Shown one piece after another: positions 1-64,000 of a DNA stretch of 64,000 bases; position 1 is the stretch's first letter, and every line of letters begins with the position of its first letter. The DNA comes from Candidatus Anaeroferrophillus wilburensis (GTDB lineage: Bacteria; Desulfobacterota; Anaeroferrophillalia; Anaeroferrophillales; Anaeroferrophillaceae): contig JAFGSY010000035.1 of NCBI GenBank assembly GCA_016934315.1, positions 1 to 64,000 of the forward strand, given 5' to 3'. Under the pieces are notes generated by a model. That model was not told the origin of the DNA. It saw only the letters and a program-made list of their open reading frames with translations, and did no database searches. A program made the position numbers and the translations under genes.

Positions 1-61
1 TTATTCTATATAGGCGTTTTATAAAAGCTTTGCCATCTAACCAAAAGAGAAGGGGGATAGT

Positions 62-1969
62 ATGGGTAAGTATGACGAGCTGTTTCGGCAATCGATTGAA
101 TCTCCGGATGAGTACTGGGCTGCCGCCGCGGAGGATGTGAAGTGGGTGAAAAAGTGGGACAAGGTGCTTGATGATTATGGTAAACCTTATTTTTATCGTT
201 GGTTTACCGGCGGTGAGCTGAATACCTGCTATAATGCCATTGACTACCATGTGGAAACCGGCCGGGGCGAGCAGGTGGCGATTATCTATGATAGTCCGCA
301 AACCAATACCGTCAAAAAATTTACCTATAAAGAGCTGCAGGATCTGGTGGCCCGTTTTGCCGGAGCTCTCACCGCCCAGGGACTGGGTAAGGGCGATACG
401 GCTATCATCTACATGCCGATGATTCCCGAAACAGTGATTGCCATGCTGGCCTGCGCCCGGATCGGGGCGGTGCATTCCGTCGTCTTCGGTGGTTTTGCTC
501 CCAATGAGCTGGCGATCCGGATTAATGATGCCAAGCCGAAACTGATACTCTCCGCTTCCTGCGGTCTGGAAGGGGCCACCAAAGTCATTCCTTACAAGCC
601 GCTGCTGGACAAGGCCATTGAGCTGGCCGAAGCGAAACCGGAAAAATGCATTATATTCCAGCGGCCCCAGGTGCAGTCTGAGCTGATCTCCGGGCGCGAT
701 CTGGACTGGAACGAAGTGGTTGCTGCTGCCAAGCCGGTTGGCTGTACCACCGTGGCGGCGACCGATCCTCTCTACATCCTTTATACCTCCGGGACCACCG
801 GGATTCCCAAAGGGGTGGTGCGCGACAACGGCGGCCATGTGGTGGCCCTGAAGCAGAGTATGCGCCAAGTCTACAACGTCGAACCCGGCGATGTCTACTG
901 GGCGGCGTCTGACGTCGGCTGGGTTGTTGGACACTCTTATATTGTCTATGCCCCCCTGTTCCTGGGTTGTACGACGATTCTTTATGAAGGAAAACCGATC
1001 GGTACTCCCGATGCCGGCGCGTTCTGGCGGGTGATTTCCGAGCATCAGGTCAAAGTACTCTTTACCGCCCCCACCGCCTTTCGGGCGATCAAAAAGGAAG
1101 ATCCCAACGGCGAACTGCTGAAAAAATATGATCTTTCCTGCTTCAAGTATCTCTTCCTCGCTGGCGAGCGTTTGGATCCCGACACCTATCACTGGGCATC
1201 CGACCTGCTGGGAATTCCGGTGATCGACCACTGGTGGCAGACGGAGACCGGCTGGGCGATTGCCGGCAACTGTCTGGGCATTGAGCAGTTTCCCATCAAG
1301 CCCGGCTCGCCGACGAAACGGGTGCCAGGTTTTAACGTCCAGATTGTTGATGCTGACGGTAAGGAACTGGGGCCCAATACCGAGGGAATTGTTACCATCA
1401 AGCTGCCGCTGCCGCCCGGCTGCCTGCCAACCCTCTGGCAGCAGGATGAGCGCTTCAAGGAATCCTATGTCAGCATGTATCCCGGTTACTACTTCACCGG
1501 TGATGGCGGCTACATCGATGAAGATGGCTACGTCTATATCATGGGCCGGGTCGATGATGTCATCAATGTTGCCGGGCACCGTTTGTCAACCGGCGGCATG
1601 GAGGAGATTGTTGCCACCCATCCGGATGTCGCTGAGTGCGCGGTACTTGGAGTACAGGATGACCTGAAGGGCCAGGTGCCCCTTGGCTTCTTTGTTCTCA
1701 AAGCCGGGGTGACCAAAGATCCGGATATGATAGCCAAGGAGCTGGTGCAGATGGTTCGTGATCAGATTGGCGCGGTGGCCTGCTTCCGCCAGGCGACGGT
1801 GGTACCGCGGCTGCCGAAAACCCGTTCCGGCAAAATTCTTCGGGGAACCATGCGCAAGATTGCAGACAACGAGGATTTCCGGATGCCGTCAACCATCGAT
1901 GATCCAACCGTCCTCGATGAAATTGCCGTAGCAGTCCAGCCGCTTGGCTATGGTAAGGCGAAAAAATGA
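62..1969 (+). CDS. prpE: Propionyl-CoA synthetase / acetyl-CoA synthetase family AMP-forming ligase
   Basis: This 635-residue ANL-superfamily enzyme activates a short-chain carboxylate (propionate or acetate) to its CoA thioester through an acyl-adenylate. The P-loop-like motif TSGTTGIPKG sits near residues 240-250. It is followed by RDNGGHVVAL, a signature closer to PrpE/ACSS3 than to classical Acs. WWQTETGW (A5), YFTGDGG (A7) and the C-terminal lysine motif KTRSGKILRG (about residue 590) are all present, so the enzyme looks complete. AAGGGGG upstream of the ATG supports the start. A bidirectional terminator follows and the next gene is convergent, so this is the last or only gene of its unit. 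The choice of propionate over acetate is inferred from motif resemblance. Confidence 0.9.
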   Translation: MGKYDELFRQSIESPDEYWAAAAEDVKWVKKWDKVLDDYGKPYFYRWFTGGELNTCYNAIDYHVETGRGEQVAIIYDSPQTNTVKKFTYKELQDLVARFAGALTAQGLGKGDTAIIYMPMIPETVIAMLACARIGAVHSVVFGGFAPNELAIRINDAKPKLILSASCGLEGATKVIPYKPLLDKAIELAEAKPEKCIIFQRPQVQSELISGRDLDWNEVVAAAKPVGCTTVAATDPLYILYTSGTTGIPKGVVRDNGGHVVALKQSMRQVYNVEPGDVYWAASDVGWVVGHSYIVYAPLFLGCTTILYEGKPIGTPDAGAFWRVISEHQVKVLFTAPTAFRAIKKEDPNGELLKKYDLSCFKYLFLAGERLDPDTYHWASDLLGIPVIDHWWQTETGWAIAGNCLGIEQFPIKPGSPTKRVPGFNVQIVDADGKELGPNTEGIVTIKLPLPPGCLPTLWQQDERFKESYVSMYPGYYFTGDGGYIDEDGYVYIMGRVDDVINVAGHRLSTGGMEEIVATHPDVAECAVLGVQDDLKGQVPLGFFVLKAGVTKDPDMIAKELVQMVRDQIGAVACFRQATVVPRLPKTRSGKILRGTMRKIADNEDFRMPSTIDDPTVLDEIAVAVQPLGYGKAKK

Positions 1970-2066
1970 GAAAATGAAAAGGGACGTTGTTGAGTTATGG
2001 TTTTGTTGCGGCGACGGTTGCTCACGCCGCGACAGGGTAAGGTCATAACCTGATCCATTGTTAAAA

Positions 2067-2096
2067 ACGCCGGGGTTTTCCCCGGCGTTTTTTTTG
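2067..2096. terminator. Bidirectional intrinsic terminator
   Basis: A GC-rich hairpin (AACGCCGGGG, loop TTTT, then CCCCGGCGTT) runs into a T-tract on the plus strand and has an A-tract before it. It can therefore end both the ligase transcript and the convergent minus-strand methyltransferase transcript that stops at 2103. Confidence 0.85.
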
Positions 2097-2102
2097 GCTA
2101 TT

Positions 2103-3098
2103 TTATTTCCTGGTCAGCAGGAGGCCCTGGTATTCGGCCACGTGGTCGTAAAATTCCAGGAGAATTTCCTGGGCTTCGGAGGTGGGTCGGCCGGTGGTCA
2201 GGAGATAATTTATTTCGTCATCAAAGCGAACCTCAAGCATCTCCATCAGGTGGAAACGCTGGATCTGAAATCCGGCGATCCTGGCAACGGCGTCCAGGTG
2301 ATCAAAACGGATCGTGTATTCATCATGATCCTTAAGTCGGATCTGCCGGGGGTTTTTATCCTGCCGGTCATAGGTTTGCAACTGGACGGAAAAGGGATAG
2401 GGAAGTTCTGTATCCGCCCCATGTTCGGTAATGAATGCGCGTTGAATGCCAGTCTTTCCCAGCTGCTCGACGAAAGCGAGGGCACCGAGATTCAGGTTGA
2501 AGCGTGCCGGCAGGTCATCAATTGCCAGGTTGTAAGTGGTGATCAGGCGGCCGACTTCGGCAAGCAGGGCCTCGCCCTCCAGGGTTGCCAGGGTCTCCGG
2601 GGGTGCGGCTGCACAAGTGCTGCCATGGGTCAGATGGGGTGCCAGCTCCTGCCGGTCAATATTGGTTGCGGTGGGAAAATCGCCGATGATCTCGTTGGCA
2701 ATCAGCAGATCGACCGGCCGCCTGACCGTTGGCAGAAAGGCAAAGATATCCTGGCAGATGAAGTCTGCCACCTGATGGCGTAAAGTCTTTTGCTGCTGTT
2801 GCAAAAGAAAGTGTGAAATATCAACCATGGTCAGCCGCCGCGGACTGACAACCTGCAGCAGGCCGGCCATCAGGGAGCCGTAGCCGCCGCCCACTTCAAT
2901 AATCTCATCGGCCTGCTCAGCAAGATCGGTATGCTTGCTGATAAAGGATGCGACGCGAGAACCATAGGCCGCCGGCTTTTCCAGAGCCCTGGCATAGGCT
3001 GAATCCGCCGTGGCCAGACTTTGGCAGATGGTTAACTCCCACAGGAGGCTGGGATTTTCGGAGCAGTAGAATGCTTCAGTCCGGTTGATTTGTGCCAT
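2103..3098 (-). CDS. Class I SAM-dependent methyltransferase, substrate unknown
   Basis: A 331-residue protein with a Rossmann methyltransferase core. Motif I reads EVGGGYGSLMAGLL at about residues 68-81, followed by the acidic strand TMVDIS (about residues 93-98). The second half has no motif I recognise. The start lies 2 bases after the stop of the upstream HIT gene, so the two are probably translationally coupled. I see no membrane segment or signal peptide. The substrate cannot be told from sequence. The methyltransferase assignment rests on motif I and overall topology, not on a recognised subfamily. Confidence 0.65.
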   Translation of the reverse strand: MAQINRTEAFYCSENPSLLWELTICQSLATADSAYARALEKPAAYGSRVASFISKHTDLAEQADEIIEVGGGYGSLMAGLLQVVSPRRLTMVDISHFLLQQQQKTLRHQVADFICQDIFAFLPTVRRPVDLLIANEIIGDFPTATNIDRQELAPHLTHGSTCAAAPPETLATLEGEALLAEVGRLITTYNLAIDDLPARFNLNLGALAFVEQLGKTGIQRAFITEHGADTELPYPFSVQLQTYDRQDKNPRQIRLKDHDEYTIRFDHLDAVARIAGFQIQRFHLMEMLEVRFDDEINYLLTTGRPTSEAQEILLEFYDHVAEYQGLLLTRK

Positions 3099-3100
3099 AA

Positions 3101-3436
3101 TCAGCCACGCAGCTGGCGGCCGCCGATCAGGTGGTAATGGACATGGAAGACCACCTGTCCCCCCTCCTTATTGGTATTGACCAGGGTTCGGTAGCCGCTT
3201 TCGGCAACGTCGAACTGCCGGGCTAGCATTTTGACTGCTTTATGCACCTCACCGACAATCTCCATCTCCTCATCAGGAATATCATTCAAGGTGGGATAAT
3301 GTTTTTTAGGTACAATCAGCAGATGGATCGGGGCTTTTGGATTGATGTCCTTGAAAGCCAGCAGATGCTCGTTTTCATAAACGATATCAGCGGGAATGGT
3401 ACGGGCGATAATGTTGCAGAACAGGCAGTCACTCAT
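3101..3436 (-). CDS. HIT family nucleotide-binding hydrolase (HinT-like)
   Basis: A 111-residue cytosolic histidine-triad protein of typical HinT length. It starts CLFCNII, which carries the family's zinc-type cysteine pair, and ends with the catalytic triad HVHYHLIGG (H-x-H-x-H). HinT proteins hydrolyse purine nucleoside phosphoramidates and aminoacyl-adenylates. I chose the internal ATG at 3436 because GGAGG lies just upstream; an 11-codon longer reading frame exists but lacks a ribosome site. It sits between a DUF89 gene upstream and the methyltransferase downstream on the same strand. Confidence 0.88.
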   Translation of the reverse strand: MSDCLFCNIIARTIPADIVYENEHLLAFKDINPKAPIHLLIVPKKHYPTLNDIPDEEMEIVGEVHKAVKMLARQFDVAESGYRTLVNTNKEGGQVVFHVHYHLIGGRQLRG

Positions 3437-3480
3437 GTTTTCCTCCTTCGAGACAATCTTATCCAGCATGACCGATTAGC

Positions 3481-4347
3481 TTATTTCGGGTTGTGATAGG
3501 CGAAAATAGTGCTGCCGGCCGGCACCCCCAGATCTTCGGCCACCACCTGGCATTTGCACTGCAGCAGAAAAAAGAGGGACCGATCACAGTGGTTCAGGGA
3601 TTCATAGTTTCCCTGTCCTTTGGCGATCACCAGTGAAGCAGCAGCAAACCAGTCCGCCATCTCTGAATTCATCTCTTCCAGCAGCAGGGCCGGCGCATGA
3701 CTGCCGCTGGAGATCACCCGGGCCACCTCGGACATCCCCACCTGACGGGCATCATCCAGGGTGACATCATTGATGATCGGGGATTCCCGGACGGCAAAAA
3801 CAATCTTAAGATGGGGGTGCAGTTCCTTCATGATGGTGATGAAAATCTTGTCGGCAACAATTTCCCCTGCATTGTCACCAATGTAGAGCAGTGTCGAGGT
3901 TGCTGCCAGCTGTTTTTGGAACAGGGAGAAATCATCGCGGGCAAAGGTGTTGCTCTGCTGGCAGGAAAGTTCTTTGGCGGCTTGGAAACCATCATGGCGA
4001 ACGCCGAAATCGATGAGATTGCCGTTGATGGCCAGGGCGGCGGCGCTGCGCAGCCGGTCGGGAGCATGGTTAATCTGCTGCATGAGCGCAGGCAGCGCCA
4101 GCAGGGCTTCGCGGTTTGACTGGTATTTCAGTTCCCGATAGGGATCGGCGACCCCGGTTTCCCGGGCAATGATGCCGTAGACGGTTTGGGAGATCTCCGG
4201 TGGCGTCAGTTCCAGCGGCAGCGACGGCAAGGCGGCCATTACCAGACCCATAATGCGCTTCTGCTCGGCTTCATCACCGGTTGTCAGGCGTAGCGTTGCC
4301 AGGGTCTGGCGTAAAAAACAAGGATAGCAGTCAAGATAGGTACGCAT
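3481..4347 (-). CDS. DUF89 / ARMT1-like metal-dependent damage-control phosphatase
   Basis: A 288-residue DUF89 protein. Visible family marks are the N-terminal DCYPCFLRQ, NGNLIDF mid-protein, YIGDNAGE (metal-binding Asp and Glu; the family's subfamily-defining DN pair) and the C-terminal KGQGNYESL. Characterised DUF89 proteins are Co/Mn/Ni-dependent phosphatases that remove harmful phosphometabolites. The exact substrate here is unknown. The gene runs in the same direction as the HIT and methyltransferase genes, with about 45 bases to the HIT start. Upstream lies a period-7 repeat region. Confidence 0.82.
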   Translation of the reverse strand: MRTYLDCYPCFLRQTLATLRLTTGDEAEQKRIMGLVMAALPSLPLELTPPEISQTVYGIIARETGVADPYRELKYQSNREALLALPALMQQINHAPDRLRSAAALAINGNLIDFGVRHDGFQAAKELSCQQSNTFARDDFSLFQKQLAATSTLLYIGDNAGEIVADKIFITIMKELHPHLKIVFAVRESPIINDVTLDDARQVGMSEVARVISSGSHAPALLLEEMNSEMADWFAAASLVIAKGQGNYESLNHCDRSLFFLLQCKCQVVAEDLGVPAGSTIFAYHNPK

Positions 4348-4355
4348 ATGAATGA

Positions 4356-4550
4356 ACGGTGTACGGTATACGGTTGACGATGCAAGGTTAAAGGTTCAAG
4401 GTACAAGGCTCAAGGGTGGACGGTAGACGGTGAACGGTTTGTGTCGCAGGGTGGCAAGCAGCAGAGGGCGATAACAAATTTCCATACACCTTACACTTTT
4501 TGTGCCTATCGCCTATCGCCTTTTACCTTTTACCGTATACCTTACACCGT
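4356..4550. repeat. Period-7 degenerate repeat in two inverted arms
   Basis: From 4356 to 4440 the sequence reads as about twelve successive 7-base units of form AMGGTNN (ACGGTGT, ACGGTAT, ACGGTTG, AAGGTTA, AAGGTTC, AAGGTAC and so on; one unit has 8 bases). From 4482 to 4550 the same units occur in reverse complement, ending on the ilvD stop codon. About 40 unique bases separate the arms. The arms are too degenerate to form one perfect hairpin. Related blocks occur at 21561, 25864, 28379 and 29565. Confidence 0.8.
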
Positions 4551-6208
4551 TATTTAAACACGGCACCGGTGTTGGCTGAAGTTACCAGCCGGGCATAGCG
4601 GGCCATGTAGCCGGTGGTAATCTTGGATGGCAGCGGTTGCCAGTTTGATCGCCGCTCGGCCAGCACATCATCCGCCACCTTCAGGGTCAAGGTTTTTCGG
4701 GGGATATCGATGGCGATCAGATCACCCTCCTCCACCAGGCCGATGGTGCCGCCTTCGGCGGCCTCGGGGGAGATGTGGCCAATGGCCGCCCCGCGGGTGC
4801 CGCCGGAAAATCTGCCGTCGGTCAGCAGGGCCACGTCCCGGTCCAGACCGACGCCGGCAATCGCTGCGGTGGGCGATAGCATTTCCCGCATTCCCGGTCC
4901 TCCCTTCGGCCCTTCATAGCGGATAACCACCACATCGCCGGGGTTGATATCGCGATCCATAATGGCGGCAAAAGCATCCTCTTCCGAGTTGAAAACCCGG
5001 GCCGGTCCCTCATGGACCAGCATTTCCGAAGCTACTGCCGATTGCTTGACTACTGCTCCGTCCGGGGCCAGGTTGCCATGCAGGACAGCCAGACCACCAG
5101 TGGGATGGTAGGGGTGTGCCAAGGGGCGGATGACATGCTGATCGCGTACTGCCGCCTTTTGCAGATTCTCCTCGACGGTTTTTCCGGTGGCGGTCAGGCA
5201 ATCAGTATGCAGCAGGCCGGCGGCGGCCAGTTCCTTCATAATTCCCGGGATACCGCCGGCCGCGTGCAGATCCTCAATGTGGTGCGGGCCTCCCGGTGAC
5301 ATGTTGCACAGGTGGGGAACCCGTTCGCCGATATCGTTAAAGTGGTTCAGGGGCAGGGGCAGGCCCGCCTCATGGGCGATCGCCGGCAGGTGGAGCGAGG
5401 TGTTGGTGGAGCCGCCGAAAGCCATGTCAACGGCGATCGCATTGGCAAAGGCTTTGGCCGTCAGCAGTCGGCGGAAGGTTATGCCCTGTTCCACCAGAGC
5501 GAGAATCTGCCAGCCGGTTTCCTTGGCCAGCCGGATGCGGGCCGCTTCCACCGCCGGAATGGTGCCATTGCCTGGCAGGGCAATGCCCAAGGCTTCGGTG
5601 AGGCAGTTCATTGAGTTGGCGGTAAACATCCCGCTGCAGGAGCCGGCTCCGGGGCAGGCGGTATTTTCCAATTCGGCCAGCTGTTCGGCAGAGATCTCCC
5701 CGACCTTGAATTTTCCCATTCCTTCGAAGACGGTGATCAGATCAACGGTCTGCTGATGGCAGGAACCGGCCAGCATGGCGCCGCCGCTGATGACAATGGC
5801 CGGAATATCAAGGCGGGCGGCTGCCATGATCATTCCTGGGACGATTTTATCGCAGTTGGGGATGAGGACCAAGCCGTCAAAAGGGTAGGCGGTGGCCATC
5901 AGTTCGACGGAATCGGCAATCAGCTCCCGCGACCCGAGGGAATATTTCATCCCCTGGTGCCCCATGGCGATGCCGTCGCAGACGCCGATGGTGGGAAACT
6001 CCATCGGCGTGCCGCCGGCCATCCGAATGCCAGCTTTGACCGCTTCGCTGATGCGGTCAAGATGAATGTGGCCGGGAATGACTTCGTTGGCGGCATTGGC
6101 AACGCCGATCAACGGCCGCTGCAGCTCTTCATCGGTATAACCCATCGCCTTGAAGAGGGAACGATGGGGGGCCCGTTCAAAACCTTTTTTCATCATGTCG
6201 GAACGCAT
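4550..6208 (-). CDS. ilvD: Dihydroxy-acid dehydratase
   Basis: A full-length (552 residue) IlvD/Edd-family enzyme that dehydrates 2,3-dihydroxy-isovalerate and 2,3-dihydroxy-3-methylvalerate in valine, isoleucine and leucine synthesis. The iron-sulfur cysteines appear as [19 protein letters not shown] and [17 protein letters not shown]. The C-terminal GRFSGGTRG segment is also present. An AGGAGA site precedes the ATG. No other ilv gene is adjacent, so it appears to stand alone. Its 3' end abuts the inverted period-7 repeat. Confidence 0.96.
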
Positions 6209-6260
6209 ATTTTTCTCCTATGCTGCCAAGGAGCGAACTGCTTCCAGAAGGGGTGTAGTG

Positions 6261-7418
6261 CTACTCAGCCAGAGGGACAGCCACACAGCCGGCCGGCATC
6301 GGGGTGATGGAATCCCGAAGATGGGCAAATGCCCCGTCCTGGCCGAAAAAGTCGGTAACCACCGCTTCACCAACTGGTGGGCCGAGGGCAAAGCCGAGCA
6401 GCGAGCCATCTACCGGATCAACAACCTTTGCTGCCGCCTGGCGCAGCACCAGGGGCAGTCCGCTGACCATGCCGCTTTTAAGACCGGCGGCCAACAGGAT
6501 GGTTCCCTGATCATCACCGGGGTTGATCGTACACCACCATGGCGACGTCATAACCAGCTGGATGAGCGGTATCGGCTGCCGGGGGACAAAGGTCCGGGGG
6601 CGTCGAGGGTCCGCGGGATCATGAAACGGGAAAGAAGCGATCGGGGAAGCCGACTGGGCGTCAAGAATGGTCACCAGATAGTGTGCATATGGAGATCCGG
6701 CGGTTTCCGTGAGCAGAAAAATCAACTGGGCGAGCGGCAGGTTGTCAGCCAGTTGCAGCCAATCTTTCGTCTGGCCAACAAGATCATCCACGGTGTTGGT
6801 CTGCCAACTGTCAGGTCTGGGTGGAATCAGATCGGCCGGCAACAGGTTCAACGGCAGTTCCCGTTCCAGTTCAAGGGTCAGTTGGCTGACGATATGCGGC
6901 CGGAGGATGGCTGCCCGGCTGGGGAAGAATATTCCCCGGCGGCGTAAAACCGGCGGCATGCGTTCCTCTTTTTCAACCAGCGGCTCTTCGCTCAAGGCGC
7001 CACCGACCTGCTGCATCTCCCGGGGATAGTCAGGGATCGCCTGGTTTGCCGGCGGCACTGCGGTCATATCAGTGCCGACAGCTGGTTCAACCGGGGCTGT
7101 TTCAAGGGGTTGCAGCAGGGCACTGCGGTAGGGCTGGAAGTTTCCCCGACGAAAAACATCCAAGGGGATCCAGGTGCCGGAAGAAGGACTGCTCTCCGGG
7201 CTGTCATTGCCGGAGGTCACCACTTTGACATAAACGATGCCTTTTACTTCCATGGTTTCCAGCGGTTCCTCTCCAGCCGCCGGCTGAAAGCTGTCAATCT
7301 CCCGGTGGGGCATGAAGGGGATGCGGGTGCAGGCTGAAAAGAGGAGCATGCTGCCAACCAGCAGCAACATGATGAGCGCCAAACCGGGCAGATAGCGATG
7401 GTAGGGAGAAGAATTCAT
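6261..7418 (-). CDS. Envelope lipoprotein with C-terminal FlgT-C-like module
   Basis: A 385-residue predicted lipoprotein. A hydrophobic signal (about residues 10-29) ends in LLFSAC, giving a lipidated Cys30. The middle is proline-rich and probably disordered. The C-terminus (GLKSGMVSGLPLVLRQ ... EAVVTDFFGQDGAFAH) resembles the end of the neighbouring lipoprotein (GRLSGLQMGQKLRVYA ... KVADFFGMDGAICE). This suggests a shared beta-rich module like the C-terminal domain of FlgT-type surface proteins. That domain label is inference. The internal ATG at 7418 follows GGAG. It lies downstream of the paralogue on the same strand. Function unknown. Confidence 0.7.
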   Translation of the reverse strand: MNSSPYHRYLPGLALIMLLLVGSMLLFSACTRIPFMPHREIDSFQPAAGEEPLETMEVKGIVYVKVVTSGNDSPESSPSSGTWIPLDVFRRGNFQPYRSALLQPLETAPVEPAVGTDMTAVPPANQAIPDYPREMQQVGGALSEEPLVEKEERMPPVLRRRGIFFPSRAAILRPHIVSQLTLELERELPLNLLPADLIPPRPDSWQTNTVDDLVGQTKDWLQLADNLPLAQLIFLLTETAGSPYAHYLVTILDAQSASPIASFPFHDPADPRRPRTFVPRQPIPLIQLVMTSPWWCTINPGDDQGTILLAAGLKSGMVSGLPLVLRQAAAKVVDPVDGSLLGFALGPPVGEAVVTDFFGQDGAFAHLRDSITPMPAGCVAVPLAE

Positions 7419-7430
7419 AAGCTCCATAAA

Positions 7431-7468
7431 CAAAAGCAGAGTATCAGCGTTGGAATACCCTGCTTTTG
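7431..7468 (-). other. Long hairpin in the leader between two lipoprotein genes
   Basis: CAAAAGCAG pairs perfectly with CTGCTTTTG (9 bp) and is extended inward by GTAT/ATAC across one mismatch. On the minus strand it ends in TTTTGTTT just before the start region of the downstream lipoprotein. It could act as a weak terminator or an intercistronic processing site. Confidence 0.55.
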
Positions 7469-7499
7469 CGGCCTGTCTGTTTATTCATGGGGAAACAAT

Positions 7500-7578
7500 G
7501 TTGATGGCTTTGTAACAACCCAACTACGGTGCCATCCCGTTTTTGCGGCACAGTGCCGGTTTGTTATGAGTTCATCAC
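7500..7578. repeat. Dispersed intergenic repeat, copy A
   Basis: The 79-base stretch begins GTTGATGGCTTTGTAACAA and ends ATGAGTTCATCAC. The same two borders enclose 57877-58044, and the first border recurs at 9643. Inside lies TACGGTGCCATCC, the reverse complement of the core shared with 9674, 43150 and 45015. No coding capacity was seen. Confidence 0.6.
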
Positions 7579-7607
7579 TGCTTCCCATGAAAGAATTTGT
7601 TGGATGT

Positions 7608-8885
7608 TTATTCCACAGCTTTGACCATATCAGCTACCGCAAAACCTTTGCCGGAGACGGTTTCGCAGATGGCCCCGTCCATGCCGAAGAAGTCTGCAAC
7701 CTTGACGATGCCCTTCATTGCCCCCTGGGCTTTGCCCAGCGACATTTTGGTGGCCGGATCCATTACATCGCTGCCTTCGGCGTACACCCGCAACTTCTGC
7801 CCCATCTGCAAGCCGCTGAGCCGGCCGGCATTGAGAAATATTCTGCCTTGGTCCACCTTGACGACACGGGAATACCAGTCGATCAGGCTGATGTTGCGGG
7901 CCAAATCGCTGACCACCTGATCGATATCGGGCGTCGAAGTGAAGCTGTTGCCCTGAATGGCGTAGGTCTTGAGGGCGTAGCCGGAAGATACGTCAATAAT
8001 TTCGAGATCCAGCTGGTAATTTCCCTCGCCGCCGGCTTGGGGGGGTGCCATATACTGGACCTGTTCAAAAGCAACCACATGGGCGCCCATCTCCCGCCCG
8101 AGTTTGGCCAGTTTGGTTTTGATGTCCATGGGGTCGGCAAACAGCTGGTTGCTGCCGGCATAGGAGCTGACCGCTTCTTTGGGCAGCAGCTGAACGCCGG
8201 CGGCGGCAGCGATTTTATTGTAGATCTGCTGACTGAAAGTATCCATGGGGACAGCGCTCAAGCCTCGGTGGGGATATTGGACAAGAAAGACTGCCTTGCG
8301 TTTGATTCCCTGAAAGTCAAAGGGGGTTGCCATTGCCTGAGTCGGGACAAACGCAGGGCTCTGGGGGGCGGCCGCCATGGCAGCACCACCATATGCCCCC
8401 GCCTGGTACTGGCTGGCATCGTAGGTTGAACCATAGGCGGGAGCCTGGTACTGGCCGGCCGGCGGCGCATAGGCTGGACTGCCGTAGGCGCCATAGCTAT
8501 TGGCACCGTATGCCGGCATGGCCGCCGGCTGCTGATATGCTTGTGCTGGTTGTCCGGGATAGCCCGATGCCCCATAGGTAGGCTGCTGATAAGCCGGGGG
8601 TGTGGTGGTGGCTGGCATGCCGTAGTTGTATGCGTTATACGGTGCAGTCTGAGCGCCGTACTGCTGGGCGGCGGCTTGATCCCATGGTTGGGCGGCACCC
8701 GTACTGCCATAGTTGTTGACGCCGCTGTATTGAGGCTGCTCCACCGCGTTCCCGCTGGTTTCCTGGACTACCGGTTCATCCTGCTCCACCTTTTTATCGC
8801 CAAAGAACGGTATCCGCCAGCCGCATCCAGAAACAACCAGTAAACTAACCAGCATCAGAGCCAGAAACCATTTCCGCATCATCAC
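7608..8885 (-). CDS. Envelope lipoprotein with Tyr/Ala/Pro/Gln-rich linker and FlgT-C-like end
   Basis: A 425-residue lipoprotein: a signal anchor then LVVSGC gives a lipidated Cys21. Residues about 55-185 are a low-complexity tract of Tyr, Ala, Gly, Pro and Gln with recurrent AYG, YGA and AYQQP motifs and almost no charge. A folded region follows (about 190-425) with a CsgG/FlgT-like feel: a segment on keeping a protein version of 'extracytoplasmic stress' proteins is not identifiable, but the end (GRLSGLQMGQKLRVYA) matches the next gene's C-terminus. GGGGG precedes three tandem ATGs, and the first has the best spacing. It is divergent from porC. Function unknown; a surface or periplasmic spacer role is inference. 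Confidence 0.72.
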   Translation of the reverse strand: MMMRKWFLALMLVSLLVVSGCGWRIPFFGDKKVEQDEPVVQETSGNAVEQPQYSGVNNYGSTGAAQPWDQAAAQQYGAQTAPYNAYNYGMPATTTPPAYQQPTYGASGYPGQPAQAYQQPAAMPAYGANSYGAYGSPAYAPPAGQYQAPAYGSTYDASQYQAGAYGGAAMAAAPQSPAFVPTQAMATPFDFQGIKRKAVFLVQYPHRGLSAVPMDTFSQQIYNKIAAAAGVQLLPKEAVSSYAGSNQLFADPMDIKTKLAKLGREMGAHVVAFEQVQYMAPPQAGGEGNYQLDLEIIDVSSGYALKTYAIQGNSFTSTPDIDQVVSDLARNISLIDWYSRVVKVDQGRIFLNAGRLSGLQMGQKLRVYAEGSDVMDPATKMSLGKAQGAMKGIVKVADFFGMDGAICETVSGKGFAVADMVKAVE

Positions 8886-9074
8886 TTTCCCCCTTTGTCA
8901 GGTTAACGCATCACATATCGTACTTTCTATTTCTATGCTAATCGTTGGCTATCTCATAGAATGGTGTTTTTTTCAAGGCTTTTTCTCTTGATTTTTCCCT
9001 CCTGCTCATCTAGTTTTGCAAGAGATAGGACGTTGTACATTCATGCTGACAGGTTGGCTAGTAAGGAGTTGCAG

Positions 9075-9632
9075 GTGCTGGAAATCCGAATTCACGGCCG
9101 CGGCGGCCAGGGGGCGGTGATTGCCTCCCAGATTCTTTCCTACGCGTTTTTTATCGAGGGTAAATTTGCCCAGTCGTTTCCCACCTTCGGGGCTGAACGT
9201 CGGGGTGCGCCGGTGGCTGCCTATGTGCGGTTGGCCGATGCCTTTATTGACCTGCGCAGCCAGGTAGTCAACCCAGATTACGTCATGGTGATGGCCGCCC
9301 GTCTGGCTGAGTCGGTGCCGGTGACCGGTGGTATCAAGGCCGGCGGTCTGGTGTTTATCAATAGTGACCGGCCGGCTGCGTACTATTCCTTTTTTAAAGA
9401 GGACTGCCGGGTGGCAACCATGAATATCAATGAAATTGCTCTGCAGCATCGGCTTGGCAGTCCCACCATGCCTCTGATCAATGCCCCGATGCTGGGGGCT
9501 TTTGCCCGGCTTACCGGCTTGGTAGCGCTGGAGAGCCTGGTGGCGGCTCTGCCCCATTTCATTCCGGTTAAACATGAGGAAAATGAGCAGGCGATGCGGG
9601 CCGCTTTCGTGGCGGCCCCCTCGGTCGCCTAG
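9075..9632 (+). CDS. porC: Pyruvate:ferredoxin oxidoreductase, gamma subunit
   Basis: The 185-residue gamma subunit opens with LEIRIHGRGGQGAVIAS, the family signature, followed by FPTFGAERRGAPV. I set the start at GTG 9075 because AAGGAG lies six bases upstream; the longer frame to 8961 has no ribosome site and adds an unrelated N-terminus. It leads the cluster porC, gltD-porD fusion, porA, porB, which oxidises pyruvate and CoA to acetyl-CoA and CO2 with reduction of ferredoxin (or the reverse, which would fit the acs genes in this window). Pyruvate specificity is inferred from subunit composition. Confidence 0.9.
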   Translation: MLEIRIHGRGGQGAVIASQILSYAFFIEGKFAQSFPTFGAERRGAPVAAYVRLADAFIDLRSQVVNPDYVMVMAARLAESVPVTGGIKAGGLVFINSDRPAAYYSFFKEDCRVATMNINEIALQHRLGSPTMPLINAPMLGAFARLTGLVALESLVAALPHFIPVKHEENEQAMRAAFVAAPSVA

Positions 9633-9642
9633 CGGCAGGAAA

Positions 9643-9711
9643 GATGGCATTGTAACAACGGGCACCATACCTCGGAAACCGGATGGCACAGTAACTGCTC
9701 CAGATTCGAGG
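9643..9711 (+). repeat. Dispersed intergenic repeat, copy B
   Basis: The copy starts GATGGCATTGTAACAAC (compare 7500 and 57877) and contains GGAAACCGGATGGCACAGTA, continuing with a CTCCAG-type tail (9674-9711). That core matches 43150-43187 directly and 45015-45052 in reverse complement. It lies in the 184-base gap between porC and the fusion gene, inside an otherwise tight operon. Confidence 0.6.
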
Positions 9712-9816
9712 CAAGCAAAACCTGAGGAATGGGACACCGTTAGTATAACTCAGTGACGCAGTTGCAGCGTAACGAAAAAAAGAGATCTGTTGCGAAGCCA
9801 CCAAGAAAGGATTGTT

Positions 9817-11427
9817 ATGGAAACCCTTATTTTGAAGGGGGGCGGTGGTTCGGGGGAAAGCCGAACCTTTCCCGTTTCTACAACGACAACGGCGGCCAAC
9901 CTGACCGGCAGCTGGAAGTTTTTCCGCCCACTCCTGCAGCCCAAAACAGCGCCTTGTCAGGCCGCCTGTCCCCTGCATATTGATATTGCCGCCTACTTGC
10001 TTCACCTGAGCCGGGAGGATAAATCGGCAGCGCTTTCCCTGCTGCGTTCTTTCAACCCGCTGCCGGCGGTCTGCGGCCGGGTATGTCCCCATTTCTGTGA
10101 GCGGCAGTGCAACCGTGGCGAGTATGACGGGTCGGTGGCGGCCGGGTCGGTTGAACGTTATCTGGGAGACTACGGCCTTGATATCCCCTATGAAGCGCCG
10201 GCGGTCGTCAGACCGCAGCGGGTGGCGGTGGTGGGCAGCGGCCCGGCCGGTTTGGCGGCAGCCTATTTTCTTGCCCGGCAGGGTTTTCAGGTGACAGTCT
10301 TTGAAAAAGAGCCGCAGGCCGGCGGCTTGCTGCGTTACGGGATTCCTGCCTATCGTCTGCCCCGAGAGATCCTCCAGCGGGAAATTGCCAACCTGACCAG
10401 CTCCCTGCCCATTGAGATCTGCTGCAACCAGGAAATATCCCCGGCTGCCATCTCGGTCCTGCTGGACGAGTACGACTATCTTTTTTATGCCCCTGGGCTG
10501 GGTGCTTCGGTAATGCCGGCCGGGGTCGCCGGGCAGCCGGGCGTGGTTGCCGGCCTGGAATTGCTCCACCTGCTGGCTTCCGGCGGCGTTCCCGAAGGGG
10601 AACGGTTTGCAGTGGTGGGCGGCGGCAATGTGGCGGTGGATGCAGCCCGCTCCCTGCTGCGGCTGGGGAAACAGGTGGAAATAATCTATCGCCGGTCGGT
10701 TGCCGAGATGCCGGCGTACGACCATGAACTGCGTCAATTGGAGGAGGAGGGAATTCCTGTCCATGAGCGGCAGCTGGTTGGCGGTATTACGGCTGAAAAC
10801 GGTCGCCTGCGGCTAACGGTGCATGCTGCCGTCGCCGGGGAGGAAAAGTCGGTTGTCGCTGGCGTGGTTGTCGGTGAGCTGGTGGTTGATCGGCTGGTGA
10901 TTGCCGTTGGTCAGCAGGCAGTCGATCCCTTGCCGGAGCATGATAGGCTCCTCACAGGTGGCGATCTGGTCAGCGGCCCGGCGACGGTGGTGGAAGCACT
11001 GGCCTCCGGCAAAGCCGCCGCCATCACTATCCTTGGCCGCTGCGGGATTGTGCTGGAGGATCAGGATGGTGGGGAGGCTGGTTCGCCACCAGTGGTTTCC
11101 TTTACCGATCTCCACCTGGAGTACCAGGAGAAGCAGACGGCTCTCCAGCCGGTGGAAGTGCCGTCCGAACAGCGGCGGCTTTCCTTTCAGGAGGTCTGCC
11201 CGCCACCGGGGGTGGGCGAAATCGATGCCGAGATCCGACGTTGTTTTCATTGCGGGACCTGCACCAGCTGCGGGGTATGCTGGTTTTTCTGTCCCGATAT
11301 GGCCATTTCCCTGACCGATACGGTTGCTGGCCAGCCGGTTCTCATTGATGAAAACTACTGCAAAGGATGTGGATTGTGCGCCGCATCCTGTCCTCGGGCG
11401 GTGATCGACATGGAGGAGGATAATTGA
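9817..11427 (+). CDS. GltD-like NAD(P)/FAD oxidoreductase fused to the POR delta ferredoxin
   Basis: A 536-residue fusion. The N-terminal cluster domain has CQAACPLHIDI and CGRVCPHFCERQCNR. The FAD-binding GSGPAGLAAAYFLARQG and the second Rossmann VVGGGNVAVDAARSLLRLG follow, as in the small subunit of glutamate synthase and related transhydrogenase-type proteins. The last ~70 residues form a two-cluster ferredoxin (CTSCGVCWFFCP and CKGCGLCAASCP) like PorD, with two extra cysteines in CFHCGTC just before it. The fusion could pass electrons between POR and NAD(P)H. The ATG at 9817 has AAAGGA upstream. Its stop lies one base before the porA start, so the two are coupled. Confidence 0.88.
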   Translation: METLILKGGGGSGESRTFPVSTTTTAANLTGSWKFFRPLLQPKTAPCQAACPLHIDIAAYLLHLSREDKSAALSLLRSFNPLPAVCGRVCPHFCERQCNRGEYDGSVAAGSVERYLGDYGLDIPYEAPAVVRPQRVAVVGSGPAGLAAAYFLARQGFQVTVFEKEPQAGGLLRYGIPAYRLPREILQREIANLTSSLPIEICCNQEISPAAISVLLDEYDYLFYAPGLGASVMPAGVAGQPGVVAGLELLHLLASGGVPEGERFAVVGGGNVAVDAARSLLRLGKQVEIIYRRSVAEMPAYDHELRQLEEEGIPVHERQLVGGITAENGRLRLTVHAAVAGEEKSVVAGVVVGELVVDRLVIAVGQQAVDPLPEHDRLLTGGDLVSGPATVVEALASGKAAAITILGRCGIVLEDQDGGEAGSPPVVSFTDLHLEYQEKQTALQPVEVPSEQRRLSFQEVCPPPGVGEIDAEIRRCFHCGTCTSCGVCWFFCPDMAISLTDTVAGQPVLIDENYCKGCGLCAASCPRAVIDMEEDN

Positions 11428-11428
11428 G

Positions 11429-12601
11429 ATGCAGGCTGAACTGAAACATGGTGCCCGGGAATCGCGGGAGATGATGCTCGGCAGTGATGCCATTGCCCAT
11501 GGGGTCAGACTGTGCCGGCCGGCGGTCATCTCGGCCTACCCCATTACGCCGCAAACCCATATTATTGAAACCCTGTCTGAGATGGTCGACACAGGGGAAC
11601 TGCAGAGCCAGTTTATCAAGGTTGAGTCGGAGATGTCCGCCATTGCTGCCTGCCTGGGGGCGGTTTCCGCCGGCAGTCGCTCGTTTACAGCCACCAGTTC
11701 CCATGGGCTGGCGATGATGCATGAAATTCTTCACTGGTTTTCCGGCGCCCGGATGCCGCTGGTGATGGTCAATGCCAACCGGGCGCTGGGGGCTCCCTGG
11801 AACATCTGGTGCGACCAGAGTGACAGCATGTCGCAGCGGGATGTGGGCTGGCTGCAGCTCTATTGTGAAACGGCCCAGGAGGCTCTTGACAGCATTATCC
11901 TTGCCTATTGGCTGAGCGAGCAGATCATGTTGCCGGTCATGGTGATGATTGATGGTTTTATCCTCTCCCATACCATGGAGCAACTGCTGCTCCCCTCCCA
12001 AAGAGAAGTGGATGCCTTTTTGCCGCCCTACCGGCCGGCGATCTTTCTCGATCCGGAGAATCCCAAAACCTTTTGCGCGGCGGCTGCTGCCGATAACTTC
12101 TATCAGTTGAAAAAAGCGATTGCCGCCACCATGGAGACTGCTGAAACACTGCTGGCTGAAGGGTATGCCCTTTTTGCCGGCCGGTTCGGCCGATCCTATG
12201 GCCATGTGGAACCCTACTGCTGCGATGATGCCGAGGTGGTTTTCTGCTGCGCCGGGGCTCTATCCGGTACCGTCCGAGTGGCTGTTGATCAACTGCGCCA
12301 GGAGGGGCACCGTATCGGTCTTGTCAAGCTCCGCCTGTTCCGTCCCTTCCCCGGGGCTGCCTTGATCCGGCTGCTGGCCGGCACCAAGCGGCTGGTGGTG
12401 CTCAACCGGTCGGTTTCTTTCGGTGCTGCCGGAACCATCGCCCAGGAGTTGCGGGCTGCTTTCTACCGGGAGGACTGCCGGCCGCAGATCCATGATGTGA
12501 TTATCAGTCTCGGGGGTAAGGAGGTCTTTCCCGCGACCATCCGGGAAATTGCCCTGCGGGCCGCTGAACTGTCGCCGACCGAAAGTATCTGGATTGGTTG
12601 A
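11429..12601 (+). CDS. porA: Pyruvate:ferredoxin oxidoreductase, alpha subunit
   Basis: The 390-residue alpha subunit contains AYPITPQTHIIETL near the N-terminus (pyrimidine-side TPP/CoA domain I), FTATSSHGLAMMHE, and a C-terminal transketolase-like domain. It begins one base after the stop of the fusion gene with GGAGG inside that gene, so translation is probably coupled. Length and motifs are normal for PorA of four-subunit enzymes. A 247-base structured spacer then separates it from porB, which is unusual for such clusters. Confidence 0.93.
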   Translation: MQAELKHGARESREMMLGSDAIAHGVRLCRPAVISAYPITPQTHIIETLSEMVDTGELQSQFIKVESEMSAIAACLGAVSAGSRSFTATSSHGLAMMHEILHWFSGARMPLVMVNANRALGAPWNIWCDQSDSMSQRDVGWLQLYCETAQEALDSIILAYWLSEQIMLPVMVMIDGFILSHTMEQLLLPSQREVDAFLPPYRPAIFLDPENPKTFCAAAAADNFYQLKKAIAATMETAETLLAEGYALFAGRFGRSYGHVEPYCCDDAEVVFCCAGALSGTVRVAVDQLRQEGHRIGLVKLRLFRPFPGAALIRLLAGTKRLVVLNRSVSFGAAGTIAQELRAAFYREDCRPQIHDVIISLGGKEVFPATIREIALRAAELSPTESIWIG

Positions 12602-12848
12602 CGCTTGTCATGAACATTTTGCTGCATTGGGCGAGGGAACTTCCTGAAGCCGTCAGAGTCTGGTTGCAAGCGGTTTTGGCCGCCGAACGAATCACCCGGA
12701 TGGTGATTCGCGGCGGACGCCTCGGAGCCGGCCAGAAATGGCCGGCGAGAATGAGCTTGGGCCAGACCCTGTCAACTTCAGGTAGTTGCTAACAACCCCC
12801 ACCCGGTGGCTGTAGATCGCGAGTTTTTGCTTACAGAGAGGTTTTCCC
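12602..12848 (+). other. Structured spacer between porA and porB
   Basis: This gap holds two strong inverted repeats. The first, 12680-12716, is a 15-bp stem (CCGCCG plus CGAATCACC against GGTGATTCG plus CGGCGG) with a 2-base AA bulge and 5-base loop. The second, 12727-12746, is GCCGGCC with a 6-base loop and GGCCGGC. Neither has a T-tract, so they are not typical terminators. No reading frame here has a ribosome site or looks coding. Confidence 0.65.
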
Positions 12849-13712
12849 ATGTTATGGAATGTCACGACAACTGAATATCTCACCAGCGGTCACATGGCCT
12901 GCCCGGGCTGTGGTGCTTCCTTGAGTCTGCGCCATGCCCTGAAAGTCCTGGGAGGCCAGACCATCGTTGTCCTGCCGGCCTGCTGCATGTCGATTATTGC
13001 CGGCGCCTTCCCCAGCAGCGCTTTTTCGGTACCGTTGCTTCACGTACCCTTTGCCACCGCTGCCGCCTGTGCATCCGGCGTCCGGCGTTCCCTGCTGGCG
13101 CAGGGGAAAAAAGGAGTGAGCGTCATGGTTTGGGCCGGCGATGGCGGGACGTTTGATATCGGCCTGCAGGCGTTGTCGGGAGCCGCTGAGCGTCATGAAG
13201 ATTTCATCTATGTCTGCTATGACAATGAAGCCTATATGAATACCGGCATCCAACGTTCTTCGGCAACCCCCCAGGGTGCCTGGACGACAACGACGCCAGC
13301 CGGGAAAGAACTTCAATATGAAAAAAAAGATGTGATTGCCATTGTCAAAGCCCATGCACCGGCCTATCTGGCCACGGCAAACATCGCCTATCCAGATGAC
13401 TTTATGGCCAAATTTGAGCGGGCTCGGGATTTGAGCGGCTTCCGTTTTCTCCATCTGCTGTCAGCCTGCCCCCCGGGATGGAAAATCGATTCCTCGGAGG
13501 CCTTGCATATTTCCCGGCTGGCAGTGGAGACCGGCATCTTCCCTCTGCTTGAGCAGGATGAGGAAAAAAATCTGCGGCTAACGTATGTGCCGCAGTCCTG
13601 GCTGCCGGTGGCCGCCTATTTTCAGGCCCAAGGGCGCTTCAAAGGGCTTGCCGAGGAGGACATTGATTTTTTGCAACAGGAGACTGAGCGCAAGATAGCC
13701 GCCTATGGTTGA
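12849..13712 (+). CDS. porB: Pyruvate:ferredoxin oxidoreductase, beta subunit
   Basis: The 287-residue beta subunit binds TPP. GHMACPGCGASLSLRHA holds the N-terminal cluster cysteines and GDGGTFDIG (about residues 97-105) with downstream YDNEAYMNTG makes the TPP-Mg motif. CGAS plus later cysteines would complete the [4Fe-4S] site. A GAGAGG site precedes the ATG. It is the last gene of the por cluster and is separated from porA by the structured spacer, so it may be expressed at a different level. A minus-strand gene converges on it. Confidence 0.93.
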   Translation: MLWNVTTTEYLTSGHMACPGCGASLSLRHALKVLGGQTIVVLPACCMSIIAGAFPSSAFSVPLLHVPFATAAACASGVRRSLLAQGKKGVSVMVWAGDGGTFDIGLQALSGAAERHEDFIYVCYDNEAYMNTGIQRSSATPQGAWTTTTPAGKELQYEKKDVIAIVKAHAPAYLATANIAYPDDFMAKFERARDLSGFRFLHLLSACPPGWKIDSSEALHISRLAVETGIFPLLEQDEEKNLRLTYVPQSWLPVAAYFQAQGRFKGLAEEDIDFLQQETERKIAAYG

Positions 13713-13746
13713 GGGTGTTGTCTTGTCTCTGGGGGGGTAAAAGGGT

Positions 13747-13789
13747 GCGGCGGGACAACCTCCGAACCATTCGGACATTGCCCCGCCGC
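13747..13789. other. Two-tier hairpin between convergent genes
   Basis: GCGGCGGG (13747) pairs with CCCGCCGC (13782-13789). Within it TCCGAA pairs with TTCGGA across three bases. There is no T-run on either side, so it is a structured 3' element or atypical terminator between porB and the minus-strand gene ending at 13826. Confidence 0.5.
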
Positions 13790-13825
13790 TGGAGAAAGGA
13801 GGGGGGGGGTTAGAAAACAGCGTTG

Positions 13826-14254
13826 TCACTGTTTTTTCAAAGGATTTGACAGGGAAAGAAGAAAAATTATCCGAGCTGCTTTTTGCTTCTGTTTTTCATT
13901 CATGCCGTTTGCCAGCGGCTGTCGCTCGTCTGGCAGCATGGACCTTTTAGCTGCCCTCTTCTCTTCGTTTTTTTCCACCGTCCCGCCGACAGGCTGTGCG
14001 GCCGCGCTTTTCTGCCCGATAAAATTATGGGCCGGCCGGTCATACTGTTTGCCGGCAGCTGTGCTTGTTGTGACGAGCTTTTCCTCGGCGACGGGGATGG
14101 TGCCCCAGCAGTCAACCAGCAGCAGGCCGCAGACCATGCCAACCAACAGGACAATGGTGAGGGTGCTTTTCTGACTGATGCTCAGGAAGGAGCTGCCACG
14201 GACATCCCGGCGAATTTCTTCGTAGGATTTGATGGTGATAGCTGTCTGGTACAT
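13826..14254 (-). CDS. Hypothetical single-pass membrane protein
   Basis: A 142-residue protein not recognised. It has a short N-terminal cytoplasmic stretch, one clear membrane segment (about residues 33-50, STLTIVLLVGMVCGLLLV) and a polar, lysine- and glutamine-rich remainder that should lie outside. The start at 14254 is supported by GGAGGAGTCA immediately before the ATG. It sits alone between convergent porB and the sigma54 activator gene on the same strand. It may be an envelope accessory protein, but nothing in the sequence says what it does. Confidence 0.6.
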   Translation of the reverse strand: MYQTAITIKSYEEIRRDVRGSSFLSISQKSTLTIVLLVGMVCGLLLVDCWGTIPVAEEKLVTTSTAAGKQYDRPAHNFIGQKSAAAQPVGGTVEKNEEKRAAKRSMLPDERQPLANGMNEKQKQKAARIIFLLSLSNPLKKQ

Positions 14255-14411
14255 TGACTCCTCCATGGCTGATTAAAAGCCTGCCTCTACCAGATTTTTT
14301 TGCAACAATGATACCACGGGAAACAGTTGGAAAAATCACTTTAATACCAATAGGTTGTGGAATTATACATGATTCTTCTGCAGTGGAGGGTCCGGGATGG
14401 AGGGGGTAGAA

Positions 14412-14495
14412 ATGAAAAATTGGTTACGGATTTGTGATTTTCTGATTGCTGCCATGGGTGGCGGTGGTAGTGTAGCTAAAACAAGAATAATGTAG
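14412..14495 (+). CDS. Possible 27-residue small protein
   Basis: A short frame starts at an ATG preceded by a near-ideal ribosome site (GGAGGGGGTAGAA) and reads MKNWLRICDFLIAAMGGGG then VAKTRIM, with a mildly hydrophobic start. It lies in the 303-base gap between the membrane protein and the sigma54 activator. The strong ribosome site is the only support; there is no family match I know. Confidence 0.25.
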   Translation: MKNWLRICDFLIAAMGGGGSVAKTRIM

Positions 14496-14557
14496 CTATA
14501 TCATTACATTGCCGCCATGTTTTATCATAGCGGATTCTGATCGGAGTCAGCAGTTTT

Positions 14558-15946
14558 TTATGGCCCCGATTTTTCCCGGAAGAGAGCGACGTCAATCTGG
14601 TGCTTTTTGATCAGATTATAGAAGTCAACCCGATGGCGGCCAGCCAGTTGGGCGGCCTGGCTGACATTGCCTTTGGTGATATTCAGCACGTTGATGATAT
14701 AGTCCCGTTCAAACTGTTTTTTGGCGTCATTCATGGTGGTGGCTGGCAGGTTTGGCCTGCTTTGCGAGGCCGGAAACATCTCTTCAGGGGTAATAACATC
14801 GCCGCTGGCAACCGCCAGGGCATACTGAACCTTGTTTTCCAGTTCCCTGACATTGCCCGGCCATTGATAGACCATCATTTGCTGCAGGGTTTTCTGGTGG
14901 AAGCCCACCACCTCTTTTTTCAACTCCTGCCGGTACTGGTCAAGGAAATGCTGGGCCAGGAGTGGAATGTCCTCCTGGCGTTCCCGCAACGGCGGCAGGG
15001 ACAAGGGGATGACATAGATGCGATAATAGAGATCTTCACGGAATTTTCCGGCAGCCACGAGCTGCTCAAGATCCTGGTTGGTTGCCGCAATAATCCGGAT
15101 ATCAACCGGCACCTCCTCCTTGGAGCCCAGCGGGAAGACGGATCGTTCCTGCAGCACCCTGAGGAGTTTGACCTGGAATGACGGTGATGTTTCGGTTATT
15201 TCATCCAGAAAAATGGTGCCGCCGTTTGCCCGTTCAAAAATGCCGGCGTGATTTTTTGCCGCCCCGGTGAAGGCCCCTTTGGTGTAGCCAAAGAGCTCAC
15301 TTTCCAGCAGGGTTTCGGGGATTGCCCCGCAGTTGAGCGGTACGAAAGGTTGCTCAGCTCGTGGACTGAGGTAATGGATCTCTCTGGCCACCAGCTCCTT
15401 GCCGGTGCCGCTTTCCCCGAGAATGGTGACCGTGGAATTGGTATTGCTGATTGCCTGGATGGTTTTAATGACCTTTTGCATGGCCGGGCTGGTGGAAATA
15501 ATGGGCGACTGCTTTTTCCGTTCCCGCTCGAGCATCTGCTGCAGCCTGGTGATCTCGGCCCGCAGATGCGACTTCTCAATGGCATTCTTGACCTGAATAG
15601 CGAGTTCTTCCGTTTGAAACGGCTTGGTGATGTAACCGTAGGCCCCTTCACGCATGGCGGTTACGGCGTTGTCAATGGTGCCGTGGGCGGTGAGAATAAG
15701 GACCGGCATATCACTATTGATGGCCAGAACCTCCTTCATCAACGCCAGCCCGTCCATGCCTTCCATCTTCAAATCAGTGATAACCAGGTCGAATGGTTCC
15801 CCCCTAAAAAGTTTCAAGGCTTCGTGGGGTGTGCCGCAATCAGCAACCCGGTAGCCAATCGATTCAAGGCGGATTTTGAGAACTTCAAGGATGGTGGGGT
15901 CGTCATCAACCAGCAGAATTCTGCCGTCCCCAGGTGCGCCAGTCAT
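14558..15946 (-). CDS. Sigma54-dependent response regulator (GlrR/QseF-like)
   Basis: A 462-residue NtrC-class regulator. The receiver domain has VDDD at the acidic pocket and the phospho-acceptor Asp58 (VITDLKM). The AAA+ domain has GESGTGKE (about residue 175) and the sigma54 contact loop GAFTGA. A Fis-type HTH closes the protein (about 420-455). The gene follows a lipoprotein and a sensor kinase, six bases after the former, in the order seen in qseE(glrK)-qseG-qseF(glrR) of enterobacteria. It should activate promoters that need RpoN; I found no -24/-12 site nearby. Confidence 0.9.
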   Translation of the reverse strand: MTGAPGDGRILLVDDDPTILEVLKIRLESIGYRVADCGTPHEALKLFRGEPFDLVITDLKMEGMDGLALMKEVLAINSDMPVLILTAHGTIDNAVTAMREGAYGYITKPFQTEELAIQVKNAIEKSHLRAEITRLQQMLERERKKQSPIISTSPAMQKVIKTIQAISNTNSTVTILGESGTGKELVAREIHYLSPRAEQPFVPLNCGAIPETLLESELFGYTKGAFTGAAKNHAGIFERANGGTIFLDEITETSPSFQVKLLRVLQERSVFPLGSKEEVPVDIRIIAATNQDLEQLVAAGKFREDLYYRIYVIPLSLPPLRERQEDIPLLAQHFLDQYRQELKKEVVGFHQKTLQQMMVYQWPGNVRELENKVQYALAVASGDVITPEEMFPASQSRPNLPATTMNDAKKQFERDYIINVLNITKGNVSQAAQLAGRHRVDFYNLIKKHQIDVALFREKSGP

Positions 15947-15951
15947 AATCG

Positions 15952-16536
15952 TTATTCCGTATCTATCTTCATGATTTCTTTGATTTTATCTTGCAGTTGC
16001 CGGGTTTTCTGCCGGAGCAGCAGGTTTTCATCTTCGAGTACCCGGTTAACATTCTGCTGGGAAAGAAGTTCCTTTTCCAGCTGATCAATGGTCTGCTCAA
16101 GTTCCTTGATCTGGTAATATTCCTGGATGATATCGGTGAGCAGATCGGCAAGCAGGCTGCTGTATATGGGGTAAAGCTGCCGGTCTTCGGGCAGATTCTC
16201 TACCTGCTTCAAATGGCGCAGCGACCGCTGGTAATTGCGATTCTCGTATTCTTTTAATGCAAAAATCAAACCGGTGAGAAAATGGTATTCATTTTTTTGC
16301 GGACCAGTGAGCTCTGATTGGTGCAGGGAGCTGACTGCCAGCTTTGCTTCCTGCAGCATACCTTCCCTAATCAGCTGCTTGGTTTTTTCCAGGGTCGTCT
16401 GAATCTCCCCCTTGCTGCCATGCTCCATGATGGTTTTCTGGAGCATTGGCCGATAGGAGGTGAGTGGCGCACAGGCAGAGAAAGCAAGAGGACACAGGAG
16501 CAGCAGCAAGATAAATCGTTGATGGCAAGGTATCAT
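15952..16536 (-). CDS. Coiled-coil lipoprotein between kinase and regulator (QseG-like position)
   Basis: A 194-residue lipoprotein. The signal peptide ends PLAFSAC, giving a lipidated Cys22. A helical middle (about residues 35-130) resembles TPR-like helices, and residues about 140-190 form a heptad coiled coil (QTIDQLEKELLSQQ ... LLLRQKTRQLQDKIKEI). It lies 42 bases after the sensor gene and 5 before the response regulator. In enterobacteria the lipoprotein QseG occupies this exact position and modulates the kinase QseE. Homology to QseG is inferred from position and architecture, not from a sequence match. Confidence 0.72.
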   Translation of the reverse strand: MIPCHQRFILLLLLCPLAFSACAPLTSYRPMLQKTIMEHGSKGEIQTTLEKTKQLIREGMLQEAKLAVSSLHQSELTGPQKNEYHFLTGLIFALKEYENRNYQRSLRHLKQVENLPEDRQLYPIYSSLLADLLTDIIQEYYQIKELEQTIDQLEKELLSQQNVNRVLEDENLLLRQKTRQLQDKIKEIMKIDTE

Positions 16537-16578
16537 GGCGTAGCCTCCCGGTAGGTGAACGTCCGGCGTTGACGCTGG

Positions 16579-18132
16579 TCAGGCGGTATTGACTGTGGCA
16601 ACCTGGCTGGTGTTTTCAATTTCAGGCAGTTCAGCTGCTGGTTGCGGCGGCAGAACAACATGGAAAACACAGCCGCCGGCCGGCAGATTTTCAGCCCAGA
16701 TGAGTCCGTGATGTCCTTCGACAAAAAATTTGGCGATGGAAAGGCCGACCCCCGACCCTTTGTGATAATCAGGCAGCCACTGATAGCCCTGTTGAAAGCG
16801 GTCGAAAATCTGGTTGAGCAGTGGTGTCGGAATGCCGCTGCCGGTATCAGCGACCGAAAAATAGATGAAGTGCTGGCCGACTGATGCCGTGACCAGCGGC
16901 TGCTCAGCAGTAAACGTGGCCGTAGTGCCGGTCTTAATGGTAATCGCGCCGCCTTCAGGGGTAAATTTTATGGCGTTGGAAAGGAGGTTGTCGATCACCT
17001 GCCCGAGGCGCAATATGTCATATTTTTGCGGCGGCAGTGGATCTATCGCTGCCAGGCTGATATGGATGTTTTTTTTCACTGCCAGAGGTTCGGCGGCGGC
17101 GATCCGGGAACGCAGCAGCTCCATCAGGTTTCCCGGTTCAAACGTATAGGAGATAACACCGGCCCTGATGCGGGAGATATCGAGCAGGTCGGAGACAATC
17201 TTAATGATGCGATCGGTTTCCCTGAGATTGAGGGCAATCAAGTGGACCTGCTTGTCATTCAATGGTCCGACAATTTTTTCGGCGATCAATGACAGTGATT
17301 CCCTCATGGAGGTCAACGGTGTCTTGATTTCATGGGACAGGTTGGCAATAAAGGATGCCTTGATGTCGTCGACTTCTGACAATCGGCCGGCCATGGTATT
17401 GTAATAAATCGCCAGTTTGCCCAACTCCTGATCATGCAGGCCCTCGATCCGGGCAGTGAAATCCCCCTGGGTAATTTTTTCCATCCCTTTGATAACCTTG
17501 CCCAGTGAGTGGCGGATGGAAAAATGGATCCAGAAAAACATCATCAGCAACGCCAGGCAGGTCAGGACTGAAAAGATGACCAGATCATGTTCATAGCGGG
17601 TGGCAATCGCGCTGGTCTGGATGAAGCTTTGATTGATTTCCCGGTAGCCGGCCAGCTGAAATTGCGCCAGGGTCTCCTTGCATTGCTCGTAGTGCTGTTT
17701 CAGACTTTCAACGGCTGCAGCGGTGGTATCGTCGGCTTCGTGCAGCTGAAACATGTCAGTGAATTGTGCATGCAGAGCCATGATATTCTTCGCCAGCACG
17801 AGCCGCTGCTTTCCCTGATCTGCCGGCAGGGGATAGGCGAGGATGATGTCGATGGTGGTGCGGGCTTCGGTAATATTGTCCTGGACCAGTTCAGCATAGG
17901 TGGATTTTTTCAGCAGCAGGTATTTGCGCATGCCTTTATAGGCGTTGTCGGTGGCCTGTTCCAGATTCTGGCAATCATCCCAAAGATTAAACTGAACGGC
18001 GGTCAGCTGGTTGACAATAGTGGAAATTTTTCTGATTTCAAGCAGGGAATAGGTGTTGATCGCCAGCAGGCAGATGAGAAAAAAGCTGAAGGCAAGCAGG
18101 ATTTTCTGGGAAATGGAAATTTTACTGAACAT
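16579..18132 (-). CDS. Membrane sensor histidine kinase (GlrK/QseE-like)
   Basis: A 517-residue kinase. Membrane segments at about 10-30 and 184-206 flank a ~150-residue helical periplasmic sensor domain. HAMP follows (about 207-258). The HisKA box FIANLSHEIKTPLTS holds the phospho-accepting His near residue 267. The ATP domain has NLLSNAIKFTPEGG (N box), DTGSGIP (G1) and GSGVGLSIAK (G2). It should phosphorylate the sigma54 regulator encoded two genes downstream. The signal it senses is unknown. The upstream gap of 175 bases is shared with a divergent HAD gene. Confidence 0.92.
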   Translation of the reverse strand: MFSKISISQKILLAFSFFLICLLAINTYSLLEIRKISTIVNQLTAVQFNLWDDCQNLEQATDNAYKGMRKYLLLKKSTYAELVQDNITEARTTIDIILAYPLPADQGKQRLVLAKNIMALHAQFTDMFQLHEADDTTAAAVESLKQHYEQCKETLAQFQLAGYREINQSFIQTSAIATRYEHDLVIFSVLTCLALLMMFFWIHFSIRHSLGKVIKGMEKITQGDFTARIEGLHDQELGKLAIYYNTMAGRLSEVDDIKASFIANLSHEIKTPLTSMRESLSLIAEKIVGPLNDKQVHLIALNLRETDRIIKIVSDLLDISRIRAGVISYTFEPGNLMELLRSRIAAAEPLAVKKNIHISLAAIDPLPPQKYDILRLGQVIDNLLSNAIKFTPEGGAITIKTGTTATFTAEQPLVTASVGQHFIYFSVADTGSGIPTPLLNQIFDRFQQGYQWLPDYHKGSGVGLSIAKFFVEGHHGLIWAENLPAGGCVFHVVLPPQPAAELPEIENTSQVATVNTA

Positions 18133-18307
18133 GTGGTCCTTGCTTTTTGAGTTCTCTATCCTGTATCATGCATCGAATCAGAACGGCTGTCAAGCAGGTT
18201 AAAAAGAGACCGGGAAAGTGGTAATCCTAGCCCTGTGGTTTTGCTGGTTCTGAAGTGCCCGACAGTGAAAATAACGATTATATCTATGGTTTTTCTGGTT
18301 TTTAATA

Positions 18308-19006
18308 ATGATGATATCTGCTGATTTTATTCTTTTTGATCTGGATAATACGCTTTATCCACGGGAAACAGGATTATTTTCCAGGGTTGATCGGCTGATC
18401 AATCAGTATATGGATGAGGTGGTGAAGATCCCGAGGGAGCAGGTCAATCAGCTGCGTCAGCAGTATTTTGCGGCCTATGGGACGACTCTTTCAGGCCTTA
18501 TGGTCCATCATCAGGTGGATCCGGAAGAGTATCTGAGCTATGTCCATAATGTGCCGGTTGACCAGTTGATTCCCCGCGATGATCAGCTCGCCGGCCTGCT
18601 GGAGCGGCTGCCCGGGGAAAAATATATCTTCTCCAATGCCTCCCGCAGCCACTGCGATCGAGTACTGGATCACCTGGGGATTGCCGGTTATTTTCGCGAT
18701 ATTTATGATATTGTCAGGATGGAGTATCGACCGAAGCCTGAACGGCAGGTCTATGAGTCTATCGTCGAAGAAATTGGGCTGCCGCCGCATCAGGGCATCA
18801 TGGTTGACGATCTGGAAGCCAATCTCGTGCCGGCCCGGGAGCTGGGCATGGGGACGGTGCTGGTCACAGGTGATGAGCAGGAGGAAAGCGGGTTGCTGAA
18901 GCGGCCGGCTGCTGAGGTTGATCTGGTGGTCCGCTCCGTCCACCAGCTGCCGGCGGTTCTCAAACGGTCTGCAGCTCCTGCATTACCTGTTTCAGCTGGT
19001 AGTTGA
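18308..19006 (+). CDS. HAD-superfamily phosphatase, pyrimidine 5'-nucleotidase type
   Basis: A 232-residue HAD protein. FDLDNTLYP is the DxDxT nucleophile motif, FSNASRSH is the motif II serine region, and KPERQVYE plus VDDLEAN supply the motif III lysine and motif IV acids. The DNTLYP signature and length fit the SDT1/PhnX-like pyrimidine 5'-nucleotidase group, so a nucleotide or sugar phosphate is the likely substrate. No convincing ribosome site is seen before the tandem ATGs. Its 3' end overlaps the convergent phosphomannomutase gene by 47 bases. Confidence 0.85.
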   Translation: MMISADFILFDLDNTLYPRETGLFSRVDRLINQYMDEVVKIPREQVNQLRQQYFAAYGTTLSGLMVHHQVDPEEYLSYVHNVPVDQLIPRDDQLAGLLERLPGEKYIFSNASRSHCDRVLDHLGIAGYFRDIYDIVRMEYRPKPERQVYESIVEEIGLPPHQGIMVDDLEANLVPARELGMGTVLVTGDEQEESGLLKRPAAEVDLVVRSVHQLPAVLKRSAAPALPVSAGS

Positions 19007-20426
19007 TAAACTTTTGGAAAATCTGCAGGGTTTTCTTGTTTTCCGCCTCAAATCGCAGAACCAGGATCGGCTGGGTATTGCTCGCCCGGACCAAGGCCCA
19101 GCCGCTGGCAAAAACGACCCGCACCCCATCGATGGTGATGATCTTGTTGATGGTGGGACAGCTGGTGTTGCTGTCGCGGCAGTTGTAGAGCCGTTCCCGC
19201 AGTCGATCCACCACCGTGAATTTGATGTCGTCCGGGCAGTCGACCCGCAGTTCCGGAGTGTTGCAGGTTGACGGCAGAAAGTCCGCCACCTCGGTGAAGT
19301 GGAAGTTCTGCACCACCCTGCCCTTGACCGCCATGATTTCCAGCAGCCGCAACGTGGCATAGACCGCATCATCATAGCCGAAATAGCGGTGGGCAAAAAA
19401 GATATGCCCGCTCATTTCGCCGGCCAGCAGTGCATCTTCCTGCTTCATCTTCCTTTTGATCAGTGAGTGGCCGGTTTTCCACATGACCGGCCGGCCGCCC
19501 ATGCCCTCAATAGCGTCAAACAGGGTCTGGGAGCATTTGACATCAGCAACAATGGCCGCGCCCGGGTGGCGTTGGAGAATGTCGGCGGCATAGATGATCA
19601 AGAGCTGATCCCCCCAGACAACCTTGCCGGCATTATCCACCACTCCAAGGCGGTCGGCATCACCGTCAAAAGCAACCCCCACATGGGCCTGATGGTCCTT
19701 GACGGCCCGTTTCAGATCCACCAGATTCTCTTCAACCGTGGGATCCGGATGATGGTTGGGGAAGGAGCCGTCCGGTTCAGGGTAGAGGCAATGAAACGTA
19801 AATCCCAGCCGCTCAAGGATGGCTGGCAGTACCAGACCGGCGGTGCCGTTGCCTGCATCGGCGACAACGGTAATCGGGGCATCAAAGGTCTGGTTGAAGG
19901 TTTTCAGACCGGCAAACTGCTGCTCAAGGTAAGCGAGGTAGTCGGGGATGATGTCGATCCGGTTGTAGGAGCCGGTTTGCCGGTCGCAGGGGAACGATGG
20001 CGCTTCATGGACCTTTTCCCGCAGGGACTCGATCAGTTCTTCGATGACACTGCGGCCGTTGAGGGTGATCTTGAGGCCGTTGAACTCGGAGGGGTTGTGG
20101 CTGCCGGTAACCATGATACTGCCCAGGACATCGTCCATGGTCGCCTGGGAAAAATAGCAGACCGGCGTGGTGCATAGTCCCAGGTCCCTGATGCTGATGC
20201 CCTGATTGCGCAGTCCCCGGATCAGGGCGGCGGCAATCCTCGGTGAGTGCAGGCGCATGTCCCGGCCGATGGCCAGGGTGATGGGCTGCTCATCGGGGGT
20301 GCCATACTCGTCCTGAATCAGGTCACCCAGGCTTTCACCGATTACTTCAACGGCTCCGTCATGGAGATCGTCATCCGCGTGGCCGCGGATATCGTTTTTT
20401 CGGAATATGTGAGGATTTATTTTCAT
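18960..20426 (-). CDS. algC: Phosphomannomutase / phosphoglucomutase
   Basis: A 488-residue alpha-D-phosphohexomutase. The catalytic serine loop is VTGSHNPSEFNG, the metal loop is FDGDADRLG and the sugar-binding loop is GEMSGH. It converts mannose-6-phosphate to mannose-1-phosphate. It begins five bases after the stop of manC, and a PMI cupin gene lies before that, so the three-step route to GDP-mannose is in one operon. Its 3' end overlaps the convergent HAD gene. Confidence 0.93.
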   Translation of the reverse strand: MKINPHIFRKNDIRGHADDDLHDGAVEVIGESLGDLIQDEYGTPDEQPITLAIGRDMRLHSPRIAAALIRGLRNQGISIRDLGLCTTPVCYFSQATMDDVLGSIMVTGSHNPSEFNGLKITLNGRSVIEELIESLREKVHEAPSFPCDRQTGSYNRIDIIPDYLAYLEQQFAGLKTFNQTFDAPITVVADAGNGTAGLVLPAILERLGFTFHCLYPEPDGSFPNHHPDPTVEENLVDLKRAVKDHQAHVGVAFDGDADRLGVVDNAGKVVWGDQLLIIYAADILQRHPGAAIVADVKCSQTLFDAIEGMGGRPVMWKTGHSLIKRKMKQEDALLAGEMSGHIFFAHRYFGYDDAVYATLRLLEIMAVKGRVVQNFHFTEVADFLPSTCNTPELRVDCPDDIKFTVVDRLRERLYNCRDSNTSCPTINKIITIDGVRVVFASGWALVRASNTQPILVLRFEAENKKTLQIFQKFINYQLKQVMQELQTV

Positions 20427-20431
20427 CAGCC

Positions 20432-21514
20432 CTAAAGCAGTTCTTTGTTTCCGGCTTGCCGCAGCTGTTCCACCACGTTCCTGACTTTCTGCGAGCTGCC
20501 TTTTTTACAGATCAGCAGGGCATCATCGGTATCGACGACCAGCAGGTTTTCGACATCAATGAGGGCCGTTGGTTTGGCGGCAAACACCGAATTGTTGCGA
20601 CTGTCAATGGTGATGGTTTTGGCAGCGGCTTCCCGGGGCCGGAGATGCAGTTCATCAAGGGCATCCCAGCTGCCCAGGTCGCTCCAGGCAAAGCTGCCGG
20701 GGATAACCGCCACCTTGGACGATTTTTCCAGCACCCCGTAATCAATGGAAATTGACTCGACGGTGGCAAAATAGTTCAGCAGCGCCTGATCCAGCCCCAG
20801 GTTTTCCCGGTCCCGGCAAAAATCTTCCAGGCAGCGGGAAACGCCGGGGAGGTGGGCGGCCAGTTCAGCCAGGATCGCCTCGACGCGCCAGATGAAAATG
20901 CCGCTGTTCCAATAATAGTTGCCGGCCTGCAGGTACTGGAGCGCCTTGTGTACATCGGGCTTTTCGACGAAACGATCAACCTTGCATACCGTTTGACCGG
21001 CTGGCCAGCTGCCGGCCATTGCTTTACCCCCCTGAATATAGCCGTAACCGGTTTCCGGCCTGGAGGGCGTCATTCCCAGGGTAACCAGGTATCCCTCGTC
21101 GGCCACCCGGCAGGCCAGTTCCAGGGTCCGGAGAAAGGCCGGCACCTCGCCGATGTAATGGTCAGCCGGCAGGACGATCATGGTGGTTGCCGGCCCCTGC
21201 TCCGTGGCCAGCAACTGGGCGCCAAGGGCAATGGCGGGGGCCGTGTTGCGGCCCACCGGTTCAGCAATGATGCGGCTCGAGTCCAGGGGTGGGACCAGCA
21301 GTTCCCTGACCTGCGATTGGTGATCCCGGTTGGTGATCACCATGATCTGCGGTCCAGGAACCAGGGACGCCAGTCGTTCCACCGTCGCTGCCAGAGTCGT
21401 CTGGCCGCCGAGCAGCGGGATCAGCTGCTTGGGCCGCTGGTGGCGGCTCAGGGGCCAGAAGCGGGTGCCGGAGCCGCCAGCCAGAATAACCGCGTGAATA
21501 TCATTACTCTTCAT
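20432..21514 (-). CDS. manC: Mannose-1-phosphate guanylyltransferase
   Basis: A nucleotidyltransferase with the signature AVILAGGSGTRFWPLSR at the N-terminus, FVEKPD (substrate lysine loop) and NSGIFIW. It makes GDP-mannose from mannose-1-phosphate and GTP. It lacks the C-terminal cupin of the usual bifunctional ManC/AlgA; that part is a separate upstream gene. The start is uncertain: ATG 21514 puts the motif at the usual distance, but ATG 21523 or GTG 21556 is possible and no option has a good ribosome site. Confidence 0.9.
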   Translation of the reverse strand: MKSNDIHAVILAGGSGTRFWPLSRHQRPKQLIPLLGGQTTLAATVERLASLVPGPQIMVITNRDHQSQVRELLVPPLDSSRIIAEPVGRNTAPAIALGAQLLATEQGPATTMIVLPADHYIGEVPAFLRTLELACRVADEGYLVTLGMTPSRPETGYGYIQGGKAMAGSWPAGQTVCKVDRFVEKPDVHKALQYLQAGNYYWNSGIFIWRVEAILAELAAHLPGVSRCLEDFCRDRENLGLDQALLNYFATVESISIDYGVLEKSSKVAVIPGSFAWSDLGSWDALDELHLRPREAAAKTITIDSRNNSVFAAKPTALIDVENLLVVDTDDALLICKKGSSQKVRNVVEQLRQAGNKELL

Positions 21515-21560
21515 AGTGTCCATATCGAAGTTTATTGCCGCAGGAACTGTTGTCACGGCA

Positions 21561-21603
21561 TCTTTTTTATCCTTGTACCTTTAGCTTTTATCCTTGCACC
21601 GCT
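21561..21603 (-). repeat. Period-7 repeat, second site
   Basis: Read on the minus strand the units are GCGGTGC, AAGGATA, AAAGCTA, AAGGTAC, AAGGATA. The block begins inside the last codons of the PMI cupin gene (its final residues KRAVQG and stop are encoded by it) and fills most of the gap to manC. Confidence 0.6.
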
Positions 21604-21959
21604 CTTTTATAATCATCGGCAAAACGGACGATATCATCCTCGCCGAGGTAGCTGCCCTGTTGGACTTCGATGATTACCACCAGCTCGTCGGTCCGATTCT
21701 CAAGCCGGTGCTTTGCCTCCCGGGGAATGAAGACATGGCCGCCAACGGCCACCTCCCGCTCCTGGTCGTCGACCGTGATCACGGCCGGACCCTCGATTAC
21801 CACCCAGTGCTCGCTCCGCTGGTGATGGAGCTGGAGGCTGAGGCGCTGGCCGGGATTGACGACGATCTTTTTGACCTGGCAGCCCTCTTCCCGGTGGAGA
21901 ACCTGATAGGTGCCCCAAGGGCGGCTCACCGGTTCAAGGGCTTGCATGTATTGGCTCAT
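21588..21959 (-). CDS. Stand-alone mannose-6-phosphate isomerase cupin (type II PMI)
   Basis: A 123-residue single-domain cupin. SRPWGTYQVL, LSLQLHHQRSEHWVV (metal-binding histidines) and GGHVFIPREAKHRLEN are the motifs of the type II PMI domain usually fused to the C-terminus of ManC/AlgA. It would interconvert fructose-6-phosphate and mannose-6-phosphate. It is the first gene of the operon with manC and algC. GGAAAG lies before the ATG. Confidence 0.88.
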   Translation of the reverse strand: MSQYMQALEPVSRPWGTYQVLHREEGCQVKKIVVNPGQRLSLQLHHQRSEHWVVIEGPAVITVDDQEREVAVGGHVFIPREAKHRLENRTDELVVIIEVQQGSYLGEDDIVRFADDYKRAVQG

Positions 21960-22059
21960 GGATTTTCTTTCCGGTTATCAAAGCTGGGGATGAAAAGCAG
22001 TTATGCTTACCATTTTCCTTTTATCGGCAGCTTCCGGGAACTCTTTAGGAGGAAGCGAA

Positions 22060-22088
22060 AAAAAGGATGGCACGATGCCATCCTTTTT
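22060..22088. terminator. Intrinsic terminator
   Basis: AAAAAGGATGGC, loop ACGAT, then GCCATCCTTTTT: a 12-bp symmetrical stem with A and T tracts that works in both directions. On the minus strand it ends the transcript of the FG-GAP-like secreted protein. Confidence 0.85.
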
Positions 22089-22119
22089 GGGGAATGATGA
22101 AATGCAGGAGTGGTGAACG

Positions 22120-23913
22120 CTATTCGACCATCTCCAGGGCATATTTGCCGCTTTCGTTTCTGGTCAGAAGCACCATCGTATCCTTGCTTTTCACCCTGGT
22201 AAAAGTGAAATCGATGATGTCGCGGGCCAGTGCCGGCGATTTCCAGGTTTCCACAATGCCGCCGCTGTCTTTCCACTGGACGCCCACCACCTGGTCATGC
22301 TCGGAAGCTTTATCTTTCAGCAGGCTGACCCCTTTTTCCAGCAGTTCAGGGTTGATCCGCCGCTCTTTCTTGATCAGAAAGGCCTGGCGGCCAAAGGAGC
22401 TCTTCAGAACGAAACGGCGCGGGGCAAAGCGGTTAACCGCTGTTTTCTTAATGCTGAAACCCCCTTCATACTCGGTTTCCGCCAGTTTCTGCAGATAAAT
22501 TACTTCGTCATAGAGGCCGAATGATTCATCGGCGGTGGTCAGCAGGTCCTCGTTTTTGGCATTGTAGCCCCCCAGGCCGCCTTCCATATCCAAAACCAGG
22601 AGCTGATCTTCATTGAAGGGGTTCAGGATAAAATTATCGACGGCGAAAACATTGTGGGCCGGTTGGTACTCTCCCTTAATCTCCAGTTTACCGGCGAAAA
22701 AACCGGCCCAGCGAATTGGCAGCTTGTACTGTTTGAAATCATCGATCTCCTGGGCCAAAAGGACCTGTTTCCCCTCCCTGGTTTCCATAACCCGGAAATA
22801 GTAGGGGAAGTCAGAGCCCAAAGATCTCAGGTTCTGGTTTTCCATTTCCAGGACCAGCGAGGAAAGCCGGGTATCGGGCTTATCGCTGACCGTCACGGGC
22901 AGCCCCAAGGTAACATAGAGCTCATCCTTGCCATTATGGTTGAAGTCTCCGCAATGGAGATTAAGCGGCAGCGTGTCCTTGTGTGGCAGCCGGTAACGGG
23001 CAAAGGGTTTGAGCTGATCGCCTTCAATCTGGAAGGCTTCAACCCAGGCATTGTTGAGCAGCACCAGCTCATCCCGGCCGTTGCCGTCGAGATCGGCAAA
23101 TAGTAGCCGATTGTAGCCGCTTTTCAGCTCGATTTTGCTGGCCAGCTGCGTATTGGCGGCGGCCTTGCCCGGCCGGGTGAAAGAATGTGCCGCCCCCTGG
23201 GTTGCGGAGTGGCCGCTTCCCTGCTGGAAACGCAGGCCGAAGGGGACGGTAACCGGCATCGGCATCGGCAGGGCATAGGCAATGGTCATGAGGACCGTTC
23301 CCTCCAGGTCGGTGAGCTGGCCGATTATCTGCTGATCCCGGCCTTCGAGGCGCAGAATCAGGGGTCTGATGCCCATCTCAGGGCCATAACTCAGTTCCTG
23401 GAACGATTTTACCGCGTAGGGAATATGGGCCTGCTGGAGTTCCATGGTCAGATCCCGGTAGGGAAACTGCCGCTCAGGGGCCGCCAGGTTGGTATAGAGA
23501 TAGAGCCGGTTATAGGAAAAGGGAAACAGCGGCGCACCCGGGGGGATGGCGCCGGTGGTACCGTCAATGATGATGCCCCGGGCCTGGCTGCCATGGAGCT
23601 GGGTCAGGCGGATGAGGGCGGCATTGTTCTGCAGTGGCAGCGGCACCCCCGGCAGGGAGGTGTCCTTGACTGCCACCAGGGAGCCGACGCTCAGCCGCCG
23701 GTCGGCAATCTCCATGATCACCGCATCATCCTGGAGCAGCATCACCCGACCGGCCTGCAGGTTGCCGCCTGCAAGGTTCGCGCCGGCGGCATTGACCAGC
23801 TGCTGCCAGCTGCCGGCGGCCGCCAGATTGGGAGACAGGCTAAGCAGGATAACAAGGGAGAAAAAGAGCATTTTGCAATGCCGCCAGGTTGCTGACCGAA
23901 AAGATGATGTCAT
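22120..23913 (-). CDS. Secreted FG-GAP/VCBS-repeat-like protein
   Basis: A 597-residue exported protein with a Sec signal (about residues 10-33, cleavage after LAAA). Two beta-propeller-type repeats, LLFADLDGNGRDELVLL and CGDFNHNGKDELYVTL, carry calcium-binding acidic loops. The region near residues 50-110 (GRVMLLQDDAVIMEI, SVGSLVAVKD) resembles the C-terminal module of the two lipoproteins at 6.2-8.9 kb. I set the start at 23913 because GGAGAGG lies just before it. A terminator follows, so it is probably monocistronic. Function unknown. Confidence 0.72.
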   Translation of the reverse strand: MTSSFRSATWRHCKMLFFSLVILLSLSPNLAAAGSWQQLVNAAGANLAGGNLQAGRVMLLQDDAVIMEIADRRLSVGSLVAVKDTSLPGVPLPLQNNAALIRLTQLHGSQARGIIIDGTTGAIPPGAPLFPFSYNRLYLYTNLAAPERQFPYRDLTMELQQAHIPYAVKSFQELSYGPEMGIRPLILRLEGRDQQIIGQLTDLEGTVLMTIAYALPMPMPVTVPFGLRFQQGSGHSATQGAAHSFTRPGKAAANTQLASKIELKSGYNRLLFADLDGNGRDELVLLNNAWVEAFQIEGDQLKPFARYRLPHKDTLPLNLHCGDFNHNGKDELYVTLGLPVTVSDKPDTRLSSLVLEMENQNLRSLGSDFPYYFRVMETREGKQVLLAQEIDDFKQYKLPIRWAGFFAGKLEIKGEYQPAHNVFAVDNFILNPFNEDQLLVLDMEGGLGGYNAKNEDLLTTADESFGLYDEVIYLQKLAETEYEGGFSIKKTAVNRFAPRRFVLKSSFGRQAFLIKKERRINPELLEKGVSLLKDKASEHDQVVGVQWKDSGGIVETWKSPALARDIIDFTFTRVKSKDTMVLLTRNESGKYALEMVE

Positions 23914-24083
23914 GGTGCCTCTCCAGATAGACAGGATATTCACCCCGAGTAGGCGGAGGTTACAGAGAAGGGTATTGATGCTGTTCTCCGGATTTCTTCA
24001 AACCACGCCGGTGGTGAAAATGATGGATAACTCCTAATTCAGGTTTCGCATACTAAGGAAAGAGGTGCTAAAATGCAAGAAAA

Positions 24084-24116
24084 AAACCCGGCCCCAAAGG
24101 GGCCGGGTTTTTTTCA
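24084..24116. terminator. Intrinsic terminator of the porin gene
   Basis: AACCCGGCCCC, loop AAA, GGGGCCGGGTT, flanked by an A-tract and a T-tract, giving a strong symmetrical hairpin. On the minus strand it lies about 29 bases after the porin stop. Confidence 0.9.
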
Positions 24117-24144
24117 TACAAGAACTTAATGAAGCTAGGTCAAC

Positions 24145-25545
24145 TTACCACGTCCAGCCGATTTCCAGGGTGGAAGCAATCGCGGTATCATCGCCACCAA
24201 TATACTCTTCGAGGCCGTCACCCGGATCCAGGCAGCTGAACACGTAGGTGACGTAGAAGTTGGGGGAGAAAGGATACTTGACCTGGAAATCGAAGGTGTA
24301 GCCGATTTCATCGTCATCAAGGCCCAGTGCATCTTCCTCGGCATATTCCAGATAGGCCAGCTGCACTTTGTAGGAGAAGCTGTTGATCTTACCCTTGGAG
24401 CCAATGCCGTAGTAGACCAGGCCGGGGTTGCTGCCCTTGCCGGCGCCGCCGATGCCGCCATAAGTGTCGCCAGCACCGAGGCCTGACCGCTCAGGAACAT
24501 TGCCATAGAGGGGGGCACCAAATCCAAGATGTTCATAGAGGATTGCGCCGTCCATGCCGAACATGGGGGTATAGCGGGCGATGTTGGTGATGCCCACAAA
24601 GCCTTCCAGGTCGTCATCGAGAGGATCGTCGTCACCCTGGACATAGTAGAAGCCCAAGTAGGGGTTGAATTCCGGGCTGACGGCGAAGCCGACGCCGGCA
24701 TGCAGGGCGTAGGAGCTGATGTCGTAGTCAGCGGCATTGTCAATGTCGCCGGTTACGCCGACGATTTCAAACTGCGGCTGGATGATGCCGATATTGCCAT
24801 AGCCTTCAAGGCCATAGTAATAGGCGTTTGAGCTGCCGCCACCACCCATAGCCACTTTGCCCTGATGGCTAAGAGACACGAAGGGGCTGAGGGTGAATTT
24901 GCCGTCATCGCCGGTGGCGAAGACATAGTTCAGTTTGGCGTTGTAGGCATACCAGTCGCTGTCATAGTCATCGTCGCCAAGATCATCGGAGTCTTCGATG
25001 AGCAGCATGGTCAGGGCCCAGTTCAGGGTCTTGTCGCCGCCGGACAGTTCGATGAAGGGATGGTCATCGCCATAGACCAGACCACCGGTTTTGAGGTCGA
25101 GGAATTTCACGTCCCAACCGGCAGAAAATTTGACGCTGCCGAAATTATACCAGAAATTGGAGCGCTCGACGCTGAATTCGGAACCGAAAGGATCATCGGC
25201 ATTGCCGTAGTCGTTGCGGTCGACGTTGTCTTTGGTCATGTGGATGTCATCTTCGAGAATGACCTTGAAGCCCCAGTTTTCTCCGGTGCCCTTGAAGCCC
25301 AGGCGCAGCTCGTTGCGGACGAAGAAACCGGCACCCCAGCCGCCCTCGGTGAGGGTTACTGCATCGCTGGTATCGCTGTTGTAATCAACCAAATTTTTGA
25401 AGTAGCTGGGGATCAAACGGTTGCTCCCGAACAGCTGCATGTCAACATTCTTGCTGGCGCTGACTTCGCCCATGGCGGCGAAGGACGCTGCTGCAGAGGC
25501 GGCGATAAAAACGCACACCAGCAGGGCAATCATACTTTTTTTCAT
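24145..25545 (-). CDS. Porin-like outer-membrane beta-barrel protein
   Basis: A 466-residue exported protein with a signal peptide (KSMIALLVCVFIAASAAASFAA) and a mature part of alternating short beta-strands ending in the aromatic TLEIGWTW, the usual BAM-type C-terminal signal. It is strikingly acidic, with many Asp/Glu loops such as DDPLDDDLEGF and DSDDLGDDDYDSDW. A strong AAAGGAG precedes the ATG. It has its own promoter and terminator. I read it as a general or carboxylate porin, but the substrate is unknown. There is no close family name I can assign with certainty. Confidence 0.78.
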   Translation of the reverse strand: MKKSMIALLVCVFIAASAAASFAAMGEVSASKNVDMQLFGSNRLIPSYFKNLVDYNSDTSDAVTLTEGGWGAGFFVRNELRLGFKGTGENWGFKVILEDDIHMTKDNVDRNDYGNADDPFGSEFSVERSNFWYNFGSVKFSAGWDVKFLDLKTGGLVYGDDHPFIELSGGDKTLNWALTMLLIEDSDDLGDDDYDSDWYAYNAKLNYVFATGDDGKFTLSPFVSLSHQGKVAMGGGGSSNAYYYGLEGYGNIGIIQPQFEIVGVTGDIDNAADYDISSYALHAGVGFAVSPEFNPYLGFYYVQGDDDPLDDDLEGFVGITNIARYTPMFGMDGAILYEHLGFGAPLYGNVPERSGLGAGDTYGGIGGAGKGSNPGLVYYGIGSKGKINSFSYKVQLAYLEYAEEDALGLDDDEIGYTFDFQVKYPFSPNFYVTYVFSCLDPGDGLEEYIGGDDTAIASTLEIGWTW

Positions 25546-26058
25546 AATCGAACTCCTTTAGTTACTATTGATAATAGTGTTGCACCAAACAGTTACTGTT
25601 GTTCAATGTGCCACCCCCTCCTTTAAAAAGGCTGGCAAAAACGCTCTTTCCTGACTCTCCGCATCCCTCCTTTCTTTGGTTTTCGTTTACAGCCCTTTTC
25701 GGACTGCGCATTAAAACCTTTACTGAAAAGTTGTTCTTTCCCCGTATTGTGGGGGGCAATAAAACAGTATTTTGCCTGATATCAGCCTGTAATTGTTTTG
25801 TCAACAGTTTTTTAAGAGAATTTTAATATTTTATTAAGGCCGGGTTTCAAACAGGATAAAGGGACGGTGTAAGGTATAAGGTGTAAGGTATAAGGCCAGA
25901 GAGGTGCAAGGCGGATGGTTTACGGGAAACAAACAACTGTCCAGTGGCCCGAGCTTTTGTTACTATGTGCAGCCCGGTTCCTTGCGGTGTGCTCACCTTT
26001 ACTTTCCGTAAACCATAGTACGATAAAGGTCACGTTTGGTAACTCTCAGGGTGGAGGC
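25546..26058. other. Gene-free gap between porin and antitoxin
   Basis: Besides the porin promoter and leader, this 513-base gap holds a period-7 block at 25864-25899 (ACGGTGT, AAGGTAT, AAGGTGT, AAGGTAT, AAGGCCAG) and an 11-base inverted pair, ATGGTTTACGG at 25915 and CCGTAAACCAT at 26006-26016. No plausible gene is seen. Confidence 0.6.
25776..25804 (-). promoter_or_regulatory. Probable sigma70 promoter of the porin gene
   Basis: On the minus strand, TTGACA (25799-25804) is followed by a 17-base spacer and TATCAG (25776-25781). The transcript would have a leader of about 220 bases to the porin ATG. The -35 is perfect and the -10 is moderate. Confidence 0.4.
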
Positions 26059-26337
26059 TTAAACAATTGCCAGTTTGCAGCCTAGGGCTTCTATAACCTT
26101 TTTGACGGTATCAAATTTGGGGGTTGCGTTTGGGGATAACGCCTTGTAGAGGTTTTGGCGACTTAAATTTGTTTTTCGGGCGATTTCTGTCATTCCCTGA
26201 GCTTTCGCTACATTGCCGATCGCCGTTATCAAAAGTTGACTGTCGCCATCTTCGCATGCAGCTTGCAAATACTCACGGATCATTTCCGGGCTGTCAAGAT
26301 ACTCGCTGGCATCCCATTTTTTCGTGGTTATTTTCAT
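26059..26337 (-). CDS. higA: HigA-type antitoxin (XRE/HTH)
   Basis: A 92-residue antitoxin of the Gp49-partner family: GMTEIARKTNLSRQNLYKALS is the HTH and ALGCKLAIV the typical C-terminus. The N-terminal half should bind the toxin. The start ATG overlaps the toxin stop by four bases (ATGA), so translation is coupled. GGAGACCATCA before the ATG gives a ribosome site. The order toxin-antitoxin is that of higBA modules. Confidence 0.88.
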   Translation of the reverse strand: MKITTKKWDASEYLDSPEMIREYLQAACEDGDSQLLITAIGNVAKAQGMTEIARKTNLSRQNLYKALSPNATPKFDTVKKVIEALGCKLAIV

Positions 26338-26642
26338 TGATGGTCTCCTTCTAAAGCTTGCATTATCGCACGGGCTTTTTCAATATCGCGACTTTGGCTC
26401 GATTTATCACCGCCACAGAGCAGAAAAATTATCTTGTCGTTTTGAATCGTGTAGTAGGCTCGGTACCCGGGGCCGAAGAAAAATCTAAGCGCAAACAGAT
26501 TTTGAGAAACGCTTTTATGATCGCCGAAGTTTCCGAGTTGCAATTTGTCCAAACGACTCAAAATTCTTGCCCGGAACTTATTGTCTTTGATCGAGGCAAA
26601 CCATTTATCAAATATATTGGTGGTTTCGATTTCGTATCCCAT
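26334..26642 (-). CDS. higB: HigB/RelE-type toxin (phage Gp49-like)
   Basis: A RelE/ParE-superfamily mRNA interferase of about 102 residues. ETTNIFDKWFASIKD, LDKLQLGNFGDHKSVSQNLFALRFFFGPGYRAYY and IIFLLCGGDKSSQSRDIEKA are the core of the COG3657 killer protein family, with a basic RNA-binding face. The start is either ATG 26642 (best for the family) or ATG 26657; neither has a clear ribosome site. The adjacent palindrome is a candidate HigA operator. The pair is a short autonomous unit amid housekeeping genes and looks intact. Confidence 0.87.
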   Translation of the reverse strand: MGYEIETTNIFDKWFASIKDNKFRARILSRLDKLQLGNFGDHKSVSQNLFALRFFFGPGYRAYYTIQNDKIIFLLCGGDKSSQSRDIEKARAIMQALEGDHQ

Positions 26643-26663
26643 ATAAGAATGTCGCATATAAAA

Positions 26664-26676
26664 GACAAATTGTCAA
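26664..26676 (-). promoter_or_regulatory. Candidate higBA promoter/operator
   Basis: GACAAATTGTC (26664-26674) is an 11-base palindrome overlapping a TTGACA -35 hexamer read on the minus strand (26671-26676) about 30 bases before the toxin start. This would suit autorepression by HigA. The -10 is poor. Confidence 0.35.
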
Positions 26677-26727
26677 CTGGAGAACATGAAACTATTTACC
26701 GTATACCTCTACTAATAAGGGGGTAGC

Positions 26728-27960
26728 TCACACAATTACCATTGCTTCACCATCCGTTGTCAGCCGCTCATTGCCGTTGCCGGTCAGCAGGTAGGTGTTT
26801 TCGATGGTGATCACCCCCTGGTCGGGGAAGATGAACTTGGGCTCCAGGGCGATCACCATGCCAGCTTCAAGGATTTGTTTGCTGCCCCGGGCCATGAAGG
26901 GAAACTCATCCACTTCCAGGCCGACCCCGTGGCCGACGAAGGAAACCCGGTCGCCGCCGGTGCCGAGGAAGTGGTTGCCATAGCCCATGTGTTCGGCCAG
27001 TTCAACGGCCAGGTCATGGATGGAGCCGGCAACCACTCCCGGCCGGGCGGCCTGAACCAGTTCCCGGTTGAGGGTCAGCAGGTCCCGGTGGGTCTTGAGA
27101 AGTTGCTTTGCCGGTTGACCCAGGCAGAACATCCGGGTTTCATCGCCCAGGTAGCCGTCGGCGTTGACCATGAAATCGATGCTGACCGGGATGCCTGGCT
27201 GCAGCGTCCTGGTGGTTGCCCCCTGGGGGAAGGCGGGGCTCAGCCCGAGGCCGTTGGTGGGGGCGTCCAGGTAGCCGCGGGCGGCGGCGGCGGGGCCGGA
27301 GATCACGTGGCCGAAAAACAGCTCGTTGTTCCAGCCGCGCATGCGGGCGATGCCCAGGTGACCCCGGATGCGGGCCTGGTATTCGAGCTCGGCCTGCAGC
27401 TCCAACTCGGTGATTCCCGGTTTGATGATGGTGGCGGCATGCTTAAAAACCTCGCTCATGATCCGGCAGGCCTTCCTAATGCACCCTGTTTCATAGGTGC
27501 TTTTCAAGGCCCGGACCTGACGTATGAGCGGACTGATATCGATAATCGGGGTGCCGGCAAGCAGGTCGGCATAGCGCCGGTAGATTCTGGTTGGCAGGAC
27601 ATCCAGTTCCAGGCCGAGGGCGTTCTTGCCGTCCAGGCGGCCTTTAATGTCGGTGACCAGGTCGGCAAGGGAGAGTTGGGGACGGATATCGGTCAGGGGG
27701 GATTCCTGCCGGCCCCGGTCGAAACTGCGGCGGACCCAGAAGGTCGGGGTGCCGGTTGCTGGAATGAAAAGGATGCCGTTTTGCAGGGTGCCGGTGCAGT
27801 AGAAAATGTCGGTGTTCTGCAACAGCAGGGCGCCGCCGGTTCCCTGTTCGGCCAGGCAGGTCTGAAAGCGGGCAATGCGGTCAACGATTTCGGCGGCCGG
27901 AACCTGATGGTACGGGGTGGTGTATCCTGTTCCGGTCGGGGAGGAATCACAGGAAAACAT
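26728..27960 (-). CDS. M24-family metallopeptidase (Xaa-Pro aminopeptidase-like)
   Basis: A 410-residue cytosolic creatinase/prolidase-fold peptidase. The N-terminal domain is followed by the pita-bread domain with metal ligands visible as SIDFMVNADG (Asp), GDETR (Asp), VGHGVGLEVDE (His), ALEPKF (Glu) and TIENTY (Glu). This fits cleavage of X-Pro dipeptides or N-terminal Xaa-Pro bonds. GAGGAC lies before the ATG. It starts 5 bases after the MerR regulator stop and is probably co-transcribed with it. Confidence 0.88.
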   Translation of the reverse strand: MFSCDSSPTGTGYTTPYHQVPAAEIVDRIARFQTCLAEQGTGGALLLQNTDIFYCTGTLQNGILFIPATGTPTFWVRRSFDRGRQESPLTDIRPQLSLADLVTDIKGRLDGKNALGLELDVLPTRIYRRYADLLAGTPIIDISPLIRQVRALKSTYETGCIRKACRIMSEVFKHAATIIKPGITELELQAELEYQARIRGHLGIARMRGWNNELFFGHVISGPAAAARGYLDAPTNGLGLSPAFPQGATTRTLQPGIPVSIDFMVNADGYLGDETRMFCLGQPAKQLLKTHRDLLTLNRELVQAARPGVVAGSIHDLAVELAEHMGYGNHFLGTGGDRVSFVGHGVGLEVDEFPFMARGSKQILEAGMVIALEPKFIFPDQGVITIENTYLLTGNGNERLTTDGEAMVIV

Positions 27961-27965
27961 TGTCC

Positions 27966-28376
27966 TCAGGAGGCCTGCAGCTTTTCTTCAATCCTGGCGA
28001 TGTAGGATTCCATTTCGCTTTTCAGCTTGGCCAGCTCGCGAATGCGGATGTCAATTTCCGTATCGTGGTGGCGAAGCAGCTCCACCACTCGCGGCAGGAC
28101 TTTTTTGTTGGATCGGTGGATGGAGTAGATGCGTTCAAGCTCGGCCATATCGTTGAGGGAAAGGCCCAGCAGTTTGAGCTTTTTGATGAACCGCAGCCGG
28201 CGCAGGTCGTTGTCGGTGTAGATCCGGCGGCCGCCTTCCATCCGCTTGACGGTGTTGAGGAGACCGATCTCCTCATAGTAGCGAATCGTCCGCGGACTCA
28301 TGTCCAGCATTTTGCCCAATTCGCCTATGCGGTAGCTTTTAACTGCTTCCCTGGATTTCATGTCGCCTGTGGTCAT
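27966..28376 (-). CDS. MerR-family transcriptional regulator
   Basis: A ~136-residue regulator: the N-terminal winged HTH is YRIGELGKMLDMSPRTIRYYEEIGLL followed by the wing GGRRIYTDNDLRRL. A dimerisation coiled coil (about residues 85-135) ends the protein. No cysteine cluster for metal sensing is seen. It is divergent from the liv operon and is the leading candidate for its regulator. ATG 28376 has AAGGT seven bases upstream (inside a short period-7 block); ATG 28361 is possible. Confidence 0.88.
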   Translation of the reverse strand: MTTGDMKSREAVKSYRIGELGKMLDMSPRTIRYYEEIGLLNTVKRMEGGRRIYTDNDLRRLRFIKKLKLLGLSLNDMAELERIYSIHRSNKKVLPRVVELLRHHDTEIDIRIRELAKLKSEMESYIARIEEKLQAS

Positions 28377-28756
28377 GGGTTGTACCTTGTACCTAGTCAC
28401 TCTATGGAAAAGGTGAAAAAACTGTGTTACATTCGGAAAAAAGCCCTATCTTTGTAGCGTTACTCCGGGATAATGTCAACAATTTTTAGTCGCTTCCCCG
28501 GCGCCATAGCCCTTCCTTTATAAAAGTGCGGTGAAAAGTCAGCGGTGAATTTTACCCCTAAAAATTCCCATACTTAAAGGATGCCTAGGGTTTCCGGATG
28601 ACTTGTTTGATGATTTCCGGGGGTGGAAAAAGTTTTTTTTCTCGCTTCCCCTTGCCAGCTCACGTTAGCTGTTTTTTTTATTGACAAGGATTGGGAGATG
28701 TTATATTGAAGCCCCCTATCGTTATAAAGATGTTTTAAATTACTCAGAGGATACGA
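28377..28756. other. Divergent control region of MerR gene and liv operon
   Basis: This 380-base gap has, in order, a short period-7 block at 28379-28397, a terminator-like hairpin CAGCT/AGCTG with eight Ts (28656-28679), and directly after it a -35 TTGACA at 28681. No coding region is seen. A MerR dyad was not recognised. Confidence 0.5.
28681..28707 (+). promoter_or_regulatory. Probable liv operon promoter
   Basis: TTGACA (28681-28686), a 15-base spacer and TATATT (28702-28707) preceded by TG as an extended -10. A spacer shorter than 17 is suboptimal and could suit an activator of MerR type, which restores the geometry. This is inference. Confidence 0.4.
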
Positions 28757-29560
28757 ATGGCTACCGAGCACAATCAACCATTACTGCAAATCGAAGATGT
28801 ATCTCTCAGTTTCGGTGGGGTCAATGCGCTGCTGAATGTCAGCCTGGAGGTACAAAAGGGGGAGATCTTCTCCATTATCGGCCCTAACGGTGCCGGGAAA
28901 TCCAGTATGTTCAACTCGATCAGCGGTCTGTATCACCCGCAGCGCGGCAAGATTATTTTCAAGGGGCAGGATATTACTACCATGCCGCCCCATAAGATCA
29001 CCGCCTTGGGGATTGCCCGGACGTTCCAGAACATCGAGTTGTTCAAGGGGATGACCGTGCTGGACAACCTGATGCTGGGACGCCATATCCTGATGAAAAC
29101 CGGCCTGTTCAGCGGCGGCCTGTTTTTTGGCAAGGCGCAACGGGAGGAGCTGGAGCATCGGAAGGTGGTTGAGGATATCATTGACTTTCTGGAGATCGAG
29201 CATATTCGCAAGAAGCAGGTTGCCATGCTTCCCTATGGTCTGCAGAAGCGGCTGGAGTTGGGCCGGGCCCTGGCGCTGGAACCGGATCTGCTGATCATCG
29301 ATGAGCCGATGGCAGGGATGAACCTGGAGGAAACCGAGGATATGGCCCGTTTCATCCTCGACATCAACCAGGAGCGGCACATAACCGTGTTCCTTATTGA
29401 GCATGATATGGGTGTGGTCATGGATATTTCCGACCGGGTGGCAGTGCTTGACTTTGGTGAGCTGCTGGCAGTCGGGACTCCCGAGGTGGTGCAGCAGGAT
29501 CCGGCTGTGGTACGGGCTTATCTGGGTGAAGAAGAGGATGCCGAACTCTATCGGCGATAA
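28757..29560 (+). CDS. livG: Branched-chain-type ABC transporter ATP-binding protein LivG
   Basis: A 267-residue ATPase with Walker A GPNGAGKSSMF, signature-like MLPYGLQKRLELGRALA, Walker B LLIIDEPMAG and H-loop LIEHDM. The RTFQNIELFKGMTV Q-loop region is typical of LivG. It is the first gene of a set that includes permeases, a binding protein and LivF, but an acyl-CoA synthetase separates it from livH. The transported solute could be branched-chain or aromatic amino acids or carboxylic acids. Confidence 0.93.
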   Translation: MATEHNQPLLQIEDVSLSFGGVNALLNVSLEVQKGEIFSIIGPNGAGKSSMFNSISGLYHPQRGKIIFKGQDITTMPPHKITALGIARTFQNIELFKGMTVLDNLMLGRHILMKTGLFSGGLFFGKAQREELEHRKVVEDIIDFLEIEHIRKKQVAMLPYGLQKRLELGRALALEPDLLIIDEPMAGMNLEETEDMARFILDINQERHITVFLIEHDMGVVMDISDRVAVLDFGELLAVGTPEVVQQDPAVVRAYLGEEEDAELYRR

Positions 29561-29564
29561 AAGA

Positions 29565-29589
29565 ACGGTAGTAAGGTGTATGGTACGGG
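29565..29589 (+). repeat. Short period-7 repeat
   Basis: ACGGTAGT, AAGGTGT, ATGGTAC units, the same family as at 4356 and 25864. It sits in the gap between livG and the acyl-CoA synthetase gene. Confidence 0.5.
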
Positions 29590-29659
29590 TCCAGGTAACG
29601 TAGGCCGACCGTATACCCTTTTTTAAGGTTACCAACAAACGAGGTGTAGATAAGAGATC

Positions 29660-31570
29660 ATGACAGAAGATACCCTCCCGAAACTTCTTATTCGTAATGC
29701 CAAAAAATACGGTCATTCCCGCCATGCAATGCGGGAAAAGGATTTTGGCATCTGGCAGAGTTTTACCTGGCAGGACTATTTTGAGCACGTGAAGTATTTT
29801 GCTCTGGGGATGGCGGCGCTGGGGGTTAAGAAGGATGATAAGATAGCCATCATCGGCGACAACCGGCCGGAGTGGATCTATACGGAGCTGGCGGCCCAGT
29901 GTCTCGGGGCAGTGCCGATCGGCATCTACCAGGACTCGATCCTCAAGGAAGTATCCTATATCATCGATCTGGCGAAAGCCAAGCTGGTGGTTGGTGAGGA
30001 CCAGGAGCAGGTGGACAAGATTCTCGACATGCAGGAAGATATGCCCAGTGTTGAGAAGATCATCTACCACGACCCCAAAGGGATGTACAGCTACGATGAT
30101 TCCATGCTGCTCTTCTTCCCGGATGTGGAAGCCATGGGTCGGGAGTTTGAGCTGCAGCACCCGGACTTTTTCGAGGAGCAGGTCAATGCTGCCCATGAGG
30201 ATGATGTGGCCGCCATCTGTACCACCTCGGGAACCACCGGCAACCCGAAACTTTCTCTTCTCAGCCATAGGAATCTCCTGCGGATGGCGAAAAATCTCGG
30301 CGAGGTGGACCCGAAGAAAGAATCGGATGATTTTGTCTCCTTTCTTCCCCTGCCCTGGATTGGTGAGCAGATGATGGCGATCTCCAGCGCCCTGCTCTTC
30401 GGTTTTACGGTCAACTTTCCGGAAAAACCGGAAACGGCTCAGGATGATATCCGTGAAATCGGTCCCCACGTCATGTTTTCGCCGCCCCGGGTCTGGGAGA
30501 ATATGGCCGCCATGGTGCAGGTGAAGATCATGGACGCCTCACCCATGAAGCGTTTTTTCTATAATAAATGCCTGCCCATCGGCTATCAGTGGGCCGATTT
30601 CAAGTTTCAGAAGAAGCAGCCCGGATTCATGGATAAGCTCAAGTACAAGATCGCCTACTGGCTGGTCTTTCGGGCTCTCAAAGACCGCCTCGGTTTCACC
30701 AATATTCGCAGCGCCTCCACCGGCGGCGCCGCCCTGGGGCCGGATACCTTCCGGTTCTTCCATGCGCTGGGTGTCAATCTGAAGCAGATTTATGGTCAGA
30801 CCGAAATAGCGGGGATCTCCTGCATCCATCGGGATGGGGATGTGGATTTTGATTCGGTGGGTATACCTATTCCGGAAACGGAGATCAAGATCACCGAAGA
30901 AGGGGAGATCATCTCCCGCAGCCCCTCGCTGTTTTTGGGTTATTATGAGAACCAGAAAGCCACCGATGAAACGATTATTGACGGCTGGCTCCACTCAGGT
31001 GATGCCGGTTATTTCAATGATAAGGGTCATCTGGTGGTTATCGACCGGGTCAAGGATGTCATGACCCTGCGGGATGGGACCAAATTCTCACCCCAGTTTA
31101 TTGAGAACAAGCTCAAGTTCAGCCCCTATATCAAGGAAGCGGTGGCCATCGGCCACATGCGCGATTATATTGTTGCCATGATTTGCATCGATTACCCTAT
31201 CGTTGGCAAATGGGCGGAAAACAACCGCCTGGCCTATACCACCTATACCGATCTGGCGTACCAAGACCCGGTCTATGAGATGATTGAACGGGAAGTGGTG
31301 CGGGTCAACGAAGCCCTGCCTGAATCCGCCCGGATTGAAAAATTCATTCTTCTCTATAAGGAGCTGGATGCCGATGATGATGAACTGACCCGGACCCGGA
31401 AGGTGCGGCGCGGTTTTGTCGATCAGAAATATAATGAGATTATTGAAGGGATGTATCTCGGAAAAGAGAATATTCCCATTGAAACGAAGATCAAGTATCA
31501 GGACGGTTCGGTGAAAACCCTAAAGGTCAATATTAAAGTAAAAGCTTTTTCCGGGGGAGGCGGTAAATAG
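29660..31570 (+). CDS. Long-chain-type AMP-forming acyl-CoA synthetase
   Basis: A 636-residue FAA1/FadD15-type ligase that activates a carboxylic acid to the CoA ester. CTTSGTTGNPKLSLLSHRNLL is the AMP-binding motif, IYGQTEIAG the A5 region and SGDAGYFNDKGHLVVIDR the A7 region. Its length and C-terminal features fit the medium- to long-chain acyl/aryl-CoA family rather than the short-chain Acs group. It is embedded in the liv operon, and the livH ATG follows its stop directly, so activation of the imported acid is a natural reading. The true substrate is unknown. Confidence 0.9.
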   Translation: MTEDTLPKLLIRNAKKYGHSRHAMREKDFGIWQSFTWQDYFEHVKYFALGMAALGVKKDDKIAIIGDNRPEWIYTELAAQCLGAVPIGIYQDSILKEVSYIIDLAKAKLVVGEDQEQVDKILDMQEDMPSVEKIIYHDPKGMYSYDDSMLLFFPDVEAMGREFELQHPDFFEEQVNAAHEDDVAAICTTSGTTGNPKLSLLSHRNLLRMAKNLGEVDPKKESDDFVSFLPLPWIGEQMMAISSALLFGFTVNFPEKPETAQDDIREIGPHVMFSPPRVWENMAAMVQVKIMDASPMKRFFYNKCLPIGYQWADFKFQKKQPGFMDKLKYKIAYWLVFRALKDRLGFTNIRSASTGGAALGPDTFRFFHALGVNLKQIYGQTEIAGISCIHRDGDVDFDSVGIPIPETEIKITEEGEIISRSPSLFLGYYENQKATDETIIDGWLHSGDAGYFNDKGHLVVIDRVKDVMTLRDGTKFSPQFIENKLKFSPYIKEAVAIGHMRDYIVAMICIDYPIVGKWAENNRLAYTTYTDLAYQDPVYEMIEREVVRVNEALPESARIEKFILLYKELDADDDELTRTRKVRRGFVDQKYNEIIEGMYLGKENIPIETKIKYQDGSVKTLKVNIKVKAFSGGGGK

Positions 31571-32455
31571 ATGGATTTTTTTCTTCAACTGTTAATCAGC
31601 GGCATTGTCGTCGGCAGCATATACGCCCTGGTTGCCCTCGGTTTTGTCCTCATTTATAAAGCTACCGGAGTTATCAATTTTGCTCAGGGTGAATTCCTCA
31701 TGGTCGGTGCCTACATCTGCCTCGGGATGGTGACCACGCTGCATATCCCCTTCTGGATTGCTTTCTTCATGACCATGGCGGTGACCGTTGTTCTCGGCCT
31801 GGTCATTGAGCGGGTGGCATTGCGTCCGATGATCGGTGAACCGATTATTGCGATCATCATGCTGACCATCGGCCTGTCAAGCGTCCTCAAATGCTGTGTG
31901 CAGCTGGTCTGGGGTCCGAACAACCGGGTCTACCCGCAGATTTTTTCCCAGGTACCCATCCATATAGGACCGGTGGTCGTCTCCCAGGTCTATCTGTGGA
32001 GCGTTGGTTTTGCCCTCCTTTTCCTCGGGCTTTTTACCCTTTTTTTCCGCTATTCACCCTCGGGAATTGCCATGCGGGCGGTGGCCGATGATCAGCAGGC
32101 GGCCCTTTCCATGGGGATCAGCGTCAAAAAGGTGTTTGCCATGGCCTGGTGTATTGCCTTTCTGGTGGCCGCAGTGGGCGGCATCTTCCTCGGCAACATC
32201 AACGGGGTTAATATTTCCCTGGGATTTTTTGGCCTCAAAGTGTTTCCTGCGGTTATCCTTGGTGGTTTGGACAGTATTCCCGGAGCGATTCTCGGCGGCC
32301 TGATTATCGGTGTGCTGGAAGCGTTGACCGGCGGCTACCTCGATCCCATCCTCGGCGGCGGTACCGCCGAAGTAGCCCCCTTTGTGGTTCTGGTTGTCAT
32401 TCTGATGATCAAACCTTATGGGTTCTTCGGTACAGAAGTGATTGAAAAGGTATAA
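31571..32455 (+). CDS. livH: LivH-type inner-membrane permease
   Basis: A 294-residue permease with about eight membrane helices. The ABC interaction region LGMGISVKKVFAMAWCIAF and the N-terminal GIVVGSIYALVALGFVLIYKATG are typical of LivH. The ATG abuts the stop of the acyl-CoA synthetase, and the ribosome site (GGGGGAGGCGG) lies within that gene. Confidence 0.93.
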   Translation: MDFFLQLLISGIVVGSIYALVALGFVLIYKATGVINFAQGEFLMVGAYICLGMVTTLHIPFWIAFFMTMAVTVVLGLVIERVALRPMIGEPIIAIIMLTIGLSSVLKCCVQLVWGPNNRVYPQIFSQVPIHIGPVVVSQVYLWSVGFALLFLGLFTLFFRYSPSGIAMRAVADDQQAALSMGISVKKVFAMAWCIAFLVAAVGGIFLGNINGVNISLGFFGLKVFPAVILGGLDSIPGAILGGLIIGVLEALTGGYLDPILGGGTAEVAPFVVLVVILMIKPYGFFGTEVIEKV

Positions 32456-32543
32456 GCTGGAGCCGGTTTAGAGCCTTGCGGGAACAGCAACCAGGAATTT
32501 TAGAACTTGTTTTTATTGTTAAACTCTGATTAAGGTATATGCT

Positions 32544-33596
32544 ATGAGCGCCAATATTTGTGGAGATTATAAAACCAGTTATAAAGAGGATATGGTCCTT
32601 TTCCAGACCACCTTCTCAAAATTTTGGATCATTGCCTTTGTGCTAGCTCTCTACGTGGTGCCCCTGTTTCTCGGGAACTATGTTCTCTATGTAGCCAACA
32701 TGATCTGCATCGCGGTGATTGGTGCGTTGGGAATCAACATCCTCACCGGCTTTACCGGCCAGATATCCCTGGGACACGGGGCCTTCATCGGCATCGGCGC
32801 CTACACCTCCGGCTACCTGACCATGAAGCTTGGGGTTCCCTTTATTGTTGCTCTGCCGGCAGCCGGGGTAGTGACGGCATTATTCGGCATGGTTTTCGGC
32901 ATTCCTTCCCTGCGTCTCAAGGGACTGTACCTGGCCATTGCCACCTTGGCGGCCCAGTTCATCATTGAATATCTGATGGTCCATCTGGAGCCGATTACCA
33001 ACGGTGTTTTGGGGCTGCTGGTTGACTACCCGTCAGTCTTCGGTTTTTCCTTTGATACCGATCTGAAATACTTCTACCTGACGGTGAGTATTGCCATTCT
33101 GGCCACCCTCTATGCCAAAAATTTGATCAGGACGCGGCCGGGCCGCGCCTTTATCGCCATTCGCGACCGTTATATCTCGGCGGAGGTGATGGGGGTCAAT
33201 CTTTTCAAGTACAAACTGATGGCCTTTGGCATCAGTTCTTTTCTGGCCGGGATTGCCGGCTCCCTGTGGGCCCATTATGTCACCATTATTACGCCGGAAC
33301 ATTTCACCATCGGTGTTTCCATTGAGTATCTGGCGATGATTATCATCGGTGGTCTGGGGCATCTGATCGGCGCTATCTACGGGGCTATTTTCATGGTCCT
33401 GCTGCCTGAAGTCCTGCGCTTGATGAGTGAATCCATGAGCGGCCAGTTTCCGATGATTGTCAATATGTTTGCGGCCATCAAAGAGGGGATCTTCGGTGCG
33501 ATCATCATCGGCTTTCTGGTTTATGAGCCGGATGGCCTGGCACACCGGTGGCAGATGATCAAGGCATACTGGAAGCTGTGGCCGTTCTCCTACTGA
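32544..33596 (+). CDS. livM: LivM-type inner-membrane permease
   Basis: A permease of about 335-350 residues with many membrane helices; TGFTGQISLGHGAFIGIGAYT and the loop GRAFIAIRDRYISAEVMGVN are the LivM family marks. The start is uncertain: 32544 is the longest, and ATG 32592 after AAAGAGGAT is a good alternative giving a normal N-terminus. It pairs with LivH as the membrane channel. Confidence 0.93.
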   Translation: MSANICGDYKTSYKEDMVLFQTTFSKFWIIAFVLALYVVPLFLGNYVLYVANMICIAVIGALGINILTGFTGQISLGHGAFIGIGAYTSGYLTMKLGVPFIVALPAAGVVTALFGMVFGIPSLRLKGLYLAIATLAAQFIIEYLMVHLEPITNGVLGLLVDYPSVFGFSFDTDLKYFYLTVSIAILATLYAKNLIRTRPGRAFIAIRDRYISAEVMGVNLFKYKLMAFGISSFLAGIAGSLWAHYVTIITPEHFTIGVSIEYLAMIIIGGLGHLIGAIYGAIFMVLLPEVLRLMSESMSGQFPMIVNMFAAIKEGIFGAIIIGFLVYEPDGLAHRWQMIKAYWKLWPFSY

Positions 33597-33695
33597 TTAC
33601 CGGTGCAGGGGCAATTAGACATGCATGCAATAGTGGTGCATTGTCAGGATAATATACGAGAAGTGATTGTAGAAAACTAAACTGAGGAGGGAAAG

Positions 33696-34886
33696 ATGAA
33701 AAAACGGTTATTGTTGGTAATTGCATTGTCCTTTGCGCTCTGTTGCCTTGGAACGTCGGCAATGGCGGCGAAGACCATCAAAATTGGTGGGCTGTTTGAT
33801 ATTACCGGTGGTACCGGCAGCGTTGGTACCCCCTATGCCGAAGGGGTTCGCGACTACGTCCGCTACGTCAACGAAAACGGCGGTATCAATGGGATGCAGA
33901 TTGATCTGCTGGACGTAGACTATTCCTACAAGATTCCTCAGGCGCTGGCTGCCTATAAGAAATTCAAGAATGCCGGCGTAGTGGCAATCATGGGTTGGGG
34001 CACCGGTGACACCGAAGCCATGGCTCCCATTGTTACGAAAGATCACATCCCTTACATGTCCGCTTCCTATTCGGAGCATCTGACCAATCCTGCCGTGACG
34101 CCCTACAACTTCATGGTGGGGACCACCTATGCCGACCAGGGGCGGGTAGCGTTGAAGTACATTGCCGACACCTGGACCGACAAAAGCCGCAAACCCCGGG
34201 TTGCGCTGATCTACAATGACACCGGTTTTGGCCGTTCCCCCTTCTTTGACGTTGACTACCAGGGCCATCATTTTCCGGCTGCTGAATCCTATGCCAAGGA
34301 AGTTGGCGTTGAGATCGTTGACACCCCGGTGATCGGTCTGCGGGCGCTTGATGCCACGCCGCAGCTGCTCAGCATGAGCAAGAACAACCCGGATTTTGCC
34401 ATCGTCCAGGAAACCTCCGTGATGGCGACGATTCTCAAAGATGCCAAAAAGCTGGGTCTGACGACTAAATTCTTTGCCCTCAACTGGGCGATGAGCGAAA
34501 ATATCCTCAAGCTGGCCGGTGAAGCTGCAGAAGGCTGCTACTGGACCAACCCGTTCGCGGTGTGGACCGATGATGCTCCCGGCGTTGCCAAAGCCCGTGA
34601 GATCAGCGAAAAATATCATCCCGGCGTCAAGCAGATCGTCAACTACTTCCAGGGCTATACCGCCATGCTGGTCATGAGCGAAGCGATCAGCCGGATCGAA
34701 GGCGAAGTCACCGGAGAAAAGATTAAGGATGCCCTTGAGAACATGAAAGATTTTGATACCGGCGGTCTGACCGTGCCCATCACCTTCACCAAGGACAGCC
34801 ACAAAGGCTCTCTGGGTCTGCGGATTTACCAGGTCAAGAGTGGTGAATTGCAGCGGGTAACCGACATTATTACGGTCAAACGCTAA
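33696..34886 (+). CDS. livK: Periplasmic substrate-binding protein LivK-like
   Basis: A 396-residue protein with a Sec signal (KKRLLLVIALSFALCCLGTSAMAA) and a type I periplasmic-binding fold: KIGGLFDITGGTGSVGTPYAEG, KKFKNAGVVAIMGWGTGDTEA and DFAIVQETSVMATILKDAKKLG. GAGGAGGG precedes the ATG. It belongs to the larger set of LivK homologues that bind aliphatic amides, amino acids or aromatic acids, so the ligand is open. A GC hairpin follows the stop. Confidence 0.92.
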   Translation: MKKRLLLVIALSFALCCLGTSAMAAKTIKIGGLFDITGGTGSVGTPYAEGVRDYVRYVNENGGINGMQIDLLDVDYSYKIPQALAAYKKFKNAGVVAIMGWGTGDTEAMAPIVTKDHIPYMSASYSEHLTNPAVTPYNFMVGTTYADQGRVALKYIADTWTDKSRKPRVALIYNDTGFGRSPFFDVDYQGHHFPAAESYAKEVGVEIVDTPVIGLRALDATPQLLSMSKNNPDFAIVQETSVMATILKDAKKLGLTTKFFALNWAMSENILKLAGEAAEGCYWTNPFAVWTDDAPGVAKAREISEKYHPGVKQIVNYFQGYTAMLVMSEAISRIEGEVTGEKIKDALENMKDFDTGGLTVPITFTKDSHKGSLGLRIYQVKSGELQRVTDIITVKR

Positions 34887-34927
34887 CCACAGCTGTAATC
34901 TGGTAGTGGATACAAGATAAGCATGAT

Positions 34928-34967
34928 AACCGGGGGCCGGAACCGCATGAGGAGCCGGCCCCCGGTT
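34928..34967 (+). other. Perfect 13-bp hairpin after livK
   Basis: AACCGGGGGCCGG pairs with CCGGCCCCCGGTT across 14 bases. There is no T-tract, so it is more likely a 3' stabiliser that raises binding-protein mRNA relative to downstream livF, or a partial terminator. Confidence 0.6.
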
Positions 34968-35016
34968 CCCTCACCAATATTATTCTTAAGCATTTTATGA
35001 TCCGGAGTTATGACCC

Positions 35017-35817
<801 letters not shown>

Positions 35818-35934
35818 TAACGTTTTGCAAGGTGGGAGAGGGTGTGCAGGGTTTGTGGACCAGGAACAAGCGGTTTTGCCCCCCTGGCATCCGGACCCTG
35901 TTGCTGAAAGATGTCCATCAAGGAGAATGTGACC

Positions 35935-37218
35935 ATGACGACAACCAACCGGACCACCGGTTTTTACGATAAAGAGCTGGAAACCGCAACCCCTGAAGGG
36001 TGGCGGGAATACCATGATCAGCAGGTGAAGGAACTCTGTCTCCACGCCTGCCAGAAGGCTCCGGCAATCAAGAAGATTTTTGCCGATGCCGGGGTGAGTC
36101 CCGCCGATATCACCGCGGCGACCGACCTGGAGAAGTTGCCGGTGACCTCTAAAAGTCAGCTGGCGCAGATGCAGGCTGAGAATCCCCCCTTTGGTGGTTT
36201 TTTGACGGTGCCGGTCAATGAATTGAAGCGGATTTTCATGTCTCCCGGGCCGATCTATGATCCCCAGGGAAAGACCCCCGATTTCTGGGGCTGGTCTGAG
36301 GGCTTTTATGCCGCCGGGTTCCGGGCTAAAGATGTGGTCATCAACACCTTTGGCTACCAGATGACGCCGGCCGGCCTGATGTTTGAAGAATCGCTGCTTG
36401 ATATCGGCTGCAGCGTACTGCCCACCGGGGTTGGCAATACGGAAACCCAGGTTGAGTTGATGAAAAATCTTGGGGTTACCGGTTTTGTGGGGATGGCCAG
36501 TTTTCTCCGCAAGATCGGCGAGAAAGCCCGGGAGATGGGCCTTGATCCCATAAAGGATCTGAAACTCGAAATCGGCTATGTGGCGGCTGAAATTCTCACC
36601 GATGCCTTGCGCGCCGAAGTGGAACAGATGTATGACATGACCCTCCGCCAGGGCTATGGTACGGCAGATTGCGGTTGTCTGGCCTACGAATGCCGTGAGC
36701 GCAGCGGCATGCACTTTACCAGCAAAGCGTATGTGGAAATTGTCGATCCCCAGACCGGCAAGGCGTTGGGACCGGGCGAGCCGGGAGAAGTGGTGGTGAC
36801 CATGTTCAATCCCGTCTATCCCCTGATTCGTTTCGGTACCGGAGACCTGTCGGCGTTTATCAATGAGCCGTGCGCCTGCGGCCGGACGGCCCCCCGGTTG
36901 ACCAGAATCATGGGCCGGGTCGACCAGATCACCAAGGTTAAGGGCATGTTCGTCCATCCCTCCCAGGCCGACCAGGTTGTGGCGAAGTTTCCCCAGGTGG
37001 CCAAATATGAAATCGTGGTGACCAGAGAGCATGACAGTGATATTATGACGTTCAATCTTGAGATGAAGGAGCATCCTGAGGACTCTGATGCCTTTATCAA
37101 GGATTTTTCAGCCGCGGTTCAGGAGGGTGTGAAACTGAGGCCGGTGGTGAATCTGATGCCTGCCGGTTCCATAGCCGACACCGGCAAGAAGATCAGGGAT
37201 GAAAGAAAGTGGGACTAG
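35935..37218 (+). CDS. paaK: Phenylacetate-CoA ligase family (PaaK)
   Basis: A 427-residue ANL enzyme that activates phenylacetate (or another aryl acid) to a CoA thioester. GFYAAGFRAKDVVINTFGYQ and MTPAGLMFEES, RFGTGDLSAFI, and GRVDQITKVKGMFV-HPSQ are PaaK marks. AAGGAG precedes the ATG at 35935, which I take as the start over 35911. It follows livF and precedes a CBS-ACT gene, and iorAB, whose product on phenylpyruvate is phenylacetyl-CoA, converge from the other side. The group suggests aromatic amino acid or aryl acid use. Confidence 0.9.
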   Translation: MTTTNRTTGFYDKELETATPEGWREYHDQQVKELCLHACQKAPAIKKIFADAGVSPADITAATDLEKLPVTSKSQLAQMQAENPPFGGFLTVPVNELKRIFMSPGPIYDPQGKTPDFWGWSEGFYAAGFRAKDVVINTFGYQMTPAGLMFEESLLDIGCSVLPTGVGNTETQVELMKNLGVTGFVGMASFLRKIGEKAREMGLDPIKDLKLEIGYVAAEILTDALRAEVEQMYDMTLRQGYGTADCGCLAYECRERSGMHFTSKAYVEIVDPQTGKALGPGEPGEVVVTMFNPVYPLIRFGTGDLSAFINEPCACGRTAPRLTRIMGRVDQITKVKGMFVHPSQADQVVAKFPQVAKYEIVVTREHDSDIMTFNLEMKEHPEDSDAFIKDFSAAVQEGVKLRPVVNLMPAGSIADTGKKIRDERKWD

Positions 37219-37277
37219 CTGCGGTTTTTAGTGAAAAGCGCTGAAAATCTTAACCCAATACGGTAGGGGAGTCGAAA

Positions 37278-37937
37278 ATGTTTGTTCGCAATTGGATGAA
37301 AAAGGATCCGGTGACCGTCACCTCCGATACGCTGGTGATTGATGCAAAAAAAATCATGAAGGAAAATAAGTTCAGGCGGCTGCCGGTTGTTGACCGGGGC
37401 AAGCTGGTGGGCATCGTTACTTTGAATACCCTGCGGGAGGCGCAGCCTTCAGCGGCCACATCCCTCAGTATCCATGAGCTTCATTACCTGCTGGCCAAGA
37501 TGACGGTTGCAGATATCATGACGAAAAAGATCATTACCTGCAGCCCGGATATCACCTTGGAGAAAGCGGCCCGCATGGGTACCCGCCATGGGATCGGCGC
37601 CCTGCCGGTGGTTGAGAACGGTAAACTGGTGGGTATTATTACCGAGTCGGATATCTATCGGGCATTCCTGACCATGTTGGGAGCGTTTAAGGTTCCTTCA
37701 ACCCGTATTAGCATTGATAACTTTCCCCAGGATCAGGACGCAATCATTAAGGTTATCAGCATTCTGGACGAACTGAAGTTGACCCTGTGCAGTCTGGCGG
37801 TGGTTGATGATGTGCCGGTTGAAGGTCGTCGACAGCTGATCTTTCGGGTTTGTGAGGAGGATATCAGCGCGTTGAAAGCCAAGCTGGCGACGGCTGGTTT
37901 CCCCATTGCCGATGCCACCCCGGTTGAAAAGGTTTAA
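37278..37937 (+). CDS. CBS-pair plus ACT-like regulatory protein
   Basis: A 219-residue protein. Two CBS domains (about residues 8-60 and 78-130; VRNWMKKDPVTVTSDTLVID and MTVADIMTKKIITCSPDITL) bind adenine nucleotides in many homologues. The last ~80 residues have the feel of an ACT fold (DAIIKVISILDEL, LAVVDDVPVEG). Such proteins sense nucleotides and amino acids and often modulate enzymes or transporters. It is the last gene of the liv-paaK unit; its stop overlaps the iorB stop (TTAA). Confidence 0.82.
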   Translation: MFVRNWMKKDPVTVTSDTLVIDAKKIMKENKFRRLPVVDRGKLVGIVTLNTLREAQPSAATSLSIHELHYLLAKMTVADIMTKKIITCSPDITLEKAARMGTRHGIGALPVVENGKLVGIITESDIYRAFLTMLGAFKVPSTRISIDNFPQDQDAIIKVISILDELKLTLCSLAVVDDVPVEGRRQLIFRVCEEDISALKAKLATAGFPIADATPVEKV

Positions 37938-38479
37938 GCGATCACCGAGTGAGTGTAGGCAGTAAAGCCAATATCCAGGGCCGCGAGATTCGCGGCCCTT
38001 ATTTTTTCCTTAAGCGGCATTTGCTGTAAGGCTTGTTGGAATTGCTCGATGGTGTAAGGAAAATCGGAATGACCGGCAGCAAAACCGGCAAGAATAAGAT
38101 TGGCCGCCTGGGGCAGCTGATGTTTGACCGCCAGTTCAGTAGCTCCTATGCTCCTGATGGAGCAGTCGACCATGTGGGCGGACTCGATGGCGCCGTTGAC
38201 AAAAAGGTTCCCTGATTGTTTGAGAAAGTGGCCAACATTCGCAAGCTCTTCATCCGCCAGCAGCATCAGGATGTCCGCTTCTCCCCAGCCGATAACCGGT
38301 GAGTGGAACGCGCCAATTTTCAGGTGGCTGCTCACCGAACCGCCGCGCATGGCCATGCCATGACTTTCAAAAGAAAGCACCTGGTCAGCCGCTAATCTGG
38401 CAACCTCGGTGAACAGCCGGGAAAGAAAGACCACCCCCTGGCCACCCACTCCGGCAATTACTAATGAACTCCTGATCAT
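37934..38479 (-). CDS. iorB: Indolepyruvate:ferredoxin oxidoreductase, beta subunit
   Basis: A 181-residue gamma-type domain protein with VIAGVGGQGVVFLSRL and FESHGMAMRGGSVSSH, which are the IorB marks. It joins IorA to oxidise aryl pyruvates (indole-, phenyl-, hydroxyphenylpyruvate) to aryl-acetyl-CoA with ferredoxin. An AGGTGA site precedes the ATG. Its last 130 bases encode an intrinsic terminator used on the opposite strand. It lies 96 bases after iorA. Confidence 0.9.
   Translation of the reverse strand: MIRSSLVIAGVGGQGVVFLSRLFTEVARLAADQVLSFESHGMAMRGGSVSSHLKIGAFHSPVIGWGEADILMLLADEELANVGHFLKQSGNLFVNGAIESAHMVDCSIRSIGATELAVKHQLPQAANLILAGFAAGHSDFPYTIEQFQQALQQMPLKEKIRAANLAALDIGFTAYTHSVIA
37977..38009 (+). 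terminator. Intrinsic terminator embedded in iorB coding sequence
   Basis: On the plus strand AGGGCCGCGA, loop GAT, TCGCGGCCCT and then TATTTTTTCC form a 10-bp GC stem with a T-run, about 40 bases after the CBS-ACT stop. It would end the liv-paaK-CBS transcript. It lies inside the last codons of the convergent iorB gene. Confidence 0.8.
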
Positions 38480-38575
38480 GGCATCACCTATAACTTCGGG
38501 AACAGAATACCTTTTAACGGGGTCTGCTCCTTCTCCTACGTTCTTTGATGGAAAGAATTTATAAGGATAATAGCA

Positions 38576-40420
38576 TTATCGGTCCTGGCCGTTTCCCGTG
38601 GCAATGATGGCACCGAAGGGGCAGATGTCGATGCAGAGGCCGCAGCCGACGCAGGTAACAGGATCGACACGAACCGTACCAGTCTGATCGGCAATCAATG
38701 CCGGACATTCGTACTCTTCAATACAGGTGCCGCAGGCGGTGCAATCATCGCTCACGACTACCGTTGCACGACGGGCCGAGCGGCGGGCTTCAGGGTCCAT
38801 CATGCAGGGATGGCGGGCAATAATCACGGCAATCGCGCCTTCCGGATGTATCGCATAGTTCCAGGCAGCGACCAGTTCCTTCTGGAGCAGCTGCTGTTCA
38901 TAGGCATCGACAACCTGGATACGGCTGATGCCGCAGCCGCGGATAATTTCTTCGAGCGGCAGTTTGGGGCCCTGGCTGCCGTTGGCACGTAATCCGGATG
39001 CCGGGGTTGGCTGATTGCCGGTCATGGCCGTTGTTTCATTGTCGAGAAGCAGGAGGACAAAGCGACTGTCTTCCATCCGGGCATTTACCAGGGCGGGAAT
39101 GCCGGAGTGGAAAAAGGTTGAATCGCCGATAATTGCCGCAATGGGGGGCACGGGTGCATCGCTACGGGTGGCGTATGCCTGGTACAGCGTTGAGGCCTGG
39201 GTGATGGAGGCGCCCATGCACAGACAGGTATCGAGGGCCTTGAGGTTCAGGCCAAGGGTATAGCAGCCAACATCGCCGGCATAGATGCCATTTTTCAAGG
39301 CAGTTTTCAGCGCATAGAAACTGGAACGGTGGGGACAGCCGGGGCACAGCCTTGGCCGCCGGGGGATGGTTTTCTGCCGGGTGCGGGGCGGTGCCGGCGG
39401 CTTCTGCTCCAGTTGACTGTAAATAATTGATTTTACGAGATCAGGAGTCAGTTCGCCGGCATCAGGTACGGCATGGTCAAGGCGCCCGCCGACCTGTTCC
39501 CGGCGGCCAAGCTGAAGCTCGATCACCGGGTAGGTTTCCTCAAGGACCAGAATCCGACGGTAATCTGCGAGCATGGCATCAATGGATGGCTGGTGCAGGG
39601 GGAATGGCAGATCAACCTTCACCAGGGTGATCTGCGCCTGCAGGTCAGGATGGGCATCAATGATATCGGCCGCCAGGCTCCAGGCAAAACCTGAAGCAAT
39701 GATGGCCAGGCGCTGATTCCCGCGTGGGGCGCAGGAGAAGGAAAACTGTGGATCATGGCCGATTGCCGCCAGCTTCTGATTAAGCTGCTGGTGGAGAACA
39801 AAACGGTGCCGGGGGGTAGCCGCCCAGCGGTGTGGATTTTTGCTGAAGCAGGGAGTCTGGTCAGTATGCAGTAAAGGCGCCGGGACCATATTCTGGCGGG
39901 CATGGCACAAAGTGGCGGTGGGGCGGAGCATTACCGGGAGGCTATGCTGCTCGGAAAGAGCAAAGGCTCGGGCGGTCATCAGGCGGGCATCATCCGGGCT
40001 GGCGGGATCAAAAACCGGAATTTTTGCCAGCATGGCAAAAAACCTGCTGTCCTGTTCCGTCTGCGAACTGTAGGGGCCCGGATCATCAGCTGAAACCACC
40101 ACCAGGCCGCCATCAACACCAAGGTAGGCACCACTCATTAAGGGGTCGGCGGCAACGTTGAGTCCCACCTGTTTCATGACCGCGGCGCTGCGCATGCCGG
40201 TGGCCGCGATCGTCAATGCAGATTCCAGGGCGATTTTTTCGTTGACGACCCATTGGCCGTAAACCCGTACCCCTTCCTTGTCGGCCTGGCTGACAAAACC
40301 AGGCAGAATTTCCGAAGCCGGAGTCCCAGGATAGGAGTAGAGAAAGCCACAACCGCTTTCCAGCATACCTCGGGCAATGGCATCATTGCCAAGGTAAATT
40401 GTTTCTTGGAATGAGTTCAT
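38576..40420 (-). CDS. iorA: Indolepyruvate:ferredoxin oxidoreductase, alpha subunit
   Basis: A 614-residue alpha subunit. The N-terminal TPP-pyrimidine half has YSYPGTPASEIL; the TPP-Mg half has CPGCPHRSSFYALKTAL, GDVGCYTLG and GDSTFFHSG; two ferredoxin clusters (CTACGTCIEEYECP and CVGCGLCIDICP) close the protein. The ATG at 40420 overlaps the stop of the upstream SH3 gene by ATGA, so I take that as the start over a longer frame to 40525. It is followed by iorB. Confidence 0.93.
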   Translation of the reverse strand: MNSFQETIYLGNDAIARGMLESGCGFLYSYPGTPASEILPGFVSQADKEGVRVYGQWVVNEKIALESALTIAATGMRSAAVMKQVGLNVAADPLMSGAYLGVDGGLVVVSADDPGPYSSQTEQDSRFFAMLAKIPVFDPASPDDARLMTARAFALSEQHSLPVMLRPTATLCHARQNMVPAPLLHTDQTPCFSKNPHRWAATPRHRFVLHQQLNQKLAAIGHDPQFSFSCAPRGNQRLAIIASGFAWSLAADIIDAHPDLQAQITLVKVDLPFPLHQPSIDAMLADYRRILVLEETYPVIELQLGRREQVGGRLDHAVPDAGELTPDLVKSIIYSQLEQKPPAPPRTRQKTIPRRPRLCPGCPHRSSFYALKTALKNGIYAGDVGCYTLGLNLKALDTCLCMGASITQASTLYQAYATRSDAPVPPIAAIIGDSTFFHSGIPALVNARMEDSRFVLLLLDNETTAMTGNQPTPASGLRANGSQGPKLPLEEIIRGCGISRIQVVDAYEQQLLQKELVAAWNYAIHPEGAIAVIIARHPCMMDPEARRSARRATVVVSDDCTACGTCIEEYECPALIADQTGTVRVDPVTCVGCGLCIDICPFGAIIATGNGQDR

Positions 40421-41133
40421 CGCAGTCGCAGGCTGTCGGACCGTTTGCGGCGGCCGCGCATGGCTTGGATGAACATGCCGATCAGGATGCCAAGCAACAC
40501 TACCGAGGCTCCAGATAAAAACCATTTGATGGTGTATGCCCGCTGAAGAAGATCTTTTTCATTGCTCAACGTATCAAAGGTTGCGGCGATTTCCTGATAT
40601 TTCATCATCAGGGCATCATGTTTTTCCTTGAGTTCCAGGTATTGGGCAGAATCAGCAAGCAGCTGTTGATAATCATGGTCGAGGGTTTTTACCCTGCTAC
40701 GCAATTCTTTTGTTTCGGTCAGAAGGCCGGTATTTCCCCGGCGATACTCCTGGTTTGTGCTGGTCAACACGTCAACTTTTTTCTGCAGTTCTGCCACCTG
40801 CTGCTGCGCCGCAGCCAGCAGGTGGGCTGCCGGTCTGCGGTTGGTAAGGTAGCGGGAAAGAATCCACCCTTCACGGTCCGTGCCGTAACTGATGAGCGAC
40901 CATTCAGGATCTTCTGTATCCATGGTGGTAACCGCCGCCCCCGGGGTCAGGAAGGTGACGATTTTGAATTCCATCCCTTTGCCGGCCCGCACGGGAATTA
41001 TCCGCAGATCGTCGGCGATATATTGTTTCACCGGATCAGCTGCCCGAAGCAGCGGCGGGGCAAGCAGAAAAGTAAAACACAGGATAAGTGTAAACATAAA
41101 GCAAACTCTGTGGTGATGCGACCTGGGCATCAT
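40417..41133 (-). CDS. SH3-domain, coiled-coil, membrane-anchored protein (TIGR04211-like)
   Basis: A ~238-residue exported protein. A signal or N-terminal anchor (FMFTLILCFTFLLAPPLLRAA) is followed by an SH3b-like domain (about residues 35-95; IIPVRAGKGMEF and GWILSRYL), a coiled coil (about 100-195) and a C-terminal membrane helix (FLSGASVVLLGILIGMFIQA) with basic residues after it. This matches the YgiM/TIGR04211 SH3 architecture. AGGAGG lies 3 and 6 bases before two tandem ATGs (41133 and 41130). It overlaps iorA by four bases, so these unrelated genes are coupled. Confidence 0.82.
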   Translation of the reverse strand: MMPRSHHHRVCFMFTLILCFTFLLAPPLLRAADPVKQYIADDLRIIPVRAGKGMEFKIVTFLTPGAAVTTMDTEDPEWSLISYGTDREGWILSRYLTNRRPAAHLLAAAQQQVAELQKKVDVLTSTNQEYRRGNTGLLTETKELRSRVKTLDHDYQQLLADSAQYLELKEKHDALMMKYQEIAATFDTLSNEKDLLQRAYTIKWFLSGASVVLLGILIGMFIQAMRGRRKRSDSLRLR

Positions 41134-41251
41134 AGTCCTCCTGATTGGTAGCAGCCGGAAACTGGTTGCCGGGACTGCATTGTTAGCTGCACCGGGGAAA
41201 ATGGTGTCTCTCCTCCCCTGCATGTTGTTGTATGGGCTCACCTGGCGTTTC

Positions 41252-41830
41252 TCAGGCGGCCGGTAAGAGGTTGTGCTGACGCAAGAGGGTAACCAGTCGC
41301 TCTACGATGCGCGCTGTGGCACCCCAAATAACCTGGCCGCCAAGGTAATAGGCAACCAGCGGCATGAGGTGCCGGCCGTCAAAATAGTAAAAATCAAATT
41401 GAGAACTGGCATCAATGAAATCTTTGATGGGAACGGTTACCAAGTGATCGACTTCCTGTTCGTTAAGAATAAATGGGTAGGGGTAGGAGATGATTCCTAG
41501 AAATGGTGAAACCAGAAAACCGGTCGTGGTATCAACATCATCCAGTCTACCGATAATCGTAATGTCCTGCTGCTGAATTCCCACCTCCTCCATGGTTTCC
41601 CGCAGGCAGGTCTCAAGCAGTGAGCGGTCATCCGGTTCTTTGATGCCGCCGGGAAAAGAAATCTCTCCCTTGTGATGCTTAACCTGCTGGCTCCTTTTGA
41701 TGAAGAGCAGGTGGGGCTGGTTATCCTGGATGAAAACCGGGCACAGCACCGCTGCCCGGATGCCGTCAGGAAAGGTCAGGGACCGGTGGGGGTAATCGCT
41801 GAAAATGGATGTCAGTTGCTGTTCAGTCAT
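41252..41830 (-). CDS. NUDIX hydrolase (CoA pyrophosphatase-like)
   Basis: A 192-residue NUDIX protein. The box reads GEISFPGGIKEPDDRSLLETCLRETMEEVGI, matching the GX5EX7REUXEEXGU pattern. The upstream SQQVKHHKGEISFPGG segment is like the NudL/CoA-pyrophosphatase group, so cleavage of CoA or a related dinucleotide is likely. I set the start at 41830; AGAGG lies eight bases before it. Confidence 0.86.
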   Translation of the reverse strand: MTEQQLTSIFSDYPHRSLTFPDGIRAAVLCPVFIQDNQPHLLFIKRSQQVKHHKGEISFPGGIKEPDDRSLLETCLRETMEEVGIQQQDITIIGRLDDVDTTTGFLVSPFLGIISYPYPFILNEQEVDHLVTVPIKDFIDASSQFDFYYFDGRHLMPLVAYYLGGQVIWGATARIVERLVTLLRQHNLLPAA

Positions 41831-41956
41831 GATGATGCCTCTGCTGTCATCATGTTTTCTAGCAGATGCAGGATATGTCGTCAAATTGTTTTACCCTCAT
41901 GACGGTGGCAGTTGTGCCGGCCATGGCGAGTGCAAAAGAGGTGTTTTCGGCAGTAG

Positions 41957-42943
41957 TCAGGCAATGGGTCCCGCAAATTCAGTGCCGGCTTCGCGGTAAT
42001 AGTCTCCCTGGCGGGCATGATTTTTGGGGGAAAAGTGGAAAAGTATCAGTTTCTTTACCTTTGCCAGGCAGGCCAGGCGGCCTGCCTGCGCTGCGGTAAG
42101 GTGACAGGTGAGATCCGCCTTCTTTTCGTCGTCAGCCAGGAAAGCGGCCTCGCAAAAGAGCCGGTCACAGCCGTCAATCAATGCTGCCGCCCTCTCCAGA
42201 TTGGCCTGACTGGCGGCGATGTCCGTTATGTAGCCAACCGCCTGTCCCGGGGTAATAATGGCCAACCGGCGGGTTAGTTCGCCAAGCATGAAAGAGCGGC
42301 CGCAAACCGTAAAGCAGGTGCCCTCAGGCAGACCATCACGAATTGCTTTCCTGACCTCGGTAAGCCATGAACCCCGCGGCCACTGCTCCCGGTCAAGGAC
42401 ATCACTGCGAAAGTTGATGTGAAACGGTTCCTGCAGGCGATAGGCAGCGCAGGGGATCTTATGGTCGAGGATGACGGCTTTGAGGGAAAACTGTGGCAGC
42501 GTAAGAATAGTATCATCCAGGAGGCGGGTTTCATGGAGTGGCTGCAAAGCAAAGCCATTGCGGCAGAAAAATGTTGTGGTTTGCAGACGTTGATCCAGAT
42601 GAATTTCCGTGACGGTCAAGGAGAGGGGATAGTCGCTGACCAGATTCCAGGTATAGCCGGCCAGCTTGCCGTGAACATGGCCGATGATTCCCGGCGGGCC
42701 GAAAAGGTGGAGTTTTTTCTGCCGGCCAAGAACGCAGCGCAACAGGTGATCAAAGCCAATAAAATGGTCGATGTGGCAATGGGAAACAAAGATGTGGGTT
42801 ACCTTGAGCAGCTTTTTGATCGGCAGCTGGCTAAGGTCGCCGAGATCAAAAAGGACGGCCATCTTTTCATGCCTCACCTGCATGAAAACAGCGGGATCGC
42901 CGAAAGGATCATTGACCAGCATGGGCAGGAATAGTGGGGTCAT
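41957..42943 (-). CDS. RNase Z-like metallo-beta-lactamase-fold hydrolase
   Basis: A ~328-residue metallo-beta-lactamase-fold protein. SHCHIDHFIGFDHLL is the HxHxDH zinc motif in the form common to the RNase Z/ElaC group; DHKIPCAAYR, GYITDIAAS and HFSPKN resemble later motifs of that group. Its usual role would be tRNA 3' processing, but divergent members act on other phosphodiesters. The start is uncertain (ATG 42943 or TTG 42964) and no strong ribosome site is seen. Confidence 0.78.
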   Translation of the reverse strand: MTPLFLPMLVNDPFGDPAVFMQVRHEKMAVLFDLGDLSQLPIKKLLKVTHIFVSHCHIDHFIGFDHLLRCVLGRQKKLHLFGPPGIIGHVHGKLAGYTWNLVSDYPLSLTVTEIHLDQRLQTTTFFCRNGFALQPLHETRLLDDTILTLPQFSLKAVILDHKIPCAAYRLQEPFHINFRSDVLDREQWPRGSWLTEVRKAIRDGLPEGTCFTVCGRSFMLGELTRRLAIITPGQAVGYITDIAASQANLERAAALIDGCDRLFCEAAFLADDEKKADLTCHLTAAQAGRLACLAKVKKLILFHFSPKNHARQGDYYREAGTEFAGPIA

Positions 42944-43416
42944 GGTGGCTGAGCAGTCCTTCAATGGAGGGAGGTTGAATGTGTTATAACACTATTTACG
43001 TGACAGCAACCGGCGGAAAACGCAGGCGGAGAACCTTCCCATTGGTGTGATAGTGCCCCTAAATCCTGGTAAAAGTCAAGTCGAGGCGATCCAGTCGGGA
43101 GAAAACGACAGCCAAAAATTGATGAACTTGCAACAACTGCAAAAAATGTGAAAACCGGATGGCATAATAACAGTTCCAGCTTTGAGGAAGGCAATGAATG
43201 CGGCGACCATAAACGTACGTCGCAGTAATGTAGGTTGTCGCTAAACGAAGATGGTTGAGTTGTTGCAGAGCCAGCGAAACTAAAGAATTGAATTCATCTA
43301 CTGTCTATGGTAAGTCGATGGTGGATATCTCTTTATGGCCCAGGCAGAGCCTGCGTCAATTGTTCAATAGATAGCGGCATTTTTGCCGGTCAGACCGGTA
43401 GGGGGATGGCATCAGG
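42944..43416. other. Gene-free divergent gap with a dispersed repeat
   Basis: This 473-base gap separates the minus-strand RNase Z-like gene from the plus-strand methionine synthase-like gene. It contains repeat copy 43150-43187 and a small GGC/GCC hairpin plus CCGGT/ACCGG hairpin near 43385-43402. No credible gene or known riboswitch was recognised. Confidence 0.55.
43150..43187 (+). repeat. Dispersed intergenic repeat, copy C
   Basis: GAAAACCGGATGGCATAATA followed by ACAGTTCCAGCTTTGAGG, aligned over 38 bases with 9674-9711 and, in reverse complement, 45015-45052. Confidence 0.6.
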
Positions 43417-44484
43417 ATGGAGAACAAGCCTCGGCTGCAACCTTTATGTATGGCAACGGGAATCGGCAGCCTTCCCCATCAGCAGGTGTCGGCGGCGTCG
43501 GACCTGATCGTTGCCACATTGCCTGAGGCTCCATTCTGGCCTCAACTGCCGAACCTGAATTATCGTGAGAATATGTACGCCCAGTATGCCGAACAGTTTC
43601 CCGGCATGGTGGTCGATGCCCAGGGAAAAAGAATTTTTGTCGATGCCGGCCGGGATGATTTCAGCTCTCAGCTGGAAGTTTTTTATGATCTGATACTCCA
43701 TGACCGGGTTTCCTCTTTTGCCATCAGCAAGGAGTATGCCGCCGGGCTTTGGGAGGTTCCCTTCCGGCTGCAGGCAGAGCAGGAGACTCTGCAGCTTGCC
43801 ATGATCAAGGGCCAGGTGACCGGTCCCATCAGTTTCGGCCTGACGGTTGCGACCACAGACAAAAAGCCGATTATTTACGATGATACCCTGGCTGATGTGC
43901 TGGTGAAACACCTGGTCATGAAGACCCGCTGGCAGGAACAGTTTCTCCAGCAGTTGTTTCCCGGGTTGCCGGTCATGATGTTTTTTGATGAGCCGTATAT
44001 GGTTTCCTTTGGCACCGCCTTTTGTTCCCTGGGACGGGAGACGGTGGTGGAGATGCTGGAGACGGTTTTTGCTGCGGTGGATGGTTTGAGTGGTGTCCAC
44101 TGCTGCGGCAATACGGATTGGTCGCTCCTGCTGCAGACCTCGGTTGATGTCCTGAATTTTGATGCCTACGAGTTTGCTGACCATCTTTTTTTGTACCGTG
44201 AGGACCTGCATCGCTTTCTCGATCGGGGGGGGTGTCTGGCTTGGGGCATCGTGCCAACCAGCGAAGCGATTCTGAAAGAATCGGCGGCATCATTGCTGCA
44301 GCGTTTTGCCACCCAGCTGGAAGAGCTGGAAAAAGCGGGTTTTTCCCGCCGGAAAATTCTCGAGCAGAGTTTTATCACCCCCAGCTGCGGGTGTGGCTCC
44401 CTGCCGCTTCCCTGGGCGGAAACTATTTTTCGGATGACCGGTGAACTTTCCCGACATGTTCGCCGCACCTATGGTCTGCAGTGA
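43417..44484 (+). CDS. Short MetE-like (core) methionine synthase or UROD/MetE-family methyltransferase
   Basis: A 355-residue protein equal in length to the C-terminal catalytic half of MetE, with no N-terminal folate-binding half. The N-terminus TGIGSLPHQQ is the family mark, GVHCCGNTDW offers the zinc-binding His-x-Cys, and TPSCGCGSLP the third cysteine. Core-MetE proteins of anaerobes and archaea take the methyl group from a corrinoid protein instead of methyl-folate. Since this window also codes for the corrinoid protein of the Wood-Ljungdahl pathway, that donor is plausible but not shown. GGGGG about 10 bases before the ATG is the likely ribosome site. Confidence 0.75.
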   Translation: MENKPRLQPLCMATGIGSLPHQQVSAASDLIVATLPEAPFWPQLPNLNYRENMYAQYAEQFPGMVVDAQGKRIFVDAGRDDFSSQLEVFYDLILHDRVSSFAISKEYAAGLWEVPFRLQAEQETLQLAMIKGQVTGPISFGLTVATTDKKPIIYDDTLADVLVKHLVMKTRWQEQFLQQLFPGLPVMMFFDEPYMVSFGTAFCSLGRETVVEMLETVFAAVDGLSGVHCCGNTDWSLLLQTSVDVLNFDAYEFADHLFLYREDLHRFLDRGGCLAWGIVPTSEAILKESAASLLQRFATQLEELEKAGFSRRKILEQSFITPSCGCGSLPLPWAETIFRMTGELSRHVRRTYGLQ

Positions 44485-44565
44485 CAGCTGGGTGATAAGC
44501 GCAGGGAAGACATTGACTCTGGTGATGACAATGATTAGCTTTCCTGGAAGCCCAAAGGGTTGATC

Positions 44566-44883
44566 ATGCCTAACGGAACAAAACATCTCCATGTTGTTTC
44601 CCCGCTGGTTGACATCTATGAAGCCGCCGGAGAACTGGTAGTTTGCGTTGATCTGCCGGGGGTGCCGAAAGATCAGGTCAGGGTGGAGTTTGAGGATTCC
44701 TGTCTGCGGATAACCAGCGAAAAGCCGGCTAGTCATCGATCGGGTGGAATGTGTTGTCTGCTGGAGCGGGAGTACGGTCATTGCGCCCGTGAGTTTGAAC
44801 TGCCGGACAAAGTGTCGCCTGAACAGGCAACGGCAGAGCTGGTTGACGGGGTGCTGATGATTCGTATTCCCATGATTTCCTGA
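44566..44883 (+). CDS. Small heat-shock protein (Hsp20/alpha-crystallin)
   Basis: A short (105-residue) alpha-crystallin protein. VVSPLVDIYEAAGELVVCVDLPGVPKDQV and the closing ATAELVDGVLMIRIPMI are the domain's first and last strands. The N-terminal and C-terminal extensions found in larger Hsp20 proteins are very short. AGGG precedes the ATG at 44566. It lies 81 bases after the methionine synthase-like gene and before Lon, another stress protein. Confidence 0.87.
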   Translation: MPNGTKHLHVVSPLVDIYEAAGELVVCVDLPGVPKDQVRVEFEDSCLRITSEKPASHRSGGMCCLLEREYGHCAREFELPDKVSPEQATAELVDGVLMIRIPMIS

Positions 44884-45242
44884 AGGGTTACCTCTAAGGC
44901 TTCGCAATAACGCCATTGTCTTCGTTGCGCTGGAACCTGAGTGCTAGCGGGTTGACCTTCTCTGCACAGCCCAACTCTCGGGGTTTGCACCCTGAAAGAG
45001 GGGTGCCAGCGATTCTCGATTCTGGAGTTGTTACGGTGCCACCCGGCTTTCCGGGGGGGTGCCGATCGTTACATGTCCTACACCTATGCTGCCGGCTTCC
45101 GGGTCGGGAATAAGGTGACCGTAAGAGCAGTTTAATGGAAAGAACCTAATTGCCTTCCGGCAGTGGATGGAAGGTTTTTGCCGCAGAGGGTTTCCCGGTT
45201 GTTTTTGGGAAGCGGGGTGTCTCTGCGAAGGAGGATAAGGTT
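44884..45242 (+). other. Gap before lon with a dispersed repeat
   Basis: This 359-base stretch has several imperfect hairpins and repeat copy 45015-45052 (ACGGTGCCACCCGG and GTTGTTACGG on the plus strand, the reverse complement of the family core). No credible gene is seen; the frame running into lon from 45150 lacks a ribosome site. Confidence 0.5.
45015..45052 (-). repeat. Dispersed intergenic repeat, copy D
   Basis: Read on the minus strand: GGAAAGCCGGGTGGCACCGT then AACAACTCCAGAATCGAG. The 38-base core matches 9674-9711 and 43150-43187 well and the 7521-7545 core partly. Confidence 0.6.
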
Positions 45243-47720
45243 GTGAGCGAGAGCGAAAAAGAAAAGAAGAAGGGTGCAGTAGTGGCCGAGGAAGAAACCG
45301 CTGGAGAACAGCAGGAGCCGGCGGCGGACAAACCGTTGGTCGACCATCCTGAGGAGGAACAGCTGGAAATTCCCGATGAACTGCCGCTGCTGCCGATCCG
45401 TGATGTGGTTATCTTTCCTTTTATGATCATGCCTCTTTTCGTTGGGCGGGAATCGTCCATCAAAGCGGTGAACGAGGCGTTGAATGGCAACCGCCTTATT
45501 TTTCTGGCAACCCAGAAGCATGTGGCGGAGGAAAACCCCAATCCTGAAGATATCTACCAGGTTGGAACCATCTCTATGATCATGCGGATGCTCAAATTGC
45601 CGGATGGCCGGGTCAAAATTCTCGTTCAGGGGCTGGCCAAGGGGATGATCAAGGGTTATCGCCAGCTGGAGCCCATGTTTAAGGTGGAAGTGGAAAAAAT
45701 TGATGAGCCGCTCATGGGTGATCTGGACCTGGAAATGGAAGCCATGATGCGGACGGTCAAGGAGCGGCTGGAACGGGTTATTTCCCTCGGCAAGTCTATT
45801 TCTCCCGAAGTGGCAGTGGTTCTGGAAAATATCAATGATCCTGGAAGGCTGGCGGATCTTATCGTTTCCAACCTGGGGTTGAAAGTGGAAGTTTCCCAGG
45901 AGTTTATGGAGACCATTGATCCCCGTGAGCGGCTGCAGCAGATTAATGAGATCCTGGCTAAAGAGATTCAGGTGCTCGATATGCAGGCCAAGATCCAAAG
46001 CCAGGCCAAGGAGGAGATGACCAAAACCCAGCGGGAATATTTCCTCAAGGAGCAGTTGAAGGCGATCCGGACGGAACTGGGCGATATGGATGAACGAACC
46101 CAGGAGATTGAGGAGCTGCGGGAAAAGGTTAAAAAATGTAAAATGCCCAAAGAGGCCAACCAGGAGAGCCTTAAACAGCTGGATCGGTTGGAACGGATGC
46201 ATCCCGATGCTGCCGAAGCCAATATTATCAGAACCTACCTTGATTGGATGATCGATCTGCCATGGCAGAAGAAGACCAAGGATAATCTGGATCTCAAGCA
46301 GGCTCGCCGGATTCTTGATGAGGATCATTATGGCCTGGACAAGGTTAAAGAGCGGATTGTCGAGTATCTGGCCGTCTGTAAGCTGAAAAACAAGATGCGG
46401 GGTCCAATTCTCTGCTTTGTCGGCCCTCCGGGGGTGGGGAAAACATCGCTCGGGAAGTCCATTGCCCGAGCTTTGGGGAGGAAGTTCTTTCGCCTTTCTC
46501 TGGGGGGAATGAAGGATGAGGCTGAAATTCGTGGTCATCGGCGGACCTATATCGGCGCCCTGCCGGGTCGGATTATCCAGGGGATCAAGCAGGCGGGAAC
46601 AAAAAATCCGGTTTTCATGATGGATGAAATCGACAAGATCGGGTCCGATTTTCGTGGTGATCCCTCTTCGGCTCTTCTTGAAGTTCTTGATCCGGAACAG
46701 AATTCTGAATTCAGCGATCATTATCTCAATGTCCCTTATGATCTTTCCCATGTGATGTTTATTACCACGGCAAACATGCTGGAGCCGATCCCCGCCGCCT
46801 TGCGGGACCGGATGGAGGTCATCCATCTATCCGGCTATACGGATGAGGAAAAGCTCCACATCGCCAGGCAGTACCTGTTGCCCCGGCAACTGGAGGCAAA
46901 CGGTATCAGTCCCAGGTATCTCACCCTTTCGGATCAGACCCTGCTGCAGGTGGCTTCCCGTTATACCCGGGAGTCGGGTGTCCGGAATTTGGAACGGGAG
47001 ATCGGCAGTCTGTGCCGTAAAGTGGCCAGCCGGGTTGCGGCGGATGCCGACACAGGAGCGACACGCATTACTCCCCAGAACCTGCATAAGTATCTTGGGC
47101 CGCCGCAATACCTGGCTGATAATGGTGCGGATGAAAACCAGGTGGGAGTTGCCACGGGGCTGGCCTGGACGCCCTATGGTGGTGAAGTGCTGCAGATTGA
47201 GACGATGGTGATGGCCGGCAAAGGGAGCCTGGTGCTCACTGGCCACTTGGGAGAGGTGATGAAGGAGTCGGCCCAGGCAGCCTTAAGTTTTATCCGGACC
47301 AGGGCGGATGCCCTGGGCATTAAGGCTGCAGTATTTAAGGAAAGTGATATCCACATCCATGTGCCGGCCGGCGCCATCCCTAAAGATGGACCGTCTGCCG
47401 GGGTTACCATGCTTACCTCGCTGGTTTCGGCCCTGACCAAGGTTCCCGTGTACCGAAAAGTGGCGATGACCGGCGAAGTGACCCTCACCGGCCGGGTGAT
47501 GCCCATCGGCGGCCTCAAGGAAAAAGTACTGGCGGCGGTTCGTTTCGGAGCCACCACCGTTCTCTACCCGGCGGGGAATAAAAAAGATCTTGTGGATATT
47601 CCTAAAAACATTCAGAAGCGGTTGGAACTGGTGCCGGTGTCTCATGCTGATGAGGTGTTGAAGCGCACCCTGGTTAGCCAGCCGAAAAAGGGCCGAAGGC
47701 GCAAAGCAACCGAGGTGTAA
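45243..47720 (+). CDS. lon: ATP-dependent protease Lon
   Basis: An 825-residue LonA. The N-terminal substrate domain begins with LPLLPIRDVVIFPFMIMPLFVGR. The AAA+ domain has Walker A GPPGVGKTSLGKSIA (about residue 394) and the LSLGGMKDEAEIRGHRRTYIG arm. The protease domain ends with the catalytic serine KDGPSAGVTM (about residue 718) and its lysine. AAGGAGG lies eight bases before the GTG at 45243; the earlier frame to 45150 adds a non-homologous tail. A charged extension (about 40 residues) precedes the domain. Confidence 0.96.
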   Translation: MSESEKEKKKGAVVAEEETAGEQQEPAADKPLVDHPEEEQLEIPDELPLLPIRDVVIFPFMIMPLFVGRESSIKAVNEALNGNRLIFLATQKHVAEENPNPEDIYQVGTISMIMRMLKLPDGRVKILVQGLAKGMIKGYRQLEPMFKVEVEKIDEPLMGDLDLEMEAMMRTVKERLERVISLGKSISPEVAVVLENINDPGRLADLIVSNLGLKVEVSQEFMETIDPRERLQQINEILAKEIQVLDMQAKIQSQAKEEMTKTQREYFLKEQLKAIRTELGDMDERTQEIEELREKVKKCKMPKEANQESLKQLDRLERMHPDAAEANIIRTYLDWMIDLPWQKKTKDNLDLKQARRILDEDHYGLDKVKERIVEYLAVCKLKNKMRGPILCFVGPPGVGKTSLGKSIARALGRKFFRLSLGGMKDEAEIRGHRRTYIGALPGRIIQGIKQAGTKNPVFMMDEIDKIGSDFRGDPSSALLEVLDPEQNSEFSDHYLNVPYDLSHVMFITTANMLEPIPAALRDRMEVIHLSGYTDEEKLHIARQYLLPRQLEANGISPRYLTLSDQTLLQVASRYTRESGVRNLEREIGSLCRKVASRVAADADTGATRITPQNLHKYLGPPQYLADNGADENQVGVATGLAWTPYGGEVLQIETMVMAGKGSLVLTGHLGEVMKESAQAALSFIRTRADALGIKAAVFKESDIHIHVPAGAIPKDGPSAGVTMLTSLVSALTKVPVYRKVAMTGEVTLTGRVMPIGGLKEKVLAAVRFGATTVLYPAGNKKDLVDIPKNIQKRLELVPVSHADEVLKRTLVSQPKKGRRRKATEV

Positions 47721-47801
47721 CCTACCGTCATGGTGCCCGAGAAGGTTTTTTGTCCTGGCATTTAAAAAAGGTTTTGCCATCGGGGCTTGCCCAGAGAGTC
47801 T

Positions 47802-48863
47802 ATGACTGATCGGGAAACAGTGTGCAATCTGGGTGAATTTTCACTGATTGCGCAGATTAAAAAGATGGCGCCGCCCCTTTCTGCCGAAGTCTGCGCCGGG
47901 ATTGGCGACGACGCGGCGGTTATCCGGCAGGTGGATGGCAGCGTGTTGCTGGTAACCACCGATATGTTGGTGGAAGGCACTCACTTTTCCCTTGCCACCA
48001 CCTCCGCGACTGATCTCGGGTATAAATCGCTTGCCGTAAACCTCAGTGATATTGGGGCAATGGGGGGAATCCCCAGCCATTATTTCCTGGTTCTCGGCCT
48101 GCCATCCACCTGTCTCTTTGGCTGGTTTCAAGATTTTCTGACCGGAATGTTTTCCCTGGCTCGTCACGAGGGGGTACAACTCCTCGGTGGGGATACGGTC
48201 GCTGCCAAACAGCTTACCATCTGCATCACCCTCCATGGCCAGGCTCAGGAGGCTGCCGTGGCATATCGCCGGGGAGCGAAGCCCGGAGATGATCTTTATG
48301 TTTCCGGCAGTCTCGGTGACAGCGCGTTGGGATTAGCCCTCCTGCAGCAGCGTGAAAGCTGTTGCCACCCGCTGGCTGCGAAGGGTGTTCCGGTGGGTGG
48401 GGAGGCGGCAAAATTTCTGATTTCCCGCCACCGGCGGCCTGAACCGCGGCTCCAACTGGGGCGCCTGCTGACCGAGCGGCGGCTGATTTCGGCCATGCTG
48501 GATATCAGTGACGGTCTGCTGGGGGATCTTGGCCATCTGCTCTCGGCGGAGGAATCATCTTTGGGAGCGGATATTATGGTTGATCAGGTGCCTTTATCCT
48601 GGGCGTATCGCGCTCACCAATTGTCTGACTCGTTGGCAGCTTACCGCCCGGCGCTTACTGGCGGCGAAGATTACGAACTTTTGTTTACTGCCCCTGCTGG
48701 CCGGGAGAGGGTGTTTTCCCGTCTGGCTAAAGAGACCGGGGTGCCCCTTGCGCGGGTGGGGAGCATCTCTCGGGAGCCCGGAATTCGTCTGTACCTGCCC
48801 GGGGGGGAAATCGTGGACGGGGCGCACCTGCACGGCTTTGACCATTTTGCCGGTCAGCGGTGA
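47802..48863 (+). CDS. thiL: Thiamine-monophosphate kinase
   Basis: A 353-residue ThiL. IGDDAAVIRQVDGSVLLVTTDMLVEGTHFS holds the Mg and TMP motifs, NLSDIGAMGG the second acid cluster and DISDGLLGDLGHLL the third. It phosphorylates TMP to TPP, which would serve POR and IOR. AGAGAG before the ATG at 47802 supports that start over 47787. No TPP riboswitch is seen before it. Confidence 0.93.
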   Translation: MTDRETVCNLGEFSLIAQIKKMAPPLSAEVCAGIGDDAAVIRQVDGSVLLVTTDMLVEGTHFSLATTSATDLGYKSLAVNLSDIGAMGGIPSHYFLVLGLPSTCLFGWFQDFLTGMFSLARHEGVQLLGGDTVAAKQLTICITLHGQAQEAAVAYRRGAKPGDDLYVSGSLGDSALGLALLQQRESCCHPLAAKGVPVGGEAAKFLISRHRRPEPRLQLGRLLTERRLISAMLDISDGLLGDLGHLLSAEESSLGADIMVDQVPLSWAYRAHQLSDSLAAYRPALTGGEDYELLFTAPAGRERVFSRLAKETGVPLARVGSISREPGIRLYLPGGEIVDGAHLHGFDHFAGQR

Positions 48864-48983
48864 TAAAGGTTCCGTTCCAGGTGCATCCCGTGCAGGTGAG
48901 ATTGGGCGCCACGAAGCAGACTGAGACCGTCAGGCTCAGGAATCACTACCTTTACGATTGATTATTCAAGGGGAGAAACAGCG

Positions 48984-50006
48984 TTGAAGCTATACCTTAA
49001 TGAGTTGCAGGAACATCAGAATGTGGAAACCGTGGTGCTGGTTTCCAAAAAAACCGTTGCTCGCTCCCGTAAGGATAAAGAGTATATCGCCTTAAAAGTC
49101 ATGGATAAATCGGCGGAGATAAGTGCCCATATTTGGGATAACGTGCCGGTTTATCGTGACCGGTTTGCAGAAGAGGACTATGTGCTGCTGAAAGGCCGGG
49201 TTGTAGCTTTCCAGGGGGCCTTGCAGATAAATGTTACCCACCTTGAGCTTTTCAATGGTGAGGTTGACCCGCGGGACTTTCTGCCCCAGACTACAAAAAA
49301 TATCGGCAACCTGCTGCGGACCCTGCAAGCAGCGGTAAGGGAAGTGAAAAATCCCTGGTTGGCTCGTCTACTGGCTGATTTTTTTATCAAGGACAGTGAA
49401 TTCCTTGCCTGCTTTCAACTGGCACCGGCGGCCAAGGCGATGCATCACGCTTATCTTGGTGGTCTGCTGGAGCATACCGTGGGGGTTCTCCAGCTGGCAC
49501 TCCAGATCGCGCCGCTGTATCCGCAGCTGGACCAGGACCTGCTGGTGGCCGGTGCCCTGCTCCATGATATCGGCAAGGTGGTGGAACTGGGATATGAAAA
49601 GTCCTTTACCTATACCGCCAGGGGCAGGCTGCTGGGGCACATTGTTATTGGGGCGGAGATGGTTGCGGCCAAGGTGGCAAAAATTAATGGGTTTCCCGAA
49701 TCCCTGCTGATCCTGCTGGAACACCTGCTACTCAGTCATCACGGTGATTACCAGTGGGGGTCGCCCAAGCGGCCTAAGACCCCCGAAGCCTTCATGCTCC
49801 ATTATCTCGACGATATGGATGCAAAAATGAATGCCATTGACTCATTTTATGCCGCACAAGGGGGAAAAGGTGCAGCCTGGAGTGATTTTAACCGCGTGTT
49901 TGAACGATATTTTCTTCTTGACAGTAAAAAAATGATGCCCGAGCCTGATGACCAGTCGGCGTCCTTGCCCCCTTCTCCTGATCATCAAAAGCCCACTCTT
50001 TTCTGA
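48984..50006 (+). CDS. YhaM-like 3'-5' exoribonuclease (OB-fold plus HD domain)
   Basis: A 340-residue nuclease. An N-terminal OB-fold (about residues 15-90; ALKVMDKSAEISAHIWDN) precedes an HD domain with AMHHAYLGGLLEHTVGVL and GALLHDIGKVVELG. The combination is that of YhaM, which removes nucleotides from RNA and DNA 3' ends. The start is a TTG at 48984 with GGGGAG nine bases upstream. Confidence 0.9.
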   Translation: MKLYLNELQEHQNVETVVLVSKKTVARSRKDKEYIALKVMDKSAEISAHIWDNVPVYRDRFAEEDYVLLKGRVVAFQGALQINVTHLELFNGEVDPRDFLPQTTKNIGNLLRTLQAAVREVKNPWLARLLADFFIKDSEFLACFQLAPAAKAMHHAYLGGLLEHTVGVLQLALQIAPLYPQLDQDLLVAGALLHDIGKVVELGYEKSFTYTARGRLLGHIVIGAEMVAAKVAKINGFPESLLILLEHLLLSHHGDYQWGSPKRPKTPEAFMLHYLDDMDAKMNAIDSFYAAQGGKGAAWSDFNRVFERYFLLDSKKMMPEPDDQSASLPPSPDHQKPTLF

Positions 50007-50393
50007 TCATCTCGTCAGGTTGCAGCGCATTCTGCCGCCTGCCTTGACAACCACCTTTTTATATGTTTTCATTTACCAATACCTGCAATGATTGTTTTCC
50101 GGTGAGCCTAACGTAGTCATTGGGTGAAAAGACACTGTTGCAAGGTCCCCGGATGTTATTGCCGGTTCTGTCCGGTCGAACGTGCCGTACCGCGGTGGTG
50201 TTGTTCTGCTGGGCTATCCGCACGTGTTCTAAGGAAATGTTTACCGCTTTATTTCCATGTCATTGGTAACGCGAGGTTGGCGTTTGGCTGTTGTTTGAAT
50301 TTCTGGTGTATGGTCAGGAAAGGGGCGAGGACGAACGTCCCGTTTTTGCTCGGCAAGGGGTTTTTTTAACGTTGGCATTCTAGGGAGGAGGCT
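50007..50393. other. Gene-free gap before dodecin
   Basis: I see nothing in this 387-base stretch beyond the ribosome site of dodecin at its end. A frame at 50124-50369 has no ribosome site and no recognisable features. Confidence 0.5.
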
Positions 50394-50396
50394 ATG

Positions 50397-50606
50397 ATGA
50401 GCGAAAGTGTTTACAAAATTGTCGAACTGGTGGGGACGAGCACGGAATCATGGGAAGATGCGGTGAAAAATGTGGTGGAAAAGGCCAAGGGCAGCCTGCA
50501 TGACCTGCGAGTCGCTGAAGTTACGCAACTGGATGTTAAGATTGACGAGGGAGGGGTGACCGCCTTTCGCGCCAAGGTGAAACTGTCATTCAAATATCAG
50601 GCGTGA
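50397..50606 (+). CDS. Dodecin-family flavin-binding protein
   Basis: A 69-residue dodecin: VYKIVELVGTSTESWEDAVKNVVEKA and VTAFRAKVKLSFKYQA match the family from end to end. Dodecins form dodecameric shells that sequester flavin or CoA-type ligands. GGAGG lies five bases before the ATG at 50397; ATG 50394 is too close. A terminator follows. Confidence 0.9.
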   Translation: MSESVYKIVELVGTSTESWEDAVKNVVEKAKGSLHDLRVAEVTQLDVKIDEGGVTAFRAKVKLSFKYQA

Positions 50607-50633
50607 GCAGGTTGGAGCATTTTTTTAGGAGCC

Positions 50634-50664
50634 AAAAAGCGGGGGAATTTCCCCCGCTTTTTCA
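50634..50664 (+). terminator. Intrinsic terminator of dodecin
   Basis: AAAAAGCGGGGG, loop AATT, CCCCCGCTTTTT: a symmetrical 12-bp stem with both A- and T-tracts, about 30 bases after the dodecin stop. Confidence 0.9.
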
Positions 50665-50701
50665 TGGTCGTCCCAGGGTGATTTTTCTCGCCATATCTAC
50701 C

Positions 50702-50730
50702 TTGACAAATAAAAAGGGCATTGCTATTTT
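50702..50730 (+). promoter_or_regulatory. Sigma70 promoter of the hrcA-grpE-dnaK operon
   Basis: TTGACA (50702-50707), a 17-base spacer and TATTTT (50725-50730). Transcription would begin around 50737, at the edge of the CIRCE operator. Confidence 0.75.
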
Positions 50731-50737
50731 AGCGGTG

Positions 50738-50764
50738 TTGGCGCTCTCCGCAGATGAGTGCTAA
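50738..50764 (+). promoter_or_regulatory. CIRCE operator (HrcA-binding site)
   Basis: TTGGCGCTC, nine bases, GAGTGCTAA. The right arm is the CIRCE consensus and the left arm differs at two positions, with the exact N9 spacing. It follows the promoter and precedes hrcA, so HrcA should repress its own operon until heat stress. Confidence 0.9.
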
Positions 50765-50784
50765 TCATCGAAGGCGAGGGAGAT

Positions 50785-51819
50785 ATGGAAGCGCTGTCAG
50801 AAAGATATGAGCGTATTTTAGCGGCCATTGTACTGGGCTATATTCGAACGGCGGAACCGATTGGTTCACGGACGATTGCCAGGAATACCGCGTTTAATCT
50901 CAGTCCAGCGACCATTCGCAACGCGATGGCCGACTTGGAGGACTATGGTCTGTTGTGCCAGCCGCACACTTCGGCCGGCAGGATTCCCACCGACCGGGGG
51001 TTTCGTTATTATGTTGACCATCTGCTGCCGGAACCCGAGTTGCCGGAGTTGGTGAAAGAAACGATCAGGAATGCCTTTCCCCGGCACCGCAGCAATGTGG
51101 AAGAGGTGTTGAAAGAAGGTGTCAACGCCCTTTCCCGGCTGACGCCCTATGTCAGCATGATCAGTCTGCCCCACTTCAGCCAGACGACGCTCAAGCATAT
51201 CCGATTTGTCCGGCTTAATGACCAACAGATTCTGGCAGTCATTATCTCTGATGCAGGTTTGGTGCAAAATATTCTCTTCGGGTCGGATGTGTCCTTTTCC
51301 CAGGATGATTTGAACCGTTTTTCCAATTACCTGAACCGGATTATCGATGGCTTGACCCTTGAAGGGGTGAAACGTAAAATTTTTGCCCAGATGCAGGGTG
51401 AAAAAGATGCCTATGACTCCATGATGGCCCAGGTGATGGCGCTGAGCAGAAGGATGTTTGATCATGGGGTTGGCGATGATTCCGAGATCATTATTGATGG
51501 CAAGCTCAATATCCTTGAGCATCCTGAGTTCGCTGATGCCGATAAGATGAAACGGCTTTTCAGGGCCTTTGAAGAGAAGAGCACCATGATCAAGCTCTTG
51601 GATGAAGCCCAGAAAGGGAAGCCGCTGCAAGTCTATATCGGTGGGGAAAATCGCTGTGAAGAGATGAGCCTTTGCTCGGTCATTGTGGCCGGCTACGGCA
51701 AAGATGACCAGCAAATGGGAAATGTCGGCATCATCGGCCCTACAAGAATGGACTATTCGCGCATTATTCCCCTCGTGCGTTATACTGCCGAGGTTATTAA
51801 TACCCTTATTTCCGATTAG
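50785..51819 (+). CDS. hrcA: Heat-inducible transcription repressor HrcA
   Basis: A 344-residue HrcA. The winged HTH is RYERILAAIVLGYIRTAEPIGSRTIARN and LSPATIRNAMADLEDYGLL; the GAF-like and dimerisation parts follow (VYIGGENRCEEMSLCSVIVA). GAGGGAG precedes the ATG at 50785. CIRCE lies upstream, so control is autoregulatory. It is the first gene of the dnaK operon, with grpE starting 17 bases after its stop. Confidence 0.95.
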   Translation: MEALSERYERILAAIVLGYIRTAEPIGSRTIARNTAFNLSPATIRNAMADLEDYGLLCQPHTSAGRIPTDRGFRYYVDHLLPEPELPELVKETIRNAFPRHRSNVEEVLKEGVNALSRLTPYVSMISLPHFSQTTLKHIRFVRLNDQQILAVIISDAGLVQNILFGSDVSFSQDDLNRFSNYLNRIIDGLTLEGVKRKIFAQMQGEKDAYDSMMAQVMALSRRMFDHGVGDDSEIIIDGKLNILEHPEFADADKMKRLFRAFEEKSTMIKLLDEAQKGKPLQVYIGGENRCEEMSLCSVIVAGYGKDDQQMGNVGIIGPTRMDYSRIIPLVRYTAEVINTLISD

Positions 51820-51835
51820 AAAGGCCAGGTTTGCA

Positions 51836-52501
51836 ATGGTGAGCATTCCAGTGAAGCGGAACGGTTCCGCGGTTGACGATGAAGGTGAGGAAATGAAGAA
51901 AGAGCAGCCGCCTGTTCCCCCCGCCGGGGGGCTTCAGGGAAAGCAAGATGAAGAGGAGGCTGTCCCCGAAGAAGAGGGAGGTCGTCTTGAAGAGGTGATC
52001 AGGGAAAATAAGGAATTGCAGGAACAGCTGGCTGCGATGGTCCAGGAGAACAGTCAGTTACGTGATCGGATGCTGCGTCTGCAGGCCGAGAGCGAGAATT
52101 TCCGCAAGCGGATGACCCGGGAAAAAGAGGAGTTTGTCCGTTATGCCAAAGAGGAGTTCATCCGCGAAATTTTGCCCATCAAGGATAACCTTGAACGTGC
52201 TCTCGATCATGGTGGTGAGGTGGCAAACCCCGAGGCGGTCATTGATGGGGTTACTATGATCTTGGACCAGTTCTCCTCAATTTTTGAAAAAATGGGAGTG
52301 ACCTGCTTGTCTTGCTGCGGTGAGCCGTTTGATCCTAATTTTCATGAAGCTATGATGCATCAGGAAACGGCGGAACTGGAGCCCAACACGGTTATGGTGG
52401 AGCACCAGAAGGGATATGTCTACCAGGGACGTCTGCTGCGTCCGTCGCTGGTGACCGTTGCCAAAGCAGTGCCGAAAGAGGATGAGCAGGATGACGGCTG
52501 A
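51836..52501 (+). CDS. grpE: Nucleotide exchange factor GrpE
   Basis: A 221-residue GrpE: a long coiled coil (about residues 45-110; LQAESENFRKRMTREKEEF) and the C-terminal beta domain (VEHQKGYVYQGRLLRPSLVTVAKA). It resets DnaK by exchanging ADP. Starts at 51836 (AGG upstream) or at 51893 (GTGAGGAA upstream) are both reasonable; the acidic N-terminus is variable in GrpE. Confidence 0.92.
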   Translation: MVSIPVKRNGSAVDDEGEEMKKEQPPVPPAGGLQGKQDEEEAVPEEEGGRLEEVIRENKELQEQLAAMVQENSQLRDRMLRLQAESENFRKRMTREKEEFVRYAKEEFIREILPIKDNLERALDHGGEVANPEAVIDGVTMILDQFSSIFEKMGVTCLSCCGEPFDPNFHEAMMHQETAELEPNTVMVEHQKGYVYQGRLLRPSLVTVAKAVPKEDEQDDG

Positions 52502-52585
52502 GGCTGGTTGTTTTGTGCATAAAAAAATAATAGAGTGTAGTCAATGAGTGTTTAAGTGCTGTCCCAGTACAGCGAGGAGGATTCA

Positions 52586-54493
52586 ATGGGAAAAGTAATA
52601 GGTATCGATCTGGGAACCACCAACTCCTGTGTCAGTGTCATGGAGGGGGGAGAATCAAAAGTCATTACCAATGCCGAAGGAAGTCGCACGACGCCCTCGA
52701 TGGTTGCCTTTAGTGCGGCCGGTGAGCGGCTGGTGGGACAGTTGGCTAAAAGACAGGCGGTGACGAATCCAGAGCAGACAATCTTTGCCGTTAAACGGCT
52801 GATTGGGCGTAAATATGATGCTCCCGAAGTGCAGCAGATGGTGAAGAAGGTGCCGTTTTCCATCGTGAAGGCCAGTAACGGCGATGCCTGGGTCAAGATC
52901 CAGGGGAAGGATTACAGCCCGGCGGAAGTTTCAGCCATGATCCTGCAGAAAATGAAGCAGACAGCAGAAGATTACCTGGGGGAGACGGTGACCGATGCGG
53001 TGATCACTGTGCCTGCCTACTTTAATGACAGCCAGCGGCAGGCAACCAAGGATGCCGGAAAAATATCCGGTCTGAACGTTCTGCGGATTATCAATGAGCC
53101 GACAGCTGCATCACTGGCTTATGGCGAAGATAAAAAGGCGGAGGGCAAAATTGCTGTTTTCGATCTGGGTGGTGGTACCTTTGATATTTCGGTGCTGGAA
53201 CTGGGCGACGGGGTCTTCGAGGTGAAGGCGACCAATGGCGATACCTTCCTTGGCGGCGAAGATTTTGACGAGCGGGTACTTGATTATATCGCTGAACAGT
53301 TCCGTAAAACGGAAGGAATTGACCTGCGCAACGATAAAATGGCCCTGCAGCGGCTGAAGGAAGCCGCTGAAAAAGCCAAGTGTGAACTCTCCAGCTCCAT
53401 GGAAACCGATATCAATCTGCCTTTTATTACCGCTGATGCCAGCGGCCCGAAACATATGAATATCAAGCTGAGCCGGGCAACACTTGAAGGGCTGGTCGAA
53501 GACCTGGTAAACCGGGTGGTGGAACCGTGCCGGATGGCCCTGAAAGATGCCGGTGTTTCCGCCGCAGACATCCGGGAGGTCATTCTGGTTGGCGGTATGA
53601 CCAGGATGCCGTTGGTACAGAAAAAGGTCAAAGAGGTATTTGGTAAGGAACCCAGCAAGGGGGTTAACCCTGATGAGGTGGTTTCCATCGGTGCGGCGAT
53701 TCAAGGTGGGGTCCTGAAGGGTGATGTCAAGGATGTGCTGTTGCTGGACGTGACCCCTCTGTCGCTGGGCATTGAAACCCTTGGCGGAGTTTGTACCAAA
53801 CTGATAGAAAAGAATACCACCATCCCCACCAAGAAGAGCCAGGTTTTTACCACTGCTGCTGACAGCCAGACGGCAGTCAGCATCCTGGTGCTCCAAGGTG
53901 AGCGGGAAATGGCGGCGGATAATAAGACGCTGGCAAAATTTGACCTGGTGGGCATCCCGCCGGCGCCGCGTGGGGTGCCTCAGATTGAGGTGACCTTTGA
54001 TATTGATGCCAACGGCATTGTCCATGTTTCTGCAAAAGATAAAGCCACCGGCAAGGAACAGTCGGTGGAGATCAAGGCGTCCAGCGGCTTGACCGATGAA
54101 GAGATTGATAAAATGGTCAAAGATGCTGAGGCCCATGCCGATGAAGACCGCAAAAAGCGGGAATTGATCGACCTTCGCAATCAGGCGGATACCCTGGCCT
54201 ATACGACGGAGAAGTCACTCAAGGAGGTGGGGGACAAGGTATCGGCCGAAGATCGGGGCAATATCGAGTCAGCACTGAATCAATTGAAATCGGTCAAAGA
54301 TGGTTCTGATACTGCGGCGATCAGCTCAGCCATGGAAGCTCTGACCCAGGCGTCCTATAAGCTGGCTGAAGCCATGTATGCCCAATCTGCTGCTGAGGGT
54401 CATCAGGAAGGGCCGGCTTCCGGAGCCGGGGATGCCGGTGGTGACGATGACGTTGTTGATGCTGATTTCGAAGAGGTGGATGATAGTAAATAA
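52586..54493 (+). CDS. dnaK: Chaperone DnaK (Hsp70)
   Basis: A full-length 635-residue Dna[34 protein letters not shown] and [14 protein letters not shown] mark the ATPase domain, and the C-terminus ends in [21 protein letters not shown] lies before the ATG at 52586. It is followed by an inverted-repeat and terminator region before dnaJ. Confidence 0.97.
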
Positions 54494-54506
54494 GATTCTT
54501 GTTTGT

Positions 54507-54605
54507 GACAGGCCATGGTTGGAAAACATGCTGTCCGATTATGGCCTGTCACCAGGTGAGCTTGGTGAACCGCCTGTCACCATGACAGGCGGCAGTTTTT
54601 TTGCT
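54507..54605 (+). terminator. Hairpin pair and terminator between dnaK and dnaJ
   Basis: GACAGGCCAT (54507) pairs with ATGGCCTGTC (54541-54550), then CCGCCTGTCA (54570) pairs with TGACAGGCGG (54583-54592) followed by CAG and seven Ts. The four GACAGGC/GCCTGTC arms are mutually complementary, so arm 1 can pair with arm 3, and arm 2 with arm 4, in place of the terminator. Partial termination would set the DnaK:DnaJ ratio. Confidence 0.7.
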
Positions 54606-54729
54606 GTTATCCTTTCATATTTATAGCACCAGGATTGATCGGTAGCTGCCATGGTGTGCACCGAGGGTGTGCATCTGCCCTATATGGTCAACCATCTACC
54701 GTTGATGATCGCTGTCAGCTGGAGACTCC

Positions 54730-55854
54730 ATGTTGAAACGAGATTTTTATGAGGTGCTGCAGGTTCATCGCAATGCCTCTGACCTTGAAATTAAAAAGGC
54801 ATACCGTAAACTGGCTTTCCAGTTTCACCCTGATAAAAATCCTGGTGACAAAGCGGCGGAAGAGCAGTTCAAAGAGTTGACCCATGCCTATGAGGTGCTT
54901 TCAGATTCCCAGAAAAGGGCCGCTTATGACCAGTTCGGCCATGCCGGGGTAAGCGGCAATGGTTCCGGTTTTGGTGGATTTGACGGGGCTTCCGGTTTTG
55001 GTAATTTTGGCGATATTTTCAGCGATCTGTTCGGTGAGGTCTTTGGTGGATCGCAGGGGGGGCGGACCCGCGGAGGCGGCCGGTCGGGAGAAAACCTTCG
55101 CTATACCCTGGATATTGAATTTGAAGAAGCCGTATTTGGCACTGAGGCCAAAATCCGGGTTCCACGACAGGTTCCCTGTTCGGTGTGCGGCGGTTCTGGC
55201 ATGGAGGCTGGCAGTTCACCGGAGGTTTGTGAAACCTGCCATGGCCGGGGTCAGGTCCGTTTTCAGCAGGGTTTTTTCAGCATCAACCAGACATGTCCCA
55301 CCTGTCATGGGGAGGGAACCATTACAAAAAATCCCTGTCAGAATTGCAAAGGCAGCGGCCGGGTTGCCGGCGAGAAAAACCTTTCAGTGAAGATTCCCGC
55401 CGGCGTTGAGTCGGGATCCCGACTCAAACTGGTGGGTGAGGGTAGTGCCGGGATCAAGGGCGGACCTCCGGGCGATCTTTATGTGGTTATCCAGGTCAAA
55501 GAGCACCCGATTTTCGTTCGTGAAGGGAACGATATCATCTGTCGGGTACCCATCAGTTTCACGCAGGCGGCTCTGGGGGCCGACATTGAGGTTCCCACCC
55601 TGGATGGCAAGCAGAGGCTGACCATTGCTCCGGGAACTCAGTCCGGTCATCTCTACCATTTGAAAGGTCAGGGTGTCCCCCACCTGCAGGCCTATGGCCG
55701 CGGGGACCAGATTATTCAGGTGGTGCTGGAAACCCCCACCAACCTTACCAGCCAACAACGGGAGCTGCTGGAGGCTTTTGCCAGGGAAAGTGGTGAGGAA
55801 ACCCAGCCGGAGCATAAAAGTTTTTTTGGCAAGGTGAAGGAGATGTTTGGCTGA
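54730..55854 (+). CDS. dnaJ: Co-chaperone DnaJ (Hsp40)
   Basis: A 374-residue type I DnaJ. The J domain contains [20 protein letters not shown] (HPD), followed by a Gly/Phe-rich region, four zinc-finger repeats ([32 protein letters not shown]; about residues 150-210) and the substrate-binding C-terminus. The terminator-like region upstream may let it be transcribed partly on its own. thrB starts 10 bases after its stop. Confidence 0.96.
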
Positions 55855-55864
55855 GAGGGGTGTC

Positions 55865-56848
55865 ATGGATGAGTTTTTGCTCAAAATCCCAGGGTCAACA
55901 TCCAATCTAGGCCCGGGTTTTGATTCTTTCGGTCTCTCACTGCCACTCTATTTGACGGTCAGACTCCGTCGTTCCTTATCTTCCCGCGATCATGTTTCTT
56001 TTGCCGGTGAAGGCTTTCACCCATCGCAGCCGATTCCCGCTGACAATCTTTTTCTTGCCGCCTATCACCGGGGTTTGGCAAGGTTTGCTGACAGCCCTAG
56101 ACGCTCCTATTACGATATTGCGCTTCACAATGCCATTCCCCTCAAACGTGGCCTCGGCAGCAGCGGTGCCTGTGTTATTGCCGCGCTGCTGAGTGCTGCC
56201 CTGGTAACCGAGCAGTTTCCTTCCTTGGATGATATCCTTTCACTGGCTGTCGAGCTGGAAGGCCATGGTGATAATGTAACTCCTGCCCTGTTGGGGGGGT
56301 TCACCATTACCCTCGCCGGTGATAGCTTGTGCTATCGGAGCTATCCGGTTATGCCTTCCCTGCAGGCACTGGTTATTATTCCCAGCCTGCAGCTGGCCAC
56401 CAGTAGGGCCAGGGCGGTGCTGCCGGTCACCGTTCCCATCGGTGATGCCAGGGATAATATTGCCCGGGCAGCCCTGCTGGTTACCGCCTTGCTGCTTGGT
56501 GATCTGAGCGTTCTTCCAGAGGCAGCCAGGGATGCTTTGCATCAACCCTATCGCCAGCAGTTACTGCCCTATCTTCAGCCAATGATCGAACTCAGTTATG
56601 CCCATGGTTCCCTGGCAACATTTCTCAGTGGTTCAGGGCCGGCTTTTCTTTGTCTGGTGAGGGCCGGCGGGGAAGAGCTGGGGGAATGCCTTTGCCTGGC
56701 CATGGAAGAGGATTTTTCCCAGCCGTCCCGGTATCAGCTTCTTTTCCTGGATAGTGCTGGTGCCCTGGTTGCGGCGCCTGGGCATGGAGAGCTTTCGTGG
56801 AAAGACAGCTGCCGGTGGCAGCAGTCGCTGAGAGCTAGCCGCCGCTGA
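55865..56848 (+). CDS. thrB: Homoserine kinase (GHMP family)
   Basis: A 327-residue GHMP kinase. PGSTSNLGPGFDSFGLSL, PLKRGLGSSGACVIAALLSA (ATP loop) and GHGDNVTPALLGGFTI are ThrB marks. It phosphorylates homoserine on the way to threonine. GAGAGGGG lies before the ATG at 55865. It sits next to the heat-shock operon rather than other threonine genes. Confidence 0.9.
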   Translation: MDEFLLKIPGSTSNLGPGFDSFGLSLPLYLTVRLRRSLSSRDHVSFAGEGFHPSQPIPADNLFLAAYHRGLARFADSPRRSYYDIALHNAIPLKRGLGSSGACVIAALLSAALVTEQFPSLDDILSLAVELEGHGDNVTPALLGGFTITLAGDSLCYRSYPVMPSLQALVIIPSLQLATSRARAVLPVTVPIGDARDNIARAALLVTALLLGDLSVLPEAARDALHQPYRQQLLPYLQPMIELSYAHGSLATFLSGSGPAFLCLVRAGGEELGECLCLAMEEDFSQPSRYQLLFLDSAGALVAAPGHGELSWKDSCRWQQSLRASRR

Positions 56849-56887
56849 CAACTATAATGTTTTCTACCAAGGTGACATAAAGAGAAT

Positions 56888-57643
56888 ATGTGCACGATTT
56901 TGCTGGCCTATCGGGTCGATGAAGAATGGCCCATCATTATCGGCAATAACCGGGATGAAGCATTGAGCCGTACTGCCCTGCCGCCGCGAGTTTTTTCCAA
57001 CGGCAGCCGGCAGCGATGGATTGCGCCGCTTGATCTTGAGTCCGGAGGAAGCTGGTGGGCCTGCAACCAAGCCGGCCTGGTCATTTGTCTCACCAATCGG
57101 TGGATTGATAAACCGGCTGATGAAACAAAAATATCCCGGGGGCATCTGGTGCGCGATCTTATTCAAGCTGCCTCTCTTGATGAGGTCCGGAAACTATTGT
57201 CGACGATCAATCTGCAGGCGTATAATCCCTTTAATCTTCTGGTCATGGGGTCGCAGGGTGCTTTTCTCTACACCAATTTCCCCCGACCGTATGAGATAGG
57301 CCTTGCTGCCGGATTTCACTTTGTTGGCAACGGTGTCCTGGAAGAGGACAAGGCGATCAAGAGCCGGATGGCCCGGGGAACTTTTGCCCATCTTTGCCGT
57401 GATCCTGTCAATGCCGAGACGATGATGGCGGTGTTTCGGCAAACGTTGCGCACCGCTCTGCCCCAGGAACATATCCCCCCCCAGGGATTTAATGTCTCCC
57501 TCGACGAGTATGGGACCACGTCGTCGACTATTCTTGCTGTTTCCGGGGACTCTCCGCCACGCCTGCAGCTTTATTTTTCTCCCGACAACCCTTTGCGCCG
57601 CTCCTACGACGATTATTCCGGGTTGAACCTGGTGATGCGTTAA
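56888..57643 (+). CDS. NRDE/TANGO2-family protein
   Basis: A 251-residue DUF833 protein with the conserved Cys2 and the name-giving NRDE at residues 21-24. It may be an N-terminal nucleophile hydrolase. Eukaryotic TANGO2 homologues are linked to lipid or heme handling, but no bacterial function is settled. It follows thrB by 39 bases on the same strand. Confidence 0.85.
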   Translation: MCTILLAYRVDEEWPIIIGNNRDEALSRTALPPRVFSNGSRQRWIAPLDLESGGSWWACNQAGLVICLTNRWIDKPADETKISRGHLVRDLIQAASLDEVRKLLSTINLQAYNPFNLLVMGSQGAFLYTNFPRPYEIGLAAGFHFVGNGVLEEDKAIKSRMARGTFAHLCRDPVNAETMMAVFRQTLRTALPQEHIPPQGFNVSLDEYGTTSSTILAVSGDSPPRLQLYFSPDNPLRRSYDDYSGLNLVMR

Positions 57644-58116
57644 CAGACAGGTCCGGAGCTGGCAGTCCTCCGAGTTCTGTACGCAGCAATTTTCGTCAAG
57701 GCATTGCCGTGTGCGGGTTGTATTTCAGCGAATTTTTCGCTGCTTTGCCGCTGGATTTTATGCCGTACCGCCCTTTCTAGTCATCTCCCCTGCTGGATAA
57801 AGGCGCTGGCGGCATTTAGCCCCCTAATAAGACGTAAAAACCTTGCATTTTCATTGCGGATTTCCTATAACCCAAGGTTGATGGTTTTGTAACAATCCAT
57901 CTTTCTTGTTAAGCTGCAACCAGAGCTACTGCAGTGTACGTGTGTGTATGCCGCATGCCTCAGGTTTTGCATGCCTTGGGTTTGGGGCTGTTGAGGTGTC
58001 AGCCGGTGTTCGAAAGGATGTACCGGTTGCCATGAGTTCATCACGGTTGGCGATTGTCACTGCATAACGCTGTCAGGCGAAAAGCGATAAATCAAAGATA
58101 GAGGTAATGAGACGAT
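57644..58116. other. Gene-free gap with a dispersed element
   Basis: The gap holds the bordered element 57877-58044. Elsewhere nothing is recognised; short frames here lack ribosome sites. Confidence 0.5.
57877..58044. repeat. Dispersed element with the borders of 7500-7578
   Basis: It begins GTTGATGGTTTTGTAACAA and ends ATGAGTTCATCAC; the same 19- and 13-base borders (one mismatch in the first) enclose 7500-7578. The inner 136 bases differ from copy A. This implies a mobile or rearranging non-coding element with variable centre. Confidence 0.5.
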
Positions 58117-60033
58117 ATGTTACGGTATATGAGAAGAAATGCCAAATCATGGATTGTTAAGCTGGTTTTTTTTGTTATTATCGTGGTCTTCTGCTTTTGG
58201 GGGGTCGGCAGCATGAAAACAAAAAAGCAGAATATGGTGGCTTCGGTCAATGGTTCGGTTATTACGCACAATGACTTTGGCAAGGCATACCAACGGCTGG
58301 TACAGCGTTACCAGGAACAGTATAAGGATCAGTTTAACGCCGAGTTGGCAGCTCAGCTGCGGTTGAAAGAGCAGACCCTGAACAGTCTGGTTGATCGACA
58401 GTTGATGCTCGACTTTGCCAGTCGCTACAAACTGCAGGTGAGTGACGATGAGCTTCGCGGACGTATTGCCACCATGGCTGCTTTTCAGAATAACGGTCTT
58501 TTCGACCAACAACTCTACCAACAGCTGCTGAGCTACAACCGTTTAACTCCGGCCGAGTTTGAAACCAGTTTGCGGGATGATCTGCTGATTGACAAGATCA
58601 GCAATCTGATCCGTTCAGGAGCTAAAACCGCCCCCTTCGAGATTGAACAGCAGTATCTGCAGCAGCAGGAAAAGATTTCCTTGATGCTGGTGAAGTTGAA
58701 GCCGGAGCAGTATCTTTCTGATGCCGCCCTAGATGCTGCTGAGCTGCAAAACTATTTTACCGAGAATCGGGAAACCTTCAGGGTCCCTGAAAAACGACAG
58801 ATCAGGGTGGTAACCCTGGATCATGCCGTGGAGCGGCGGGAGATTCATCTTGATGACGGGGAAATTGCCGCTTATTACAATGAACACCGTGGTGATTTTA
58901 TGGTGCCGGAAAAGGTCAAAGCACGCCATATCCTCCTGAAGGTGGCAGCGGAAGATCCTCAGGATGCCTGGGATAAGGCCCATGCCCAGGCACTGGAACT
59001 GGTCGGCAGGCTGCAGTCGGGGAAGGAAACCTTTGCTGAGCTTGCCAAGGAATATTCCCAAGGACCCTCGGCTCCCCGTGGTGGTGATCTTGGCTGGTTT
59101 GCCCGGGGAGCGATGGTGAAGCCCTTTGAAGATGCTGCTTTCCGCCTGCAGGCAGGCGAGTATACCCGTAAGCCGGTACGGACCATGTTTGGCTATCATT
59201 TGGTTCAAGTTGATGAACGCCAGGCAGCCCATACCAGGAGCCTGGAGGAGGTGCGGGGTGAGATTGAGGCAAAGATCATTGATGAACGTCTGCCGACGCT
59301 GGTTTCCCGAAAGATTGACAACCTTGCCAGCCAGATGAAGGATGTGGAGCCGGACCAGTTTATGGCAAAGCTTGCTTCTTTTGGCCTGACGGCGATGGAA
59401 AGCGAGTTCTTTGCCCAGAATGAGCCGATTGCCGGGATTGGTAATGTTGTTCTCCTGGCGGCAAAAGTTTTTGCGACGCCGGTTGGCTCAACCGCTAGGG
59501 TGGAAAATACCCTTAATAAAAGCTACTTTTTTTTAGTATCCGGCAAGCAGGAAAGTTTTCTGCCCGAATTGACCCAGGTAAAAGATGAAGTTGAACATGC
59601 ATACCGGCTGGCAATGGCCAGGGTGAAGGTGAAGAATCTGGCGGCCGATATCCTCGCTCGGGCAGGCGACGGCGTAGGGCTGGAAGAGGTTGCCGGGCAG
59701 GCCAAACTGACGGTTGATCATACCGGCCTCTTCCCCAGGGGAAGAGGGTTTATTCCCACCATCGGTGTTGACCAGCAGCTGAGCAAAAGATTGTTTGCCC
59801 TTTATCCCGAAAGACCTCTGTATCCTGAACCGCTTGTCTATCAGGACATGGTTTTTCTGGCTCAGCTGGAGGAACGAAAAACGACTGAAAGTGAAACCGA
59901 AGCGGCGGCGCTGCGGGAGGATTTAGCCTCTCAGTTGCATCGCTACCGGGAGTTCCAAGCACTGAACAACTTTTACACCTATTTGCGTCAGGAGGCTGAT
60001 ATTGCCATAGCGCCGGGAGTCCTTGAGGAATAA
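58117..60033 (+). CDS. PpiD/SurA-type periplasmic folding factor with parvulin domain
   Basis: A 638-residue protein anchored by one N-terminal membrane helix ([20 protein letters not shown], about residues 12-31). A SurA-like N-terminal chaperone region ([19 protein letters not shown]) precedes a parvulin prolyl isomerase domain (about 260-365; [10 protein letters not shown] and [21 protein letters not shown]) and a long C-terminal region. The architecture is that of PpiD, which helps outer-membrane protein folding at the inner membrane. Confidence 0.88.
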
Positions 60034-60108
60034 ATACCTTCCATCGGGAGTATGTGCCATCGTACGCGCAAAGGGGCTGAGTGTTGATCCCAAAGGGGGA
60101 AATATCTG

Positions 60109-60137
60109 TTGACAAACTGGAGATCTATGTGGTAGGT
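60109..60137 (+). promoter_or_regulatory. Probable tRNA promoter
   Basis: TTGACA (60109-60114) is followed 17-18 bases later by a weak TAGGTA at about 60132. It lies 31 bases before the tRNA. Confidence 0.35.
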
Positions 60138-60167
60138 ACTTTTTTCCAATAAATAAGGTGCTATTGT

Positions 60168-60243
60168 GGGGCTGTAGCTCAGCTGGGAGAGCGCTTGACT
60201 GGCAGTCAAGAGGTCGACGGTTCGATCCCGTTCAGCTCCACCA
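60168..60243 (+). tRNA. tRNA-Ala (anticodon GGC), CCA encoded
   Basis: A complete 76-base cloverleaf. GGGGCTG pairs with CAGCTCC in the acceptor, the anticodon arm is CTTGA-CTGGCAG-TCAAG (anticodon GGC, decoding GCC/GCU), and GTTCGATCC forms the T loop. Discriminator A at 60240 and CCA at 60241-60243 are encoded. Confidence 0.97.
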
Positions 60244-60264
60244 CTATCAGTTCATAATCAGTAG

Positions 60265-60303
60265 AAAAAGCCATGGGGAGATGACCCAGTGGCTTTTTTT
60301 TTC
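60265..60303 (+). terminator. Intrinsic terminator after tRNA-Ala
   Basis: AAAAAGCCA and GGGG pair with CCC and TGGCTTTTT across a small loop, followed by eight Ts. Confidence 0.75.
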
Positions 60304-60312
60304 TGGTTCCCA

Positions 60313-60341
60313 TTGACAGAGGAATGATCAGAAACTATATT
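60313..60341 (+). promoter_or_regulatory. Strong sigma70 promoter of the small HTH gene
   Basis: TTGACA (60313-60318), a 17-base spacer and TATATT (60336-60341), directly after the tRNA terminator. The leader to the HTH start would be about 85 bases. Confidence 0.6.
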
Positions 60342-60433
60342 TATTTTAATAGTCCACTAAACAATGTCTAGGGTTGTCGAGTGGTAATCCAGTGATGCTG
60401 CAAAAGCGGTTTTTGGTGAGGAGGTGAGGTCTG

Positions 60434-60625
60434 ATGAAGATTGTGAGGTCAGATCGGGAAATTGACAGTGTCGAGGTCGCCAAGCTCCTTGACACCAGTC
60501 CTGATAATGTCAATTATATGGCTAGAAAAGGTATCCTGCCAGGCTATAAAGTGAGTAAATTCTGGCGCTTTAATAAACGTGCTATTTCCCGTTGGATAAA
60601 AGAGCAACAGCTGGTAGAGGCCTAG
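60434..60625 (+). CDS. 63-residue excisionase-type HTH DNA-binding protein
   Basis: A stand-alone HTH_17 (MerR/excisionase-like) domain: EVAKLLDTSPDNVNYMARKG and the basic wing FWRFNKRAISRWIKEQQ. GGAGGTGAGG lies just before the ATG. It has its own strong promoter upstream and a strong terminator downstream, so it is an independent transcription unit. Such minimal HTH proteins can be phage Xis-like or chromosomal regulators; next to a tRNA gene the former is conceivable, but no integrase or att repeat is seen. It may regulate nearby genes. Confidence 0.82.
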   Translation: MKIVRSDREIDSVEVAKLLDTSPDNVNYMARKGILPGYKVSKFWRFNKRAISRWIKEQQLVEA

Positions 60626-60669
60626 AGGTGATACGCCAAAATTGAACGTTGTGTTCAAGGTGGTGGCAT

Positions 60670-60705
60670 AAAAAAAGCCGCACGTAAAACGTGCGGCTTT
60701 TTTTA
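60670..60705. terminator. Bidirectional terminator between HTH gene and acsE
   Basis: AAAAAAAGCCGCACGT, loop AAA, ACGTGCGGCTTTTTTT: a perfect stem of over 15 bp with A- and T-tracts on both sides. Confidence 0.93.
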
Positions 60706-60730
60706 TGCTCTTGTTGGGCAGCCTGGCTGT

Positions 60731-61657
60731 TTATTTGTACCAGTTGGGATTATATTTGTCCACCAGGTCTTCGATCCACGAGTGAGAATAGAGAATATCT
60801 CCGTTGCAGCACTTGATACTGCGGTAATAGACTTGGAGCTCAACACCCAAGGATTTCTCATCAACATCCTCACCTTCCATCAATTTCCTGGTCAGTTCAT
60901 CTACTGCCGGAATCTGACCGTGGCACAAAGCAATCATCTCTGCGTCATAGGCATCAACGATGGAGGAGTAGATGCCCAGATATTTATGCATTGCCTGATA
61001 ACCGCGATTGAGGAAATGGCGCAGTTCATTAGGCGTCCCGTTGGAGATGTTGGAGAGGCCGCAGGTTGATTTGGCACCGGGGGCGAAATCGGGGATCAAG
61101 GGCAGGAATTCAAGGAAAGAGGCCACCTGGCCCGGATCAACACAGACCGGCAGGACGATGGGGTCAATCCACATTTTTTCCGCCGGAATGTCATATTCCA
61201 ATGCCTTATTGTAAATTTCCGCTGCACACATGCCGCGTTCATTGACATCCCGGGGAATGCCTTCTTCGCTGAGAGTCAGGGCGACAAAATCACAGCCGTA
61301 CTCTTTGACGATGGGCATCCGGGTTTCAAGGCTGTCAGTCTGGGCGGTGATGGAGTTAACAATGCAGGTCTGCGGGCTTCTGGAAGCTTTCAGGCCGGCA
61401 ATGATGGCCTGATGATTGGTGCTATCCAGGGCCAGAGGAAGTTTGGATACTTCTTCAACGGTTTTTACCAGCCAGGCCATCATCTCATCGCCGGCTTTGC
61501 GTGCCGGCCCGAGGTTCAGATCCTGATAATCTGCTCCGGCCTCTTCCTGCTCAATGGCCATTTTCTGCACCGGTTTGGGATCACGTTCCTTGATCGCCGG
61601 CCCGATGGTTTTTGACATGATATTGATGCTTTCAGCAAGTGCTAATACGTTTCCCAT
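60731..61657 (-). CDS. acsE: Methyl-THF:corrinoid iron-sulfur protein methyltransferase
   Basis: A 308-residue TIM-barrel pterin methyltransferase. It moves the methyl group from methyl-tetrahydrofolate to the Co(I) of the corrinoid iron-sulfur protein (CFeSP) in the Wood-Ljungdahl pathway. GADYQDLNLGPARKAG, LALDSTNHQAIIAGL and GLSNISNGTPNELR are the pterin- and methyl-transfer segments of the AcsE/MetH-like family. GGAGG precedes the ATG. A terminator hairpin separates it from acsC, so it may have its own promoter or rely on readthrough. Confidence 0.95.
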   Translation of the reverse strand: MGNVLALAESINIMSKTIGPAIKERDPKPVQKMAIEQEEAGADYQDLNLGPARKAGDEMMAWLVKTVEEVSKLPLALDSTNHQAIIAGLKASRSPQTCIVNSITAQTDSLETRMPIVKEYGCDFVALTLSEEGIPRDVNERGMCAAEIYNKALEYDIPAEKMWIDPIVLPVCVDPGQVASFLEFLPLIPDFAPGAKSTCGLSNISNGTPNELRHFLNRGYQAMHKYLGIYSSIVDAYDAEMIALCHGQIPAVDELTRKLMEGEDVDEKSLGVELQVYYRSIKCCNGDILYSHSWIEDLVDKYNPNWYK

Positions 61658-61713
61658 TTTTTTCTTGCCTCCGTTTACTGAAATAAAACTATTTTCTATT
61701 GTGTACGGTTGGG

Positions 61714-61750
61714 TAAAAAGATAGGAGCAGGCATTGCCAGCTCCTATCTT
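61714..61750 (-). terminator. Terminator-like hairpin between acsC and acsE
   Basis: On the minus strand AAGATAGGAGC, an 11-base loop and GCTCCTATCTT are followed by a run of T. It lies 16 bases after the acsC stop, in the 108-base gap to acsE. It may trim expression of acsE relative to acsC. Confidence 0.75.
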
Positions 61751-61765
61751 GCTCCTGTGTGTACC

Positions 61766-63115
61766 CTAGACAGTCATGTCTTTAAGGAATTTCGGCAGAT
61801 CTGAAGCCTCGCGGGTGCCGATAATAACCTCCCAGTCGGAGCCGAGTTCTTCCTGGAATTCACCGGAGAGCTGGGCCACATAACCGGGAATGATAATTTT
61901 GTTGTGGCTGATCTTGTCACGAATACCCGATTTCACCGCAAAGGGCGCCATGGCGTCAGCAACGAATTTGCCGGCTGACCAGGCGGTCAGTACGGACATC
62001 CCTTCAACATCCATAATCAGCAACCAAGTGGGTACCCGGCTGGCCTCAATTTCAGCTGAGACGATGAAGTAGGTAAGGGCAAAGTTGGTGGTGATAATAA
62101 CCGGTGAATCAGGACCGGGTTTATTGATCTCATAGATCCCTTCGTCCATGATCATCGGCCGCTGCGGATCGGTGTAGATGTTGAGGCGTTGCACCAAGAG
62201 AGGCAGCATCCGTTCCTTGTCCACATCGCTCATGACCACGATGCCGCCGTACTTGGCGATCGCGATAGCGGCATACAGGGCTTCCTTGTAGGGATCATCG
62301 GTCATGGCGCAGACGACGTTAATGGTCGGATAGCCGAGATCTTTATTTTTGGCCTTCAGTGCTGAGCGGCGAACCTGGTGGTTGTCGACGAACATCTGCT
62401 TGAGGGTGGTGGCACCGGTATCGAGAACGATATCTTTGACTCCGGCATCGACGATTGTCTTGGTGAAGTTGGAAACCGCTTCAAGGGAATCGCCTTTGGC
62501 AACCACGGACGCTTCGTTTTCTATGGCAATGGCGGCAACCTTGTCAGCGTTGTCAGCGGTAGCGGCATAGAGCAGTGCTTTTCTGCCTTTGGCAGCCTTG
62601 GCACCGGCTTCCAGGGCAGCAAGATCATCACTGCAGAGAATCAGGCCTTTTTCCGTGGCGCCCATGGCTTTGGTAACCAGGGCGGCAAACTTGCCGGCAT
62701 CACCGCTGGTGTTCTGAATGGCCAGCAGGTTCGGGGCCAGGGTCAGGCCAACGCGTTCGAAAGAAACGGTATTGAGGTTGTTGATTTTAGCATCCACATC
62801 ACCATCAGCCATGGTATCGGTAACCAGGACGGCAATCGCAGTGGGATTGATGAAGGTTTTTTCATGCCGGTACATGACCATCTCTTCACCAACTTTAATG
62901 GCATTGTCGCCGGTACCGATAACCACGCCGCGGATTGGCGGTGCAGAGGCCTCGCTCAGCTGAGCTTTGGCTTCATCGGAAACATAAGGGCATTTGTCCA
63001 GTTCGGCTTTACCCCCTGCCAATTGCATGGCAAAAGCCAAACAGGTAGGGCTGCCGCACTCTTTACAATTGGTTTTGGGGAGCAATTTGAAAATTTGGAT
63101 TCCAGTGAGTCCCAT
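61766..63115 (-). CDS. acsC: CODH/ACS corrinoid iron-sulfur protein, large (gamma) subunit
   Basis: A 449-residue AcsC/CdhE. The N-terminal [4Fe-4S] motif is CKECGSPTCLAFAMQLAGGK-type with spacing C-x2-C-x4-C-x16-C (residues 17, 20, 25, 42), an exact match. A TIM-barrel domain and a C-terminal corrinoid-binding domain follow. It accepts a methyl group from AcsE and delivers it to AcsB. A GGAAGGAG site precedes the ATG. It is preceded by a cobalamin riboswitch. The small subunit gene acsD is not adjacent here. Confidence 0.95.
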   Translation of the reverse strand: MGLTGIQIFKLLPKTNCKECGSPTCLAFAMQLAGGKAELDKCPYVSDEAKAQLSEASAPPIRGVVIGTGDNAIKVGEEMVMYRHEKTFINPTAIAVLVTDTMADGDVDAKINNLNTVSFERVGLTLAPNLLAIQNTSGDAGKFAALVTKAMGATEKGLILCSDDLAALEAGAKAAKGRKALLYAATADNADKVAAIAIENEASVVAKGDSLEAVSNFTKTIVDAGVKDIVLDTGATTLKQMFVDNHQVRRSALKAKNKDLGYPTINVVCAMTDDPYKEALYAAIAIAKYGGIVVMSDVDKERMLPLLVQRLNIYTDPQRPMIMDEGIYEINKPGPDSPVIITTNFALTYFIVSAEIEASRVPTWLLIMDVEGMSVLTAWSAGKFVADAMAPFAVKSGIRDKISHNKIIIPGYVAQLSGEFQEELGSDWEVIIGTREASDLPKFLKDMTV

Positions 63116-63196
63116 TCACTTATCTCCTTCCGTAATATAGTTGGTTTGCTGCCCCCCACTCTCTTGAAAACCGCGAAGAGATATGAGGAAAATTGA

Positions 63197-63345
63197 CTAC
63201 CTGGTCAGGTCTTCTGGCTGACGGATCGTCCTACTTGCCGTTCCTTCCCAAACATTAATTGCTCAGTGGTTTGTCACGGTTTTCGTCCCCGATCACAGCG
63301 GCGGGTCCGCTCCCGACTTGCACGGGATTCCCTTAGGCCAGGTAG
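63197..63345 (-). ncRNA. Cobalamin (B12) riboswitch upstream of acsC
   Basis: On the minus strand the P1 stem is CTACCTGG (63345-63338) with CCAGGTAG (63204-63197). The core reads AGGGAATCCCGTGCAAGTC, GCGGACCCGCCGCTGTGAT, CGGGGACGAA and CCACTG, and ends with the conserved AGCCAGAAGACCTG. It begins 25 bases after the acsB stop and ends 81 bases before the acsC start. A small TCTCTT/AAGAGA hairpin and the ribosome site follow; no intrinsic terminator is seen, so control may be translational. The switch would respond to adenosyl- or other cobalamin. Confidence 0.93.
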
Positions 63346-63370
63346 TATATCTTCTCCAGTGTGCTTCAGG

Positions 63371-64000
63371 TTACATCAACGGATCCATTTCCAGGGCCGG
63401 GTGACCAACTTCCGTCATGAAGGCGATCACTTCTTCCTCGGTAGTGGCGTTTTCTTCAGTGGCGATCATATCGTAGAGGTTTGGTACCCCAATCTCTTCA
63501 CCACGTTTTTCAATAACATCTTTCATTTGCTCTTTCAGCGCTTTCGGCAGCCATGCCAGGCGCTTAATGCCACCTTCGGCGGAGACAAACTTTTTGCTGC
63601 CGATATAGAATTTGGAGATGCCGACAAAACCGGGAGTCTGCATACCACCGCCGACGCTGCCGGCCAGGGTTGAGAAGGCCATGCCGCAGGGGGTATCACC
63701 GGTGTAGTCGCGATCGACCACCATGATCGCATTGGCAGCGAACAGGCAGGCACCGATGGCTTCAAAGCAGCCGCAGGAGGTCATGGGGTCTTCCATGATG
63801 GAGTAGGCGGCAAAGCTTTCAAAGGCGTTGCCGGAGGCCGGTACGACAAATTCGTCTACCCCTTTCCATTTGCCGAGGCGTTCATCAACAACATCGCCCT
63901 TTTCGATCGGCTGGTTAGGCCCGTGGGGGTTGATTTCATAGGAGGCCCGGCAGTCAAGCCAGTTGTAGGCGCCGCACAGCCCCGGCCGTTCCGGCGTTAC
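63371..64000 (-). CDS. acsB: Acetyl-CoA synthase (CODH/ACS beta), 3' part, cut by window edge
   Basis: The last 209 residues of AcsB, which makes acetyl-CoA from CO, methyl-CFeSP and CoA at its A-cluster. VTPERPGLCGAYNWLD begins the fragment and MEDPMTSCGCFEAI carries the Cys-Gly-Cys distal-nickel ligands. The spacing between the GLC cysteine and the CGC first cysteine is 67 residues, equal to Cys528-Cys595 of the Moorella enzyme, so the A-cluster is intact. The N-terminal part lies beyond the window. Confidence 0.94.
   Translation of the reverse strand, partial: VTPERPGLCGAYNWLDCRASYEINPHGPNQPIEKGDVVDERLGKWKGVDEFVVPASGNAFESFAAYSIMEDPMTSCGCFEAIGACLFAANAIMVVDRDYTGDTPCGMAFSTLAGSVGGGMQTPGFVGISKFYIGSKKFVSAEGGIKRLAWLPKALKEQMKDVIEKRGEEIGVPNLYDMIATEENATTEEEVIAFMTEVGHPALEMDPLM

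Follow-up and report, generated by a model that had tools for sequence, protein, structure and literature searches.

An order-wide cobalamin riboswitch between acsB and acsC, and a tentative case for translational activation by corrinoid

Introduction

The usual view of corrinoid riboswitches is of feedback brakes that act on the uptake and synthesis of B12. What, then, is a cobalamin riboswitch doing directly in front of acsC, the gene for the large subunit of the corrinoid iron-sulfur protein (CFeSP), which itself uses a corrinoid? The locus lies in Candidatus Anaeroferrophillus wilburensis (Desulfobacterota, order Anaeroferrophillales), and the window is the whole stretch of 64,000 nt that was analysed, positions 1 to 64,000 of contig JAFGSY010000035.1 (assembly GCA_016934315.1). 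The original prediction had placed a complete cobalamin aptamer here, had found repression by abundant cobalamin counter-intuitive for a protein that needs it, and had doubted that an acsC B12 switch had been described.

That doubt stands. No cobalamin riboswitch of acsC or of CODH/ACS was found in the open-access papers searched, with subscription papers and bioRxiv outside the scope of the search. Acetogen transcriptome papers place cobalamin riboswitches at genes for B12 synthesis and transport. When 86 corrinoid riboswitch reporters were assayed, 38 were functional, all by repression (Kennedy et al. 2022, PMC9600662). The first activating corrinoid riboswitch, that of Alkalihalobacillus halodurans cobT, was reported in 2023 and uses P13 as an antiterminator (Procknow et al. 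2023, PMC10653944); no other natural activating one appeared in the open-access papers searched.

Results and Discussion

A full-length aptamer divides the acs genes

The features of the locus, in window coordinates, are as follows.

60666 to 60708, no strand set: strong intrinsic terminator-like hairpin after acsE, 20 pairs, T-runs on both strands (listed on the plus strand; the minus-strand reading comes from the sequence itself)
60731 to 61657, minus strand: acsE-like gene for a methyltetrahydrofolate:corrinoid methyltransferase, downstream of acsC
61766 to 63115, minus strand: acsC, CFeSP large (gamma) subunit, 449 amino acids, the proposed regulated gene
63122 to 63129, minus strand: acsC Shine-Dalgarno, AAGGAGAU, outside P13 and complementary to the P13 5' strand
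63152 to 63190, minus strand: P13 hairpin of the expression platform, UUCCUCAUAUCUCUU / AAGAGAGUGGGGGG, with no U-run after the hairpin
63166 to 63175, minus strand: loop L13, CGCGGUUUUC
63186 to 63357, minus strand: cobalamin riboswitch aptamer (RF00174), full length, by covariance model
63196 to 63204, minus strand: 3' strand of helix P1, CCAGGUAGU, pairing with 63338 to 63346
63206 to 63219, minus strand: B12 box of the aptamer core, AGCCAGAAGACCUG, from sequence, invariant in the window's family
63303 to 63308, minus strand: loop L5 (GGACCC), half of a predicted L5-L13 kissing interaction
63338 to 63346, minus strand: 5' strand of helix P1, ACUACCUGG, forming 9 uninterrupted pairs with 63196 to 63204
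63371 to 64000, minus strand: 3' part of acsB, upstream of the riboswitch; the gene continues to contig position 65587

A cmscan of the window returned a single cobalamin riboswitch, which fills the gap between the acsB stop (63371) and the acsC start (63115). It scored 90.3 bits (E 5e-21) against an RF00174 gathering score of 31.5 bits, and the match spans model positions 1 to 189 without truncation. The claim of a complete aptamer is thereby confirmed through the covariance-model search proposed for it, and the span first given for it, 63197 to 63345, runs almost exactly from one P1 strand to the other. The element and its flanking genes all lie on the minus strand; the original prediction gave no strand. 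Like other members of RF00174, the element has the core, the B12 box, a P6 extension and P1, together with a plausible L5-L13 interaction and a downstream P13. We tentatively take it for a corrinoid riboswitch of the large, P6-extended type, one that would bind a corrinoid. It belongs to a known aptamer class in a new gene setting: the usual RF00174 riboswitch precedes a gene for uptake, synthesis or a B12-independent isozyme, whereas this one precedes the gene for a corrinoid-using protein.

Family matches bear out the predicted placement within an acs operon, directly before the corrinoid-protein gene. The acsC product matches NF003195 at 589 bits and carries the PF03599 and PF04060 domains, and contig positions 63371 to 65587 encode AcsB (NF040764/PRK09529, PF19436). 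The acsE-like gene has PRK07535 as its best match, below that model's strict cut-off; its position downstream of acsC is kept in those relatives whose loci reach so far, and it is presumably co-regulated with acsC. Upstream of acsB, beyond the window edge, lie acsD and then genes for CooC, an AcsV-like activator and Fhs, names that we assign from translated sequences rather than from a family search. Within this one run of genes the riboswitch separates acsD-acsB from acsC-acsE, so that the two CFeSP subunits fall on opposite sides. The proposed uncoupling of AcsC from AcsB can be refined accordingly, since acsD sits with acsB and acsE with acsC. The source genome holds a single copy of acsC; the sole other match is a short ferredoxin-like stretch.

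In this order acsB and acsD are immediate neighbours (L063:3371-6588, contig 63371-66588). In many relatives outside it the two genes stand about 2 kb apart, which leaves room for the CO dehydrogenase gene acsA.

The riboswitch is conserved across the order

In 14 of the 22 genomes of this order of uncultured Desulfobacterota, one contig covers both the riboswitch region and the acsC start, and the riboswitch precedes acsC in every one of the 14. These genomes fall into two families, their GenBank names include Ca. Anaeroferrophillacea and Ca. Tharpella aukensis, and their AcsC proteins are 81-90% identical to that of the window. Comparison of related acsC leaders, which had been suggested as a check, thus found the aptamer in all testable relatives. 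When 395 Desulfobacterota genomes were scanned for a B12 box followed by 60-90 bases and the acsC start, exactly these 14 matched and none outside the order did; the reversed-pattern control gave zero matches, and the pattern is blind to switches with a different spacing and to those preceding an acsC whose first residues differ. Among 110 loci scanned loosely for the B12 box, false matches were many, and matches were considered only if they had no more than one mismatch. Outside the order, fourteen of the nearest acsC loci gave no Rfam match whatever, and acsB-acsC spacing is about 20-240 bases. The simplest reading is that the ancestor of the order acquired the riboswitch between acsB and acsC.

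The RNA structure is also kept. Over the 14 leaders, P1 pairs 2-8 show several standard pair types (CG, UA and UG at pair 4; CG, GC, GU and UA at pair 6), that is, compensatory changes. P1 and L5-L13 were located by seeking complementarity, so pair counts lean in their favour. In the predicted kissing interaction, an L5 A faces an L13 U in six genomes and an L5 G faces an L13 C in eight, a compensatory difference between the families; four pairs are possible in 13 of 14 (G016 ends in a G-A pair), from few sequences and hand-matched loops. The cobT pairing of L5 GCCCG with L13 UGGC plus one bulged C can likewise be drawn in most sister-family leaders (GGGCCCGC with GUGGCG). P13 is present in all six members of the window's family, and the sequence of P13 and its linker is strongly conserved within each family. 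Judging from these comparisons, the acsC-leader RNA appears to be under selection.

Two relatives carry an insert between acsB and the aptamer. In G007 (leader L041) its ends are imperfect inverted repeats (TAAAATGTTCAG ... CTGGACATTTTA), and G011 (leader L042) has a shorter, similar insert between the acsB stop and the riboswitch. By sequence, both look like a small mobile repeat element.

The expression platform has neither known repressing device

How might such an aptamer act on acsC? None of the 14 acsC leaders has an intrinsic terminator. By contrast, one follows 37 of the 41 other RF00174 riboswitches in the same genomes, each a stable hairpin with a U-run, mostly of -16 to -28 kcal/mol. 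Among the four exceptions, G001 C74:40393 and G006 C91:1017 have the classical OFF layout, in which the Shine-Dalgarno, some 10 nt ahead of the start, adjoins or overlaps the 3' strand of P13. The acsC Shine-Dalgarno, about eight to ten bases from the AUG, instead lies beyond P13 in all 14 leaders, by 17-23 nt in the window's family and 9-12 nt in the sister family. The acsC leaders therefore have neither the terminator after P13 of the repressing transcriptional type nor, in contrast to loci L175 and L188, the Shine-Dalgarno in or adjoining P13 of the repressing translational type (btuB/env8). The platform is of neither known repressing type. Because it lacks the OFF parts of nearly all other B12 switches in these genomes, the acsC switch may turn its gene on. 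We favour post-transcriptional control and lean, tentatively, to ON.

Folding supports activation in the window's leader but not in the sister family

When the window's leader was folded from after the B12 box with the P1 3' strand available, the minimum-energy structure hid the Shine-Dalgarno (unpaired probability about 0.11) by pairing it with the P13 5' strand. With the P1 3' strand left out, as if held in P1, P13 formed and the Shine-Dalgarno was unpaired with a probability of 0.48-0.50. When P13 was forbidden, its 5' strand paired with the Shine-Dalgarno in all six members of the window's family. Mutual exclusion of P13 and the inhibitory structure is thus predicted for the window's leader and, only under constraint, for its five family relatives. 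It is not predicted for the sister family: of seven leaders tested there, a single one paired the P13 5' strand with the Shine-Dalgarno.

Other folds count against activation. For the five relatives in the window's family, folds with P13 come out about 6-9 kcal/mol more stable than those lacking it, and P13 is therefore expected to form there even in the absence of ligand. When the whole window leader was folded without constraint, P1 was kept and the Shine-Dalgarno was still hidden. In G001 a local hairpin closes the Shine-Dalgarno even with P13 formed. The folding predictions support an ON switch in the window's RNA and, weakly, in its family; they do not in the sister family. The original worry about repression is supported in part, in that neither classical OFF device is present and acsC is single; the ON sign is at most a lean, with sister-family folds that do not predict it.

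Three further candidate signals were set aside. Complementarity between the P13 5' strand and the start region was no better than with shuffled start regions (14-45% of shuffles were as good, in a duplex-energy comparison of all leaders except the last two). The window's leader also shows the P1 3' strand paired with acsC codons 3-6, a feature that its relatives do not share. Within acsC, synonymous sites are most constrained at the start (0.96, the mean being 0.67); this was dropped as evidence of RNA pairing because the acsD start is similarly constrained (0.94).

A candidate mechanism and its alternatives

The explanation we prefer, at somewhat less than even confidence, is that the riboswitch sets acsC-acsE output separately from acsD-acsB, post-transcriptionally and in the ON sense. 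Regulation would occur after transcription, without an intrinsic terminator. Binding of a corrinoid coenzyme would close P1 and the L5-L13 kissing loop and so fix the P13 hairpin. With P13 fixed, its 5' strand, which is complementary to the acsC Shine-Dalgarno, would be kept away and the ribosome site left free, and AcsC would be made when its cofactor is at hand. The counter-evidence (stable P13 folds, the sister family, the shuffles and the whole-leader fold) is what holds our confidence in the ON sign to this level. Like A. halodurans cobT, this model is an ON switch in which P13 itself is the anti-inhibitory structure; the cobT switch, however, acts on transcription, with P13 opposing a terminator, is triggered by cobinamide and governs a biosynthesis gene, whereas the acsC leader has no terminator (PMC10653944).

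No match to CbiC or CbiD was found in the source genome (98% complete) and CobS is present, so the organism probably salvages corrinoids, which would make cofactor-gated AcsC synthesis sensible. CbiD occurs in 8 of 11 high-quality genomes of the order but not in the source genome, so both likely corrinoid producers and likely salvagers retain the switch. It is sensible to produce AcsC only if there is coenzyme to fill it, yet such logic alone does not fix the sign: a cobalamin riboswitch also stands upstream of Veillonella parvula mutA, a gene named for a cobalamin-dependent mutase, and, unlike the ON switch proposed here, it represses in a B. subtilis reporter (PMC9600662). As cited in PMC11575231, a Listeria cobalamin riboswitch controls an antisense RNA, and B12-related catabolism is fully expressed only with B12 present. 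The outcome would be alike here, except that the Listeria switch acts via an antisense RNA and the acsC switch would act in cis in the mRNA leader.

The mutA precedent also lends weight to the main alternative, an OFF switch on translation or mRNA stability, to which we give roughly a third of our belief. Here the ligand would fix the aptamer and P13 and thereby lower acsC initiation or expose the acsC-acsE mRNA to cleavage, so that scarce corrinoid would call up more AcsC to capture the little available. Repression is the rule, with few exceptions, among corrinoid riboswitches characterised so far (PMC9600662, PMC10653944), and in G001 a local hairpin hides the Shine-Dalgarno with P13 formed. 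Yet the position of the Shine-Dalgarno outside P13 in 14 of 14 leaders argues the other way, no sequestering hairpin of the P13 state is conserved across these leaders, and repression under replete B12 would starve the cell of its only CFeSP large subunit.

Control by Rho-dependent termination or RNase processing within the intercistronic leader, either OFF or ON and with no direct role for the Shine-Dalgarno, seems unlikely. The missing intrinsic terminator would suit it, as would a sister family without clear anti-Shine-Dalgarno logic and an intercistronic site, where polar effects would part acsC-acsE from acsD-acsB. Regulation of E. coli btuB has a Rho component. However, no sequence feature of the leader points specifically to such control. 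It is more improbable still that the leader is a relic or constitutive, an imported aptamer that no longer switches acsC. The predicted state of P13 and the Shine-Dalgarno is alike in most leaders whatever the ligand state, as a relic would have it; but a relic would decay, and the core, P1, P13, the predicted kissing loop and the spacing are kept in 14 of 14 genomes of two families.

Returning to the ON model, its broadest form, a natural translational corrinoid riboswitch that gates the sole CFeSP large subunit and the methyltransferase by cofactor, from within the acs operon and throughout the order, is one we hold a little more cautiously. Here, across an order, a corrinoid riboswitch precedes the gene for the corrinoid protein of a carbon pathway of ancient origin and lacks both known brake mechanisms. 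If it is activating, cofactor supply would set the output of the Wood-Ljungdahl methyl-transfer arm directly through RNA. A translational activating platform would extend the repertoire of corrinoid riboswitches; to our knowledge it would be the second of them that activates and the first that does so through translation. The 14 acsC leaders are natural variants ready for comparison.

Other cobalamin riboswitches in these genomes

The source genome has two cobalamin riboswitches in all. The second (L064, G000 C14:19039-19247) lies ahead of a gene for a predicted TonB-type receptor; its terminator is strong (-24.9 kcal/mol) and its design a plain OFF one. In G006, tandem cobalamin riboswitches stand before one gene (L188, C91:613-795 and 1017-1206), the first with an intrinsic terminator and the second with a Shine-Dalgarno next to P13, so this gene seems to be under both transcriptional and translational control. 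Two cobalamin riboswitch matches also lie about 1.1 kb apart on G001 C87. In the relative G016, acsE is followed by a second cobalamin riboswitch that has a terminator (L192, G016 C111:10725-10909) and precedes a small ORF and an ORF that resembles, as read from its sequence, a CbiK-type cobalt chelatase.
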